The position numbers were made by a program, and so were the translations under genes. From Branchiostoma floridae (lineage: Eukaryota; Chordata; Leptocardii; Amphioxiformes; Branchiostomatidae), in the NCBI RefSeq assembly GCF_000003815.2, contig NC_049997.1:10613705-10677704 (forward strand): a stretch of 64,000 bases of DNA, in the 5' to 3' direction. Under the pieces are notes generated by a model. It saw only the letters and a list, made by a program, of their open reading frames with translations, did not search any database and was not told the DNA's origin. Shown piece by piece: positions 1 through 64,000 of this stretch. Within the stretch, counting starts at the first letter, position 1. Every line of letters begins with the position of its first letter.

Positions 1-1270
1 TGTAGAATTAGCTACGGTTGTTATTGCTTGATCAAAAGGTACTAAAAAAATAATAATTCATAATAATTTCTACTTTTAAGGTAAAAAAAAATGCTTGGCC
101 TCTGACCTTGGGATTACGACCTCTGGGACTGGGATATAACTAAAATTATCATTATAATTATCATTGCTGTTTCCATTGTTGTCGTTACTGTATAAGTAAT
201 TATTATATGTTACTTTTTGTTTATATGTAAATGTATTCTTGCTACTTGTTTCCTTCGTGTGTAAAACACCCCCCCCCCCCCCGCAAAAAGTTAAACCTTT
301 AACCCTTAAGGGGACCAAAAATATTAAAATAAATGAGATTCGTTTTGCTACATTAGGAATATATTAATTGTCTTGGCCATATCGCCCAAATCTATGATGT
401 CCAGGACTGAAGTAAATTTTATGGCTGTTGTGCTAAGAAGTCAATTCTCTTGTTTTCATACCGTTTTGTGCAAAAAAGTATGTTGTTCAACTATGGGATG
501 ACCAAGGTAAATTTCCAGTACGATGGACAGTTACTTTAAAGAATGTCCATAATTTTTGATTATGTCCAATATATCGCTCTTAAGTTCATCTGATCTTACA
601 ACAGGAAGAGTATTGTTGCAAATCAAAAATGTTGTGCATGCTGTGAGCCATATTTTTTTTCATGTAGTGTGTTTGAGCCATTTGTGCAACTAAGCAATTA
701 GATATCATTTGATAGAAGTGTCAGTGAGTTAGTGTTTTATTGTACATAACAATGTCACAATTCTTGTTGTAAGCGTGACCAAGATCAAGAATTCAACAGT
801 TACTGCAAACTGTTAGAAGCAACAAATATATGATAGTTCATGGCAAGAATGTGTCTCTAAGAATTTCTAATATAACAATACCAGTAAGTTACAATTGAAT
901 AAACTCTGCAATATATCTATGACATACAATGTAAAAGAATTACAAAGTACTCTCTGCAATTACAATGTATAGAAAAATAAAAGACTTCTGAAAATTGTAC
1001 ACTTCACTTATGACGCCTCTTATCATCATAGAATATACGCAAATGTAGAAGCCTTTCTCTATACCTTTAGCTTTCTTTACATTGTACAAATTCTCTTCAA
1101 AAGCTTCCAAACATAATATTATTGTAGTCTTCAACCACTGCTCAAAAACGCAATTTACAAATGAAATGTGCTGGAAGGAAACCGCAAACACATTGGCACA
1201 CATGAACAGCATGGCTTACATGTAAACAGCGTTGGACAAGTTTTCAGAAATTCACTTCTCCTACATCAGA
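1..1270. other. AT-rich non-coding DNA
   Basis: No conserved gene seen. There is a C homopolymer near 269-282 and short spurious open frames only. The last AMN1 exon could in principle lie here or in the next kilobase, but nothing matching the family C-terminus was found. Confidence 0.4.
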
Positions 1271-1272
1271 CA

Positions 1273-1475
1273 AGTACATGCCAAAACCAACTTTTCAAGT
1301 GCCCCAAATTTGAAGGGCATTTTTCTAATGTATTTTCACTTGCAGCAAAGGAAGTCTTTTATCATTGGCTCTATATTTCTATGTTGACCAAAGCAAAATC
1401 TCACTCATGGAAAATCGAGCAAGTGGGGTAGGACATGTGCTTGCACGTTCAGCACTTTCACTTGCCCAGGTCATT
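1273..1475 (-). repeat. Decayed fragment related to the 8.7-9.46 kb element
   Basis: Contains the words GGGCAAGTGAAAGTGC and CAAGTGGGGTAGGACATG on one strand or the other, which recur at 8738-8800 and 9374-9440. No ends or target duplication are visible, so this is a partial old copy. Confidence 0.5.
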
Positions 1476-1502
1476 CCGGCTGATGAACTTCTCCAAACCT
1501 GG

Positions 1503-1710
1503 TAATGCTGGTTCACCTTAATCCGAGGGTGACCTAAATCCGTTGTTTGGAAAAAAAACCTATTTAGGGATATGATGATTTCAAATCGGAACAGTTTGAA
1601 TATATTGCAAATTTGGAACCACAGTCCGCAGGCTTATTACTCCGAAATGTGCTGTTTTTAAAGACAACGGATAAAGGTCACCCCGTGGATAAAGATGAAC
1701 TAGTGTTATA
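1503..1710. mobile_element. TA-flanked MITE, copy 1 of 4
   Basis: Ends read TAATGCTGGTTCACC and, on the other strand, TATAACACTAGTTCATC, with CCGTTGT near the left end and ACAACGGAT near the right. Same family as 22199-22416, 36519-36746 and 44609-44840. The TA at each end suggests a Tc1/mariner-type target; no transposase is present. Confidence 0.7.
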
Positions 1711-2329
1711 TACATACACTTTCCAAATCTGACTATTGTTTGGTATCTCTTTACAAGCTTCATGCTTTAGTAGATGGTCCAGGTGACTTGCTTCATTTTG
1801 GAGTTGGGGCCGCTCAACTCTTCCAGGGCCACTCTGGAACGGTCTGGAGGTTATAAAATAGAGGACAAGTTCATTGGTTGGTTTGTATTGTGTAGCAATA
1901 CTATATTGCACACAGGAATATTGTAAGAAAGGAGTAGAAACAGCAAGAAACAACAAGCTGAACCCCGGTATAGAACCCGGGCCGGAGGATCACAAATCCA
2001 ACGTGCAAACCGTTTGGCCAAAAGGCTTAAGCCGTTTGACATTTTCAGTTCAGCAGTGCTTGAACACCACTGTTGCCCCCTTTTCTTTTCAAGATTCGTC
2101 TGAATCTCCGAGTTTGATATCCCTGTGTAAACTTATGGCAACTCTAGCCTGTTACTTACTGTGTGGCACATGTTCTAGCCTGTTACGTATCCAGGGTTGG
2201 TGTGTGAACTAATGTGAGAAAGACTGTTGGCGGAATGGCTTGTCAAATCACTGTGTCTGTATTGAAGGTGGAACCTAAATCCCTTCTTCCACCTTTTACC
2301 ACCCCAACCAAAGTCAGGTACCCAATTTT

Positions 2330-3640
2330 TGTGTGTGAAAGGGCCTCTCCTTGGTACTGAACAGGATATTACCACCAACAAATCTGTGACTGGACCTCTC
2401 CTTGAAACTGAACTGGATATCAACAACCATCACATATCTGTGACTGGACCTCTCCTTGGTACTGAACTGGATATTACCAACAACAATCACATATCTGTGA
2501 CTGGACCTCTCCTTGGTACTGAACTGGATATTACCATTAACGTTAACAATCACATATCTGTGACTGGACCTGTCCTTGGTACTGAACAGGATATTACCAA
2601 CAACAATCACATATCTGTGACTGGACCTCTCCTTGGTACTGAACTGGATATTACCAAAAACAATCACATATCCGTGACTGGACTTCTCCTTGGTACTGAA
2701 CTGGATATTACAACAATTACATATCTGTGACTGGACCTCTCCTTGGTACTGAACTGGATATTACCAACAACAATCACATATCTGTGACTGGACCTCTCCT
2801 TGGTACTGAACTGGATATTACCAACAACAATCACATATCTATAACTGGACCTCTCCTTGGTACTGTACTGGATATTATCAACAATAATCACATATCTATG
2901 ACTGGACCTCTCCTTGGTACTGTACTGGATATTACCAACAACAATCACATATCTGTTACTGGACCTCTCCTTTGTATATTACCAACAACAATCACATATC
3001 AGTGACTGGACCTCTCCTTGGTACTGAACTGGATATTACCAACAACAATCACATATCTGTGACTGGACCTGTCCGTGGTACTGAACTGGATATTACCAAC
3101 AATCACATATCTGTGACTGGACCTCTCCTTGGTACTGAACTGGATATTACCAACAACAATCACATATCTGTGACTGGACCTGTCCTTGGTACTGAACTGG
3201 ATATTACCAACAATCACATATCAGTGACTGGACCTCTCCTTGGTACTGAACTGGATATTACCAACAACAATCACATATCTGTCACTGGACCTCTCCTTGG
3301 TACTGAACTGGATATTAACAACTATCACATATCCGTGACTGGACCTCTCCTTGGTACTGAACTGGATATTACCAACAATCACATATCTGTGACTGGACCT
3401 CTCCTTGGTACTGAACTGGATATTACCAACAACAATCACATATCTGTGACTGGACCTCTCCTTGGTACTGAACTGGATATTACCAACAACAATCACATAT
3501 CTGTGACTGGACCTCTCCTTGGTACTGAACTGGATATTACTAACAATCACATATCAGTGACTGGACCTCTCCTTGGTACTGAACTGGATATTACCAACAA
3601 CAATCACATATCTGTGACTGGACCTCTCTTCTGGTACTGT
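2330..3640. repeat. 57-bp minisatellite, about 23 units
   Basis: The unit is 57 bp (19 codons). On the plus strand it reads SVTGPLLGTELDITNNNHI, and on the minus strand it is also open (VGNIQFSTKERSSHRYVIV). Units differ mostly by losing or gaining AAC triplets, giving 54-, 57- and 63-bp versions, so long open frames survive on both strands. I see no start context, splice sites or promoter to support translation. Flanks resemble the repeat at about 17.79-18.0 kb, so the array may have grown inside a dispersed repeat. Confidence 0.95.
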
Positions 3641-3757
3641 ACCAATACATTACCTTATGAACTTCTACCATTGTTCAGGGCAGAGTGAGGAAAGTTGCAT
3701 ATAGAAATTTGCATTTTTTCCAAGGATACAACGTCTAGCCAGTAATCAAAGCTGTGA

Positions 3758-3810
3758 CTACCCTGGGTGCCAGATGGACCTGTCAGGTTTATTTGACAGC
3801 CCAAGAGAGT
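3758..3810 (-). CDS. AMN1: Candidate last coding exon of AMN1
   Basis: Exon 6 of AMN1 ends with one base of a split codon. An AG acceptor at 3811-3812 followed by this stretch completes that codon as Asp, the residue vertebrate AMN1 has there, and reads 16 more residues to TAG at 3758-3760. The total would be 255 residues, close to the family length. However, the tail sequence (SLGLSNKPDRSIWHPG) does not resemble the vertebrate C-terminus beyond Asp-Ser, the acceptor has a weak pyrimidine tract, and the area may be repeat-derived. It is a guess from phase and length only. Confidence 0.25.
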
Positions 3811-3921
3811 CTGAGCACCGATGTAAAATTAGCACTCCGGGGAGTTAAACCCAAAGGTGGTTTTCACTGTACCAGGGGCCCGGCAATACTCCCTGGGGCT
3901 ACACCAGCTGTAGATACGTAC

Positions 3922-6900
3922 CAGTGATTTTAGGGCAGCTGTGGAAGATGAGGATGGAGATGCGAGGACAGCTCTCCATAATAACCTCTACTGCATCATC
4001 TGTCAGCAGCTGGCAACCATCCATGTGGACTTCCTAAAATATGAGAGAGAAAATTGCTTTAAATTTTCATTCTACAGCAGGGCTCTAGCCAGCTCGAAAT
4101 TTTTTTCCGTCAGCTAATTCCAATTGTCATGAAAACTGCAAAAATTCATTTTCCCTATGACACTACAAAGTAGTATTGATAAAATGTTGCCATTGAGACC
4201 TTGAAAACGGGTTTTAATGAGATTATCGTATGTGAAAGAGCGCCGACACACATTGTCAACAATCATAACAATAGCAAAACAAACAGTGTGTGGCTTTTAC
4301 CGACGTGGACGGCGTCCCCAAGCCGCCTGTAGCTTCCACCAAGGATTTTTGTCTGTCAAGGTTTACCATTGGTTTTTAAATGTTTCCGTCAGACGCAGCA
4401 AATTTCCGGCAATTGGCGGAAAAACGGACGCTGGCTAGAGCCCTGTTCTACAGTATAAAAGCCCCTTAATTAATTGCATGATTTTTCAATAGATGCCATG
4501 CATTTACAAGACCATTGATATCAAACCATGAATATGGATTGTTGCACATGACTAGCATCTGACATTATTTGGTCAAATTTGCTAATGCTAGGAACTATTG
4601 ACATTTTCACCCACCGTCAGACACTGTCTGCATTTTCCCGTAGCCAAGCTGATGACACCATCATCAGTTACCTGTATGAAGGTAAACCATTTATGGGATA
4701 CTGTAAATGCAGAAACGTTCGCAGTGAATTAATGTTTGCGGTTTTCGCGATGACTACATCACCATCAACTTAAAACCACTGCGAAAATGTTTCGATTATT
4801 GTATTAGACTGCGGTCTATGGTGTTACCGCAAACTTAAATACACCGTGAAAAGTCCTTTTACCCGCTACCGCAAAATCAAATCCCCGCGCACTTATAAGC
4901 ATTTACAGTAGTCTGTTATGTCAATTAAACGTCCAAGTTTCTATTTCATGATAAAATCTTGGGGGTATTGACCCCTGACAACATTAGCCCTCTTTACCTT
5001 TAAACTAAATTTCACATCAGTTGGCCGAAATTGAGAGATAAATTGATTTGACAGAAAGTGTGGCATATACAATTAAGAAAGCATCTGCATCCAAAAATGC
5101 ACTTCCTTTGTCGATTTTTGAATAACACAACAGGCAGTATATAAAGTGACAAATCATGAACCAAATGTAGAAAAAACACAGGCATTAATAGAAAAGGAAC
5201 CAAAAACAGTTACTTAGTACTAGTGTTTTAGTACTTCAATGTGCCCCTAACTAGCCTGGGTACCATCTGGAAAGTAGTAAGCTCCGGCATTCGTATACAC
5301 TATATACAGTCGCTTCTCTGTGTTTCCGTCTGGGAACGCGGACAATCTTTACCTCTGGAATCGTCCTAATTTTGGACGCAGGCGCTGATTGGTCCCCAAA
5401 TATGAGCAAATTATAAAATGGGTTCAAGCGATCGTTCGAACAGGCGTTCCAACACAAGACATGCCCCCCGTCTGCTTGCAGGAGGGCCTGTTGTCATCGA
5501 ACGAGTGCTTTAGAACCCATTCCTTGATTCGCTCATTAACTGATGTTAGCACCAAACGGTTTGAATGCGCAAGTCTCCAGACGGATAGCAGAAGTGAACA
5601 TATGAGCGAACTACTATCCGGATGGTACCCAGGCTAGCCCCTAACCTTAGTATGTCCAAAGTTGATACTTCTGAGCATCCTGGAGTTTTGTCCCAGTGCC
5701 TCTAACGACCGGTCCGTGATCTTGGCGCAGCCTCCGATGTTCAGGCACATCAGCTGATGACAGTTCTCTGACAGAGCCACGATGGCGCCGTCCGTGACCT
5801 CGATACACCTGCGCAGGTGAACCACCTGTAACAGGTGACAGGACCGTACCAACGACAGGATTCCTGGAGGGGGAAGGAAAAAAGTTATAAAAAGAAGTTA
5901 ATGTATTTTCAATCTGAATTTCATACATACTTGTATTTCTATGGATAGGTGTTGACATTTAATCAATAAATATTGGGAAAGCTCTTCATCATTTCATTCA
6001 TCCTTTGTGAAGTGAAATCATTGAAACCCTTGATCTGTGTGTAAGAAATCCTTCTAGGAATGTTCCTAAATAGATTTGTATAATATTACTATAAAAAGGA
6101 ACAATTCTTCCAAAGGAGGTTTAATGCCACCGACACCTATCTGAATCTCCTTGTTCTTAATGGTACAACTTGTACTACAAGCAAGGCAATTCTTGATAAA
6201 ACTTGCAAGCAAGGAGGTTGAAAAAAGGAATCCTTTTTTCAACCTACTTGTTGCAAGTAAGGAGTTTTAGACTTCAAAGGTCATAGATCGTTTTTACAGA
6301 ACGTTCGAAAACCACTTAGTCACACATGGGCGCCGTGTTGGATGATAACCTGGATGAATAGATTTGTTTGATTATCGCCAGAACATGACGGCAGTACTGA
6401 TGAAAATATCATCTACAGCTCTCTGACATTTTTGTGTGACATGGAATTCACGTCCAGGACATACCTTGTGCCAGAAACCAACTTTCATCACGCTAAAAGT
6501 TAGTCTGTATAGCACAATTGCAAACTCCATGCCAGGACTTAAGTTAGCTAAAAGAGTCCAATGGAGTTAAAAAAGGGGATGGACTGTAACTATGTAAGCA
6601 ATGGAACTCAGTTAGCACGGCAAACATCCAGCCGGTTTCTGAAAAAAAAAGCTTCTTTCCATAAACATGAACATGAACCACGTGCAAGACACAGCCGTGT
6701 GGAGGTCGAGCAGCTTATCATTCAACATGGCCGTTCAAAAGTTCGAACGCGACTGTGATGTCACGTGAAAACGATATATACATACATCTTTATAATGTGG
6801 AGGGAAAAGGTCTTCAAAGAGGAGTCATGGTATGAATTGTTGAGACATAAATTCCCACCTGCAGTTGTGACCGTTGTGGTGTTCCCCTTCACGGCGTTCA

Positions 6901-9900
6901 GGTCGATCTTGCGGAGGTTCCGGCACACGGACAGCTGCTCCAGACTGAGGTCACTGACCTCGCTCTCGCTCAGGTCCAACTCTCGCATCTTCTGGTGAAC
7001 CACCTGGCAGTATGTAGATGTCAAAGGTTAAATGCTCTTTGCCCAACATTAGATCACTGTGACACAGGGCTCTAGCCAGCATCTGTTTTTCTGTCAATTG
7101 ACGGAAATTTGCTACGATGGAAAAATGTTAAAACCAATCCGTCAACCTTGACGGACAAAAATCCTTTGTGGAAGCTACAGGCGGCTTGGGGACGCTGTCC
7201 ACCGCCATAAAATCCACATACTGTTTGTTTTGCTATTGTTATTATTGTTGACGAAGTGTGTCGGTGCCCTTTCGCATACAATAATCTCATTCAAAAACCC
7301 GTTTTTCAAGGTCTTAGTTCAGTCTCTCTAACTCCTGGAATACTAGTACTAGTAGTGTTTTCGCAACAATGGGAATTAGCTGACGGAAAAAAATTTTGAG
7401 CTGGCTAGAGCCCTGCTTGTATATTGAGCCGCACCATTGGTGAAAAGTTGCTAGTAGTAATTGTAGTAGACATAAGAGCGATCAATCACTGTCCTTGTTG
7501 GATATTCTACGACTGGAGCCTATCAGGAAGTCAGCAGATTGTTGATATTCAGATTAGCAGATCAAATTACAAATCAATATGTAAATCAATCTTTTGTCTT
7601 CCACCTGTTCCTGCCTACTGTGATATCATCGCGATAGTTTATATTCAATGACAATGGACAGATCCCAATCGAACGCCGTACCAAACAAATAGAACCAGGT
7701 AGAACCCCCTGTTCTATTTCGAACACCTCTGTCAAAAACAACTCCAGTGGAACAGAAATGGCCAAAGAAAAATTGCTACATAATATATGTACCCTGGTTT
7801 CCACGTGCATGGACAGCATGTCAGAAACCGGGGACTCCTGCCCACCAACAAGGTCATGCTATGCGGTGCCTCCCGCTGCCACTTTGACTAAAATCATAAC
7901 GCCCTTACCACACCTGTATCAGCTCCCTCCTTAGATAACTGTACCCAGCGGATGTAGCCCTCAACATAGAAGGCAGCACAATTTTTTTTTTGGACCGGTC
8001 TGAGAAGATTTGATGGCTCAAAAAAGCTAAACCGAAGTCAGTAGCTTTTATCAGCGAAATAGCGGCGGCGGCCAGTTTTGTGAATGTCCGACAAACCCTG
8101 TCTTTTGACGGAGGTGTTTAAAATAGAACATGATCGAACAGGGGGCGGGGCTAATCGGGATCTGTCCATTTTAAACTTGTAGGTAGATGAACATATCCAG
8201 CTCACCTTGCCGATGTTGTCATCCCTGATGACACCCCTCTTACTCATGAGATGGACCAGCTTGTCCTTGATGTTAGGGGGGAGGCTGTGGACGTGGTTGG
8301 CATGGCAACTGAAGTTAGCCACCAATGACCGCAAAGACCTGAGAATGATTAAAAAAAAAGATGCAGCTATTGTGTACATTTTCAAATTTTGCAATTTTTT
8401 CCTGTTTTCAGGTTGAGTGCTGGTTTTCTTATCCCTGCAAGTCTGGTGTATGTAATATAATACGGTTTTGTACACTTGTTATTGTTTATTATCATTATGA
8501 TTATTTTTCTATTATCATATAAGTTATCAGCACCGGAGGCAACTAGTAAAGGTGTTTATCTGTTTTTGCCTCCCCACCATTGTGTACATGGTCAAGTTCA
8601 AATGAATGAATAAATAAATACATTAATATAACTCAGCAAGTCAAAGGTTAGGCCTCTACCTAATTTGAATTCTCTAACTTTGAGTCTAAGATTGTCATTG
8701 GTTTAACAGGGATAAACAAGTCCACTAGCCCTATTGTCCAGGGCAAGTGAAAGTGCTGTTCGGGCAAGTGCATGTCCTACCCCACTTGTCCGATCGGGCA
8801 AGTAAGATTTTTCCATTGATTTTAGTGCAATTTTGATATACTTGTTACTTTTACATTTTTATACTTCAGAAGACAGAGATCTGACATAATCCAGCTGTTT
8901 AAGATTACACACGGGCTTGACACAGTTAGAGTGAATAACCACTGCAACCTATGCGGGAGAGCCATGTTTACACTGGTGCTTGGCATCAAACACACGAGGG
9001 CACCAGTATAAGTATCAAATCCAAAAAGCTACGGATCCGAGGGCACACTTCTTTCCCACACGAGTTACCCCAGCATGGAATAAACTCTCACAGAGCACAG
9101 TGAATAGCAAGTCAGTGAAAGAGTTCAAGACAAGACTGGGGCAGGAATGGGGACTGCACCCAGACAGACATGAGTACCACTTCTCTTACTGATGCTACCA
9201 CCGCCACAACTAGGACAGCCTTATTACCCGCAAGGGTATCGACTGGCTGTGGTTCAAGGTAAAGATTCAAGGTAAAGATTTACAGTCATGACATCAAGCA
9301 ATTGGCTACAGAGAATTCCATTGCTGGATGTGAAAATGCATATACTATATATAGTAACAGTGACATTTGAATTTTGGGCAAGTGAAAAATTGGTTCGGGC
9401 AAGTACATTTTTATGTGCTTTCCCGATAGGACAAGTGGATTTTAGAAAACTTGTTCAACCCTGTTTAATCACTGTAGAGTTTGTCTGTCACATGACAGGA
9501 GTTTTATGACTACTAATGTACGTGCAATGACAAGTAAAGAATTGCACTAGTGGAGGGTTCAATTCGAAAGTTTGAAAATCAAAATCAATGTAAAAAAACA
9601 CCAGCAATATTGCTAAAGTTTTAAGAAAAGTAATTCTATCTTGCACCTGGATTTTATACTTGTAGATTTTGAAGGCGGAAAAATTTAACTGTTGTAACGT
9701 CATGACGTCACAACAAAGACGAATTTTCTAACGGCCGTGTTAGCTAAATTACACAAAACTGATTAAAAACAGCACACTGGTGATTCAAACAATGTCCTAG
9801 CTGTGTCATCATCTTAAATAATTGAAATGTCACGAGTTATCAAGAGAGAAAATGTGATATTTACCAGCTAAGCAACGACGCAACGGACGAATGATTGTTT

Positions 9901-9914
9901 ACATGTGCCGCCAT
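3922..9914 (-). CDS. AMN1: AMN1 homologue, leucine-rich repeat protein (six exons)
   Basis: AMN1 is a small leucine-rich-repeat protein related to the yeast antagonist of mitotic exit Amn1 and to the repeat part of FBXL proteins; its animal role is poorly defined. Exons on the minus strand are 9865-9914, 8206-8338, 6859-7003, 5646-5863, 4615-4671 and 3922-4033. All have AG/GT borders and all phases agree. The start reads MAAHVNNHSSVASLLSW. Exon 2 carries PPNIKDKLVHLMS, exon 3 RELDLSESEVSDLSLEQLS, exon 4 RCIEVTDGAIVALS and GGCAKITDRSLEALG, exon 5 VTDDGVISLATGKC, exon 6 DGCQLLTDDAVEVI. These follow vertebrate AMN1 (about 258 residues, from memory) from end to end. The six exons give 238 codons plus one base, so only a short C-terminal exon is missing. 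Introns hold many MITEs. Confidence 0.93.
4078..4445. mobile_element. hAT-like MITE with 8-bp target duplication
   Basis: Terminal inverted repeats are CAGGGCTCTAGCCAGC and GCTGGCTAGAGCCCTG. The element is flanked by a perfect 8-bp direct repeat TTCTACAG (4070-4077 and 4446-4453), the hAT signature. It has no coding capacity and lies in the AMN1 intron between exons 5 and 6. A second copy is at 7065-7415 in the opposite orientation. Confidence 0.92.
4699..4910. mobile_element. MITE with TACTGTAAATGC ends
   Basis: Ends read TACTGTAAATGC and GCATTTACAGTA. The interior is rich in GCGGT and CGCGGTGG-like words (AAACCACTGCG, TACCGCAAA). A second copy in opposite orientation is at 12015-12226. Located in the AMN1 intron between exons 4 and 5, 28 bp upstream (in gene sense) of the exon 5 acceptor. 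Confidence 0.75.
5252..5636. mobile_element. MULE-like MITE at an AMN1 splice donor
   Basis: Ends TAGCCTGGGTACCATC and GATGGTACCCAGGCTA form inverted repeats of about 30 bp (GGAAAGTAGTAAGCTC against GAGCGAACTACTATCC further in). A perfect 9-bp direct repeat GCCCCTAAC flanks it (5243-5251 and 5637-5645); 9 bp is typical of Mutator-like elements. On the gene strand that repeat is the first nine bases of the AMN1 intron after exon 4. A relic of the same end is at 52272-52306. Confidence 0.9.
6090..6260. repeat. Hairpin-forming repeat with CAAGGAGG words
   Basis: Holds GCAAGGAGGTTGAAAAAAGG opposed to CCTTTTTTCAACCTACTTG, a strong inverted repeat at about 6220-6254. The word ACCAAGGAGGTTTT recurs at 12.77-12.84 and 13.04 kb. 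Ends not defined. Confidence 0.4.
7065..7415. mobile_element. hAT-like MITE, inverted second copy
   Basis: Same family as 4078-4445, opposite orientation, same CAGGGCTCTAGCCAGC ends. The flanking 8-mers (CTGTGACA and CTTGTATA) no longer match well, so this copy looks older. It lies 62 bp upstream of AMN1 exon 3 in gene sense. Confidence 0.85.
7653..8170. mobile_element. Foldback-type element in AMN1 intron 2
   Basis: The left end AATGGACAGATCCCAATC pairs with the right end GATCTGTCCATT. Inner words CCCCCTGTTC and AACACCTC(T/C)GTCAAAA repeat in inverted order near each end, so the arms are long and imperfect. The right end is only 35 bp from the AMN1 exon 2 donor. Confidence 0.65.
8707..9463. 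mobile_element. Inverted-repeat element interrupted by a LINE fragment
   Basis: Starts CAGGGATAAACAAGT and ends ACTTGTTCAACCCTG, with TTTAA directly repeated outside (8702-8706 and 9464-9468). GGGCAAGTGAAA occurs near both ends (8738 and 9374). The middle, about 8868-9275, is a LINE 3' fragment that entered later. Superfamily is uncertain. Confidence 0.65.
8868..9275 (+). mobile_element. LINE 3' fragment (RT C-terminal tail)
   Basis: Reads SDIIQLFKITHGLD, then with a frame change FFPTRVTPAWNKLSQSTVNS and SVKEFKTRLG, ending at TGA near 9190. The patterns IIQLFKITHG and FFxxRVxxxWNxLxxxxVNxxSVxxFKxRL are standard for the end of CR1/L2-like non-LTR ORF2 proteins. The 3' end shows a short direct repeat (ATTCAAGGTAAAG twice). 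Strongly 5' truncated. Confidence 0.75.
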
Positions 9915-9919
9915 CTTGG
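9907..9919 (-). promoter_or_regulatory. YY1-type site over the AMN1 start codon
   Basis: On the minus strand the start codon sits inside CCAAGATGGCGGC, which matches the YY1 consensus (AAnATGGCGGC). In many animal promoters this motif overlaps the translation start just downstream of the transcription start. It supports 9914 as the true start and places the AMN1 promoter at about 9.92-9.96 kb. Binding is inferred, not shown. Confidence 0.5.
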
Positions 9920-9959
9920 AAGAATGGGCTATATCACTACGTAAATACAGGGGGGGCAT

Positions 9960-11830
9960 AATTTATTAAAAGAGACAAACCTTGCGCCAATTTTAACTTT
10001 ATAGAACATAAACCTAATATTCAATAAACTATCATTAGTATTATATCCATAAACAAGTCATTCATGTATTTAATTATCTAAAAGCAATGAAAGCACACTG
10101 TGGAACCTTTTATTGAGTGAAATATTCCTTACTTCACCTTTGACCTTTAGGTTGAATGAAAATCTTGCTCAGTGTAGTATGTGAATTTTTGGAGTTCCTG
10201 ATTTTCGGTGTTTTTCACCAAATCTCCCTGGCTTCAGCTAATATCAAGGTAAGAGACATTTAGTTTTACGCACGAGCTATTCCTGGGTCCTTTTTATATT
10301 CCACAAATGTTGCATTTGTAATGTGTAACAGCAGTTAAAAACATTTTGCTAGATCGTACATTTTGCCTCTTTCTGTTGTTGTTGAGTAACGAGCAACACA
10401 TGGTTCGTTTTCGAGTCGATTGTCTCTTCTAATTCAGTGTTCTCCCCAGAATTTTAGGACTGGCAAAAAGTAACCCGAACCAACGCGCAGGGCTTTCATG
10501 AAAATGGGTTCATTTTTGCAATGACAGATGGTAATATATTATAGTGATTCCTTTGCTTTGTTGTGAAGTGGCAAAACAACTATTGTTTTTAACATCACCC
10601 CATTCACAAGTTTTTGCAGACAATGCCGACAGGAAAAGTGATGCCATATGGCTCAAAAATCTGTGAATTTTCATTAATTTTAGCAAAACTAACCAAGAAA
10701 ATAGGCAAGAAGCACACCAAATTTCAAAAGTAGTATAGTGGAGCTGAGCTAGAAGTATAGTGGAGGTCCTATCCGTTATTACATCTTCTGGGGAGGACTC
10801 TGTAATTGGTGACCTGTGCTTGGGAGTTGCTGAAGGTGTTAGACTTAAAGAGCTCGTCAAATACGTGTGTACTCGCAATATACTGGGAGAAAGCCAATTG
10901 TACTTCAGACTTGAAGTAACGTTAGTTGTTTCGGTGTGCATTATAAGTCACAAACGTGACAAACGGACATACGTGACTGTTGTAAATTATTCTATGGATA
11001 ATAAGCCACTCTATAAAGTATGCATGGCTTAGTATACATTATGCATGCACAGAACAGTGACAATAATGCTGCTGAACAATTATTATTAACAGTTTATGCA
11101 CGGGAGACGGGCAGGTATTGTGATTTAAAGGAGGGACGGCCGCAGCTTATGTCATCTTTGTTGGGGCCATGGGGTTGGCTTGTTAGCAACAAGAACGAAG
11201 TGGCCTGTCTTGCTTGAACTATGAAAACGATCATCATTATTCTTTCGTGTAAATATGAGTGCGTGTAGAGTTACTTTTAGTAGAAAGTACACATTTCTTG
11301 CCAGAGTTTTGTCCAGTTAGTTCTGTTTATTGAGATACCCTTCAATACAATATTAAATTTTGTAATAATCTTCTATGGTTCAAAAATAAATGGACATAAC
11401 ATTATGCAGGTACAAACTCAGATATATGTAAAAACTTAAATTAGATGTTAGGGTAATGATGGGCTAGAAATCTTTATACCCAATTAACTGAAATAATGTG
11501 GGCATCTGCTTTTTGACTCTGTTTATACTGTAGTTACTTCTGACAATCTGAGCTGTTGTTTTTTAACAAGGCAGAAATCAGCATCTCACAAGTTTCAGCA
11601 AGTTTTAACCTCCTTGGTGGTTTCAGCAATGAGGTATAATGTTAACTTTAAGAATATCGGCTTTGCATGAGGAATTAATTCCTGCTGAATGCAACTATTG
11701 TGGCTAATATTTGTACTGATTCAGAACCTGTTATGATTATTGCCTCAGCACGGAGGCAGAGCTTCGAGTTCCTTGGTTTCAGGGAACAAATTTATCACCC
11801 CCGATATAGTAAATATTTAAATATAGTCAT
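9960..11830. other. Intergenic DNA, no gene recognised
   Basis: Open frames at about 10.5-11.0 kb on both strands overlap and show no domain. A CAGTGTTCTCCCCAG word at about 10436 resembles a hAT-type end, but no partner was found. Confidence 0.4.
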
Positions 11831-12014
11831 CAGACTTCTTATGAATATTCATTCATGCACATAGCAGAGTGACCATAACTGTGAATATATGCACAGGGCG
11901 AAAGGAAGGTATTATCAATTGACAAGTGATTTTGGGGATGAACGAACGAATGAACGAACTGTAATTTTAGAATAAAGTCCTTGGTTTTATCAAGTCTTTT
12001 TGGCACCTTTGGAA

Positions 12015-12226
12015 TACTGTAAATGCATTTAAGTTCACAGGGATTTAATTTTGCGGTAGCGGGAAAATGGACTTTTCGCGGTGGTTTTATGTTCGCGGTA
12101 TCACCATGCACTGCAGTAGTTTAATGACATGAAAAAATGTTCGCGGTGGTTTTAAATTTGCTGTGAAGTGGCCACCAGGAAAACTGCGAATGTAAAACTA
12201 CCGCGAACATTTCTACATTTACGGTA
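12015..12226. mobile_element. MITE with TACTGTAAATGC ends, copy 2
   Basis: Same family as 4699-4910, reversed. Ends TACTGTAAATGC and CATTTACGGTA; interior repeats GCGGTAGCGGG, TTCGCGGTGGTTTTA twice. Confidence 0.75.
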
Positions 12227-12229
12227 CAT

Positions 12230-13500
12230 GCGCAGGATGAAAGCTAGCTTGGTTACCAAACCCCAGCCCGATCTCAAGTATCTACTTCGTGCAGTGGTCT
12301 GGCCGGATGGGACAGGAACTCTTCTCAATTTTGCCCCTTATAGTGGGCTAAAAAACTCCACCAATAGAACAGCACAGGATCAGCAGGAGGTAATTACACC
12401 CCTGCCATGATTGGTTAAACACCCCTAACTGTACTTTTTGAATCCATAACAGTGACCACTAAGTACCTGATTCGCTACTGTGATAGCCTGCTGACCAACT
12501 GTGGTGTGTTGTAGCTGGCTACCTGTGGTGTGAGTGGTCATCAATCCTAGGTTCTCCTCCCTCTGATCAAGGGCCTTCGAGAACCTTTCTACAGCCATCC
12601 TGCCAGACCCCAACACGAAAGATACCTGAGGTTGGGGTATGGTATCCAGGCTAGATGAAAGCCAGGTTTTATCAATCATACAATTATGGTAATTTCAGAA
12701 TAATGTCCCAATGGTTTTATGAAGGAGGCATTTGAAAGCTCTTTTAAATATGTAACATCAAGTCTTTGTTTTGTAGCTTTGGAATTAACCAAGGAGCTTT
12801 CAAAACCTGACCTTGAATTAACCAAGGAGGTTTTTTTTTTAAAACCTAAGTCTAGTAATTGAATCAACTGAAGCAGTACTTTGTGGTATACGTAAGTAAA
12901 GGAGGAAGTGGGTTCTTTGACCCTGTTTACACCAGGATTAACTAAGTAGTGCACAGGGTTGATCCGGATTTGCAGATCCTGGTATGACAGTCTTCTGAAT
13001 TTCATCTGGCTATCTTAGAATTATATATCTAATTTCAGCATGACCAAGGAGGTTTTATATAGTCTCTAGGCCACACCAATTTAATTTCTTTGTTCTTGTA
13101 CATGTTGCTCTGGTCTTTCGTAAGGAATGGGCAGTACTGGTTGAGTGAGTTTCCTGATACTAATTATAAGTTGAAGCAAGGACGTAATCAGATGCATGAT
13201 AATTGTCTGTGTGCTCTACTTTTATATGTATTCAACAGTTCGTGTTATTTTTAGTGACTATAAACTCAGGTTATTAGGTTGGTTATTGGGTGGGCAGACT
13301 ATTGTGTCATTGCAGCCAGGGGCTGAATTGTGAGTAGCTTACAATAGGCAGGGCTAAATTGCTATACTTTTAATCCTAAGGTAAGTTAGAAGGTAATGCT
13401 GTTGTGTGGGCAATTCTTCCTCTTTAAAAAGTTTAACCATGACTCTACAGGTTGAAATCTACTTCTGAGCTCCGGTCAACTTTTTTCTTGTCACTTGTAA
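12230..13500. other. Intergenic DNA, no gene recognised
   Basis: Holds repeated ACCAAGGAG words at 12.77-12.84 and 13.04 kb and a run of T at 12830. No conserved reading frame. Confidence 0.4.
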
Positions 13501-13543
13501 GTGTTATATAATTGTTCTACATGTTCAGTAATCATTCTTTTAA

Positions 13544-13783
13544 CCCTTAAACTGCCAAACCCAGATATATCCGGCACACATATACATGTCCTGTGTGCTG
13601 ATCCTGGATATATCCGGGATAGCGTATTCCCCGGAAGTAGCAACTTTGCGCGCATAGCGCATGAACCCCGGAAGTTAGGGACTTCGGCCTTTATCGGGGG
13701 GGGGGGGGTTCTTTTTGGAGGTCAGCAGCCAACCCTGGCACTGGCGCTGATAGCATTTTATAGTGCTGAAACTCTGGCAGTAG
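13544..13783. mobile_element. Possible piggyBac-like MITE
   Basis: Flanked by TTAA on both sides (13540-13543 and 13784-13787). The left end is CCCTTAAACTGCCAAAC and the right end on the other strand is CTACTGCCAGAGTTTC, which share ACTGCCA. Contains a 12-G run and a hairpin around CAGATATATCCGG and CTGGATATATCCGG. Confidence 0.45.
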
Positions 13784-13828
13784 TTAAGTATGAATTTTGG
13801 GAAGTTTTGTATCTATCTGTGGGGTGTC

Positions 13829-14030
13829 TGTGTGGCGCTACGGCTAGAGCATTGAAATCAGAATCAGTGGGTCCTGAGTTCGATACTCGCTATGCCCCTG
13901 CCTCCATGACGGTGAAGTGACGCTCACTGAGCCAAACGGCTAAACTGTCGAAAGGTGCCGCAAAAACACCTACAGATTTGGTGCGCCAGTGTGTCAACAT
14001 CTGCACACTTGCCACTATAACCCAGGGGTT
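13829..14030 (+). mobile_element. Possible tRNA-derived SINE
   Basis: A box-A-like word TGGCGCTACGG is followed about 45 bp later by the box-B-like GAGTTCGATAC, the spacing of a tRNA promoter. No clover-leaf and no clear target duplication were found. Confidence 0.4.
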
Positions 14031-14197
14031 TTTTTGTATCTCTCTACCCTCAGTCAAACATTCTGTTTCATTCAAGTCATTTTGTTTTCTTTGTTAGAAT
14101 GCATATTTTTGTCTACCTTCTGATCTTAAGTATATTATTAGCTCGACATGGAACACAATTTTTTATTCTATTTCTTTTTGTTGTTTTTTTCGGAAAG

Positions 14198-14427
14198 TTT
14201 GCAATCCTCTAAATGATGGTATTAAGAAGCAGACTCTAATTATTCCTTTTACTTTTGTTTCTTCAGAGTCTAGAATGTTGGCGACATTTTACAGCTGCTG
14301 TATGAATAACTATGATCTTTCTTTTGTTTTCTCCTGAATGTTTGCAATCTTTATAAAATAGTGTTAAGAGGCAAAGCTCTAATTTTTCCTTTTACTTTTG
14401 TTTCTTCAGAGTGGAGAATGTCGTCGA
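14198..14427 (+). repeat. 142-bp tandem duplication of a 3' splice region
   Basis: GTTTGCAATC, TATTAAGA or TGTTAAGA, then CTTTTACTTTTGTTTCTTCAGAG occur twice, 142 bp apart, each followed within ten bases by an ATG (14275 and 14418). Only the second ATG opens the long frame of the zinc-finger gene; the first gives 20 codons. Confidence 0.85.
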
Positions 14428-17400
14428 CGTTAACGGGAGTGTGCGGCCTGTCTTGGGAAGTGACAATGTCCGTTCTACCCAGACTCTACATGGAGGAAGT
14501 TCTGTCTGAACTGCAGAGGAGGAAAATTGCGGTGGCGAGGGAGAAAGTCCGCCACTCCGACCTCTCCCGCCTCCTACACGAAGTCATGGTGCGTGAGTAC
14601 GAACAACTGCAGCAGCATCTTAGGACATTTTACATACACACAGAAAAAGAATTCTCTCCACAAACAAGAGCACAAGAGATTCACTATGTACACGGCCACC
14701 AAAGAAATTTGCCCGGATCCCAAGGTATCAATGGCAATGCTTCGCAGGGCGTTGCCCGGAATTCTCCAAACCAAGAAAATTTGCTCGGAACCCAGGGTAG
14801 CCATGGCAACGCTTCGCAGGGTGTTGCCCGGAATTCTCCAAACCAGGAGAAATCACCAACAATGGCAGTGCAAGAAAATATCCCAGCACAAACTGTGGCA
14901 AAAAATACCTTGCCAGGGAATTTGCAAGGAATGCAAGGTGTCAACTCTTCTCAGGGTATTGTCCAGAATTCTCCAAACCAGGGAATATCACCAATCACAG
15001 AAAGACAACAGAGTCTCCAACCACGTGGCAAGTTTATTACTTCACAAAATGTTAGCCAAAAGTCTACAGACCAGCTTGTGCAAGGCCCTTCACCAATAAC
15101 CTCAATGCAGCAAAATCTCCAAGCCCCAAGTGCAGAAACTTCACAAAGAGCACTAAATACTTCGCCAGGGAACTTGCCAAGAATCCAATGTGTCTATAGC
15201 ACCGCTTCACAGAGCATTCTCCAGAATTCTTCAAACCAGCATGGAATGGCACTAATAACAGCAACACAACACAATCACCCAGCAGTGTTTCCACAAGCTA
15301 TGGGGAAAAAGAGTTCTCCCGGAAATGTGCGAGAAACGGAAGGTTTGCATGGGAACGCATCACAAAGTCTTGCGCAGAATTCTCCAAACCCACTTGTCCA
15401 TGGAATCTTACCTGTAGTTACATCATCAACACAACATGATAACCAAGCGCAGCTCATACAGACTGTAAGAACTTTAAAGAATAATGTGGCAGGGAATTCA
15501 GGAGGAAGGCAAAGCAACACACAACAAAGTGTTCCCCAGAATACTCCAGGCCAACCTGTGCAAGGAACCTCACCAACAACGGCGACACATCAAAGTCTCA
15601 AAGTACATTTTGCACAGTCTCTAGCAAATCTAAAGAATAATTTGCAAGGAATAAAGCCAAGTATCGTGACTACACGCACAGGTGCTCCCGTACACGGAAA
15701 ATCCTTCACATACAGCCAGCCTTCGAGACCACAGATGCAAGTCAGCCCCCAAGTTCAGTCCAGTCCAGAGGCCATGCCTCCTCAACTGGCACAAATGATC
15801 AGGAACGGTCCAAACTTGCTGAATACACCTACTGGACTTTTGAGGGGACATGCGAATCCTGTGGTGAAATTTCCTTCGGGGGCCTCGGCAGGACAGCCAA
15901 GTTCCCAAACTTCAGCCCCAATAGATCCCGTAGCCTGGGGCAGATCGTTCAGCTCCACAATGAAGTCTCAACAAGAGGCTGAATCTGGTCAGCAAGGTCT
16001 ACAAAAGGACGTGGTCACTAACAGTAACAGTTCCAATAGCATCCATGCAAATCTCTTGGGGGAAGTTCCTTCTGCAGCAAGACAGCCAAGCCCCCAGCCA
16101 CCAGGTTCCCAAACTGATGCCCCGATAGACCAATGTGCCTGGGCTAGATCATTCAGCATTGCAATGAAGTCTCAACAAGAGGTCGTATCTGGTCATCAAG
16201 GTCTACAAAAGGGCGTGGTCACTGACAGTTCCCATGGCAACGCATCACCGGGTGTGGTTCAGAGTTCTCCCAACCAACCTGAGCGAGAAAGCTCACCTGA
16301 AACAGAAACACCACTACAAAATCTTCAAACACAGTTTGAACAAGCTGTCCAGGAGGCAAGAAATAGTTTGCCAGGTGCAAGTATGCCATTAGATGTTCAC
16401 GCGGGGCAAGGGGGTGCAGACAGAAGCAGTACTTCTGATACGTCTTTCACAATGGCACAAACCCTGCAGGGCACCAGTGTACAAGACAACATGCACAGCA
16501 ACACATCTCCTTATGATGTGGGGCAAGTTAATCAGATTTCAGAGCCTACGGAAGATAGGACCAAGAACCATGACCATCAAGACATGCAGGGAACTTTTCT
16601 CACAAACAATTGTGACGCGACAACAGATGTCAGCTTTCACAGTGCAGCTACAAATGCTGAGAGAGAAGAAGACAAATACAATGACACACGCTCAACTAAT
16701 GCTACAACTCAAGAAAGTGTGGCATCTCAACAAACGTTTCTCACACTCAACCAGCAATCTGAGCACAAAACATCTGACATGCATGACTCTATAAGACAAC
16801 ACTTACCAGAACAAGACACTACTCAATCCTCTCAAGACAATGGTAGGGAACATTCAGTGCAAGAACCCAGCGAGACAGAGAACACACACAACCTTCCCTC
16901 ATCAAATGTGGTGGTAAAAATTGAACAAGAGGATGACTATTGGTCAGTTCCTTGTACGACGAGCACAGCTAACAGTCATGTTTCGGACAGCCCATCACCG
17001 TGTGTTGTTGTCAAGACTGAAAAAGACGACAACATTGAGACAGATTCTACCCTACCTCTCGATTACTCAGCGGGGACGTCGATGGAAAGAAGCAGTACTG
17101 TGAGAACAGAGAATGACTTGGAGGAAGCTTGGAGGCAAGAAAGGCTGGATGATCATTCAAGTCCAGAACAATCTCAAGTCACAACTTCAGCCCCAGTACA
17201 ACAAGTAATGCCTCAGGGTCTTTCTATGACTCACACAGATCAACAGGAGTCTACTTCTTCATCTTTAACCTTGTCTGAATCTTTAACAATAAGGACAACA
17301 CCGTCACAAGAAAGTAGACACTATGCTGTCCACAGCAGTGCAGGGCTCCCAGATCTCGACATGAATGCTTACGAGTTTCGGGACAACTCAAGAAACCTGT

Positions 17401-19170
17401 CACAGAAGAGGAAAACCGTCCGAGCGCTTCTTGATGACTTGAAGAAAGCCAAGCAGTTGAAATCAGATGGGGTAACCAATGAGGAGGACCCTATGGGGAT
17501 AGTGAGCGCCATGAAAGATTGGAGAGAAGGCAGACGGTACAGTCAGACCAACAGAAGAGAGGATGTAGGTCCTTCAGTGCCACTGGTAGGGGAAGGCTCC
17601 GTTCAGCAGCTAAGAACTGGGAATATGCAGGGTGGAGAGCAGTTTTCCTTGGCATCAGTAAGTTACTATTTCATTAACACACATTTTATTCACAAACTTT
17701 GATAGGTAGATAATTAAAGGTCCAATAGACTTTTAAGCTGTAGGGATAGTGGGGTATCACAGTGTTTACGGTACGGTATTGAAAGGTGTAGCCCATTCCC
17801 CCATCTCTTTCCAGTCTGCCCTTTACCTCCTCAACTGAAGTCAGGTACCCTTACACTTGGGTGTAGTATTAAAGGAAAGTCAGAGCCTTTCCCATTAGGA
17901 CAAAATGTCTAGCTGGTGATGCCAAAAATCCACCTCGTGACCCCTTGATCTCATTTCTGGTAGCCTAGTCTCTTAGCCATCTGACACCACATTTGATGGA
18001 CTTACATGTAGTAATATCAGGTTATATTACCAGATTTGTGTTTCTGCATAAGAACATACAAATGCGTTTTTGTCTTTACTCTTTTGCTCAAGTTCAAAAT
18101 AGCTAAATATACATATAGTTTAATGTAAATGATTATAGAAAATAGATAAAAAGAAACCAATGGTACATTGTCTTCAGGAAGAAAAGGCCTGTCTCACAGA
18201 GCCTCGTAAGAGGTTATAATATTGTTATGACAATGAGAACTACATGTAATGTAGTTCTCAAAACTTTAACACTGAAACAGACTTATGCAACTTGCAAGGT
18301 AACAGTTTCTCAAGCAAATGACAAAATGTATGTAGTTGCTTGGAGTTACTATTACCCTGCATATCTTATTAGTACCTAGATGTCTTAGAACCTTCATATC
18401 AATAAACATGACTTTCTATTCTCCATAGGCTGAAGCAGACAGGACAGTGAGGGCACCTAGAGGCGTCCTGCACAAGTGCATGTTCTGTCCGTTTGAGACC
18501 AGACTGAAGACAAATCTACAGTATCACCTTCGGGACCATGCAGAGATCAACGTCTACAGGTCAAAAACTGTCTCAAACTTTATGTTATGATTTAAAGATC
18601 ACATATCCGTACACAAAATAAAGCACTTGCCAACAAGCTTCCGATCAGTCCTCTGATCCTTATCAAATTGAAATGACCCAAAGCCTAAGTCACACATCCG
18701 GACCGGAAGTGTGGCATCAGCAAAGGGTCAAAAGTGCTTGGCAGTCGGTATCGGTCCCCGTCTCTGTTGAGGGAACTTTATCAAACTTCATTTCTCAATT
18801 AGCTTTGTAGTCTTCGTAGGGGCTGAATTGCCCTGATTTTTGGTACAAAACATGTCATAACACTTCAAAATTTACAATAAAAGCATATAAAACAATATTA
18901 ATATACAATCTTAAAATCTACAGGTGCGGAATGTGCAGCTTTTCCGCGGCAACCAAGCAGACGTTGGACGACCATGTGGCCACGCGACATCACGAGGAGC
19001 TGCCGTTCATGTGCGGGGTGTGCGGGTACCGGACGGGTGTGAAGGAAAATCTTAGTACGCACATGTGGGTGGTGCACAAAGCAGGGAAGAGTTTTCAGTG
19101 CTCGCTGTGTGAATACAGCACAAGCTACAAGACCAGACTGGAAACCCACATGATCAACCATCATTTCTAA
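14418..19170 (+). CDS. C2H2 zinc-finger protein with huge low-complexity exon (ZNF-1)
   Basis: Exons 14418-17657, 18429-18559 and 18924-19170 join in phase to 1,205 residues. The start is the ATG just after an AG acceptor at 14409; the frame is open further upstream only through the pyrimidine tract. Residues 1-75 look helical and include ELQRRKIAVAREKVRHSDLS. Residues 80-1080 are rich in Q, N, S and P, with repeated words such as NASQGVARNSPNQE and a duplicated block APIDxxAWxRSFS-MKSQQE-GLQK. Two SUMO-type motifs, VKIE and VKTE, lie near 840-880, and a basic stretch SQKRKTVRALLDDLKKAK near 1010. Four fingers close the protein: CMFC, CGMC, CGVC, CSLC, each with x12 and H-x3/4-H. Probably a nuclear DNA-binding regulator; target unknown. 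Confidence 0.85.
17658..18428 (+). other. First ZNF-1 intron with repeat remnant
   Basis: GTAAGT donor at 17658, AG acceptor at 18427. About 17.79-18.0 kb resembles the flanks of the 57-bp minisatellite (GTCAGGTACCC, then GACAAAATGTCTAGC against GATACAACGTCTAGC near 3.73 kb) and may be a SINE. Confidence 0.5.
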
Positions 19171-20898
19171 ACTCTAGGTAGAGAATCTGAGTACACACAT
19201 GTGGGTGGTCTACAAGGCAGGGAAGAGTTTTCAATCAATCAATCAATCAAATGGTTTATTTGTCAGAACGGCGTGGCAGCCAAAGGCTGAATTGTGCCTT
19301 CTTTACAAAACAAATGTATTACAATACACCATCTCGTGCGTCACATATTGTTACACAACATCATACATTAATTTAAAACAATTTTAAAAGCACTCACATG
19401 TATGGCATTAAAATAATGTATCGGCGTTAAAATTATATCATAGGTTAAAATCTAATATCGTCTAGATCACTTCATGGAATTGAGAATGCTCAGCAATGAG
19501 GGGACTGGGCTATTGGAAAACCTAACAGTTCTGCATGTCGGTACTGCTAGCTTATTCGAGTTTCTTAGTGACCGTCCGTGTGTTAGTCCCCGGGGAGCTG
19601 GTACTAACTCAGCAGTTCTTTCAGAGGCTGCCATGCTTTTTGCGAACCTGGCACACAGGTTAGCTCTTCTGCTAGCAAGTCTGTCCAGTTTACATACACC
19701 AAGTGCCGTGTTGTAGTCTGTGTAGTTCCTACCCAGGATAATGCGTAGTGCCCGCTTCTGCACACGTTCGATGGCTGTCGTTTGCTGGCTTGTTAGACTA
19801 TGATGCCAGACAGGTACGCAGTACTCCAGAACTGGCCGGATAAACCCACAGTATACCACAACAAGATCAGGCAGTGGGAGGCCAAAAGTTTTCAGTCTTC
19901 TAAGCATGAAGAACCTTTTGCCTGCTTTCTTGGTCATTTCGCCTACTTGTTTCCCCCATTTCAGATCTGACTGCAGCCAAAGTCCCAGAACTTTGATAAT
20001 CTTCACAGCTTCAAGCAGTTTCCCATCAATGGTTATCGGCAAAGGTGGGGGTGGGGTTTTCAGGAAACACACAGTGAAAGTGAAACACTTCTTTGGGTTG
20101 AGTTTAAGCTGTGTGTCCTTGGACCATTTGTTCAGCGCGATCACATCTTCTTGGAGGTGTGACTGTTCAAGGATACTTCTGTTCTCTCCAAGGGAAAGAT
20201 CATCGACGTATTTCCATCGGTCGTCAAGCGCAAGACAGGCGTCGTTAATCATGCAAAGAAAGATTATGGGGCCCAGTTTTGTACCTTGTGGTACGCCGGT
20301 AGTGAGTGTTTGCCAGTCTGACAATGAGTCCCCATATCTAACACGCTGGCGTCTTTCTGAGAGGAAATCAACAATCCAGGGTATGATGCAAGGTCGCGTT
20401 CCCATGCCCAGGAGTTTACTGATGGCTTGTTCGTGGTTGATGGTGTCAAATGCCTTAGTAAAATCTGTCAATACGATGGTACCCACATTTTTGCTCCTCT
20501 CTGCACCTTGGAACAGGAAGTGTGTTAGGCTGACTAGACAGTGTGTAGTGGAGCTACGTTTGATGCCTCCAAACTGCCGCCGATCTATATTCCTCCAGAT
20601 GTCTGACAAGACCCATTTAGCGACAAAACCCTCACAAATCTTCGCGAATATCGCGGTGAGGGATATTGGGCGCAGTTTGTCGATAACAGCCGGTTGTTCT
20701 TTGGGGATGGGGGTAACCACGGCTTCTTTCCACTGAGAAGGTACCACACCTTCCTTAAGCGACATGTTGAGTATGTCCGCAAGTGGTTCGGCAAGTTCAC
20801 ATGCAAACATCCTGATCAGTGCTCGCTGTGTGAATAAAGCACAAGCTACAAGACCAGACTGGAAACCCACATGATCAACCATCATTTCTAAACTCTAG
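19171..20898. repeat. Tandem duplicate of the last ZNF-1 finger, split by a LINE
   Basis: Sequence after the ZNF-1 stop repeats about 140 bp of the last exon: TGTGGGTGGT(C/G) to GGGAAGAGTTTTCA at 19200-19233, then GTGCTCGCTGTGTGAATAAA to TTCTAAACTCTAG at 20819-20898. In the second copy the codon TAC of the fourth finger reads TAA, so it is not a usable extra finger. The LINE lies between the two parts. Confidence 0.9.
19234..20816 (-). mobile_element. 5'-truncated LINE with open reverse-transcriptase frame
   Basis: The minus strand is open from the insertion point to 19467 (about 450 residues). Motifs in order: LRPISLTAIFAKICEGF, LTDFTKAFDTINHEQA (catalytic Asp), GVPQGTKLGPIIF, KYVDDLSLGEN (catalytic YVDD), VLGLWLQSDLKW. 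The endonuclease and everything 5' of the fingers are missing. The 3' end is a short tandem tail (ATTG)n at 19234-19250, as in CR1/L2-type LINEs. Target duplication is at most three bases (TCA). The lack of stops suggests a fairly recent insertion. The open frame runs on into antisense zinc-finger sequence, giving a chance fusion at its N-terminus. Confidence 0.92.
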
Positions 20899-20899
20899 T

Positions 20900-21328
20900 T
20901 AGGCCTTTAGTTATAATCTCCAAGCAGATCCTACGGTAGCATAAGATAGTATTAAAAGCTGGTAGAAGAGTGAAGCCAGCCGAGGAGTGTGGCTACCAGT
21001 GGCTGATACTCCCTTTGACAATCTGTACTCCTTAAGCAGCTTTGATTCTATCTGATGCCATGGATAAATCTGCTTGGAGATTAATGAGTTAGGCCATGTT
21101 GCAATGACATTGGATGACATCTGCATGGACATCATTTTTCATCTGTTGCAAAATAAATTTGACCATACTTCATAAGATCATACGAAGTAGCTGCATAATG
21201 AGCAAATATATGCCATAAGATGGAAAAGAATTGGATACTGATTTTATAGAAATTGCCCATTTAAAAGTATAAGGATTAGGGGCTATATGTGGAAATTATA
21301 AACTACAGCAGTGGAGAAAATTAGTCTG
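20900..21328. other. Non-coding DNA with possible ZNF-1 poly(A) signal
   Basis: AATAAA at 21152-21157 could serve ZNF-1 if transcripts read through the LINE. No gene seen. Confidence 0.35.
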
Positions 21329-21342
21329 TTTAACGTTTCTGA

Positions 21343-21617
21343 TGCAATGGCCTAGTGGTTAGAGTGTTCGTCCTGCATTCGGTAGGTTGTGAGTTCAATC
21401 CCCGGCCGAGTCATACCAAAGACTTTAAAGATGGTACATGCTTCTTTCTCTGCTTAGCACTCAGCATTCGGGAAAGAGTATGGAAGTTGAACACACACCA
21501 CTACCAGTGGACTAGCCCCCTGCTGTAGTGATTGCGTTGTGTGGCCCAAGGGCTACTGAAACGGAGATGGGCGCCGCCCTATGCGCCATCAGGCGCGGGA
21601 AGGACCTTTGACTTGAC
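21343..21617 (+). mobile_element. tRNA-derived SINE with 14-bp target duplication
   Basis: The 5' part carries an A box (TGGCCTAGTGG) and a B box (GAGTTCAATCC) at tRNA spacing, but no acceptor stem pairs. The body ends in GACCTTTGACTTGAC. A perfect 14-bp repeat TTTAACGTTTCTGA lies at 21329-21342 and 21618-21631. The intact duplication suggests a young insertion. Confidence 0.9.
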
Positions 21618-21631
21618 TTTAACGTTTCTGA

Positions 21632-22198
21632 CTTAATTCATATTCTTACCGCAAACTGATTTAGAATTGTCAATTTTGAGACAAGATTCTTGAAAATTTT
21701 TGCAATACAGAACTTTGCATTCATATATTTTTGTGGGGACATCTTTTTTTGAAGTAGATGGGGAAAAAGCCTTTGGTAGTGTTTTAAGGTTGTGGTTAAA
21801 GCATTTCATTAGTATACATTGGAAACATTTATTTCCAGTATCTTGAATTTGTAGTTTAGACGTCTCTGTAAAAAATCGTGAAAATAAAACTATGTCAAAA
21901 TTTTTTTTCTAGATTTAAAGAACCACACTGTTAACGTTAAAGCCCCATTCATTTTTTTTGTATATATAGGTATTTTGAATTATAGGTATGAAATATATAG
22001 CGTAATAGATGTATGATATGACAATTATAGTTCATTTCAGTTCAGTTGGTCCAGGCAATTGAAACAAGGTCCCTCCATAAGTTATAAACCATTAACCTTG
22101 ACTTTTTGTTCAGGTGCCGTATTTATTTATTTGATAGATTTGTTTTACTGTGGACTTCTTGTAAAGATTTAAGTTTTTTTTTGTTTTGTTTTTTTGGT
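21632..22198. other. AT-rich DNA without gene
   Basis: No conserved frame or repeat end recognised. Confidence 0.4.
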
Positions 22199-22416
22199 TT
22201 AACGCTAGTTCACCTTTATTCGCAAGGAAACCAATATCCGTTGTATTTAAATCCAGCTTGCTCAGGGATATCAAGTTGACGAACAGTGGTTTCCAACTGC
22301 AATATTTAAAATAAAATGCAATTTGAAACCACCGTCTTTCGACTTGATATCCCTCAATATCGTTTTTAGATACAATGGATATAGGTTACCATGCGTATAA
22401 AGGCGAACTAGCGTTA
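22199..22416. mobile_element. TA-flanked MITE, copy 2 of 4
   Basis: Ends TAACGCTAGTTCACC and, on the other strand, TAACGCTAGTTCGCC. The inner arms CAAGTTGACGAACAGTGGTT and AACCACCGTCTTTCGACTTG also pair, making a second hairpin inside. Confidence 0.8.
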
Positions 22417-22589
22417 CACTATAGATATCCATACCGGTAGCTGCAGACTTCTTGTATTTTTGTTGAAGTTTTCTCCAATAGTATCTATTATGTTGATGAC
22501 GGCTAGAAATCGAGGTAAAATTTACACGATAGAAAGGTACTCAAGCAACTGTATATGTTATATTTACCTCTAAGTCAAAAGATTTTTGC

Positions 22590-22940
22590 CGGGGCGCCGA
22601 AGGCGCCCGGCTTTGTCCCCGGTTTAATGGTTCGTCCTTGGATGGGTCTGCTATGGTCGCAAAATGTACCGTGCGTTTTTACGACAATTCTCAGCCCTTC
22701 TCAGCCCTTCAAATAAACGCAATGTACCGTGCGTTTTTACGACAATTCTCAGCCCTTCTTAGCCCTTCAAATAAACGTTGTAAGAATACTGTTTATCCAT
22801 GACCTCTACTCGTACAGAAAACATTGCAGCGCTCATTAGCAAAGTCTAGGAAAGGAAAATGTTTCTTGATTTGCAGTAAAACACTGGTCATGTAACATTT
22901 GAGGAGTTGTCGTTAAATCGCACGGTTCATTTTGCGATAG
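22590..22940. repeat. Inverted and tandem repeat cluster
   Basis: GGGGCGCCGAAGGCGCCC near 22590 is a perfect GC hairpin. A 57-bp segment with CCGTGCGTTTTTACGACAAT is tandemly repeated (about 22668 and 22726). The region ends with GTCGTTAAATCGCACGG then TTCATTTTGCGATAG at 22907-22939, the inverse of GTCGCAAAATGTACCGTGCG at 22654. It may be a foldback element of about 290 bp. Confidence 0.55.
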
Positions 22941-22949
22941 CGTTGACGG

Positions 22950-23174
22950 GTCCGGGTATTTAGCGGAATAACCCGGAATAACCCGGAATAACCCGGAATA
23001 ACCTTAATAAAGGATGAAAGCTACCGAAATACAGTGTGCTTTGATAAGTTAAGATCGCAGAATGCAATATTTTGGCATAAAATAATGTATATATGGCCAT
23101 GGGAACAAGAAATATTACGGTTATTCCGGGTTATTCCGGGTCATTTCGGGTTATTCCGGTAAATACCCTCACGG
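22950..23174. mobile_element. MITE with repeat-rich inverted ends
   Basis: Left arm GGGTATTTAGCGG then CGGAATAACC four times; right arm is the inverse ending CCGGTAAATACCC. A 10-bp direct repeat GCGTTGACGG flanks it (22940-22949 and 23175-23184). Confidence 0.75.
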
Positions 23175-23184
23175 GCGTTGACGG

Positions 23185-24060
23185 TGCGGAGGAGGTGAGA
23201 TTTTTATCGTACAGAAATTGGTACAGTTTGTAAAGTTATCTTTCTGGAATTCGGATGTATTAAAATATAACATTACATTCTAAGGCGTAGTGTCATGTGA
23301 GTAAAATGAGCACGACATTTGACGAAAGATTTTGTGGAGGGTATACAGTCAAGTTTATTGTGCAACGATTGGAACAGTTTACGTGCGGGTGGGAGGGGGG
23401 CGTGCGTCTATATATGCAGCTGCAGGAGGTCCTGCAGGACATTTTCGATCGTAAGAGTAACGTACAATTTGAAAAGATAGTGATCATGAATTCGGACACA
23501 TTGAAACATATTTCCAAGGAACGGTATATAGTTTTTTTAGTAAAACCAGTGTGTGGGGATTGACGAGAATTTAGATAGTTTAATGGTGCACTGTGCTTGA
23601 GCCGATGCGAGGCATTATGCAGGGCATTTTTGATTGTAAAAATATCGTACAAGTTGAAAAGATGGATCGGATTCTAATACATTAAAACATACATTTCCAA
23701 AGAATAGTAGAAAACAACGGATTGTAGCTAACTGTTAAACAATCAGCAAAGCAGTTGGCAAGATGTCACACCTGAACTTTTGTAGATTTTTGCTTTTTGT
23801 TGGTACTAGTAAGATGTTATGTGATCAAGACAATATTTTCTTTCTGTTTCAGTGACGCCTTAGACTGTTCTCTGCTATATATACAAGTGACACAGTAATA
23901 TACAGAAACTTACAGCTAGCAAAAGTCTGTACTCAATAAGATTTTACACAGTACACATTTATACTTCTTCTGCTGAAATCTACGCATTACATTTTGCATC
24001 CAACCAAAGAGGTTTGAAAGAGAGTCCTTGATCCAACCAAATTAGACCTTGAGACCTATT
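23185..24060. other. Non-coding or unrecognised DNA
   Basis: A frame of 88 codons on plus (23297-23563) shows no domain. Two related segments, GGACATTTTCGATCGTAA and GGCATTTTTGATTGTAA, suggest a decayed short duplication 180 bp apart. Confidence 0.35.
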
Positions 24061-24066
24061 AACAGA

Positions 24067-24390
24067 TCATTGATCACTGTGCATTTTGCACATACCAGAC
24101 TCAATCGTGCCACTGAGCACTGCATTTTGCACACACCAGACCAATTGTGCCACTGAGCACTGTGCATTTTGCACACACCAGACCTATCGTGCCATTGAGC
24201 ACTGTGCATTTTGCACACACCAGACCTATCGTGCCATTGAGCACTGTGCATTTTGCACACACCAGACCAATTGTGCCATTGAGCACTGTGCATTTTGCAC
24301 ACACCAGACCAATCGTGCCATTGAGCACTGTGCATTTTGCACACACCAGACTCAATCGTGCCACTGAGCACTGTGCATTGTGCAAATAAA
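24067..24390. repeat. 42-bp minisatellite, about eight units
   Basis: Unit 42 bp with GAGCACTGTGCATTTTGCAC and ACACCAGACC. Spacing of GAGCAC is 40, 42, 42, 42, 42 and 43 bp. Each unit holds the small palindrome TGTGCATTTTGCACA. It ends about 30 bp before the start codon of the next gene. Open frames across it on both strands follow from 42 being a multiple of three. Confidence 0.95.
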
Positions 24391-24420
24391 GTCAAGCAAA
24401 GAACACATATATTGTGAACA

Positions 24421-25578
24421 ATGTGTGAATCTATTTTATCGGGAAAATACCACCAAGGTGACATCATTTTCAGTGGAGATAATAGAGGCAAACAATGCAC
24501 TGCAAATGCTTTAATGGCAGTTGTTAACCACAGTACTTGCAGACAAGCAATTACCTGGACAAGTACAGACCTTGATGGTGTACTTTTTCAAGGAGATGCA
24601 CTATACACCTACATAAAACCATCACTAAGATCTGGTGTGGAGTTCCTCTCCGTTGATGATATTCCAGACTATTTGCAACTTTACAACAATACTGTACGTG
24701 TATCAATAAAAGAGTCTTACACTGGAGACATATTTGCCACAGAAGCAGTCTATCCTTATTACACCTTAAAGAAAGCCCTAGAAGCAGCATTTGCTGAATC
24801 CAACACTTGTCTTTTCATAACAGCACATGGAATAACTGGTTCAACAGTAGCATTGTTGCACGCTGATAACAAGTATTTTGTTTATGACTCACATGCCAGA
24901 AGTCCCATAACAGCATTGCCAGATAGCCATGGCACTTCTACTTTAAGCATGCACAGTTCAAACAGCAATCTAGTTTCATTCTTGCAACAACTTAACTGGA
25001 ACACAACATGCAATTTTGAGGTTGTCCCAGTACAAGCAGAAAATGTTTTCTTATCAGTTGAACCTACTGGTATACACATTATCAATCTGACTAGCAATGT
25101 TTCTTCTATGATTGAGTCAGAAAACTGCTTTCAAGTTCAACAACAACACACATACACCTTGGTTAAACCAGAGTTTGTATCTACGAAAGAGAACCTACAA
25201 CAACCAAACACAGCATTTCCATTTGCACCACATTGTAACCAAAGTACTGGGAAAAACATTGTGCCATGCACCACAAGCAAACATCCAAGTGCTATGCCAG
25301 AGAACAGGAATGAAGGCCTCTTGAATCAATTAGTAATGTCACCAAATGCAGCATCAAATTTAAATGATAAAAAAGTGCAAGGTCTTGCAATCCAAAGCGC
25401 AATATGCAAGGACAAACAAGAAAAACAAACCTATCAACAGAAGACAGAGAGTCTTGCAGAACAAAGAACATCATACAAAGCAAAGAAAGCAAATGAGACC
25501 TGTGAGCAAAAAGCAGCACAGCAAAGAGCATCATATAAAGCGAACAAAGGTTTCCAGCCAACTTCCCATAGATTTTAG
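24421..25578 (+). CDS. Herpes-tegument-like (C76-type) cysteine protease, probably from a transposon
   Basis: A single 385-codon frame. The N-terminal half fits the fold of the herpesvirus large-tegument deubiquitinase: HQGDIIFSG, then RGKQCTANALM with the nucleophile Cys26, and YFVYDSHAR with Asp156 and His158 in the D-x-H arrangement. The DLDGVLFQGDALY stretch is typical of the invertebrate relatives that I recall from transposon-encoded proteins, often beside PIF1-type helicases. The C-terminus has charged repeats (QRTSYKAKKANE, QRASYKANK). No helicase is found nearby, so this is either a solo domain or one part of a larger element. Substrate, likely ubiquitin or a ubiquitin-like protein, is inferred. 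AATAAA lies at 25903-25908. Assignment to a family of elements is uncertain. Confidence 0.65.
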   Translation: MCESILSGKYHQGDIIFSGDNRGKQCTANALMAVVNHSTCRQAITWTSTDLDGVLFQGDALYTYIKPSLRSGVEFLSVDDIPDYLQLYNNTVRVSIKESYTGDIFATEAVYPYYTLKKALEAAFAESNTCLFITAHGITGSTVALLHADNKYFVYDSHARSPITALPDSHGTSTLSMHSSNSNLVSFLQQLNWNTTCNFEVVPVQAENVFLSVEPTGIHIINLTSNVSSMIESENCFQVQQQHTYTLVKPEFVSTKENLQQPNTAFPFAPHCNQSTGKNIVPCTTSKHPSAMPENRNEGLLNQLVMSPNAASNLNDKKVQGLAIQSAICKDKQEKQTYQQKTESLAEQRTSYKAKKANETCEQKAAQQRASYKANKGFQPTSHRF

Positions 25579-25579
25579 A

Positions 25580-27110
25580 TATAAACTTCTAGTTTAATAA
25601 TGATGCACATTTTACTGGAACACAACATGAAATTTTGAGGTAGTCCTTCCAAATGCGCCCCGGCCAGCTTTTTTTAAAAGCTTTCTTGTTCAAATTAATC
25701 CATCCAGTTGCTTTAGTACGTTTTGTATTGTATGATATTAGACTGCGTTATTTTTGCATTATGACGATGTTGTGTTGTCAAGATATTGTGCCCTGTTTTC
25801 TTTTTCTTTTCGTATGACAATCATGATGTAATTTATGTATTTTGTCGGACTTTTTTCTAAACTAGTACTGAAATTATAAACTCCCTTCAGTTGGTGATAT
25901 TAAATAAATATAAGCCATCTTTGACAATTTGTTTGGTATTCATGTGTGCATTAATAATAGTCAAGCTGTTGTGCATGTATTAAGGTTCCAAATTTTATAG
26001 GTCCTCTTAGAAGTATTCCTGAATAGTTTATATCATTAACGGTTCATCCCCCTTTTTTTCTGGGCCTAATAGTTGTTTACTCGACAGGGTTGCCGGGTAA
26101 CCCCAAAGAATACGGCAACTAAATCAGGCGGATAACATTTGTTCGGTTAAAATTACGCAGGGTAGACTATTTCTAAGTCGCCTTTTCTGAGCCTAAATAC
26201 CAAAACCAAACATTGAAATCGGACCCGTTAGATAAACGCCCAAATGAATGAAACTACACTACTCAACTCTATAGCCGCACATCGACACTATGAAGATATC
26301 AGGTATTGTGACCTTTCACCTTTGACATCTATGGAATTTAGAGAACCCGCTGGGAGATGCGATGCGAGGGCAGACGGCTAGAAATTCCTCGTCCCATTTT
26401 CCATTGGAAAAACAACAGTAACGGTGCCTTATTGAGGCTAAGGTAAGGAAATCTTTACTGACGTTTGTAAGACCAGTGCTTCTTTGAGTGTTCTTGTTCT
26501 AATTTCAACTGTGCTACTTAAGAAGATTTTAACGTACACATGTGTTTGAATATCGTGTGACCTTTCAGGAGGACCGATCATCATTAAATAGCGAACTCTC
26601 AACTCTTAGTCTTACGTTTGATGTTGCTTGGGTATTTGTCGCTCGATTTCAAAGACACCAGAAGCACAGACAATATTCCATCTGCTGGTTTCTGAATTCG
26701 GCGCCAATTGTAAAGTCAGACATTGCCGTAATGATCGGAGATTCATTGAATCATAGATAGCGTTATATCAAATAATTTAAGGATCCATATAATCTAAACT
26801 CTCCTTGAACTCAGTAACCAAACAGTCAATCGCATTTCATGTATTATTGTCTTATTGATAGAATTTGTCACAATATTGAGAGGTGTCAACTTATCCACGC
26901 TCTTATATTAAACGTAGTGCTCTTTCGTCCTCGCATCTGCTTGTAAATTAATTAGTCATACTACCAGGAAAACGAGAGGATGCATAAAGCATTGGGTTAG
27001 TGACGTATACCCAGGGTAGTGAGTCACAGCTACTAGTAAATTTCCTTGAGGGGCTCGTCCGAAAATGTTCAGAGGGGTGACTGTGACCCGGGTCACTTCC
27101 TGGACGTGAT
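25580..27110. other. Intergenic DNA, no gene recognised
   Basis: A plus frame at 26542-26760 has no domain. No repeat ends recognised apart from the 3' flank of the preceding gene. Confidence 0.4.
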
Positions 27111-27121
27111 CAAAATGATCT

Positions 27122-27670
27122 TTAGGCCACAGCAAGTAAATTTTATGGATGACATCAGCGCGCGCATGAATTTTCGCCTGATTTCGGGGAAAAAAAAAAA
27201 GATTTTTTCTTCCTTGGCAGGGATGGTCAACATGACGATAAAGTACGAAAATGAGCAAATATATTGTGTTGTAGCCAAATAATCGTACTTGTAGAAGTGA
27301 CACTTGCGAGGTACCCAGGAATGTAGTTGTAGAAATGAAACTTATTGGATAGTTGTAAAAGTGACACCAATATGGAAGCTATGACTGTGTTTACCAACTT
27401 TGTTGGTGATGCCAGTCTACCACACTAGTGTCACTTTTACCACACAAGTGCATGTCTTAAATATGTAGGAATGAATGCCTTGTTGGCTCTGATACCATGT
27501 CTTGTCCCTTAATTCTTTTTACAACAGTCATCGCAAGTTTATGGTGCCTATTTTTGAACATGTAGCCATCTTGTTTATTTTCACCTTTCTTGTTTGTTTT
27601 TTCGCCCTATCGCACTATTTTTGCAGTCTGCATAGGATGTCATCCATAAAATCTACTTGCTGTGGCCTTA
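27122..27670. mobile_element. Inverted-repeat element of about 550 bp, copy 1
   Basis: Starts TTAGGCCACAGCAAGTAAAT and ends in the inverse CTTGCTGTGGCCTTA, with TGGATGACATC opposed to GATGTCATCC. Words such as GTAAAAGTGACACCAATATG and TTTGTTGGTGATGCCAG recur in opposite orientation at 46548-47084. No coding capacity. Confidence 0.85.
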
Positions 27671-28031
27671 GCATATATTAAATCAAGAAGGAGCATATTT
27701 GTCCAAGAAATGAAACTGATAACAACGAAAACTGTGTAAAACAACTGTGAACTTCAAGGTATTTGTATAAAAGTGAACAGGCAACTCATTTGCACTTCAG
27801 TAGTTAATTTCCTTCTAACTAATGCCTGACTCGCCAGCTATTTCACTGACCATCACCATATTTGGATGTGGTCAGGGGACCGTCCAGTAACTCCCCTGTA
27901 GGGACTTATGATACTTGCTGGGTAACAGTACACTTTTTCTGAGAAACACATGTTGGCGAAATCCAAGGTTATAATGAGAGAGAATGCAGCTGTTTTCTGT
28001 AGGTAGCAAGACTCCTTTGTCTTTTCTTTCT

Positions 28032-28352
28032 CAGGGCTCGAAATACTGGGTGCATGTGCACCCAGGTGCACCCAAAATTGAAGCTGTGCACCCAATTATT
28101 TTCTGTGGGTGCACAGGTGTGCACCCAAATATTTTCTTAGGTCTATGTATGTAAAGATATCAAAGCATACTAGTATACATCATATTCTTTACACCTTTAG
28201 TGTTAGAAAGATAATAAAAATGTTTGTCATAGTACTTGTTTAAGAATTTGATAGCTTGTAACTAAGTTTTATTATTAGGTTATTGTGGTGCACCCAAAAT
28301 TTCAAACTGGGGCACAAGTGCACCTAATCCCAAAAATGAATTTCGAGCTCTG
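28032..28352. mobile_element. hAT-like MITE with GTGCACCC repeats
   Basis: Ends CAGGGCTCGAAAT and ATTTCGAGCTCTG. The left part carries repeated GTGCACCCA and the palindrome GGGTGCATGTGCACCC. Flanking 8-mers agree only at five positions. Related to 50173-50513. Confidence 0.75.
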
Positions 28353-28356
28353 TTTC

Positions 28357-28498
28357 TACTCTCCGAGCAGATATTTGGCTCCGGCCGGTTTTAACGTGTT
28401 TTAGGTGTTTTGGGCGGACAATATAGTAAGCCCGACAAAATCGCCTAAACACACGTTGATTGGTTTACAGCCGGAGACAAACCTTTAATTGGAGAGTA
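28357..28498. mobile_element. Short MITE with TACTCTCC ends
   Basis: Arms of about 40 bp: ACTCTCCGAGCAG, GGCTCCGGC and TTTTAACGTG on the left; CACGTTGATTGG, GCCGGAGACAAA and GGAGAGTA on the right. TA at each end. It sits about 100 bp upstream of the first coding exon of the next gene. Confidence 0.7.
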
Positions 28499-28604
28499 TA
28501 GTACTCTTTTTCCGTACCTAGGAACGTACAATACTAGTTCTGGATCTCGTAAGGGACGAAATATCAATATCGTTTCCATAACCTTGATATTTCTTTTGAC
28601 AGGA

Positions 28605-30611
28605 ATGGACGTATCGGGAAGAAAGGGTGTTCAGAGTGACGGTTACGAGAGCACAGAACAGGGGAAGACTGACCATACGTCTTCACTACCTTCTTCACCG
28701 GACCTCGCAAGTCAAGATTCGTCCAAATTGGCCCTGAAGACGTACACGGCAGCCAGTATAACAACGGATGTGCGCGTGGAACACACACATGTGAGCATGT
28801 ATTGTTGTTCCCAATGTCCTTATACAGCAGAACATGCGGGTTTGTTGGGCCAACACGAAATGAAGCATGGATCGGAAATGGTGCTAGAGACCCACACAGT
28901 AGTCAATGGAACAGCTGATGGGCATGTGGAAGACGTAAAAGTGTATCGCCGTTCCAAATGTCCATATTCAACAGAAGATGCTGGTTTGATTGGTCAACAC
29001 AAAATAAGGCATGAATCGGAAGTGGTCCTAGATACCCACACAGTAGTCAATGGAACAGCGGATGGGCATGCGGAAGACGTAAAAGTGTATCGCCGTTCCA
29101 AATGTCCATATTCAACAGAAGATGCTGGTTTGATTGGTCAACACAAAATAAGGCATGAATCGGAAGTGGTCCTAGAGACCAAAACGACAGCCAATGGTAC
29201 AGCGGATGGGCGTGCGGAAGACGTAAACGTGTATAACTGTTCCCAGTGTCCTAATAAAACAGAAGATGCCGGTCTGTTGGACCACCACGAAAGGAAGCAT
29301 GAATCGGAGACCCAATCGGCAGCCAATGGAACAGCGGATGGGCATGTGGAAGACGCAAACGTTTATCGTTGTTCCCAATGTCCTTGTACAACAGAAGATG
29401 CTGGTCTGTTGGGCCAACAAGAGATTAAGCATGAATCGGATACCCAAACGAATGAAACTGTGGATGGGCATACGGAAGACCCATTACACCGCTGTGCCAA
29501 GTGTCCTTATACATCAGAAGATGCAGGTCTTTTTGCGCGTCACGGAAGGAAGCACAGAAAGAAGAAGAAGAGGGAAGAGACGAAAGAATACCGCTGTCCT
29601 GACTGTGATTATGTAGCCACTGAAAGGAACAATTTGATCAGGCACCGCCGAGAAATGCACCTGAGTATCGAACGTGGCGGAGAGAAGCATGGAAAGACGA
29701 GCGAAGAGATGATTCAAGAACGCCGCTGTCCGGATTGTGAGTACGTAGCCACTCATATAAACAACTTGACCAGGCACCGCCGAGAAAAGCACATGGGAAT
29801 CAAACGCGGCGGAGGATTGAGAAAACACCCATGTGAACAGTGTGATTATGTAGCGACTAGGAAAGATGTCTTGAAAAAGCACATCGTGTCCAAACATGTC
29901 TTAACCGATGAATCTATCAAGTCGTACCATTGTGAACAGTGCAGTTTTCGCAGTGCGCACAAAGCGTCGTTACTGAAACACAAGCAGACTCACACCGACG
30001 AGAGACCGTACACGTGTCCGCACTGCAGCGGCAGCTGGAAAACGAACTTTGCGCGAAAACAGCATATAGAAAGGGTCCACATGGGGGATCTGCCGTTCAT
30101 GTGCGGCGAATGCGGGTACAGGACGGTCCACAAGTCCCATCTGGTCACCCACATGAGGACCCACACTGGCGAGAGACCTTACAAGTGTACTGAATGTGAC
30201 TACCGGGCGATGAAGAAGGGGCATCTGAATGTCCACATGGCGAAACATACACAGGGCCTGTCTTTTACCTGTGACAAGTGTGACTTTAAAGCCAGGTATG
30301 ACTACCAACTGTCTGCCCACATGAAGACCCATGCTTCGGTGCTGTACCATTGCCAGGAGTGCGATTTCGTCGCTACAAAACAACAACACTTAGACAAGCA
30401 CTACAAGGCGAAACACTGTCAGGACGAGACGTATGTCTGTAAGATGTGCGAGTTTAAGACGGCTTACGCGTCTTCTTTAAGTCTTCATGTCAAAACGCAC
30501 AGTAAGAGACCTAGCCTGAATAGGCGTTACAAGTGTGATCTTTGTGAGTATGCCATTGGCTCAAAACAGGCTCTGGTTAATCACATTGCCCGCCTTCATT
30601 ACGGCAGCTAA
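28605..30611 (+). CDS. C2H2 zinc-finger protein, about 17 fingers (ZNF-2)
   Basis: One coding exon of 668 residues starting at the ATG directly after a TTCTTTTGACAG acceptor (28602). The N-terminal third has six modules of about 40-49 residues, each with a linker ending in DGHxED and a finger of the form CSQCPYTAExAGLLGQHxxxH. Two neighbouring modules are nearly identical and have Arg instead of the first Cys (RRSKCPY); a later one has Gln instead of the first His (GQQEIKH). From about residue 335 come eleven canonical fingers, for example CPDCDYVATERNNLIRHR, CGECGYRTVHKSHLVTH and CTECDYRAMKKGHLNVH, several joined by TGERPY linkers. Probably nuclear and DNA-binding. 5' non-coding exon not located. 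A retroelement end follows 20 bp after the stop. Confidence 0.9.
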   Translation: MDVSGRKGVQSDGYESTEQGKTDHTSSLPSSPDLASQDSSKLALKTYTAASITTDVRVEHTHVSMYCCSQCPYTAEHAGLLGQHEMKHGSEMVLETHTVVNGTADGHVEDVKVYRRSKCPYSTEDAGLIGQHKIRHESEVVLDTHTVVNGTADGHAEDVKVYRRSKCPYSTEDAGLIGQHKIRHESEVVLETKTTANGTADGRAEDVNVYNCSQCPNKTEDAGLLDHHERKHESETQSAANGTADGHVEDANVYRCSQCPCTTEDAGLLGQQEIKHESDTQTNETVDGHTEDPLHRCAKCPYTSEDAGLFARHGRKHRKKKKREETKEYRCPDCDYVATERNNLIRHRREMHLSIERGGEKHGKTSEEMIQERRCPDCEYVATHINNLTRHRREKHMGIKRGGGLRKHPCEQCDYVATRKDVLKKHIVSKHVLTDESIKSYHCEQCSFRSAHKASLLKHKQTHTDERPYTCPHCSGSWKTNFARKQHIERVHMGDLPFMCGECGYRTVHKSHLVTHMRTHTGERPYKCTECDYRAMKKGHLNVHMAKHTQGLSFTCDKCDFKARYDYQLSAHMKTHASVLYHCQECDFVATKQQHLDKHYKAKHCQDETYVCKMCEFKTAYASSLSLHVKTHSKRPSLNRRYKCDLCEYAIGSKQALVNHIARLHYGS

Positions 30612-30630
30612 TAAGGAATAACCTGAAATA

Positions 30631-30990
30631 CAACAACAACAACAACGACAGCAATCTTTATTGACAAAACAAAAGTACAGCGACTTTCATAAGGTCTTAT
30701 AGTTATACATTCGAAAATAGTTTCATCAGGTTGGTAGAATATAGGAGAATTCCTTTCCACAACCAGTATATACTTAACTTTGCTTACGTTTCGATGTCTC
30801 TCAGACACTTTTCTCAGAGCTTCTAACTGGAGTTCTGCTTCTCGCCGCTATATGTAGCCGATGTAGGTGGCGCTTTTGCGGCGAGAACACAATCCCAAAC
30901 GTGGCTAAGCTTGTATCCCCCCCCCCCCCTCTTCCCCTCTCCAGTTCATACTGTCTGTGGAAAATAATTCTCGTATATCCGGTCTTATAC
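30631..30990 (-). mobile_element. Retroelement 3' end with CAA tail
   Basis: Begins with (CAA)n on plus then CAATCTTTATTGACA and AAAGTACAGCGACTTTC. The same words occur at 50008-50070. TACGTTTCGATGTCTCTCAG further in resembles Penelope-like element ends. No frame survives. Confidence 0.5.
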
Positions 30991-31019
30991 ATAGTACATC
31001 TATACCTACATCCGAACAA

Positions 31020-32280
31020 GTGTATACCAATTAAGTAACAAACATGTATACGAGTATTTCAACATGTATAATTGTCGGTTCTTTTTCCTAAAAAGGAAAA
31101 GAGGGGCGTGTGCCTATATTGTGACCATGTGCCATCTTACCGTCAAAGGGGGTTGATTATCTAACTAGTATAAAAGTCAGTGTTTTGATTGAATTGCAAC
31201 ATCTATTACATTTTATACATGGATTCTATTGATAGACTAACATATAGTGTTGTAGACAGTGTTATTATATGATTATGTACACGTGTTATAAAGTACCTAC
31301 GAATACAGATAACTAAGACCGCACTTGCTATTTACGTTAAAATGTGGTGGTCGTCTTTTTAAAACTGTGCCAAGACTTTACTTGTAATGGTTTCTAATTA
31401 GTCAGTTTTGGCAGTTGCACTTGTATGTTACAAAATACAAGTTTTAATCGTGCAAGTTAATCACACATTTTATGACAGTTTCTAAATAACTTATCAACAA
31501 GGCTAAATACGCGTACGTTATTACACTTATCAATTATAGAAAATCTTTGTTAATGTTTATTTATATATGATCTAAAGGATTTGGCCAACTAACATGGATT
31601 GTAGCTATTTAATACATTTTAATGAGATATTCTAAAACCTGAGAAGACATAATGTTGTTATATGTTCTATCATGTTATTAAACAATAACATATGTTGCTA
31701 CCTAACAAAAATGCTAGCTGCTCTGCTATATACATGACCATATATATTTTTATTCAATGTCATACCAAATAATTACAAACGTAACATGTTCTTACAATAT
31801 TTTATATTAAAACATCTGGAAGACTTTTATCTCAACATTGTTAATTTATGTAGGATTAATTACATAGACTGTATATGATGTAAGGTACATCATGATATCA
31901 TTAATAAATTTACTTTATACTCACAATATAGGCCATGGTTAGTTGCTTTTATAGGTATTACGATTATAGGTAGAGCAAACTACGTCTGTACAATTCGTCT
32001 AGTAGCTGTTGTACTGTGTGAGAACTTCGAAAGTGTCAATCGGTTGTACTGATTCTATCTAGATTATAGAATTCTACCTACACGGGTGTGTCTGGAATGG
32101 AACACATTTTGGGGCACAGGCCATAAAACTTCAAATTTGTGTGACATTCCAAGCCACTGGCCTCTCAAGAGATTAGTCCTTTTTTTCTAGAGGATATATG
32201 AAGTACTGCATGAAACTACTACAACAAATGTGACCGCACCGTGAGCTGTAACATTTTCGTGTATTAGAACTCCTTAATAC
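31020..32280. other. AT-rich intergenic DNA
   Basis: Strongly AT-rich, no gene, no repeat ends recognised. Confidence 0.45.
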
Positions 32281-32542
32281 TTTTAACTCTCACGACCGAT
32301 GCAGTAACAGTCTTTGTATCATCCGTCCCATGCCTTTTCCTGTGTTTCTTTAGCAACTGTCTCCAGCAAACTTTTGTTGGCAAAAGTTCTAAACATCAAT
32401 ACCCTAGGCCAATAGATTCTAAAAGAAAAAATGCAGTACTTTGAAAAGATAGATGCCGTAGTACGACAACAGTTACGCTATCTTCTTAGGATATTGTCTT
32501 CGTCTTATCTAGGGGCTTCTTTGTGGTTTGAAACTGCTTAGT

Positions 32543-34005
32543 TTACGTTTGCTCCTTTTTCACTTTCACGGTGGACACAGTGGTTTCTGTTTTCACATGT
32601 TTTTCCTCCTCGTGCATTTTCATGTGCTTGTTCAACAACCTTCTGTCCGAGATAGAGTAGTCGCACATACTGCAGCGGTACGGTTTCACTCCTGTGTGTT
32701 TTCTCATGTGTTTGACAAGATTCCCTCTATCTGCAGTCCGGTACCCGCACTCCTCACACATCAAGGGTTTCTCCCCTGTGTGTATAGACATGTGGCGGTC
32801 CACGCACCTCTTGTGGGCGGTGGTAAAGTCGCACTGCGGGCAGCCGTAAGGTTTCTCCCCCGTGTGGGTTCTCATGTGCTTAAGCATGCGACTCTTTTGG
32901 GCAGTCTTGTACCCGCATTCCCCACACAGGTAAGGAAAGAAACCGGTGTGTTTAGACAAATGTAGGCGTAGACACTCCTTCCGTACGGAAGCGTAGTCAC
33001 AGTGGGGGCACTGGAAGCGTTTGTTTCCGCGGTGGATGTCCATGTGGGTGCCGAGGGTGGAGCTGTGCGCGAAGGACCAGTCACATACGGGACATTTGTA
33101 GGGTCTCTCACCGGTGTGAGTGCGCACGTGCACGTTGATGTCGTACATACGCTTGGAGGTGTAGTCGCAGAAAGGGCACTGTTTCACGGGCTTCTGGACC
33201 TGCCAAGATGGATACACACATGCATTATGTCTGTTTTATCATATTAGCTCTTCATTTTATGGACGGTCCATTTAGGCTGAATTGTGTAACATTCCTGCAT
33301 AACACTAGATGTCTACACAGAAATGATCTGTCCTTGGTGCTGAGCATCATCCACAAAAAAAGGCAAACAGGTCTGTCCCTGGTGCTGAACATCATTCTTA
33401 CATACATAACCCCTCCTTGGTGCTAAAACTCATCCTTGCATACACGTATATGACCTGTCCATGGTGCTGAACACCATCTTTACTTACATACATGACCTGT
33501 CTCTGTTGCTGAACACGACCCTCATGACATGCATCATAGGCATAAAACATTTAGCCACTGTTCAAAAACAGACATTACTCTATGCAAATATAGACATTTC
33601 ATTGTTACAATTAAAGTAGAAATTGCATTATTAAAAAGATTGCAACATAAGTAACAAATGGTCTTTTAAAGATAGGTAGTGACTAGTGGGTAACCTGACA
33701 TATAAAAGGAAGCCATACACCAAAACAAACAAAAATATTCTGTACACCTTGTCTCTCACCTGAACAGCCTTCCTGCGGCGGCGTTGTTTGATGACAGGTT
33801 TCACACCTGTGTGCCTGACCAGGTGCCGGACCAGGTGCGGTTTGCGTCCCGCGGCGTAGTCGCAGTGCGGGCACGGGTACGGCCTCTCCCCGGTGTGGGT
33901 CAGCAGGTGCTGCCGCAGGTTGTGCTGGCGGTCCGAGCGGTACGGACACTTCGGACACGAGAACGGTCTGTCCTCCGTAGAGCTGTCGTCTTTCTCCTTT
34001 TTCAC
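32543..34005 (-). CDS. C2H2 zinc-finger protein, nine fingers, 5' part missing (ZNF-3)
   Basis: Two minus-strand exons, 33760-34005 and 32543-33199, each bounded by AG or GT and joined in phase 0, give 300 residues ending in a stop at 32543. The first exon opens VKKEKDD (a SUMO-type motif), holds two fingers (CPKCPYRSDRQHNLRQH and CPHCDYAAGRKPHLVRH) and ends in a basic KQRRRRKAVQ, a likely nuclear signal. The second has seven fingers, including CGECGYKTAQKSRMLKH and CEECGYRTADRGNLVKH, with TGEKPY linkers, then a tail with VKTET and VKVKKEQT. No start codon is found upstream, so at least one 5' exon is missing. Probably a nuclear transcription regulator. Confidence 0.88.
33310..33550. repeat. 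Tandem repeat in the ZNF-3 intron
   Basis: About four units of 55-60 bp built on CTGTCCTTGGTGCTGAACA and CCTTACATACAT. Single related units lie at 34710-34745, 35340-35410 and, reversed, 37080-37180. The core resembles the 57-bp minisatellite at 2.3-3.6 kb. Confidence 0.7.
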
Positions 34006-34067
34006 CTAAGGGTAAAACATTGATACTCTCACGACAGGTACAGACTGAAGCAGTCTTTGTATGATTT

Positions 34068-34147
34068 ATCTCATGCGGACACTTTGGAACACGAGAACGA
34101 TCTGTCGTCTTCCGTAGAGCGGTCATCTTTCTCCTTTTTCACCTGCC
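34068..34147 (-). pseudogene. Partial duplicate of the first ZNF-3 exon (copy 2)
   Basis: Repeats the exon start with its acceptor: TTACTGGCAG then VKKEKDDRSTED and RSFSC, then out of frame after about 60 bp. Copies only the 5' edge of exon 33760-34005. Confidence 0.8.
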
Positions 34148-34293
34148 AGTAAAGTAGAATAATCATTATTTTAGGGCGCGGTCACATACGTCGTGCGATC
34201 GTCGTACGATCGCTAACCTGGAAATTTTTGATAGCTACTTATACACGACCCTAGAACGAACAGAAAACGTGTGTGTTGAAAAGGGTCGTATAC

Positions 34294-34375
34294 GGACCCT
34301 TCGGACACAAGAACGACCTGTCCGCGGTAGAGAGGTCATGTTATTCCCTTTTCCAACTTACGGTAAAGTAGAATC
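34294..34375 (-). pseudogene. Partial duplicate of the first ZNF-3 exon (copy 3)
   Basis: A more diverged copy: CCTTCGGACACAAGAACGAC then CTGTCCGCGGTAGAG and CCCTTTTCCAACTTACGG align to the edge of the exon and its acceptor on the opposite strand. Confidence 0.65.
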
Positions 34376-34379
34376 ACTG

Positions 34380-36510
34380 GTGACGTAAACGATACACATA
34401 AATACGACACTATGAAGATATCTGCATTTACATTTTTGTCTCCTGCATGCTTTGGAAGATCGTATTGCGTGCATAACAGTTTGCAATAAAAAAGAGATCG
34501 TATTTCTATATCAATATCTTGCCAAGGAAAGTACTACAAATCAAGCACGCAGACAAGATTTATGACATAGCGAAAGATACTGTAACAGTGAATGATTTTC
34601 TAAAGCAGGACATTAGCAGAAAAGCTAATGCATCTATACATGTCTTTTATTTGCTTCATTTGTTGGCCCGTTTAACAGTTGCTTCTTTTTATATTTGATG
34701 CTTGCAGGCCCCGTCCTTGGTACTGAACACCATCCGCACCCCTCCCCACTGTCGATCTATACTATCTCCGCACCCAAACAACATTCAAACGCACCCGATC
34801 CATGCACGTACCTTTCGCTTGTCCATGGCAATGAATAAAAAAAAATGGTCCACCGTTAACAAATCTCAGCTAGATATTAATCCGTGAAATTGAACAAAGA
34901 CTGTGAAATTGTATGAAGGCTCCTGGTGACAGGTGGGGGTTAAAGGTCATCAATGACGTCAGAACCAAATTTCTCGAAAGTGTCGAAAGATGTCCGCTGA
35001 CAGTAAACTACCCCTAGCACGAGGGTCTGTTTTCTCCTTTAATGCTCTCAGTTAGAATATAAAATTTACTTATTCTGGTGACCACTTTGCAATTGAAAGA
35101 TTGTATGTATAATGTTTTGTACTTTGTACGGCACTTCAATGCCAAGAATGGATGCTAGTAGTATAGCGGGGGATATCAGACGGTTTGTGGCCTCACTCAG
35201 GAACAAGGCACACAATTCACTATATACAGTATAAATCCTGTTATCGATGTCTTATCAATGTCTATCAAAATACAGATCAACATGACCATTACTTGAAAGA
35301 CACCAAATAACGTTACGCAAGACAAATGTAAAGGGGATATAAAGGTGTTGAGCATCAACCACAAAATGCAAACATGTCTGTCCTTGGTGCTGAACACCAT
35401 CCTTACATTTCTTTCTCACGCTACGCCCTGAAATGTGTGGAACAAATTGCTCTTCTGAAAGTCAGATAGACTGATATCCAGTTATTACGAGTTGATGTAC
35501 GAAGGGAATCTTCATTAAACATTTTTGAAAAGTCTTTGTAGATTTCATGGCATGCGAAACACGACCCACACAACTCTGATCACAGTTCACCCTTGTTTTT
35601 CTCCCCTTTTACCTTACTGATTTTAACAGCACATCATCAACTGGAAAATAATTGAAATTTGGCAGATATATATCGATTAAAGGCTATACTATATACTATC
35701 ATGCCCCAACAGTTGAGCTGCGAACCCTTTTTTTCTGTTTAGGCCGACAATATTCAGTATTGATCACCCCTCGGATGTATTGCGACGACATATTAAAATT
35801 TATGTATTCTATGAACTTTAACCCTTGACCCTTACAAATTTATGTCGCGAGCGCTTTGTCAGTTTGTGTATTGCCGGTTTGGCGAGTCTATACCATCTTC
35901 CCGTACAAATGACAAGATCACACCAGTCAGCTGACGAGCAAGGTACGATTGTTTGGTAAAGAACTGTTTATTTACCAGTTATCTTTGTGAAAACGTTGAA
36001 AAATGTCGAGTAGCTATCGTAAATCGTAACATTGAATCCAGTTTATCGTCCCGTCGCTCTGCCGGGATATCTTCGGGGCAGACAGGACTCCCTACCGCCG
36101 GGGTAACCTTTCGGTGGCCGGTACTCTTAGCCAATTAATTCCGACCGCGAAAACGACTGCCGGGTGTTAAAGGTAACTTCGGCCGACGGTCGATAGCTTC
36201 TTCTGCCCCGAAGAAAGCCCTGCTAATCCACGGTAGACTGGATTACTGAAATTCGCAATTTTTGCAGACAAATTGATTTATAGTGTGTATGTATGATATA
36301 CTGAATACATTATAATATGTGCGGTGGTCTTGTATGTACGCTTTCGTATAATTATAGCTAGACAGAAAACAGTACAGGTCAGTGAATTTGGGAGACATGA
36401 TGAATAAACCGTAATGTGATATTTGTTTGCCGTACGTCAACACATTTATGTATGTAAGGAGGTTGATGAAAGATCCTTGAATATGATATGAATATATGTT
36501 TGTACGTATA
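34380..36510. other. Intergenic DNA, possible ZNF-3 5' region
   Basis: No coding exon recognised. 36030-36235 is more GC-rich than its surroundings and could be a promoter for ZNF-3 (minus), but no TATA or start codon supports it. Confidence 0.3.
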
Positions 36511-36518
36511 AATGAATG

Positions 36519-36746
36519 TAATGCTAGTTCACCTTTATCCGTGGGGTAACCTATATCCGTTGTACTTAAAACGGACTATTTAGCGACACTATGTGAACGG
36601 ACGGTGGTTTCAAACATCAAAATATTTCGGTATTGTTATATATTGAAAATATTGCAATTTCAAACCACTGACTGGATATCCCTAGATACCCTGTTTTTAA
36701 AAACAACGGATATAGGTTATCCCAAGAATTAAGGTGAACTAGTGTT
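36519..36746. mobile_element. TA-flanked MITE, copy 3 of 4
   Basis: Ends TAATGCTAGTTCACC and GGTGAACTAGTGTTA; inner GGTGGTTTCAAA opposed to TTTCAAACCAC. Confidence 0.85.
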
Positions 36747-37386
36747 ATGTACTTTTTATGAAGGTGTGTATAAAACGTTACTGTTATTGGTTCTATCTGG
36801 ATATATAGCTTTGTCTTTGCTTTTTCATCAATTCATCTGTACATAATGTTTAAATTATCTCATAATACCCATAAAAAATATGCCTGGAACAAAGCCAGGT
36901 GGCATGGCGCGTGTATGAATGACGTATGATGAATATGCCATATTTGGGCAATGCAGATTAATCGAATAACAGCAGCTGTTCGATTTCACTTTGTGTTATT
37001 GTGTTTGTCCAAATATTTTTAGGACCTTTGGGGACATTGGCCTGATTTACTTGGCTAAATGTTTTATGCCTGTTTGATGCATCTTACGAGGGTCGTGTTG
37101 AGCACCAAGGACAGGTTATTTATGTATTGAACGTTCCATGTTTATAATTATGATGTTCAGCAACAGAAACAGGTCATGTATGTGTACGAACATTTTATGT
37201 ATATCTAAGAATAGTTTTATAAAGTTTGTATGTCACTGGATAGCTCTATTATTTGTACACAATCATTTTGTTTTACATAAGCCGAAGTTTTTGTCACCGA
37301 ATTTCACCTTGCACAGGCGATAATTGTAGCCTCGAAGAAGGTCAAAAAAATGTCACAAAAAAGTCAGCTAGGTACAAAAACCTGGT

Positions 37387-37720
37387 TTGATTTGATTTGA
37401 TTTATTGATATTGCAGACAATGCAATACATGGTAAACGCAGTCAGCTTAGCTGATATTGGGTGCCAACAAATACATATATTTACATGTATACTTCTCATT
37501 GAATACACATAATTAACTCAACTGGTTAACGTATACTTCAAAGGAAACAACAAGATTAAGCCTAAGTAAAGACAAACCTTCTTGAGTAAAATATATGGTC
37601 GCCAGTGTTGTTGTGTGCAAAGCTTTAAGATCTTTGTTCTATAATATGTACATGATTTACTTTGCCCTGCGTTTGCATGATTTGCATGTTGCCGAGCACG
37701 TAACAAACAGAATAATCTAA
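37387..37720 (-). mobile_element. Possible LINE 3' end with TTTGAT tail
   Basis: Begins with (TTTGAT)n on plus followed by TTATTGATATTGCAGACAAT, as expected for the reversed 3' end of a CR1-like LINE. No protein match found. Confidence 0.4.
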
Positions 37721-38104
37721 TTACTATACATTATTTATAGCCATAAAGGAATACAGATATATCGTGCAAACTAATTGGGGTCTAATGTGGTCCTGGTAGC
37801 GATGAAATTTATTGTTGATTTATGAGTATGAGGGATCGTGTGACACAGCAGGGTGTTTGATACAGAACTCAGAGGTCCTTGAACCCTGCTATTCTACCGA
37901 TCTTGCTCTTGGCATATTTGGGGACCATATGGATAATGTGATAAAAGTATATTGCCCTTAATGTGCTTTTTTTTCATAGGAAATACAATAATTTTGTACA
38001 TGCATCCAAGTAGATTCTAATAAGATTGACACGACTGTTGTGCTATTTTGTATTTCGTCTAACTGAAGTCCCCCCTTTTCTAAACCATGTTTCACTTTCT
38101 CCAG

Positions 38105-38977
38105 ATGGCAGAAACGTCCGATGAAATGTCTCTCACACCTTCAACAACCACAAACGTCGAAGAGAAGGAGCCAAGCGAACACAACGGATCAACAGCGCCC
38201 CCTCGCTACAGCTGCAAGCATTGCAGCTACCAGTCGAATTGGCCATCAGGTCTCCAGATGCACGTCAGACGAGCGCATTCTGGATACAGACCATACAAGT
38301 GCCCGCACTGTGAATATACAGGGGCTGCTAAATCTGATGTGGACATTCACATGGTAAGGCATACCGGCGAGTTACCGTTCATGTGCGGGGAGTGTGGGTT
38401 CCGTACGGGGCACAAGTCAACGCTGGTCGTCCACATGCGGATCCACACGGGGGTAAAGCCTTACAAGTGTTCGCAGTGCGACTACACTAGTAGATACAAG
38501 CGGTCCCTTAACGTTCACACGAGGCACGCTCACACTGGTGAGAAACCGCACAAGTGCCCTGACTGCGACTACAAAACCGCACAGAAACCGAACCTGATCC
38601 GTCACTTGCGTAAACACACCGGTGAGAAACCTTACAAATGTCAGCTGTGCGACTTTACCGCAAGCACCAAACAGAACCTGGACTTCCATTCTGTGAAGCA
38701 CACGGGTATCACACCGTACTTGTGCGAGGTATGCGGCTATAAAACCGCCAACCGACAACACTTTGACATCCACACTACGAGGCGGCACAGCGGTGAGAGA
38801 CCGTACGCTTGCCCCCTATGTGACTACCGGGGAGCGTTAAAAGTGGACGTAGACAGACACATGGTTCGGCATACTGACCTGAAGTCCCACCAATGTGAAC
38901 TGTGCGGGTGGAAGACGGGACACATGTCATCTTATTACAGACATATGAGATTAAAACATGCCGAAGATAAAAAGTAG
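38105..38977 (+). CDS. C2H2 zinc-finger protein, nine fingers (ZNF-4)
   Basis: A 290-residue frame beginning at an ATG that directly follows the acceptor TTTCTCCAG; upstream non-coding exons are probable. Residues 1-36 are acidic and Ser/Thr-rich. Nine fingers follow without gaps: CKHC, CPHC, CGEC, CSQC, CPDC, CQLC, CEVC, CPLC and CELC, all with x12 between the second Cys and first His, most joined by TGEKPY-type linkers. Finger 3 ([14 protein letters not shown]) matches fingers in ZNF-1, ZNF-2 and ZNF-3. Probably a nuclear DNA-binding protein. A poly(A) signal AATAAA lies at 39340-39345. Confidence 0.92.
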
Positions 38978-39339
38978 CCATGAATTTCACCAATGGTTTC
39001 ATATATATATATATGGTTGTATGTCCCAAATATTCCGATATACGCAGTTCTCTATACAGAAGGCTGTCATTTTATGCACAAGGATTTATCTCAATGGACC
39101 TGAAGTGCAAATTCAAATACATCATGACATGTGACAATTCCTGCACGGCAGATATAGGAAAATATATCAAAGAAGGTTTAGACATTAGAAATTCCTCAAC
39201 TGATTTTAAAAGCCTCCAATGACTGTAAAAAAAACTTATCCCACACTACAACTCCTGTATTAGTTAGATAAGCCTTAAGTTAAGTTATAACACTGTAGTT
39301 ATGTAGATGCCATACTTTGTACTCGTACAATGGTTGTGC

Positions 39340-39345
39340 AATAAA
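39340..39345 (+). terminator. Poly(A) signal for ZNF-4
   Basis: AATAAA followed by a T-rich stretch, about 360 bp after the stop codon. Confidence 0.5.
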
Positions 39346-39359
39346 GTTATTATTATATT

Positions 39360-40460
39360 TAGATTATTCCTGATCAAAGTTGATCTGTAATTTTCAAATC
39401 TGAACTTTCAACAGTCCAACTCCAATCTTTGTCAAGGAATGGTCAATCCACTGCCTGTGTTATTGGTATATTGTCCATTTCTTAACAAAGAATGGATCAC
39501 ATTTTGGTTAACTCTTATTCTTGTGTTTGAATTTACAGTTTTCCTTTGACCCAAAATGACTTCTACTAACACAAATGAACTTTCAAGTTAGTAATTACCG
39601 CATTTTGGCATTTCTTCTGTTGGAATTTATTAATCTATTGTAACAGTACATTCCTATCTTGGAATTGCAGGTGAAGATGTTGGTTACGATTTGAAGGAGA
39701 ACAATTAAAGAACTGAATAATGGATCTTCATGACTCTAACTATGTAGAAAGCTCAGTTGATAATTGACAGTATTAAATGCTAATAATCAATTTTCGAATG
39801 AGAAATCTGCGTGCAATTTGGCAACTATGAATAATAGGTATGTAATATTGAAATCTTATTGCATGAAAATGAACACCTTATTATTTGGATAAATGCGAGT
39901 AAATGATGTAACTTTTTTGCACCATTGCCTTTGCTGATATACTTACAGTGCAATGGGCAATGATGTTATAGCGTTATATTTATGGTCTGACGGGATCTAG
40001 GATTGAATTACAAGTTCAGTCTGGGCATCGGAGCAACCGTCAAAGTCGAGGTTATTGACCTCCGAGTTCGTGACGCGGCACACTTGTGCGGGCTATACCA
40101 TCTCCTCTGGAAAGGGGGGGGGGCTATTGGCGTTAAAAATTACTCGGGATCACTATGATAGTGTTTCAGTAAGAATCTAGAACACGTACAAAAATACTAT
40201 TCAGACAAATTAATTGAAACGGATACCAGGAAGATATCAATGATCCTAGAAAAGCGTATTATATTTCAGTTTAAGTTCAACAGTGTTTTGAAATAAGAGG
40301 GGCCGTTATGTTGGCAGTTGGTTTCAAAACATAAAAATAGCTTGAGAAGTACGTGGTAAGGTCAGAGTAAGGAATGATTTCAAGGATAACGGCTTGGTAC
40401 CAGATAACTGGGCTGTGTAAACGTCGACGGACAAAGTGTTTTTGATACAGGTTCTCTGTG
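39360..40460. other. Intergenic DNA, no gene recognised
   Basis: AT-rich, no conserved frame or repeat end. Confidence 0.4.
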
Positions 40461-40466
40461 GGCTTC

Positions 40467-40577
40467 TATAAAACGGCGGAGCATTGTTTAACTATAATTT
40501 TTTTTGCGGTGGTGTCAAGGAGTCGGACTGTGTTTAGGCGTTCAAGATCATAAAGTTTGACGCGAAACTAAAAAGGT
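40467..40577 (+). promoter_or_regulatory. Candidate promoter and 5' UTR exon of the SLC5 gene
   Basis: TATAAAA at 40467-40473, then about 100 bp ending in a good donor AAAAG|GTATGT at 40576. The first SLC5 coding exon starts just after an acceptor (CCCCAG|GATGG at 43496), so an upstream non-coding exon is expected. The link is inference. Confidence 0.35.
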
Positions 40578-40579
40578 AT

Positions 40580-41620
40580 GTTTCTATTCTTTAACTGTTA
40601 TATATATGTAGAAAGAGAGAACATTATTGCGTTACTGTTGTAACATGTAGAATGTATGGTAGCCTCTACATGCACTTCTACACTTGCCAATATCTATCAA
40701 TCTCAAATAACAGCATAGCCTGTATATAACATTCCTCTCTAGTTCCATTCAAAACATGTAACCCACCAAGACTATACAATTATAATGAACCATGCATTTT
40801 GCAACGCATACAATCCACTGTTGGCCAACAGTCATTATACAATCTAGTGTCTACTGTAGATTGTTTGGAAAGTAGAAGAAAGTGTTCAAATAGACAGAAT
40901 GATATAAAAGAGGACCGGACCATATAAGTTTATTTTGCAACCTCGGAGCAAACTTTGCCCGCCTTGGCTGGCTTGAACTCCTCTGGAATATTATTCCGTC
41001 TATCTGAACACTAGTTTCTACTATTTTACAGTAACCCATGGGTTTGGTAGATACTATTCACAGTCTTTCTGTCCAAGAAGAATGTTTTCGAACTGTGCGA
41101 TGATTGTTTGGTGTGCCAGGCCGTTTAACATTGTTGAATTACAGTCAGTTAGAGTATACATTACATATCGTAACTGCGGCATTCTGAGAAACAGATAACT
41201 AGATTTAATGCCAATACCATGCTTCATTCGAGCTCATATGGTAAAGAGCCATGTTTCCTTCCTATGTCTGATTTCTAAATATGAAACATTGTCGAGTTAC
41301 AGACAGTCAGACTATACATTACGTAGCGTAACTGAAGCATCATGACAAACATATTTAAAGCCAATATCGCGATACACTCAGTCCACTTTAGGTCAGCAGT
41401 TAACTTTCACTGCCATAAACATGTCTACTATCTTCCGGTTTTGATCATGTCATCTATTCTAGGAACATTTTATAGAAGTCATTTACCTTCCCTACATACA
41501 TTTAACTGCCTAGGCCAGTGTCTGTCTCCTTGCTCTTTCTCCACCACAAAGCACGGTCCTGTGCCGTAGCTTCTGCAGCCTGTAGACTAAATCCAGTGTC
41601 TTTTACGATTTGGTATTTCC
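40580..41620 (+). other. Non-coding DNA between candidate promoter and first coding exon
   Basis: No conserved frame. Two similar segments (GAATTACAGTCAGTTAGAGTA at about 41136 and GAGTTACAGACAGTCAGACTA at about 41292) show an old 155-bp tandem duplication. Confidence 0.35.
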
Positions 41621-41627
41621 AGCGCTT

Positions 41628-41920
41628 AAGGCCCCCTCTCACTTGACGTGCGGCACGCTTGCGGCATTGCTGCGTTCGGAAGATGCTCAACGAATTTCAG
41701 AGATAAAGAACGAATTTTCTTACTTGGTGTATATTTTGGACGCCTTTTATCGTATACNNNNNNNNNNNNNNNNNNNNNNNNNNNNNNNNNNNNNNNNNNN
41801 NNNNNNNNNNNNNNNNNNNNNNNNNNNNNNNNNNNNNNNNNNNNNNNNNNNNNNNNNCGAAGCAGTGAACGAACGCAGCAATGCCGCAAGCGTGCCGCAC
41901 GTCAAGTGAGAGGGGGCCTT
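41628..41920. mobile_element. MITE containing an assembly gap
   Basis: About 50-bp inverted ends: AAGGCCCCCTCTCACTTGAC and GCGGCATTGCTGCGTTC, perfectly mirrored at 41870-41920. The middle holds 100 N (41758-41857). The gap may come from the hairpin. Related to 50638-50857. Confidence 0.8.
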
Positions 41921-42213
41921 TAGTGTTGCCCAGGGTCTGGGGGTTTCAAACTCCTTGTTGTAGACTTTGTACGCCAATGTCTAATGGTGCTCATTCGTGC
42001 TCAAACCGCTCGAAGTTCTTAAAAATTAAAAGTGGACCTGACAGTTTAAGTCCGTAGGCTAATTTCAAGAACCTAGCATTAGCATAGGGCTATGAATTCT
42101 TGCCCGAAGGCTACCTGCAGGTAACATGGGAGATTCAGACAAAGTAAGAAAAAAAATATATCAAAGGTGTCTACTCTAGTCTAAAACTAGTAAAGCTAAC
42201 TCTAGATTCTTGG

Positions 42214-42591
42214 TCATTGGGTTCGACTCCTTTCTCGAAGACAATGGAAGGCGAAAGATCCCACATTTTCTATGATGTGTGGGTTTTGTGAAGTTAGAAG
42301 GAGAATAGGTTTCTTTTTGTCGGTGAATGTTAAGAAGTTTGGATGGAATTTGGTGGCCTCTTCAAACGACTCTTTTCTTTCGTTATCGTAGAAAGAGCAG
42401 TTTGACATAAAATGAGCTTCGTCTTCCATGTTTGACGTGCACTGTTTGCACGTTCTTATACACACAGAATATAATACGATGGCGATGGATAGTGATTGGT
42501 ATTGTTGTAAAAGTAGACTATTCAAACACTGGTGTGGGCTATATCTAGACACTTTCGCCTTCTGTCTTATGTTTTTGACAAAACGTCCCAC
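42214..42591 (-). mobile_element. LINE ORF2 C-terminal fragment
   Basis: Reads RTCKQCTSNMEDEAHFMSNC and SFYDNERKESFEEA, the Cys/His cluster found after the reverse transcriptase in several LINE groups (CxxC-EDExHF-C). Related to 49795-50020. The rest of the element is missing. Confidence 0.7.
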
Positions 42592-43089
42592 TTTTTATAA
42601 AAAAATCGGACCGGTAGAGTCAAGTATCCTATATCTACCGGTATATTATAACGGTATAGGTATAGGGGTACGGGCGTGAGATGTCGTTATATTTATCTAG
42701 TGTAAAGACAGTTGTCGTCTGCCCCTTGACACCACATGTGATACTAGTATATGTCCGCTATGTTATGGGATAGCCGTCTACTTGTTAATGGATGAAAATC
42801 GTGAAGCTATAATGTTTGCATAATTAAGATGATTGAATAAGAGCGGCAAAGGGCTCATTCTGATAATAACTTTATTTCCCTTCAGAAAAGTAAGCATTTA
42901 TATAGAATGTTGGCTACTTTCAGTTGCCTTTGTATGCATAAAGCATATGTGTGATGATGCATGCTTATGGACTTAGGACTATGTCTATGCGATGACCTCG
43001 ATCATGTAATTTGTATCTTTGTTATATTACACACGACCGAAAAATCAACACCGCCTGTCGTTTTAAGGTTTTCTATAACAAAGTTAAAC

Positions 43090-43135
43090 ACGACCTGTCG
43101 CTGTTCTCATTGGCAGACTATGTGGTCTTTCCAAA
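43090..43135 (+). pseudogene. Relic of SLC5 exon 1
   Basis: GACCTGTCGCTGTTCTCATT then GGCAGACTATGTGGTCTT match SLC5 exon 1 at 43526-43565 with few changes. It lacks a start codon and a donor, and the match ends at both sides abruptly. Confidence 0.75.
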
Positions 43136-43497
43136 TAAAGATGATATTAAAGGAAAAAATACAGAAAAATCAAACATAACACAAAGCCTAAATAAAGGCT
43201 TACAAAACCAAAAGAATATATATTGTTAAGAGGCCATTTACGACAGAGTCCACCAACATTCCCTCAACCGAGACGGGGGCCGATACCAACTTCCAAGTAT
43301 CTTTCAACCTTTGCTGACGTCACCCTTCCGATCTGGATGTATGACACAGGCTTTGGGTTATTCAACTTGATAAGGATCAGAGGACTGATCGAAAGTTTGT
43401 TAGTAAGCGCTTTATTCTATGTACGGATATAAAGTTTAAAATTGCAACATAGATATGTTGTTTTTTTCTATTTTTCCTTTAGTAATCCGGCCCCAGG

Positions 43498-43709
43498 ATG
43501 GTACTGGAGGGTCTAGCAGAGCCGGACCTGCCGCTGTTCTCAGTGGCAGACTATGTGGTCTTCTCTCTCATGATCTGTATCTCCGCTGGTATCGGCATCT
43601 ACTATGCATTCTCGGGAGGAGGGCAGAAAACAACAAAGGTTTGTTAGTTTGTTTATTCGTTAAATATCCGACGTCTGGTCCAGTTGTTAGAAGAAGAGGG
43701 AGTAACGGA

Positions 43710-43743
<34 letters not shown>

Positions 43744-46700
43744 NNNNNNNNNNNNNNNNNNNNNNNNNNNNNNNNNNNNNNNNNNNNNNNNNNNNNNNNN
43801 NNNNNNNNNNNNNNNNNNNNNNNNNNNNNNNNNNNNNNNNNNNATTGTTGTCAGGAGTTTCTCCAAGCTGACAGACAGATGCACGTGGTGCCTGTGGCCA
43901 TGTCTCTGATGGCGTCCTTCATGTCAGCTATCACTGTTCTCGGCATCCCTGCTGAGGTGTAAACACACGGAATCATGTTCCTCATGAAACTCACAGTTTT
44001 GTGTTCTAATGTTGTCAGGAGTTTCTTCTAGCTGACCGACAGATGCACGTGGTGCCCGTGGCCATGTCTCTGATGGCGTCCTTAATGTCAGCTATCACGG
44101 TGCTCGGCACCCCTGCTGAGGTGTACACACATGGGACCATGTTCTTCCTTATATCTCAGTATTAATCCAGATCAAATGTTGTCTTTTTTCTGTTGTCAGG
44201 AGTTCCTTCTAGCTGACCGACAGATGTACGTGGTGCCCGTGGCCATGTCTCTGATGGCGTCCTTCATGTCAGCTATCACGGTTCTCGGCATCCCTGCTGA
44301 GGTGTAAACACACGGAATCATGTTCCTCATGAAACTCACAGTTTTGTGTTCTAATGTTGTCAGGAGTTCCTTCTTGCTGACCGACAGATGCACGTGGTGC
44401 CCGTGGCCATGTCTCTGATGGCGTCCTTCATGTCAGCCATCACTGTTCTCGGCACCCCTGCTGAGGTGTACACACACGGGACCATGTTCTGGATGTTCTG
44501 GATCACCTATATCTTCATGATTGTGATCTCCGCACACCTCTACATGCCCGTGTTCTTCAACCTAGGCGTCACCAGTGCCTACGAGGTAAGTAGAAAGGCT
44601 TTGGAATGTAACGCTGGTTCACCTTTATCCGAGGGTAACCTATATTCGTTGTTTGTAAGAAAAAAACGTATTTAGGGATATGAAGTCGACGAACGCGTCG
44701 ACGGTGGTTTCAAATCGGAACATTTTAAAAATATTGCAAATTTGAAACTACTGTCATCAGACGTAATACTCCTTAATGTGCTGTTTTTAAGGACAACGGA
44801 TAAAGGTCAACCCGAAGATAAAAGTAAACTAGCGTTATAAAAACTTATTCGTATCATATCTATCCTCTGGCAAACTGACCAGAAAAGAAGAAGGGGACGA
44901 CCCAACCTAAAAATAAAGAAAGTGCTGGAGGGAGAAGTTGGTCTAAAGGACCGTGACCATCTGACCGCAATGTTGGACCGAGAATTCTGGAGCGGCATTC
45001 TTCGTGGCACCTTGTTCTACGAGGATCATCTGAACTGAACTGACCTTAACGTGTAACACACATTCGCATAATTCCACCAGGTGCCATTATACCGCCACCT
45101 CAAAAAATGTTGTTACAGAGGCCTCCTCAAGATTCTTTTCAACACCTAAATATCTGAATTATGTTACATTTAGGATACTTAACATTCGGTGTTCAAGACA
45201 ATCTTGGGAAGACCTCTACATAACGTTTTTTGACGTGGCGGTATTATGGCACCTGGTGAAATTATGATAGCCGATGCTACTGACAGATGAATTTTGTTGA
45301 CACGAAGTGTCCTTCAAATCACAAATGGCAAAGGATGTAGGAAATGTGTAGAATGTTTTTTCTGGTTCTTATAAAAAGACCACCAAAATGACCTCAGCTG
45401 TGTATGAGGTCAGCTAAGTTCAAAGGTTTGACCTTTCTGTGTAATTGCAACACATGTTGTACATATCATGCGTACCTAGAGGGACCTATGGTGGGCAGGA
45501 ATTTCGCGCCCTGTATTTTAAGACTTGAGCGCGCATGCGCAAGACAAGTTGTTGCGCATGGATAGTTTATCCGTCTTAACGTCAAGGTCGCTATTGGAAC
45601 GGACCATCTTTCTAGGGGGGATGGAAACAAGAGAAAGGGAAATAAGTGAGAGAGAACAGAGAGAGGCGTAGTGACTGGAATGTAGTTCTAATTAGAAATG
45701 AAGATTTAAAAAAACCCGACTAATATTAGGAATAAGGATAGAAATAACAAGACAAGACAAGCAGATACGAGCTCTGATTTTCGGATTTTTCAAATTTTCT
45801 TTTCGGAGATTGTCAAAACAAGGAATTACGGCAAACCCCAATTTATATCATGTTGTAGTCTTGAAGTTGTAGAAGTGACGCCGATGCTAGTGAGGTATCC
45901 ATCTTGGTGTTATATTGACGAGGCTGCCATGTACGAGTCTCACCTCTAACATTTTTTTTTGAGGAATAAAATACTTGCTAGCTGTACTATTTATGATGTC
46001 TATTTTTCATAATCAATGCATCTTATTTTTACTCTTTTGCCATCTTGCATTAGATTTGGAGTCTGTACAGGTCAGTGTGTCCTGTTTACTTGCTGTTGTG
46101 ACCTTATATCATTAATCACAAAGCGACCTTGATCCTTTTCGAACGCCATAGAGGTTACTGACCTACCCTACCCTGTTATTTCTGGAGAAGACGGAAACGT
46201 GGTGACGTTAGTGATTTGAACAAATGTCAAATCTATTTCCGACGTCCCTTGCCAGTATGTTGTTCTCCTTTGCCAGGCACGTTTGACAAAGTATCGAGTT
46301 ACATGGCTGACCGGCCATCCTTGGCTGACCATGAAACTCTAGTATTGAGTATATATATATATAAATAGAGTGTGTGGGGAAAGAAAACATCAAGCCAGCC
46401 GTCCACACTTAGGAACTGTATTCGAACCAGTGCATGATTTCGAGCCCAGAACACCGAGGAAGCCAAACGCCGAAACATGACGTTTATTGTGTACTGGTTC
46501 TTATACTGGGAACAAGCGGCTCCAACGCCTTTTCTGAAGATGTGGCGTAAGCCACAGCAAGTACATTTTATGGGTGACATCCTCTGCAGACTGCAAAAAT
46601 TGTGCGATAGGGCGAAAAAAAATAAGATGGGTGAAAAAACAACAAGATGGCTACATTTTCAAAAATAGGCACCATAAAGTTGTGATGACTGTTGTAAAAA

Positions 46701-49700
46701 TTATTAAAGGGACAAAACATGGTATTACAGCCAACAAGGCATTAATTCATGTATTTAAGACATGTACTGGTGTGGTAAAAGCAACATTAGTGTGGTAAAC
46801 TGGCATCACCAACAAAGTTGGTAACCACACTCATAGCTTCCATATTGGTGTCACTTTTACAACTATCCAATAAGTTTCATTTCTACGACTACAGTCCTGG
46901 ATACCTCGCAAGTGTCAATTCTACAATTGTTAGACTACAACACAATATATTTGCTCATTTTGGTACTTAAGCGCCATATTGAGCATCCCTTAAGAAGAAA
47001 AAAATTCTTGTTTTTTTTTTTCAATCAGGAGAAAATAAATGCGCGCGCTGATGTCATCCATTAAATTTACTTGCTGTGGCCTAAGTTTGGACGAGGTTGA
47101 GGTTGTCCTTCCCCACGTATCCTAGAATTGAGTTTGCTGAGATACCATTTAGCCCCGAATCAAGGTCTAATCTTCCAGGGTTCTCAGTATTAAAAGTAAA
47201 TGCATAAAACGGATGTACACATGCACGGTGCAGATAGATCATATGAAGATCAGACTAACATATAAAATATAGACTTATATCATTAACAAGTCTTATTTCT
47301 ATCTCCTATAGTACCTTGAGAGAAGGTTCTCCGTCGTAGTACGAAGACTCGGTTGTGCCACCTTTATTTTGCAAATGGTGAGTTCCCCTTTGTTTTTACC
47401 CCTTTTCTGGTGCATAGACCAGGTGTTTCTGGCCATATTACTCAGGGTCCTGCTATTCATGTCCAAATCGCCAAACGACGCTTTTATAGGCTTCAGCAAC
47501 CCAATGATGCTTCATGTCGCTAGACGACGCTTCTATAGGTTTTTGGTAGGTAAATGATGATGTTCTGTTTATATTTTAGACAATATACATGGGGATCTGT
47601 CTGTACGCCCCTGCGCTGGCTCTGGAAGAAGGTGAGTAGATAAGTTATGATGAAAATGAAATAAATGACGTACATTATCTAAGGATAATTAAGTCATAGA
47701 GATGGAAAGAATTCGAAAAGAGACAAGAGAGAGGCACACAGATTGGGAAAGAGAGAAGAAAAAGAGGGAAAAGAGAGGGAGAGAGAGAGAGAGAGAAAGA
47801 GGAGAGAAAGAGTGGGAGATAGAGGGAGAGATACAGGGAGAGACACAGAGAGAGAGACAGAGAGAAAAAGAGAGACAGTACGAAAGATACAGAGTGCGGG
47901 AGGGAGAAAAGAGGGAAAGAGAGAAAGGAGAGAGAGAAATTGTGTCAAATTTAAAATCTGTGACATCTATTTCCTCAGTGACCGGAGTTAACCTCTGGGG
48001 AGCCGTGTTGACCCTAGGAATTGTGTGCACCTTTTACACTACAATAGTAAGTATACGTATACTCGTACGTATCGTGCTCAGTGCTGTATGGAGTGTACAA
48101 TGTACAAGGAATATTCATAAGCGAAAATTATGTTTTTTTATATAGTACGTAAGCTGTATTGTACATGTAACATTTCCAATAACAGTAATTTAGACTCACC
48201 TTCATCGATACTTGGGCCTTCCCTTCTACCCATTTACGAGTACGTCGTCCCAATAATGTTATAAGCACCAAGATATCAGTTTCCCGTCTGGATTTGAAAT
48301 AAGTTAGTAAAGGGAGGCCATCGTATAAGCAGAAGCTTTGCCCTCTTGCGGGTCATGTTTTTTGTATTTCATTGCCATGTACCTGTTGTTTTTCTTTAAT
48401 TTTTCTTTAATAAATAGATAACAAAACAAGACTATTTTGTGAATCCCTCCACCTAGGGCGGTATGAAGGCTGTGATGTGGACCGACACGTTCCAGGTGTG
48501 TGTCATGTGTATGGGCTTCCTGGCCGTCATCATCCAGGGCAGCATCAACGTGGGGGGCTTTGGGGAAGTCTGGAGCAGGAACCTGGATGGAGAGAGGCTG
48601 ACTTTCTTTGTGTGAGTATTGTCACAGTCACGTCGATGTAGGTTAGACATCCAGGTAATAAGATACGCCAAAAAGTAGTTACTCAAGCAACTGGATATGA
48701 TTTTGGAAACGGTCAGACGTTTCAACTGGAATGCACCAGTTTTCGTCAGTGACACCGTTCTTCCAGATCACTTCTGTTCAGTGTCATTGACGAAAACTGG
48801 TGCATTCCGGTTGAAATATTTGACCGTTTCCAAAACCATTATCCAGTTGGTTGAGTAACTACTTTTTTTGGCGTATTATCACAGTCATATAGTGCTGCGT
48901 ACTATGACAGGTTCAGGTCAGGATGATTCAGGTTGCATACGTGTGCTAGAAAATGTTTTTTCCTTTTTTGAGGGGGGATACATATCAATTTACCTGAGAG
49001 AGATAGCTTTTGGTAAGTCCGGACTTGGTTCCTGACATTCAGTTTTCTTTTCTTTTCTTAGAACTGAACGTTTTTACAAGTCCACTTCCAGTTCCGAGTT
49101 TTAGGTACACAGCACTACTGTCAGAGTGTTTCCTTCTTTTGGTAGCTTTCGTAGCTGCTGGAATAGATTGTATCCTTTTTATATGCACCCGGCGGAAAGA
49201 AAAAGGGGCATGTAATAAAAAGGGTACATCAATCTCTGCTCGGAGAGCACAATTGGTTTAGTCATATGAGCTATACTCTAGAGTGTAAGAAACAATGAGC
49301 CCGTTCAGGGACCCAACTGCCTATACGCAGGTCAAATATAGACATAAACAAACTACGTCATGGCATTTTTATGTAAACCAACCGACGGATCGGAGGCCAT
49401 ACTTATACATATTCGGATACAAAGCATGGTCAAAACACCTGGGAACCTTTGACCTGCGCAAACGCAGTTGGACCCGTGAACGGGTTTGTACAAAGAATCG
49501 AGTTTGTTTCGAAATTTCCATTCAAAAGGTTCGATGCCGACCCGAGAATACGTCACAGCACGTGGAGTGTTCTGATTGGTGGAGGGTTCATGTGGACGGC
49601 TGTGTTCGGAGTGAACCAGGCGCAGGTGCAGCGGTACCTGAGCTGTAAGAACCTCCGCAAGGCACAGACGTAAGGCTGACATTGTCTTCGCTTTATACTT

Positions 49701-52700
49701 TATTTATTTGCAAATTCATGAAAGGTTACAGACAGTAAAAAAAGTAAGAAGTTTCCATTCTACACAGCTATCTATATACATGATTCTACATTGTTTACTG
49801 GGAGGTTTGACTTCTTCTTTGGAGGCGGTGGCTGTTGAAAAGTCCCACGTCTTTAATGATTAGTAGGTTCTGTGATTGTAACAGGAATATTAGCTTTTTG
49901 GAGGTGACCAACTGGTGAAAAGTTGGAAATATTGTATTGATTGTGTCGAAAAGGTTGTTTCTTTCATCCTCATAATGGGGGTAGTTACATATAAAATGAT
50001 ACTTCAACAACAATCTCTATTGACACGACAAAAGTACAGCGATTTTCGTAAGGTCTACATGTATAACAACTACTTACAGTACAACTAAACACATATATAT
50101 GGATATCTACATAATATATTATGGATACATCAACATAAAGGGTCTAGCATGTCATTTACACTATTGGTTCTACAGGGCTCGAAATACCACCTGCATATGC
50201 AGGTTAGTGCAGGTAGAATTGGAGCTGTGCAGGTATTTCTGATGTCTACCTACACCTAACCTGCACTGGTCCATGTACTGGGTTTGATACATAAATGTCC
50301 TACGATGTAGGTGTATATAGATTGTTATTAGCTGCATTGACTGTTACCTCCTATAAAGTATAAACGAAAAAAACAGCAATGGTTCCTGAACAATTTTAGT
50401 ATGATCCATACTTCCTAAATTCAGAGCGGTGCAGGTGAATTTTTTCCGGTGCAGGTAGTTTTCAATGTTACCTGCACCAATGCAGGTAGGCAGGAAAAGT
50501 ATTTTGAGCCCTGATATACAAATCACTTCATTAGGCTATGTTGCTTCGATGATGTGGGTTACATTTTCTGGGCTGTTCAATATTGATGCGAGCGCATGTA
50601 ATAAGACCGGAACCTGGCCAAATGCCACTCTAAAGATGCACTCTCATTGTATTTGCGTCAAGCTTGCGTCACTGCGGGGTTCGTTCACTGCGTCACTGTT
50701 TTGTTATTTTCTCCGTTTTTGTTATGATTTAGATACTCCATACTAAGTGTGACTTAGAAGACGAAGAAATACACAAAGAAAAGGTAAGAAAATTCGTTGA
50801 GTATCTTTCAAACCCCGGAGTGACGCAAACTTGACGCAAGTGCAGTGAGAGTTCACCTCAAGGATACGGGTTACATGGATAGGATAGTAACAGCATTTTT
50901 GTCCATGAGCGTTGGCCAGATTTTCTTTTTGAACTCGTACATTGAAAATTAAAACTAGTTCAAATTTCATTTTCAATGTACGAGTTCAAAAATAAAATCT
51001 GGCCATCATTTGATTGGAACGTTTTCTGTTACAGAGCGCTGTACTTGAACATCCCCGGGTTGTTCGTTATCGTTACGCTGGCGTCTCTGTGCGGCCTGGT
51101 GATGTACGCATTGAATAAGGATTGCGACCCCGTCACCGCAGATTATCTAAAAACTTCCGATCAGGTATGTACATGTACCTGGTTCACTGTGCGTAGGGGT
51201 GGGTACCGGTACAGAAAATTCAGGTCCAGGTCCGGTTCAGGTCTGGAGGATCAGGTCCAGGTCCGGACCTGAACCTGGACCTGATGCAGTATGACTCATA
51301 CCAATGGTCCATTTCACTACAAAGAAATCTGTTTGGTGGAGTACTAGACTTACACTGGCGTTTTAAAACCCTTCAACGCTATCTACACCAGTACGATTGG
51401 CTGTAAAACTTGGTAGAAATTACTATAAACTGTACTCTACTTCACTCTTTTTATTTTCTTCCACCTGCAAGCGCCAAAATGTGTGAATGCCTGATGAAAA
51501 CATCCAGTCCACCTAATTTTTTCAGGTCCGGTTTTTCTGGACCGGTCCAATAAGAAAAACCGGTTTTGTGCCGGTACGCTGTACCGATACCCAGCCCTAA
51601 ATGTGCGTTAAGGCCACACTAAATTTATTCGTTGCTTCTCGGAATCGCCTGCATGTCCTATTTTTCCCAATTTGAAAAAATTGGGCCCACTTACTATTCA
51701 TGTATTCTTACTTCCTTTTATTTCCAAAATAATCATATGGGCTTCAATTTCTACACAGTACGTGCTTATCTTTGACAGTGCCCATATTGTATTGTTCCTG
51801 TTGCAATTTAAATGAATTCAAAGTAAACACTATCTACAAGGTCACAATCACGAGCGCCACCTATCGTATTTTGGAAGAATAGCAAAGTAAACTTTTGCAC
51901 AATGTTTATCGCTTTAGGACTCATCACTCGTAACTTTAAAACCTGCAACAGCTATGTACACATGACCTGGGTCTAGAAGTTGGCTCCTATGTTCGCTTCT
52001 GCTACTAGTAGAGAAGCGAATGTATATGGTACGTTGATGAAGGTTAGACATCCTTGTAATAAGATACGCCAAAAAACAGTCACTCAAGCAACTGGATGTG
52101 ACTTTGGAAACGGTCAGACGTTTCAGATAGCCATCCGGCGTCTTTCGTCAGTGTCTGAAACGTCTGACCGTTTCCAAAACCATATCCAGTTGCTTGAGTA
52201 ACTGCTTTTTGGCGACTGTATATGGTGTATAATAAAAGTTGGAGCAATAAGCAATTGTATATATAATATACGTCGGAGCAAACTACTATCCGGATGGTAG
52301 CTAGGCTAATGTGAACATTAATGTTCCATATCATCCTAGCTGATGCCCTATACGCTGATGTTGATCAGCTGGCTGCCTTATTGCCAGCTTTATCTACAAG
52401 GTCACATTCACGAGCGTCCCCTATTTTTTTCGGAAGAATAAACCTTTACAAAATGTTTCCCACAACAGCTGTGTAAACATTAATGTTTTATATCATCCTA
52501 GCTGATGCCGTACACGGTGATGATGTTGCTCAGCTGACTGTCTTATTGCCAGCTTTATCTACAAGGTCACATTCACGAGCGTCCCTATCTTTTTTCGGAA
52601 GAATAAACTTTTACAAAATGTTTCCCACAACAGCTGTGTAAACATTAATGTTTTATATCCCCCTAGCTGATGATGTTACTCAGTTTGCTACCTTATTGCC

Positions 52701-55700
52701 AGCTTTATCTACAAGGTCACATTCACGAGCGCCGCCTTTCTTTTTTCGGAAGAACAAACCTTTACAAAATGTTTCCCGCAACAGCTGTGTAAACATTAAT
52801 GTTTTTATATTGCAATCCATACATAGTATGGGATTGCAATATATTGTTATATTGCAATCCATACATAGTATGGGATTGCAATATATTGTTATATTGCAAT
52901 CCATACATAGTATGGGATTGCAATATATTGTTATATTGCAATCCATACATAGTATGGGATTGCAATATATTGTTTTTCCTTCGTTTCTTCTCCTCCTGTC
53001 AAAATCTTCAAGTCGATTCAACTTTTTCACTTTTGGGGCAAATGAGCTGAAATTTGGCATGGAGGTAGGGATAGCAAATACCCCCAGGTGTTTTTTTCAC
53101 TTTTTTGATAGAGGCCTTAGAAATTTTGATATTTTGGGTTTTTGGTCATTTTTAGACAAAATATATATATTTTGGGCCCCTGTGCCCTGGTATTAAACCA
53201 TAATGACCTGAAATTTGGTACAGAGGTGCATTGGACATATCAGCACAGAAAACCATCAACACTTTCTTCATAGATCACTTTAAAAATGAGTTATTTTAGG
53301 GTTTTGGCCATTTTTAACTAAAAATGTCTATTTTTGGCTCCTATGCCCTTGTATGTAGGCTAAATGAACTGAAATTTGGTATATAGGTGCATTGGATATA
53401 TGAGCACAGGGCTCCATCAACACTTTCTTCATTGGTCACTTCAAAAATGAGTTATTTTGGGGTTTTCGGCCATTTTTGACAAAAAATGTATATTTTTGGC
53501 TCCTATACCCTTATATGAAAACCTAATGACCTGAAATTTGGTACATAGGTGCATTGGACATATGAGCACAGGGTCCAATCAACACTTTCTTTATAGATCC
53601 CTTTAAAAATGAGTTATTTTGGTTTTTTTGGCTATTTTTGACAAAAAAATGTATACTTTTGGCTCCTATACCCTTGTATGAAAACCTAATGACCTGAAAT
53701 TCGGCATGAAAGTGTGTCTGGGAAGTGCCCATAGTACTTCATTTTCACTTTGGGCATACAATACTTTAAATTGTTGAATTTTGGAATTTTTTGCCATTTA
53801 CGGACTAAAAATGTTAAGTTTTGGCTCCTGTACCTATGTATGAAAACCAAATGGTCTGAAATTTGGTATGAAGGTGCCTACGTTATGTAGCCACAGGGCT
53901 CTATTCACACCTATGGTGTACATCAATCAAAAATTGTTAAATTTGGGATTGGCATGCATATGAAGATGGATTGCAATATGCTGTATTTGCTCCCAAGCAA
54001 ATGTCGGCCTTTCTAGTTTTTGCTGAGTTTCTTCTCCTGTCAAATCTTCAGACCCCTTTAACTTTTTCATTTTTGGACCAAATGAGCTGAAATTTGGCAT
54101 GGGGGTAGGGATATCAAATACCCCCAGGTGTTTTTTTCACTTTTTTGACAGAGGCCTTAGAATTTATGATATTTAGGGTTTTTGGTCATTTTTAGACAAA
54201 ATATGTACATTTTGGGCCCCTGTGCCCTGGTATTACAAGCTAATGACCTGAAATTTGCTACAGAGGTGCATTGGACATATGAACACAGAAAACCATCAAC
54301 ACTTTATTTATAGATCACTTCAAAAATTAGTTATTTTAGGGTTTTTGGCCATTTATTACGAAAAATGTATATTTTTGGCTCCTGTGCCCTTGTATTAAAA
54401 CCAAATGACCTGAAATTTGGTACAGAGGTGCGTTTGACATATGACCACAGAACCCCATCAACGCTATATTCATTGTTTACTCCAAAAATGAGTTATTTTA
54501 GGGTTTTTGGCCATTTTTTACTAAAAATGCATATTTTTTGCTCCTATGCCCTTGTATAGAAACCAAATGACCTGAAATTTGGTACAGAGGTGCATTGAAC
54601 ATATGCTCACAGGACCCCATTGGCACTTTCTTCAGAGATCACTTCAAAAATTAGTAATTTTGGGGTTTTCAGTCATTTTTGACTAAAAATGTATATTTTG
54701 GGCTTCTATGCCCTTGTATGTAAATCAAATGACCTGAAATTTGGTACAAAGGTAAATTGGACATATGACAACAGGACCCCATCAACACTTTCTTCATAGA
54801 GCACTTATGAAATGAGTTATTTTGGGGTTTTTAGCCATTTTCAACTAAAAAATTATATTTTTGGCTCCTATGCCCTTATATTGAAACCAAATGACCTAAA
54901 ATTCGGCATGAAGGTGTGTAGGACAAGTGCCCACAGTACTTCATGTTCCCTTTGAGCAAACAGTACTTCAAATTGTTGAATTTGGGGATTTTTTCCAGGA
55001 TGAAGATGGATTGCAATATGCTGTATTTGCTCCCAAGCAAATGTCGGCCTTTCTAGTTTTTTCTCGGTTTCTTCTCCTCCTCCTGTCAAATCTTCAAATT
55101 GATTCAACTTTTTCATTTTTAGGCCAAATGAGCTGAAATTTGGCATGGAGGTAGGGATAGCAAATACCCCCAGGTGTTTTTTTCATTTTCTTGATAGAGG
55201 CCTTAGAATTTATGATATTTAGGGTTTTTGGTCATTTTTAGACAAAATATGTATATTTTGGGCCCCTGTGCCCTGGTATTACAAGCTAATGACCTAAAAT
55301 TTGGTACAGAGGTGCATTGGACATATGAGCACAGAAAACCATCAACACTTTGTTCATAGATCACTTCAAAAATGAGTTATTTTAGGGTTTTTGGCCATTT
55401 TTGACTAAAATTGTATATTTTATGCTCCTATGCCCTTGTATAGAAACCAAGTGACCTGAAATTTGGTACAGAGGTGCATTGAACATATGCTCACAGGGTC
55501 CCATTGACACTTTCTTCATAGATCACTTCAAAAATTAGTTATTTGGGGGTTTTCAGTCATTTTTGACTAAAAATGTATATTTTTGGCTTCTATGCCCTTG
55601 TATGTAAACAAAATAACCTGAAATTTGGTACAAAGGTAAATTGGACATATGACAACAGGACCCCATCAACACTTTCTTCATAGAACACTTATAAAATGAG

Positions 55701-56185
55701 TTATTTTGGGATTTTTAGCCATTCTAAACTAAAAAAATGTATATTTTTGGCTCCTATGCCCTTATATTGAAACCAAATGACCTAAAATTCGGCATGAAGG
55801 TGTGTAGGACAAGTGCCCACAGTACTTAATTTTCCCTTTGAGCAAACATTACTTCAAATTGTTGAATTTTGGGATTTTTTCAAGGATGAAGATGGATTGC
55901 AATATGCTGTATTTGCTCCTAAGCAAATGTCGGCCTTTCTAGTTTTATTTGATTTTGGACAGATGAGGACAATATGGCACTGCACTAAAGTTTTTGTAAC
56001 TTATATTAACAGTGCTATATACAAGGTACAGACAGAAGGTAAAAGTGGTCTTTTACCTCCCCAACCGAACTGTGGTCTTTTACCTCCCCATCTCAGCTGA
56101 TGCCCTACACGGTGATGATGTTACTCAGTTGGCTGCCTGGTCTCCCTGGGGTGTTCGTGTCAGCTGTGTTTGCCGGAGCCCTTAG
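43498..56185 (+). CDS. SLC5A8-like: Sodium-coupled monocarboxylate transporter (SLC5A8/SLC5A12 type), 3' end not found
   Basis: A plasma-membrane sodium symporter for lactate, short-chain fatty acids and similar anions, by family. Coding exons: 43498-43638, 44364-44585, 47312-47377, 47580-47631, 47979-48046, 48457-48611, 49529-49669, 51035-51164, 56097-56185. All borders are AG/GT and all phases agree; 354 codons plus two bases, of about 600 expected. Conserved stretches: [20 protein letters not shown] (helix 1), [112 protein letters not shown]. These track human SLC5A8 residue by residue. The remaining exons lie beyond 64 kb or are hidden in repeats. SLC5A5, SLC5A6 or SLC5A12 identity is not excluded. 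Confidence 0.92.
43716..43743. repeat. (GT)n microsatellite at an assembly gap
   Basis: Runs into 100 N at 43744-43843, so its length and anything in the gap are unknown. Confidence 0.9.
43855..43956 (+). pseudogene. SLC5 exon 2, tandem copy 1
   Basis: Acceptor TTGTCAG then [33 protein letters not shown], 34 codons identical in frame to exon 2. It is followed by GTG TAA, so read-through stops at once; GAG|GTGTAA could also act as a weak donor. Confidence 0.9.
44019..44172 (+). pseudogene. SLC5 exon 2, tandem copy 2
   Basis: Acceptor TGTTGTCAG then [20 protein letters not shown] with [20 protein letters not shown], diverging after GTMF into FLISQY and a stop. No donor at the normal place. 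Confidence 0.9.
44200..44301 (+). pseudogene. SLC5 exon 2, tandem copy 3
   Basis: Like copy 1: [20 protein letters not shown] and GIPAE followed by GTG TAA. The 62 bp after it are nearly identical to those after copy 1, so copies 1-2 and 3-4 arose as a pair. Confidence 0.9.
44609..44840. mobile_element. TA-flanked MITE, copy 4 of 4
   Basis: Ends TAACGCTGGTTCACC and, on the other strand, TATAACGCTAGTTTAC. Starts 24 bp after the donor of SLC5 exon 2. Confidence 0.8.
44845..45040 (+). mobile_element. LINE ORF2 tail fragment
   Basis: Reads [34 protein letters not shown] and a stop. The RGRP-x-L-DRExW pattern is the usual end of several LINE ORF2 proteins. Confidence 0.55.
45067..45266. mobile_element. 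MITE with 57-bp inverted ends
   Basis: CATAATTCCACCAGGTGCCA and TATACCGCCACC on the left mirror GGTGGCGGTATTATGG-type sequence and TGGCACCTGGTGAAATTATG on the right, with small mismatches. Confidence 0.8.
45840..46110. repeat. Possible decayed copy of the 27.1 kb element
   Basis: Words like TTGTAGAAGTGACGCC, GAGGTATCC, TTTTGCCATCTTGC and TACTTGCTGTTGTGACC occur in the same order as in 27122-27670, but with much divergence. Confidence 0.4.
46548..47084. mobile_element. Inverted-repeat element of about 540 bp, copy 2
   Basis: Inverse of 27122-27670, same ends (TAAGCCACAGCAAGTA and TACTTGCTGTGGCCTAA). In the SLC5 intron between exons 2 and 3. Confidence 0.85.
47700..47945 (+). repeat. Polypurine tract in SLC5 intron 4
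   Basis: About 240 bp almost purely A and G (GAGA, GGGAGA, AAAGA) ending 30 bp before the exon 5 acceptor. Open frames here are compositional. Confidence 0.9.
48631..48881. mobile_element. Foldback repeat, copy 1
   Basis: Arms of about 105 bp around a 30-bp loop: AAGATACGCCAAAAAGTAGT, GGAAACGGTCAGACGTTTCA, CACCAGTTTTCGTCAGTG, then their inverses. The ACGTTTC plus TTCGTCAG words recall Penelope-like ends. In the SLC5 intron after exon 6. Confidence 0.8.
49684..50020 (-). mobile_element. LINE 3' fragment in SLC5 intron 7
   Basis: The minus strand reads [17 protein letters not shown] and [12 protein letters not shown], related to the fragment at 42214-42591. It starts 14 bp after the exon 7 donor. 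Confidence 0.65.
50173..50513. mobile_element. hAT-like MITE with GTGCAGGT repeats
   Basis: Ends CAGGGCTCGAAAT and ATTTTGAGCCCTG. The left part carries GTGCAGGTA words and the palindrome CCTGCATATGCAGG where its relative at 28032 has GTGCACCCA and GGGTGCATGTGCACCC. Confidence 0.75.
50638..50857. mobile_element. MITE related to the one at 41.6 kb
   Basis: CACTCTCATTGTATTTGCGT and CAAGCTTGCGTCACTGCGG on the left, mirrored by CTTGACGCAAGTGCAGTGAG on the right. Internal AGATACTCAACGAATTTTCT (minus) matches AGATGCTCAACGAATTT at 41682. Confidence 0.65.
50940..51000. repeat. Short inverted repeat near SLC5 exon 8
   Basis: ACTCGTACATTGAAAATTAA and TTTTCAATGTACGAGT form a hairpin with ACTAGTTCAAA as loop, ending 34 bp before the exon 8 acceptor. 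Confidence 0.7.
51194..51599. mobile_element. hAT-like MITE with TAGGGGTGGGTACCGG end
   Basis: Ends TAGGGGTGGGTACCGGTAC and GTACCGATACCCAGCCCTA. Flanks ACTGTGCG and AATGTGCG (7 of 8 equal) fit hAT. Starts 29 bp after the SLC5 exon 8 donor. Second copy at 61145-62512. Confidence 0.88.
51830..52805 (+). repeat. 160-bp tandem array carrying the start of SLC5 exon 9
   Basis: Three clear units (about 52310-52805) and a diverged one at about 51830-51960. Each has an acceptor-like CCTAG, then LMPYT-like sequence (52341, 52500; shortened at 52668), then TTGCCAGCTTTATCTACAAG, GTCACATTCACGAGCG and AAAATGTTTCCC. Copy at 52341 reads [13 protein letters not shown]; that at 52500 reads [11 protein letters not shown] and a stop. 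A foldback repeat (52031-52214) and a MULE-like relic (52272-52306) interrupt it. Confidence 0.85.
52031..52214. mobile_element. Foldback repeat, copy 2
   Basis: Same family as 48631-48881: AGGTTAGACATCC, AAGATACGCCAAAAAACAG and GGAAACGGTCAGACGTTTCA, mirrored after TTTCGTCAGTGTC. Shorter loop. Confidence 0.8.
52806..52973. repeat. Four tandem 42-bp hairpins
   Basis: Each unit is itself a palindrome: ATATTGCAATCC, CATAC, ATA, GTATG, GGATTGCAATAT. They form the left edge of the satellite block. Confidence 0.95.
52974..55945 (+). repeat. Higher-order satellite: three blocks of 161-bp units
   Basis: The basic unit of about 161-164 bp carries ATGACCTGAAATTTGGTAC, AAAATGAGTTATTTT and TTTGGCTCCTATGCCCTTGT. 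Five or six units form a block of 0.9-1.05 kb; blocks begin at about 52974, 54021 and 55061. Every block opens with CTTCTCCTCCTGTCAAATCT and a variant unit (GAGCTGAAATTTGGCATGG, ACCCCCAGGTG), and closes with another variant and TGGATTGCAATATGCTG, GCAAATGTCGGCCTTTCTAG. Small open frames inside have no meaning that I can see. Confidence 0.93.
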
Positions 56186-56189
56186 GTAG

Positions 56190-58020
56190 GTCACAAGTGG
56201 TGTCTTTTTACCTTCCCATCATGCAATGTGTGCATATCATTAATATTATTAGCCAAGGAATTGTGCTTTGTAATATCATTTTGTCCAAACTTTACCAAAC
56301 AGTAGTGTTTTTCTGAAAATACTATTGATTGATGATATTATACTACTTGTGCATCGGAAAAACACAAATGCACCAAAAAGCACCTATTGGAAATGAGATT
56401 TGTCGACAATTATTACAAAAACAATTAATTAACTAGAAAGGCCGACATTTGCTTAAGAGCAAATACAGCATATTTCAGCCATACCCCTTCCCACGCAACA
56501 TTGGACTGTTCCAAATCACCCCTTCTCAAAAATGGAACATCCTCTTAACTGTACATTATCCCCCAAAGTGGACTGGTATTGTGAATTGATTCCAGGTAAA
56601 AACAGAGCTTGCTTCTATTTTTCAGAAAATGACAATAATCACACCTACCATTCAGAAAATTTTCATCATGACTGAAAATTGTTGAGTGACTTCATGTAAT
56701 GTCATTAACAATTTTCAGTACGATAACTAGGTGTAAGTTTTAAAAAGTATAAGCTCCTTGTGATGTGGGTACATTTATTATTGCAGTGAACTTTTTTATT
56801 CAAGTAGGGCATACGATTTAATAATTATCAAGCAGGTGCAGGTACTGTAGGAGCGTTTGTTTTAGAATTGAAGCTGTAAAACTGTTAAACTGTTTTACTT
56901 TGTATGCAATCAGCCATCGAGCCTATTCTTATTTTCAAATAATTCTGAAGAGAAATATTGATGAGAAAATAATCATTCTCGCCACTGTCTAACTTATAAT
57001 TACGTATCAAAACTAAACGCAGATTTTCTAACTAACGCAACTTTCGCCGACTTCATCAAAGGACCGCCGGCTATCAATCAAACACGGCTGTTGATTAGAC
57101 TTAGAGTTTCAAACAGTCATGTGCTGTGTGCCAGTTGACAGCGAACTTCATGCTACGTGATGTTTTACATTGCTTGGACCTTCCGTCCTACAGCGATGCT
57201 TCTATAAAATATTTAGACTGTAACACTGAGTCCCACATGTTTTATAGAATAGAATTTGACGCAGAACAGCGTTTTTTGCTGGGTATTTTTCTTGAAACAT
57301 GTCCGTGGGAATATCAGCGAGGCGGCGACGTAGGGATATCAGACCGTCAACAAAAGTCGCACGGCGGCTAACGGCGCAGCGAAGATACTAGCGCTATAAA
57401 TAAGCGCTTCAACTAAGGATGGCAACCCGTACAATATTTTTGTATACTGTTGAGCTAAGTAAAATTTGTTGTTTATGAGGTTTTAGTTGTCTTTGAAGCT
57501 TTGACCCGAAATATTTTAAAGTCAAACTGCTGAAGAGAAGTAAGTGACTGCTACGATTATCGTAGATATGGCCCTAAAAAAACTGATAAAAGAAGCCTTC
57601 TCAATAGTCTAAAATGCAAGAGCTTCCGGGGGAATGTTACTCATACCAGGGTACAGGGGTGCAAAATATACCGTTATAAGACCGTCAACAACAGTCGCAC
57701 GGAGCTAACAGCGCAGCGAAAATACCATCGCTAGCGTTTCAACTTCGGATAACAAGTTATACGTACTGTTGAACTCAGTAACGTTAAAGTTGGTTTTTAG
57801 TTGCCTTTGACGGTTTGACCTGAAATAGTGTTACGCTAAACTCCTGAAGAGAAGTTAAGTGACTGCTGCGATTATCATAGATATGCCCCTAAGAACTGAT
57901 ACAATATAAAGCCTTCTGAATAGTCTAAAATGCGAGAGCCTTAGGCGGGCTTCGCTCCCCCTGGCGGGAACACTGCTATATACGGGATCATGAGGCCCCG
58001 CTTATGAATATTAATTAGCC
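56190..58020. other. SLC5 intron 9 start, with inverted satellite edge
   Basis: AACTAGAAAGGCCGACATTT and AGCAAATACAGCATATTTCA at 56431-56475 are the inverse of the satellite block edge. Two related segments at about 57305-57620 and 57675-57960 share GATATCAGACCGTCAACA-like, AGTCGCACGG and CTGAAGAGAAGT words, an old duplication about 360 bp apart. No SLC5 exon 10 seen. Confidence 0.5.
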
Positions 58021-58129
58021 TTTGGCCTCCTCTTCGCTGATTGGCCAGGTCTTTGATTCAATTAACTCTCCGGCTGACGCGCACAGGTGTGGCTCTGTGC
58101 GGGGTCATGGAAGGTCACGTCAGGAGGCC

Positions 58130-58860
58130 AAAAGAAAACAAATTTCCCCTCAGAAAAGTGCCAAAATTAATCATTTTAAAGTTTTTTATGTCAAAAATTT
58201 TACTTGAATCTTGTTACTAAGTATCTAATGCCTATCTATACCAAATTTCAGGTCATTTAATTGTAACACCAGGGTACAGGAGCCAAAAGTGTCCTTTTTT
58301 GGTCAAAAATTGGCAAAAAATCGCAAAAATAAGCATTTTGTTGCACTGTACACCAAAAGTGTTATTGAATTTATATGAAGGGATTATCAAGGCACATCTG
58401 TGTCAAATTTCAGCTCATTCGGTTGCAATACCAAGGTACAGGAGCCAAAAGTGTCCTTTTTTGGTCAAAAATTGGTCAAAAAATCGCAAAAATAAGCATT
58501 TTGTTGTACTGTACACCAAACGTGTTATTGAATTTATATGGGGGCATTATCAAGGCACATCTCTGTCAAATTTCAGCTCATTTGGTTGTAATACCAGGGT
58601 ACAGGGGCCAAAATATACAGTTTTGGTCTAAAATTGACCAAAAATCTCAATAAAATCATTTTAGAGGCAGATATGAAAAAACTGAGCAAAAAAGCATCAA
58701 GGTATTGGCCCATTCTACCCCTGTGCCAAATTTCAGGTCATTCGGTCCAGGAACGGCGGAGATGAATCACTTTGAAGATTTAACAGGAGAAAGAAGAAAG
58801 AAGAAACATTACGAATACAATATATTTCACCATACTATGTATGGCTGAAATATAAACATC
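58130..58860 (-). repeat. Inverted satellite block with terminal hairpin
   Basis: Four units of 161-163 bp in the opposite orientation (CAAATTTCAGGTCATTT and CAAATTTCAGCTCATT at 58241, 58406, 58567 and 58730). It ends GAAGATTTAACAGGAGAAAG and the hairpin ATATTTCACCATAC, TAT, GTATGGCTGAAATAT at 58830-58855. Confidence 0.88.
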
Positions 58861-58869
58861 ATTTTTTAA

Positions 58870-59240
58870 TCATGCCTTCAAGTACCAGAGTTATCGAACG
58901 ATGGATTGATGTGTTCAGAAATTCGTTTTTCGTCGAAGGGCGCTGAAACCGGCTATATAGATACAGATACAGGTCACATTTCCGAACCAGGGCAGCTCTG
59001 GGGAACGAGAAGTAAGATATAAAAGACAACAAAAACACAAACGGACCAAAAATGATTCAACAGCATGCATTGTGCAAATTTATTGAAATAAACTTTAATT
59101 TTTCATTTCCGCAAACAGCTTTCTGGAACGAAAAGTAATTAATAAAAGACATCAAACTTTACAATACATCAAGAGAATGGTCGTGGGCCTTATTTGAGTA
59201 AAATCTTTACGTATACATTTCTATTTTTCGTTTCCACAAA
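58870..59240. other. Non-coding DNA
   Basis: No gene or repeat ends recognised. Confidence 0.4.
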
Positions 59241-59247
59241 CTTAGTA

Positions 59248-59515
59248 TAAAGAATGAAGTTGACTGACCGTATCATGTCATTTTACATAAAGTTGACTGA
59301 CCGTTAACGTCATTTTGCATAAAGTTGACTGACCGTATACGTCATTTATTATATATAATTAGCACAAAGTTGACTGACCGTATAAGTCATTTCGCACAAA
59401 GTTGACTGACCGTATACGTCATTTAGCACAAAGTTGACTGACCGTATACGTCATTTAGCATATATACAGTTGAATGACAGTATACATCATTAAGCACAAA
59501 GTTAACGGACTGTAT
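59248..59515. repeat. 32-bp tandem array with TACGTCA words
   Basis: About eight units of 31-34 bp (one with a short insertion) built on AAAGTTGACTGACCGTATAC and GTCATTTAGCAC. Most contain TATACGTCA, a half CRE-like site. No start or gene follows closely. Confidence 0.9.
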
Positions 59516-59519
59516 ACAT

Positions 59520-61136
59520 GTACTTCAGCAAGGTTGTTTATTGAAATAACATATGAGACCGAAAAGAACCTTGCTGTGCAAATTAACTCATTTTCTAGCT
59601 GCCGTATTTTGCAGGACACAGTGCATATCATGTCGCATAAGGTTGATAGGCTAACTTAATTAAAGTAACTTTGTTAAAAAGGAGCTTGGAGATATCCCGG
59701 GCCCGTTTTAAGTTTTAATCTCATTTCTATTTTGAGCCTCCTATAAAGTAGAATGGCCATAAATATCATCCAGCAGAGTAGCTCTAGAGATCTCCAAGTA
59801 AATCATACATATGTTATTCGAGCAACCCGGGGTCACGAATTTCCGTCTAAGGACCTTTCACCAATTTAAACTAGACGTCATAGAAAGTTGCATAAAGCAA
59901 GGAGAATTGAATGACCTTACATTTCTTATATGTGATTCTTGTTCAAGTTTAGTAAGTTTAGTAAGCAAAGTTGTTAAGGAAAGAAAAAAATGCATTTTAA
60001 GCCGTATTATCCATAGTAATCAAAACGTTATACCTGATAGGAATGATTATTGTAATATTTTTTAATACCCATTCCGGTCAACAGACGGATTCGTGAGATT
60101 TGTTTTTCAAGGACACGCGATGTACATAAACCTCTCCTAACAAGCAAGCACGCTTAGGGAGATCGGGAAATCATTTTTGGTATTAAGGACTTGCTTGAAG
60201 TTTATGCCCCTGGAAATGATAGCTTTTTGAAATCCCTCGGAAGTTAGTGTCGAGGACATACTCAAAAATTGCAGTAAAACACACCAAGGACAGTGTGACC
60301 ACGGTTCACTTTCAAAGGCATATAATTTTCCCCAGGAAATTCGTAATCCCGGCAGGACGTCCAACAACAACAACATGTAGCGTCAGGGACATTCACTGTT
60401 AAGGTCGCAATATATGTCCTACGTACGTCAGGCGTAAATTCGTACTGTTAGGGATCTACCAGGTGCTCTATCTACGCTCCAAGTAGTTGTTTGCGCCGCC
60501 TTTTTTCAGATGTCTGTTAGACGTTTGTAGGCACTTTCTTGACATTTTTCTTTTGTCTACATTTTACTTTTCTTGCCCAATATTGAAAATGGAACTGACA
60601 ATTTTAAACAGAATGGCCAACAAGTCCCAACTTTTTTTATCAATAATAACCTTAGTCTGTTGCATGTATACGCCAAAACAACTTCACGTACTAACACTCG
60701 TACGTAATATATATGTATCGATTGAATATTTGGCATTTTCTATTTTGTACCATTTCACCCGACTGGGTTTTCTATCAACTAACAAACGCCTGTGCGGTCA
60801 CCCAACTTCACTGGGTTAGGATAAAAACGTGGCAGCTTGAACACATGTTCCAACATAGTCACTTAATTGCATTTCAAGTTTACCTCGGAAGTTATATCTT
60901 AAATGTCGAGGACGGTAAACATGACTTGTTGAAGCGTAACAAGGACATCACGCATCAGGCATACATTTCAAGGAATCGAGAAATTCCCGGCAGGACTTCC
61001 ATCAACATCCTGTAGGGCAGGGACATGCACTGATCAAGTTCGCCATATATGGCTTACGGACGTCAGGCGTGAATCTGAGTGTTAGTGACCTACCAGGTGT
61101 TCTAATCTACGCAAGCAGTTGTTTGCGCCAAATTGA
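59520..61136. other. Intergenic or intronic DNA with a diverged duplication
   Basis: The segment near 60110-60270 (ACACGCGATGTACATAAACC, GAAATCCCTCGGAAGTTAGT) recurs at 63010-63175. Part of 60820-61100 (CCGGCAGGACTTCC, GACGTCAGGCGT) repeats 60350-60440. No conserved frame. Confidence 0.5.
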
Positions 61137-61144
61137 TTTAGAAG

Positions 61145-62512
61145 TAGGGGTGGGTACCGGTACAGGAAATTCAGGTCCAGGTCCGGTTCAGGTCGAGAGG
61201 ATCAGGTCAAGGTCCAAACTTGAAGTTTCTGATTCAGTATGAGAAATTGTGAATGGACGATACTCAAAATAATCTGTTTTGTGGAGTATTCGACTCCCAC
61301 TGGCGTTATAAAATCCTACAAGGCTAACTGCCTCTGTACGACTGACTGTAAAACTGACTATAGACTCTACTCTGCTTCGCTTTTGTTATTTTCCTCGACC
61401 GTTAACCCTATTCAGAGGGGGGGGGGGGGGGCTGGTTGAGGCCTGCGCTAAATTTCATGTCCTATAACGCCAGAGCGGCTTACGCTAGAGCCACCAAATT
61501 AGGTGAGTTTTCCTAAAATATTGTTGGCAACAATTTTACGAAGTTTGACAAATTTTACATTTTTTTCGTGTTGCCATGGCAACCGTTTGTTGACAGGCAG
61601 TTTTGCCAAAAATCACTATTTTTGGTTCTAACAATTTTTTTCACATTTATTTGCTATATTACTGCTATTTTGTTACATAAATAAAATCTTATATTATTTA
61701 GCATATCTTTCATAATTATATATGTATAAATTATGCTAATTTGATGACGTCGTCAGCCCAAAATCCAAGATGGCGGACCGTATGGCCAGATCAAGAATAA
61801 TAAGCTAATTATCCCTTAAAATTTGTAACCACCTGGTATTTTTTCATCAAAAACCATCTAAATGAATGAATCTAGTCTATTTTCATTGCCCTTTGTGGTT
61901 TTTTGTTGCAAAAAAAGGATTTTAAAAATTCAAGGTGGTGGATATAATATGGCGGAGCCCAACTCGTATCTTAGATGTGCATGACGTCATTTTATGACGT
62001 CATTTTGACGTTATTGATGTTGCTATTGGCAACGCAAGTCGTAATAAACATTATTATTCTGTTATTTGCACTTGTTGTTACATTTTTGTAGCATAGCTTG
62101 AAGTTTTCTGAGAATACCCTTTTTTCCTGGGTCCGGCCAATATAATCAAATTGCTGACGTCATCATTACGTCATCTTACGTCAGCGTAACGTCAAACGTC
62201 ACATACTTGTTAGATATAATGCCGACATTATGTTTGCAAAATTTGGTGGTCCTTCGGCACGTTGTTTTAGAGTTATAGGACTTAAAAGTGGAGGGCCTCA
62301 AAAGCCCCCCCCCCCCGGTCCAGGGATGACCAAAAAAGCCCGGTCTGAATAGAGTTAAGCGCCGAAAAGTGTGAATGCCTAAACATATCATCTGTTCATT
62401 TTCCAATAGGCCCAACATCCGGTCCACAGAATTTTTTAGGTCCGGTGTTTCTGGACCGGTCCAATAAGAAAACCCGTTTTGTACCGGTACACCGTACCGG
62501 TGCCCACCCCTA
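61145..62512. mobile_element. hAT-like MITE, copy 2, split by another element
   Basis: Ends TAGGGGTGGGTACCGGTAC and GTACCGGTGCCCACCCCTA, flanked by TTTAGAAG and TCTAGAAG (7 of 8). Aligns with 51194-51599 except for the insertion at 61406-62354. Confidence 0.9.
61406..62354. mobile_element. piggyBac-like non-autonomous element
   Basis: Flanked by TTAA (61402-61405 and 62355-62358). Ends CCCTATTCAGAGG and CGGTCTGAATAGAG are inverted repeats. The host copy without it at 51194-51599 runs straight through, confirming insertion. No transposase frame in 949 bp. Confidence 0.88.
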
Positions 62513-62519
62513 TCTAGAA

Positions 62520-63175
62520 GTATTTTAAGCGTTTTGTATGCTTTTCTATTTTGTCAGTTTTCAGTTTTTCGGCTCAAAATGTAGATAATGTGACAAACCC
62601 CCTGCATTTTGCTATCAACAAGAACCTGCGTCTTGGACGTATATACACCCGATCAATTTCCTAACATGTGCTATGTATGGATTGGATATTCGACATTATG
62701 CTATTTTAAGCAATTAGGCTTTCTATCCTACAGTAGCTTGGCCGCACTTGGGGCAATTACTGTCGTATTGAGGTCACCAGAGTGGCGCCGTATGGCAGCT
62801 CGCTCCAGACCCTTGCGATTTTACCCCGCCTATTGTAAGCTCGTACATTAAAATGCCCCGCAATTTAGCCCCTGGCTGCAAAGACTTGGTAGTCGGCCCA
62901 CCCAATAACCAACTATGAATTAGCCTCACGAAGGTGTGCGGTCACTGACTTACATGGAATTAGGATAAAAAAGTTTGAACACATGTTTCTCTTGTGATTT
63001 GTTTTCCAAGGATATGCGATGTACATAAACCTCTCCAAGCAACTATAAGCGCGCTTAGGGAGACCGGGAAATCATTTTGGGCATAAAGGACTTGCTTGAA
63101 GTTTATGCCCTTGGATATGATAGCTTCTTGAAATCCCTCGGAAGTTAGTGTCGAGGACATACTCAAAAGTTGCGG
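62520..63175. other. Unassigned DNA with repeat of 60.1 kb segment
   Basis: 63010-63175 is about 90 percent like 60110-60280 by eye. No gene recognised. Confidence 0.5.
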
Positions 63176-63182
63176 TAAAGCT

Positions 63183-63522
63183 AAGGGCAAAACCCGCCGC
63201 ACGTGCAAATACCTGCTGTCTACGTGCCAAAACGTGGGCAACCCTTTGGGATCCGTAAGTGGTGAGTACCGCCTCCGTACGAACTCGTAGGGAATCCGAC
63301 AGATTTTGCAGCACGCAGACACGCCGTAGAACTTAACTTGCAGGCAAAACTCTGTGTGCCATCGGGCTGTGGATTCGTCCCCGTACGTTCCAGTACGGGC
63401 GTCGCACCTGCCCTGTACAACCTGAACGTTTTCAGAAATATGTGGCGGACGTGACCTCTCCAAAAAACGTACGCCGGTACGGACAAATTGAACGTACGGC
63501 GGGTTGTGACCTTGGCTTAAAC
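63183..63522. mobile_element. GC-rich MITE with imperfect inverted ends
   Basis: AAGGGCAAAACCCGCCGCAC on the left mirrors GTACGGCGGGTTGTGACCTT on the right. Interior has several CGTACG-like palindromes. Frames through it are compositional. Confidence 0.55.
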
Positions 63523-63608
63523 GATGACTCATGCCCTAAAACGTACTATGCATCGATTGGATATTCGACAGTATGATTTTCTATTTTGTAACATTTCACC
63601 CAGTCATA

Positions 63609-63764
63609 CAGTAGAAGCCAGTTAAGTGCACAACGGATTAACGCACACTTCTGTTAACTGCTCGGAATCCCAAAATTCCCAAACCGTTGCGGTACAGCTA
63701 GATAACTTCGCGTTACCTGGGAACTTACTGGCAAATATGCCGTGCAATTAAGCGGCTTCTGCTG
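63609..63764. mobile_element. pogo/Tigger-like MITE
   Basis: Ends CAGTAGAAGCCAGTTAAGTG and CAATTAAGCGGCTTCTGCTG, with TA on each side (63607-63608 and 63765-63766). 156 bp, no coding capacity. Confidence 0.85.
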
Positions 63765-64000
63765 TATTTCATATTAACTGAACTCACGACAATATACGGT
63801 CGTTCAACTTTATGGGATCAAGATAAAACGTGACAGCTTAGAAATGTTATAGAACAAATTGCTAAACTTTCCTTCCAACACTTAATCAAACTATTGGGAC
63901 TTACCATCTAAATTTTCGGTCAAACTCCGTCGACCTTGTTCACAGTAGCCTCTACCAGGCTCCGTGGATCGGTAGAATCATTATCCTCACCTCGGAAACG

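Follow-up and report, generated by a model that had tools for sequence, protein, structure and literature searches.

When the beginning of one exon occurs four times in succession within a gene, the question arises whether the additional copies take part in splicing, are inert remnants of local DNA duplication, or exist in the assembly only. Such an array lies in the lancelet Branchiostoma floridae, within the window considered here, that is, the whole analysed stretch of 64,000 nucleotides (C19:10613705-10677704 of the searched genome, 513 Mb in 431 contigs). Judged from its sequence, the host gene is an SMCT1/SMVT-like SLC5 transporter. In profile searches exon 2 matches the sodium:solute symporter family, PF00474 (E 1.3e-8, 34.6 bits against a cut-off of 22.8) and exon 1 alone gave no PF00474 match; among solved structures, exon 2 matches SMCT1 (7sl9, E 4.2e-23) and SMVT (E 9.3e-20). 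The original prediction, which took this exon to encode the second transmembrane region of an SLC5 protein, was right about the family, but the alignment covers residues 44-117 of SMCT1 7sl9, which would comprise more than one membrane segment. In window numbering, 15 pieces of exon can be followed in order along the gene, beginning at 43498 and ending at about 69613, the last of them about 5.6 kb past the window end. There is no stop in any of the 15; since all are open and conserved, the gene does not look like a pseudogene, with the reservation that this set omits one exon between exons 7 and 9 and that several edges are approximate. The features around the array are as follows (a slash marks a splice junction).

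43498..43638, forward strand: exon 1, 47 aa, ending in GGGQKTTK; donor AAG/GTTTGT, score 7.67, 52nd percentile
43744..43843, no strand: assembly gap in intron 1, exactly 100 N, ending 11 bp before copy 1
43855..43980, forward strand: copy 1 (126 nt), probable relic of the 5' part of exon 2, with TAA at 43960-43962 and without the second half
43981..44018, forward strand: spacer S1, 38 nt, ending in TTCTAATGTTGTCAG, identical to S3
44019..44145, forward strand: copy 2 (127 nt), probable relic of the 5' part of exon 2; TAC kept at codon 36, stop at 44163-44165 if entered
44146..44199, forward strand: spacer L, with the long pyrimidine tract TTTTTTCTGTTGTCAG
44200..44325, forward strand: copy 3 (126 nt), probable relic of the 5' part of exon 2, with TAA at 44305-44307
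44326..44363, forward strand: spacer S3, identical to S1, supplying the acceptor of exon 2
44364..44585, forward strand: exon 2 (copy 4), complete, 74 aa, 222 nt, phase 0; donor GAG/GTAAGT
47312..47377, forward strand: exon 3, 22 aa, with which the gene carries on past exon 2

The predicted arrangement of four tandem in-phase copies with TTGTCAG acceptors proved exact to the base: copies of the 5' part of exon 2 start at 43855, 44019, 44200 and 44364, all in phase. The motif CAG/GAGTTYCT is found at 43852, 44016, 44197 and 44361, each time within TTGTCAG/GAG and in phase 0 with the donor AAAG/GTTTGT that follows 43638. Pairwise identity among the four copies is 90.5-94.4% over 126 nt, and the units are 164, 181 and 164 nt long. 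The match of the upstream copies to exon 2 is confined to its first 126-127 nt, so that copies 1-3 are without the last 95-96 nt and without the GTAAGT donor, which only copy 4 reaches. Entry at any of the three upstream acceptors leads to a stop at codon 36-49, the stop being GTG TAA in copies 1 and 3, as predicted, and a separate TAA slightly further on in copy 2; the spacer behind copies 1 and 3, however, had been called near-identical, and their 62-bp tails are in fact identical (62/62). Thus, what is found are incomplete direct repeats of an exon edge together with the adjoining intron, as in relics of partial-exon tandem duplication. As the upstream copies have acceptors, end the frame and are without the exon's own donor, they are most likely removed as part of the intron.

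Several simpler origins can be set aside. Chance is ruled out by the four motif matches, compared to 0.03 expected upon shuffling, and by a blastn E of 8e-137 for the alignment of the first pair of copies with the second (43846-44145 with 44191-44490, 95.3% identity over 300 nt). A transposon or another dispersed repeat does not fit either: a 356-bp array query returned at least six matches, namely itself, the second unit and the exon-2 parts of four paralogues, and a genome search with spacer L returned just spacer L. The array DNA is found at a single place in the 513-Mb genome. The whole spacers S and L align with each other better than shuffled ones (0.0005); the parts before their shared ending do not (0.22). 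Birth of the array from a purely coding duplication, with intron gain, is rejected as well, each unit having a TTGTCAG intron tail and none an exon-1 end.

The order of events can be read, in part, from the differences between the copies. Of the 16 variable sites in 126 nt, four (92, 108, 117 and 119) unite copies 1 and 3 versus copies 2 and 4; copies 1 and 3 have in common T31I, the TAA stop, one silent change and T40I. The copy-1/3 bases of sites 108, 117 and 119 are missing from all four nearest paralogues on C19; that of site 92 occurs in one of them. In the first round, the end of intron 1 and about 126 nt of exon 2, on the two sides of their border, would have been duplicated as one unit, placing one relic before the exon; in the second, the relic-plus-exon pair would have been duplicated, yielding three relics and the exon. 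The copy adjoining the rest of the gene stayed whole, and therefore such duplications would have been tolerated. The four common changes and the identical 62-bp tail agree with the two rounds, first single and then of the pair, that had been predicted, but two further features stay unexplained by them: sites 6 and 81 conflict with the two-round tree, and the differences within the two types of copy (1 versus 3, 2 versus 4) are biased towards silent ones. Eleven of these 14 differences are silent, with about 26% expected (P 0.00005 against neutrality), and 11 of 14 fall at third positions (P 0.0007); between copies 2 and 4 it is all seven of seven. Direct selection on both copies 1 and 3 is implausible, given the stop inside each. 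The silent bias rather suggests exchange with functional alleles: the exon-like parts of the relics may possibly have been refreshed from such alleles by conversion or unequal exchange.

Was there, perhaps, no such array in the animal at all? The gap next to copy 1 is of exactly 100 N, like the sole other gap in the window, and is therefore probably a placeholder, behind which more copies could be hidden. The chromosome assembly of B. floridae described by Simakov et al. 2020 (PMC7269912) was built from about tenfold Sanger shotgun coverage of one diploid animal, with 19 chromosomes, and its two divergent haplotypes were first assembled separately and only then merged. Lancelets are described as very polymorphic and rich in subgenic rearrangement, with an SNP rate of 4.39% in B. 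belcheri (PMC4284660). At a locus with a single relic before its exon, the two haplotypes could have been placed one after the other close to the gap, so that two copies became four; this would fit a merging of haplotypes, if the assembly at hand is that of Simakov et al. (PMC7269912). The gap ends only 11 bp before copy 1, the 4.7% difference between the two pairs is close to the SNP rate among alleles in B. belcheri (PMC4284660), and the third-position differences between copies 2 and 4 are as those between alleles of a working exon would be. However, the pairs are not separated by a gap; copy 2 is cut after 127 nt, and the sequence goes on to copy 3 by way of a spacer for which no other match was found; and the reads would be Sanger reads (PMC7269912), presumably long in comparison to the 345-bp unit. 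Since haplotypes in tandem would leave a similar signature in copies 2 and 4, we retain this explanation, at a low probability; even if it were true, a relic-exon pair would remain.

The splice signals give reason to hesitate over calling the upstream copies inert. The scoring matrices were made from sites that had been selected automatically in SLC5 loci of the same genome, 47 acceptors and 86 donors; they are rough, since G stands at the last exon base in only 57% of the 86 donors, among which there are probably false sites. Acceptor 3, which lies in spacer L, scores 8.75 bits (55th percentile of 47), more than any other AG scored from 43660 to 44585. Over 38 intronic nt, acceptors 2 and 4 do not differ; they score 4.16 bits (15th percentile), and acceptor 1 is cut by the N gap. 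With acceptor 3 above acceptor 4, and acceptors 2 and 4 equal, sequence alone does not explain why acceptor 4 should win; the shortness of its exon (222 nt compared to 386, 567 and 731) and the strong donor may favour it. This donor, GAG/GTAAGT, scores 11.49 and is the top of the donor set, in which it is itself included. That only the last copy has a donor, as had been predicted, holds for GTAAGT, but there is a weaker candidate in copy 3, between 44225 and 44226: GAT/GTACGT, at 7.55 bits (51st percentile of 86), is near the exon-1 donor with its 7.67. It arose from a C-to-T change seen in copy 3 alone, the other copies reading GATGCACGT, without GT, at this position. Together with the best-scoring acceptor it would delimit one more feature.

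44200..44225, forward strand: candidate 26-nt exon within copy 3, between the best-scoring acceptor and the donor GAT/GTACGT

Inclusion of this candidate would shift the frame, which then ends 26 codons beyond exon 1. Accordingly, the upstream acceptors, above all that of copy 3, might take a part of splicing and lower or tune the output of the gene, either by long exons running into exon 2 or by the 26-nt exon 44200-44225, with early-stop transcripts as the result. We consider such competing acceptors, or a poison exon, fairly unlikely on the sequence evidence. All forms carry the early stop that a poison exon needs (43960, 44163, 44305, or the frameshift of the 26-nt candidate), all three upstream acceptors giving it at codon 36-49; the best acceptor is that of copy 3, the acceptor of the real exon being no better than that of copy 2, with which it shares its intronic sequence, and a donor of near exon-1 strength has appeared in copy 3 only. 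Set against this, the exons that begin at acceptors 1-3 would be 731, 567 and 386 nt long and should be disfavoured by exon definition relative to one of 222 nt; the 26-nt exon is very short, and few donors of the set (8%) are preceded by a T; the matrices come from automatically picked sites, false ones probably among them; and none of the paralogues found by genome searches shares the array. Far less credible still is the use of copies as in-frame cassette exons of 102 nt (34 aa, phase 0) that would end at the PAE sites GAG/GTGTAA or GAG/GTGTAC. Such exons would preserve the frame, the differences are mostly silent, and the protein match in the C2 paralogue stops exactly after PAE, as an exon would; but these donors score only about 4 (16th-17th percentile of 86), and a second copy of a membrane segment would presumably disrupt the transporter.

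If the upstream copies are relics of duplication, are comparable remnants seen elsewhere? Two more are present in the same gene.

43092..43129, forward strand: 38-bp relic from within exon 1, 95% identical, about 400 bp upstream of exon 1
52310..52810, forward strand: second relic array, in intron 9, of three 165-bp tandem units that carry degenerate fragments of the exon-10 acceptor (5') edge
56094..56186, forward strand: exon 10 (edges approximate), source of the relics at 52.3 kb

The exon-10 edge pieces of the intron-9 array lie at 52332-52378, 52494-52543 and 52668-52693. Introns of the gene also hold arrays with a period of about 162 bp (window positions 53130-55789 and 58242-58662), near the period of the exon-relic arrays.

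Edges of exon 2 are duplicated in five paralogues, L036, L035, L041, L008 and L006. In L036, on C17, about five 50-bp tandem units extend across the exon-2 acceptor (7138-7393, minus strand), several of them with an AG in the acceptor position; in L035 the exon-2 acceptor is duplicated, and in L041, L008 and L006 the donor side. Other exons are involved, too: in L038, on C8, the exon-6 acceptor with the first 84 nt is duplicated 157 bp upstream (6363-6452, 97.8% over 90 bp), in C19b the exon-3 acceptor, and in L039 the end of exon 11. Such leftovers of exon edges in sister genes make it most likely that the array, too, is a commonplace remnant of DNA duplicated locally; it may still interfere with splicing.

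Duplications that recur at exon edges could mean that exons are preferred targets. Over 14 stretches of SLC5 loci (173,930 bases), duplicated segments of 40 bp or more, no further than 1 kb apart, were counted and compared to random shifts. Before the count, exon matches were removed if they covered less than 60% of the query exon or overlapped with an earlier match. Not included in the counts are exon 11 of L039, two events of this gene (the exon-10 array and the piece of exon 1) and, in L005, a 41-bp piece at a distance exceeding 1 kb. The duplications of this short range cover 7.2% of the bases and touch 8 of 139 exons, fewer than the 10.95 expected, so that a general targeting of exons is not supported; without this gene, the coverage is 4.7%, and 7 of 124 exons are touched (7.7 expected). 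For exon 2 by itself, duplications touch 6 of 17, with 1.61 expected (P 0.0015), or, without this gene, 5 of 16, with 1.38 expected (P 0.006); multiplied by 15 exon types, these P values become about 0.02 and 0.09. Moreover, the loci had been selected for similarity in exon 2, and the 17 cases include the second half of a split exon in the C2 gene. The excess at exon 2 is, hence, suggestive only. Of the three roles that the original prediction had held out for the early copies, that of relics is the best supported, because duplications of exon edges recur in the gene and its paralogues and touch exons no more than random shifts do; a role as poison exons or competing acceptors would fall mainly to copy 3.

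The position of the intron itself varies in the family, as read from the ends of protein matches. The intron between K and E that holds the array (the K/E intron) is present in the C13 and C2 genes and absent from the four nearest C19 paralogues as well as from the C1 and C18 paralogues; the C8 and C17 genes have an intron six or seven codons later, and in L011 it is apparently upstream. In a tree of exons 1-2, this gene groups with two intronless paralogues (ultrafast bootstrap 77-79), and a tree placing it outside the four nearest paralogues is not rejected (AU p 0.15). As every repeat unit contains the intron tail, the K/E intron predates the array.

In the region C19:10878000-10901999 (L028-L030), exons 1 and 2 occur as four fused units of 121 aa, two per strand. 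On neither strand did a search show an exon-3 match between the two units, which may therefore be alternative first exons or partial duplicates.

A bolder view is that the exon-1/2 border is a hotspot in lancelet SLC5 genes, where duplication of exon edges supplies spare splice sites and so drives the turnover and sliding of introns; the array would then be a transition caught midway, with the choice of acceptor unsettled and copy 3 turning into a 26-nt poison exon. It draws on the duplications counted among the 17 exon-2 units, this gene included, and on an intron that may be absent, at K/E, six or seven codons later, or upstream. We think that this view is probably wrong.

How does the array compare to known systems? 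Mutually exclusive exons that arise by tandem exon duplication are tandem copies of one exon in phase, and the array is alike in this respect; they need, however, two complete exons, and here only copy 4 is complete, so that copies 1-3 cannot replace exon 2. Closer are the pseudo-exons left by partial exon (exon-edge) tandem duplication, which likewise are incomplete direct repeats of an exon end and intron, contain stops and adjoin the intact exon. The present case differs in having three relics from, apparently, two rounds, a candidate new donor in one relic, and the silent bias and site conflict that suggest exchange between copies. In the searched literature on amphioxus SLC5A8, on partial exon duplication with splice acceptors and on amphioxus tandem exon duplication (the last by titles and the beginnings of abstracts), no description of the array was found. 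In the Drosophila cases presented by Lehmann et al. 2010 (PMC2891723), introns were gained or slid by tandem duplication of a segment inside the coding sequence, the intron arising via a proto-splice site. Local tandem duplication that makes duplicate splice sites, with stops in the intronised copies, is common to these cases and ours; unlike them, the array has intron sequence in every unit, so that an intron was already present.

Taken together, the anatomy of the array, its stops, its single place in the genome, the comparable events in paralogues and the lack of an exon excess over random shifts point to copies 1-3 being inert relics and copy 4 the real exon 2 of a functional-looking SLC5 gene, a reading to which we assign a probability of about 0.68. 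Several observations speak against it: silent differences, at 11 of 14, do not fit simple decay; exon 2 is touched 6 times in 17 versus 1.61, which a purely random process does not predict; and acceptor 3 outscores acceptor 4 (8.75 versus 4.16), with a copy-3 donor (7.55) close to that of exon 1 (7.67). Hence, there is a modest chance of an effect on splicing, mainly via copy 3.

In practice, gene predictors may choose the wrong acceptor at the array. If the upstream copies are only relics, the locus is a clear example of lancelet genes freely gaining, and keeping, broken exon ends. If, instead, the exon-1/2 border were indeed a hotspot, intron sliding by splice-site duplication could be watched within one gene family and, given the high polymorphism, would possibly be visible within one population.
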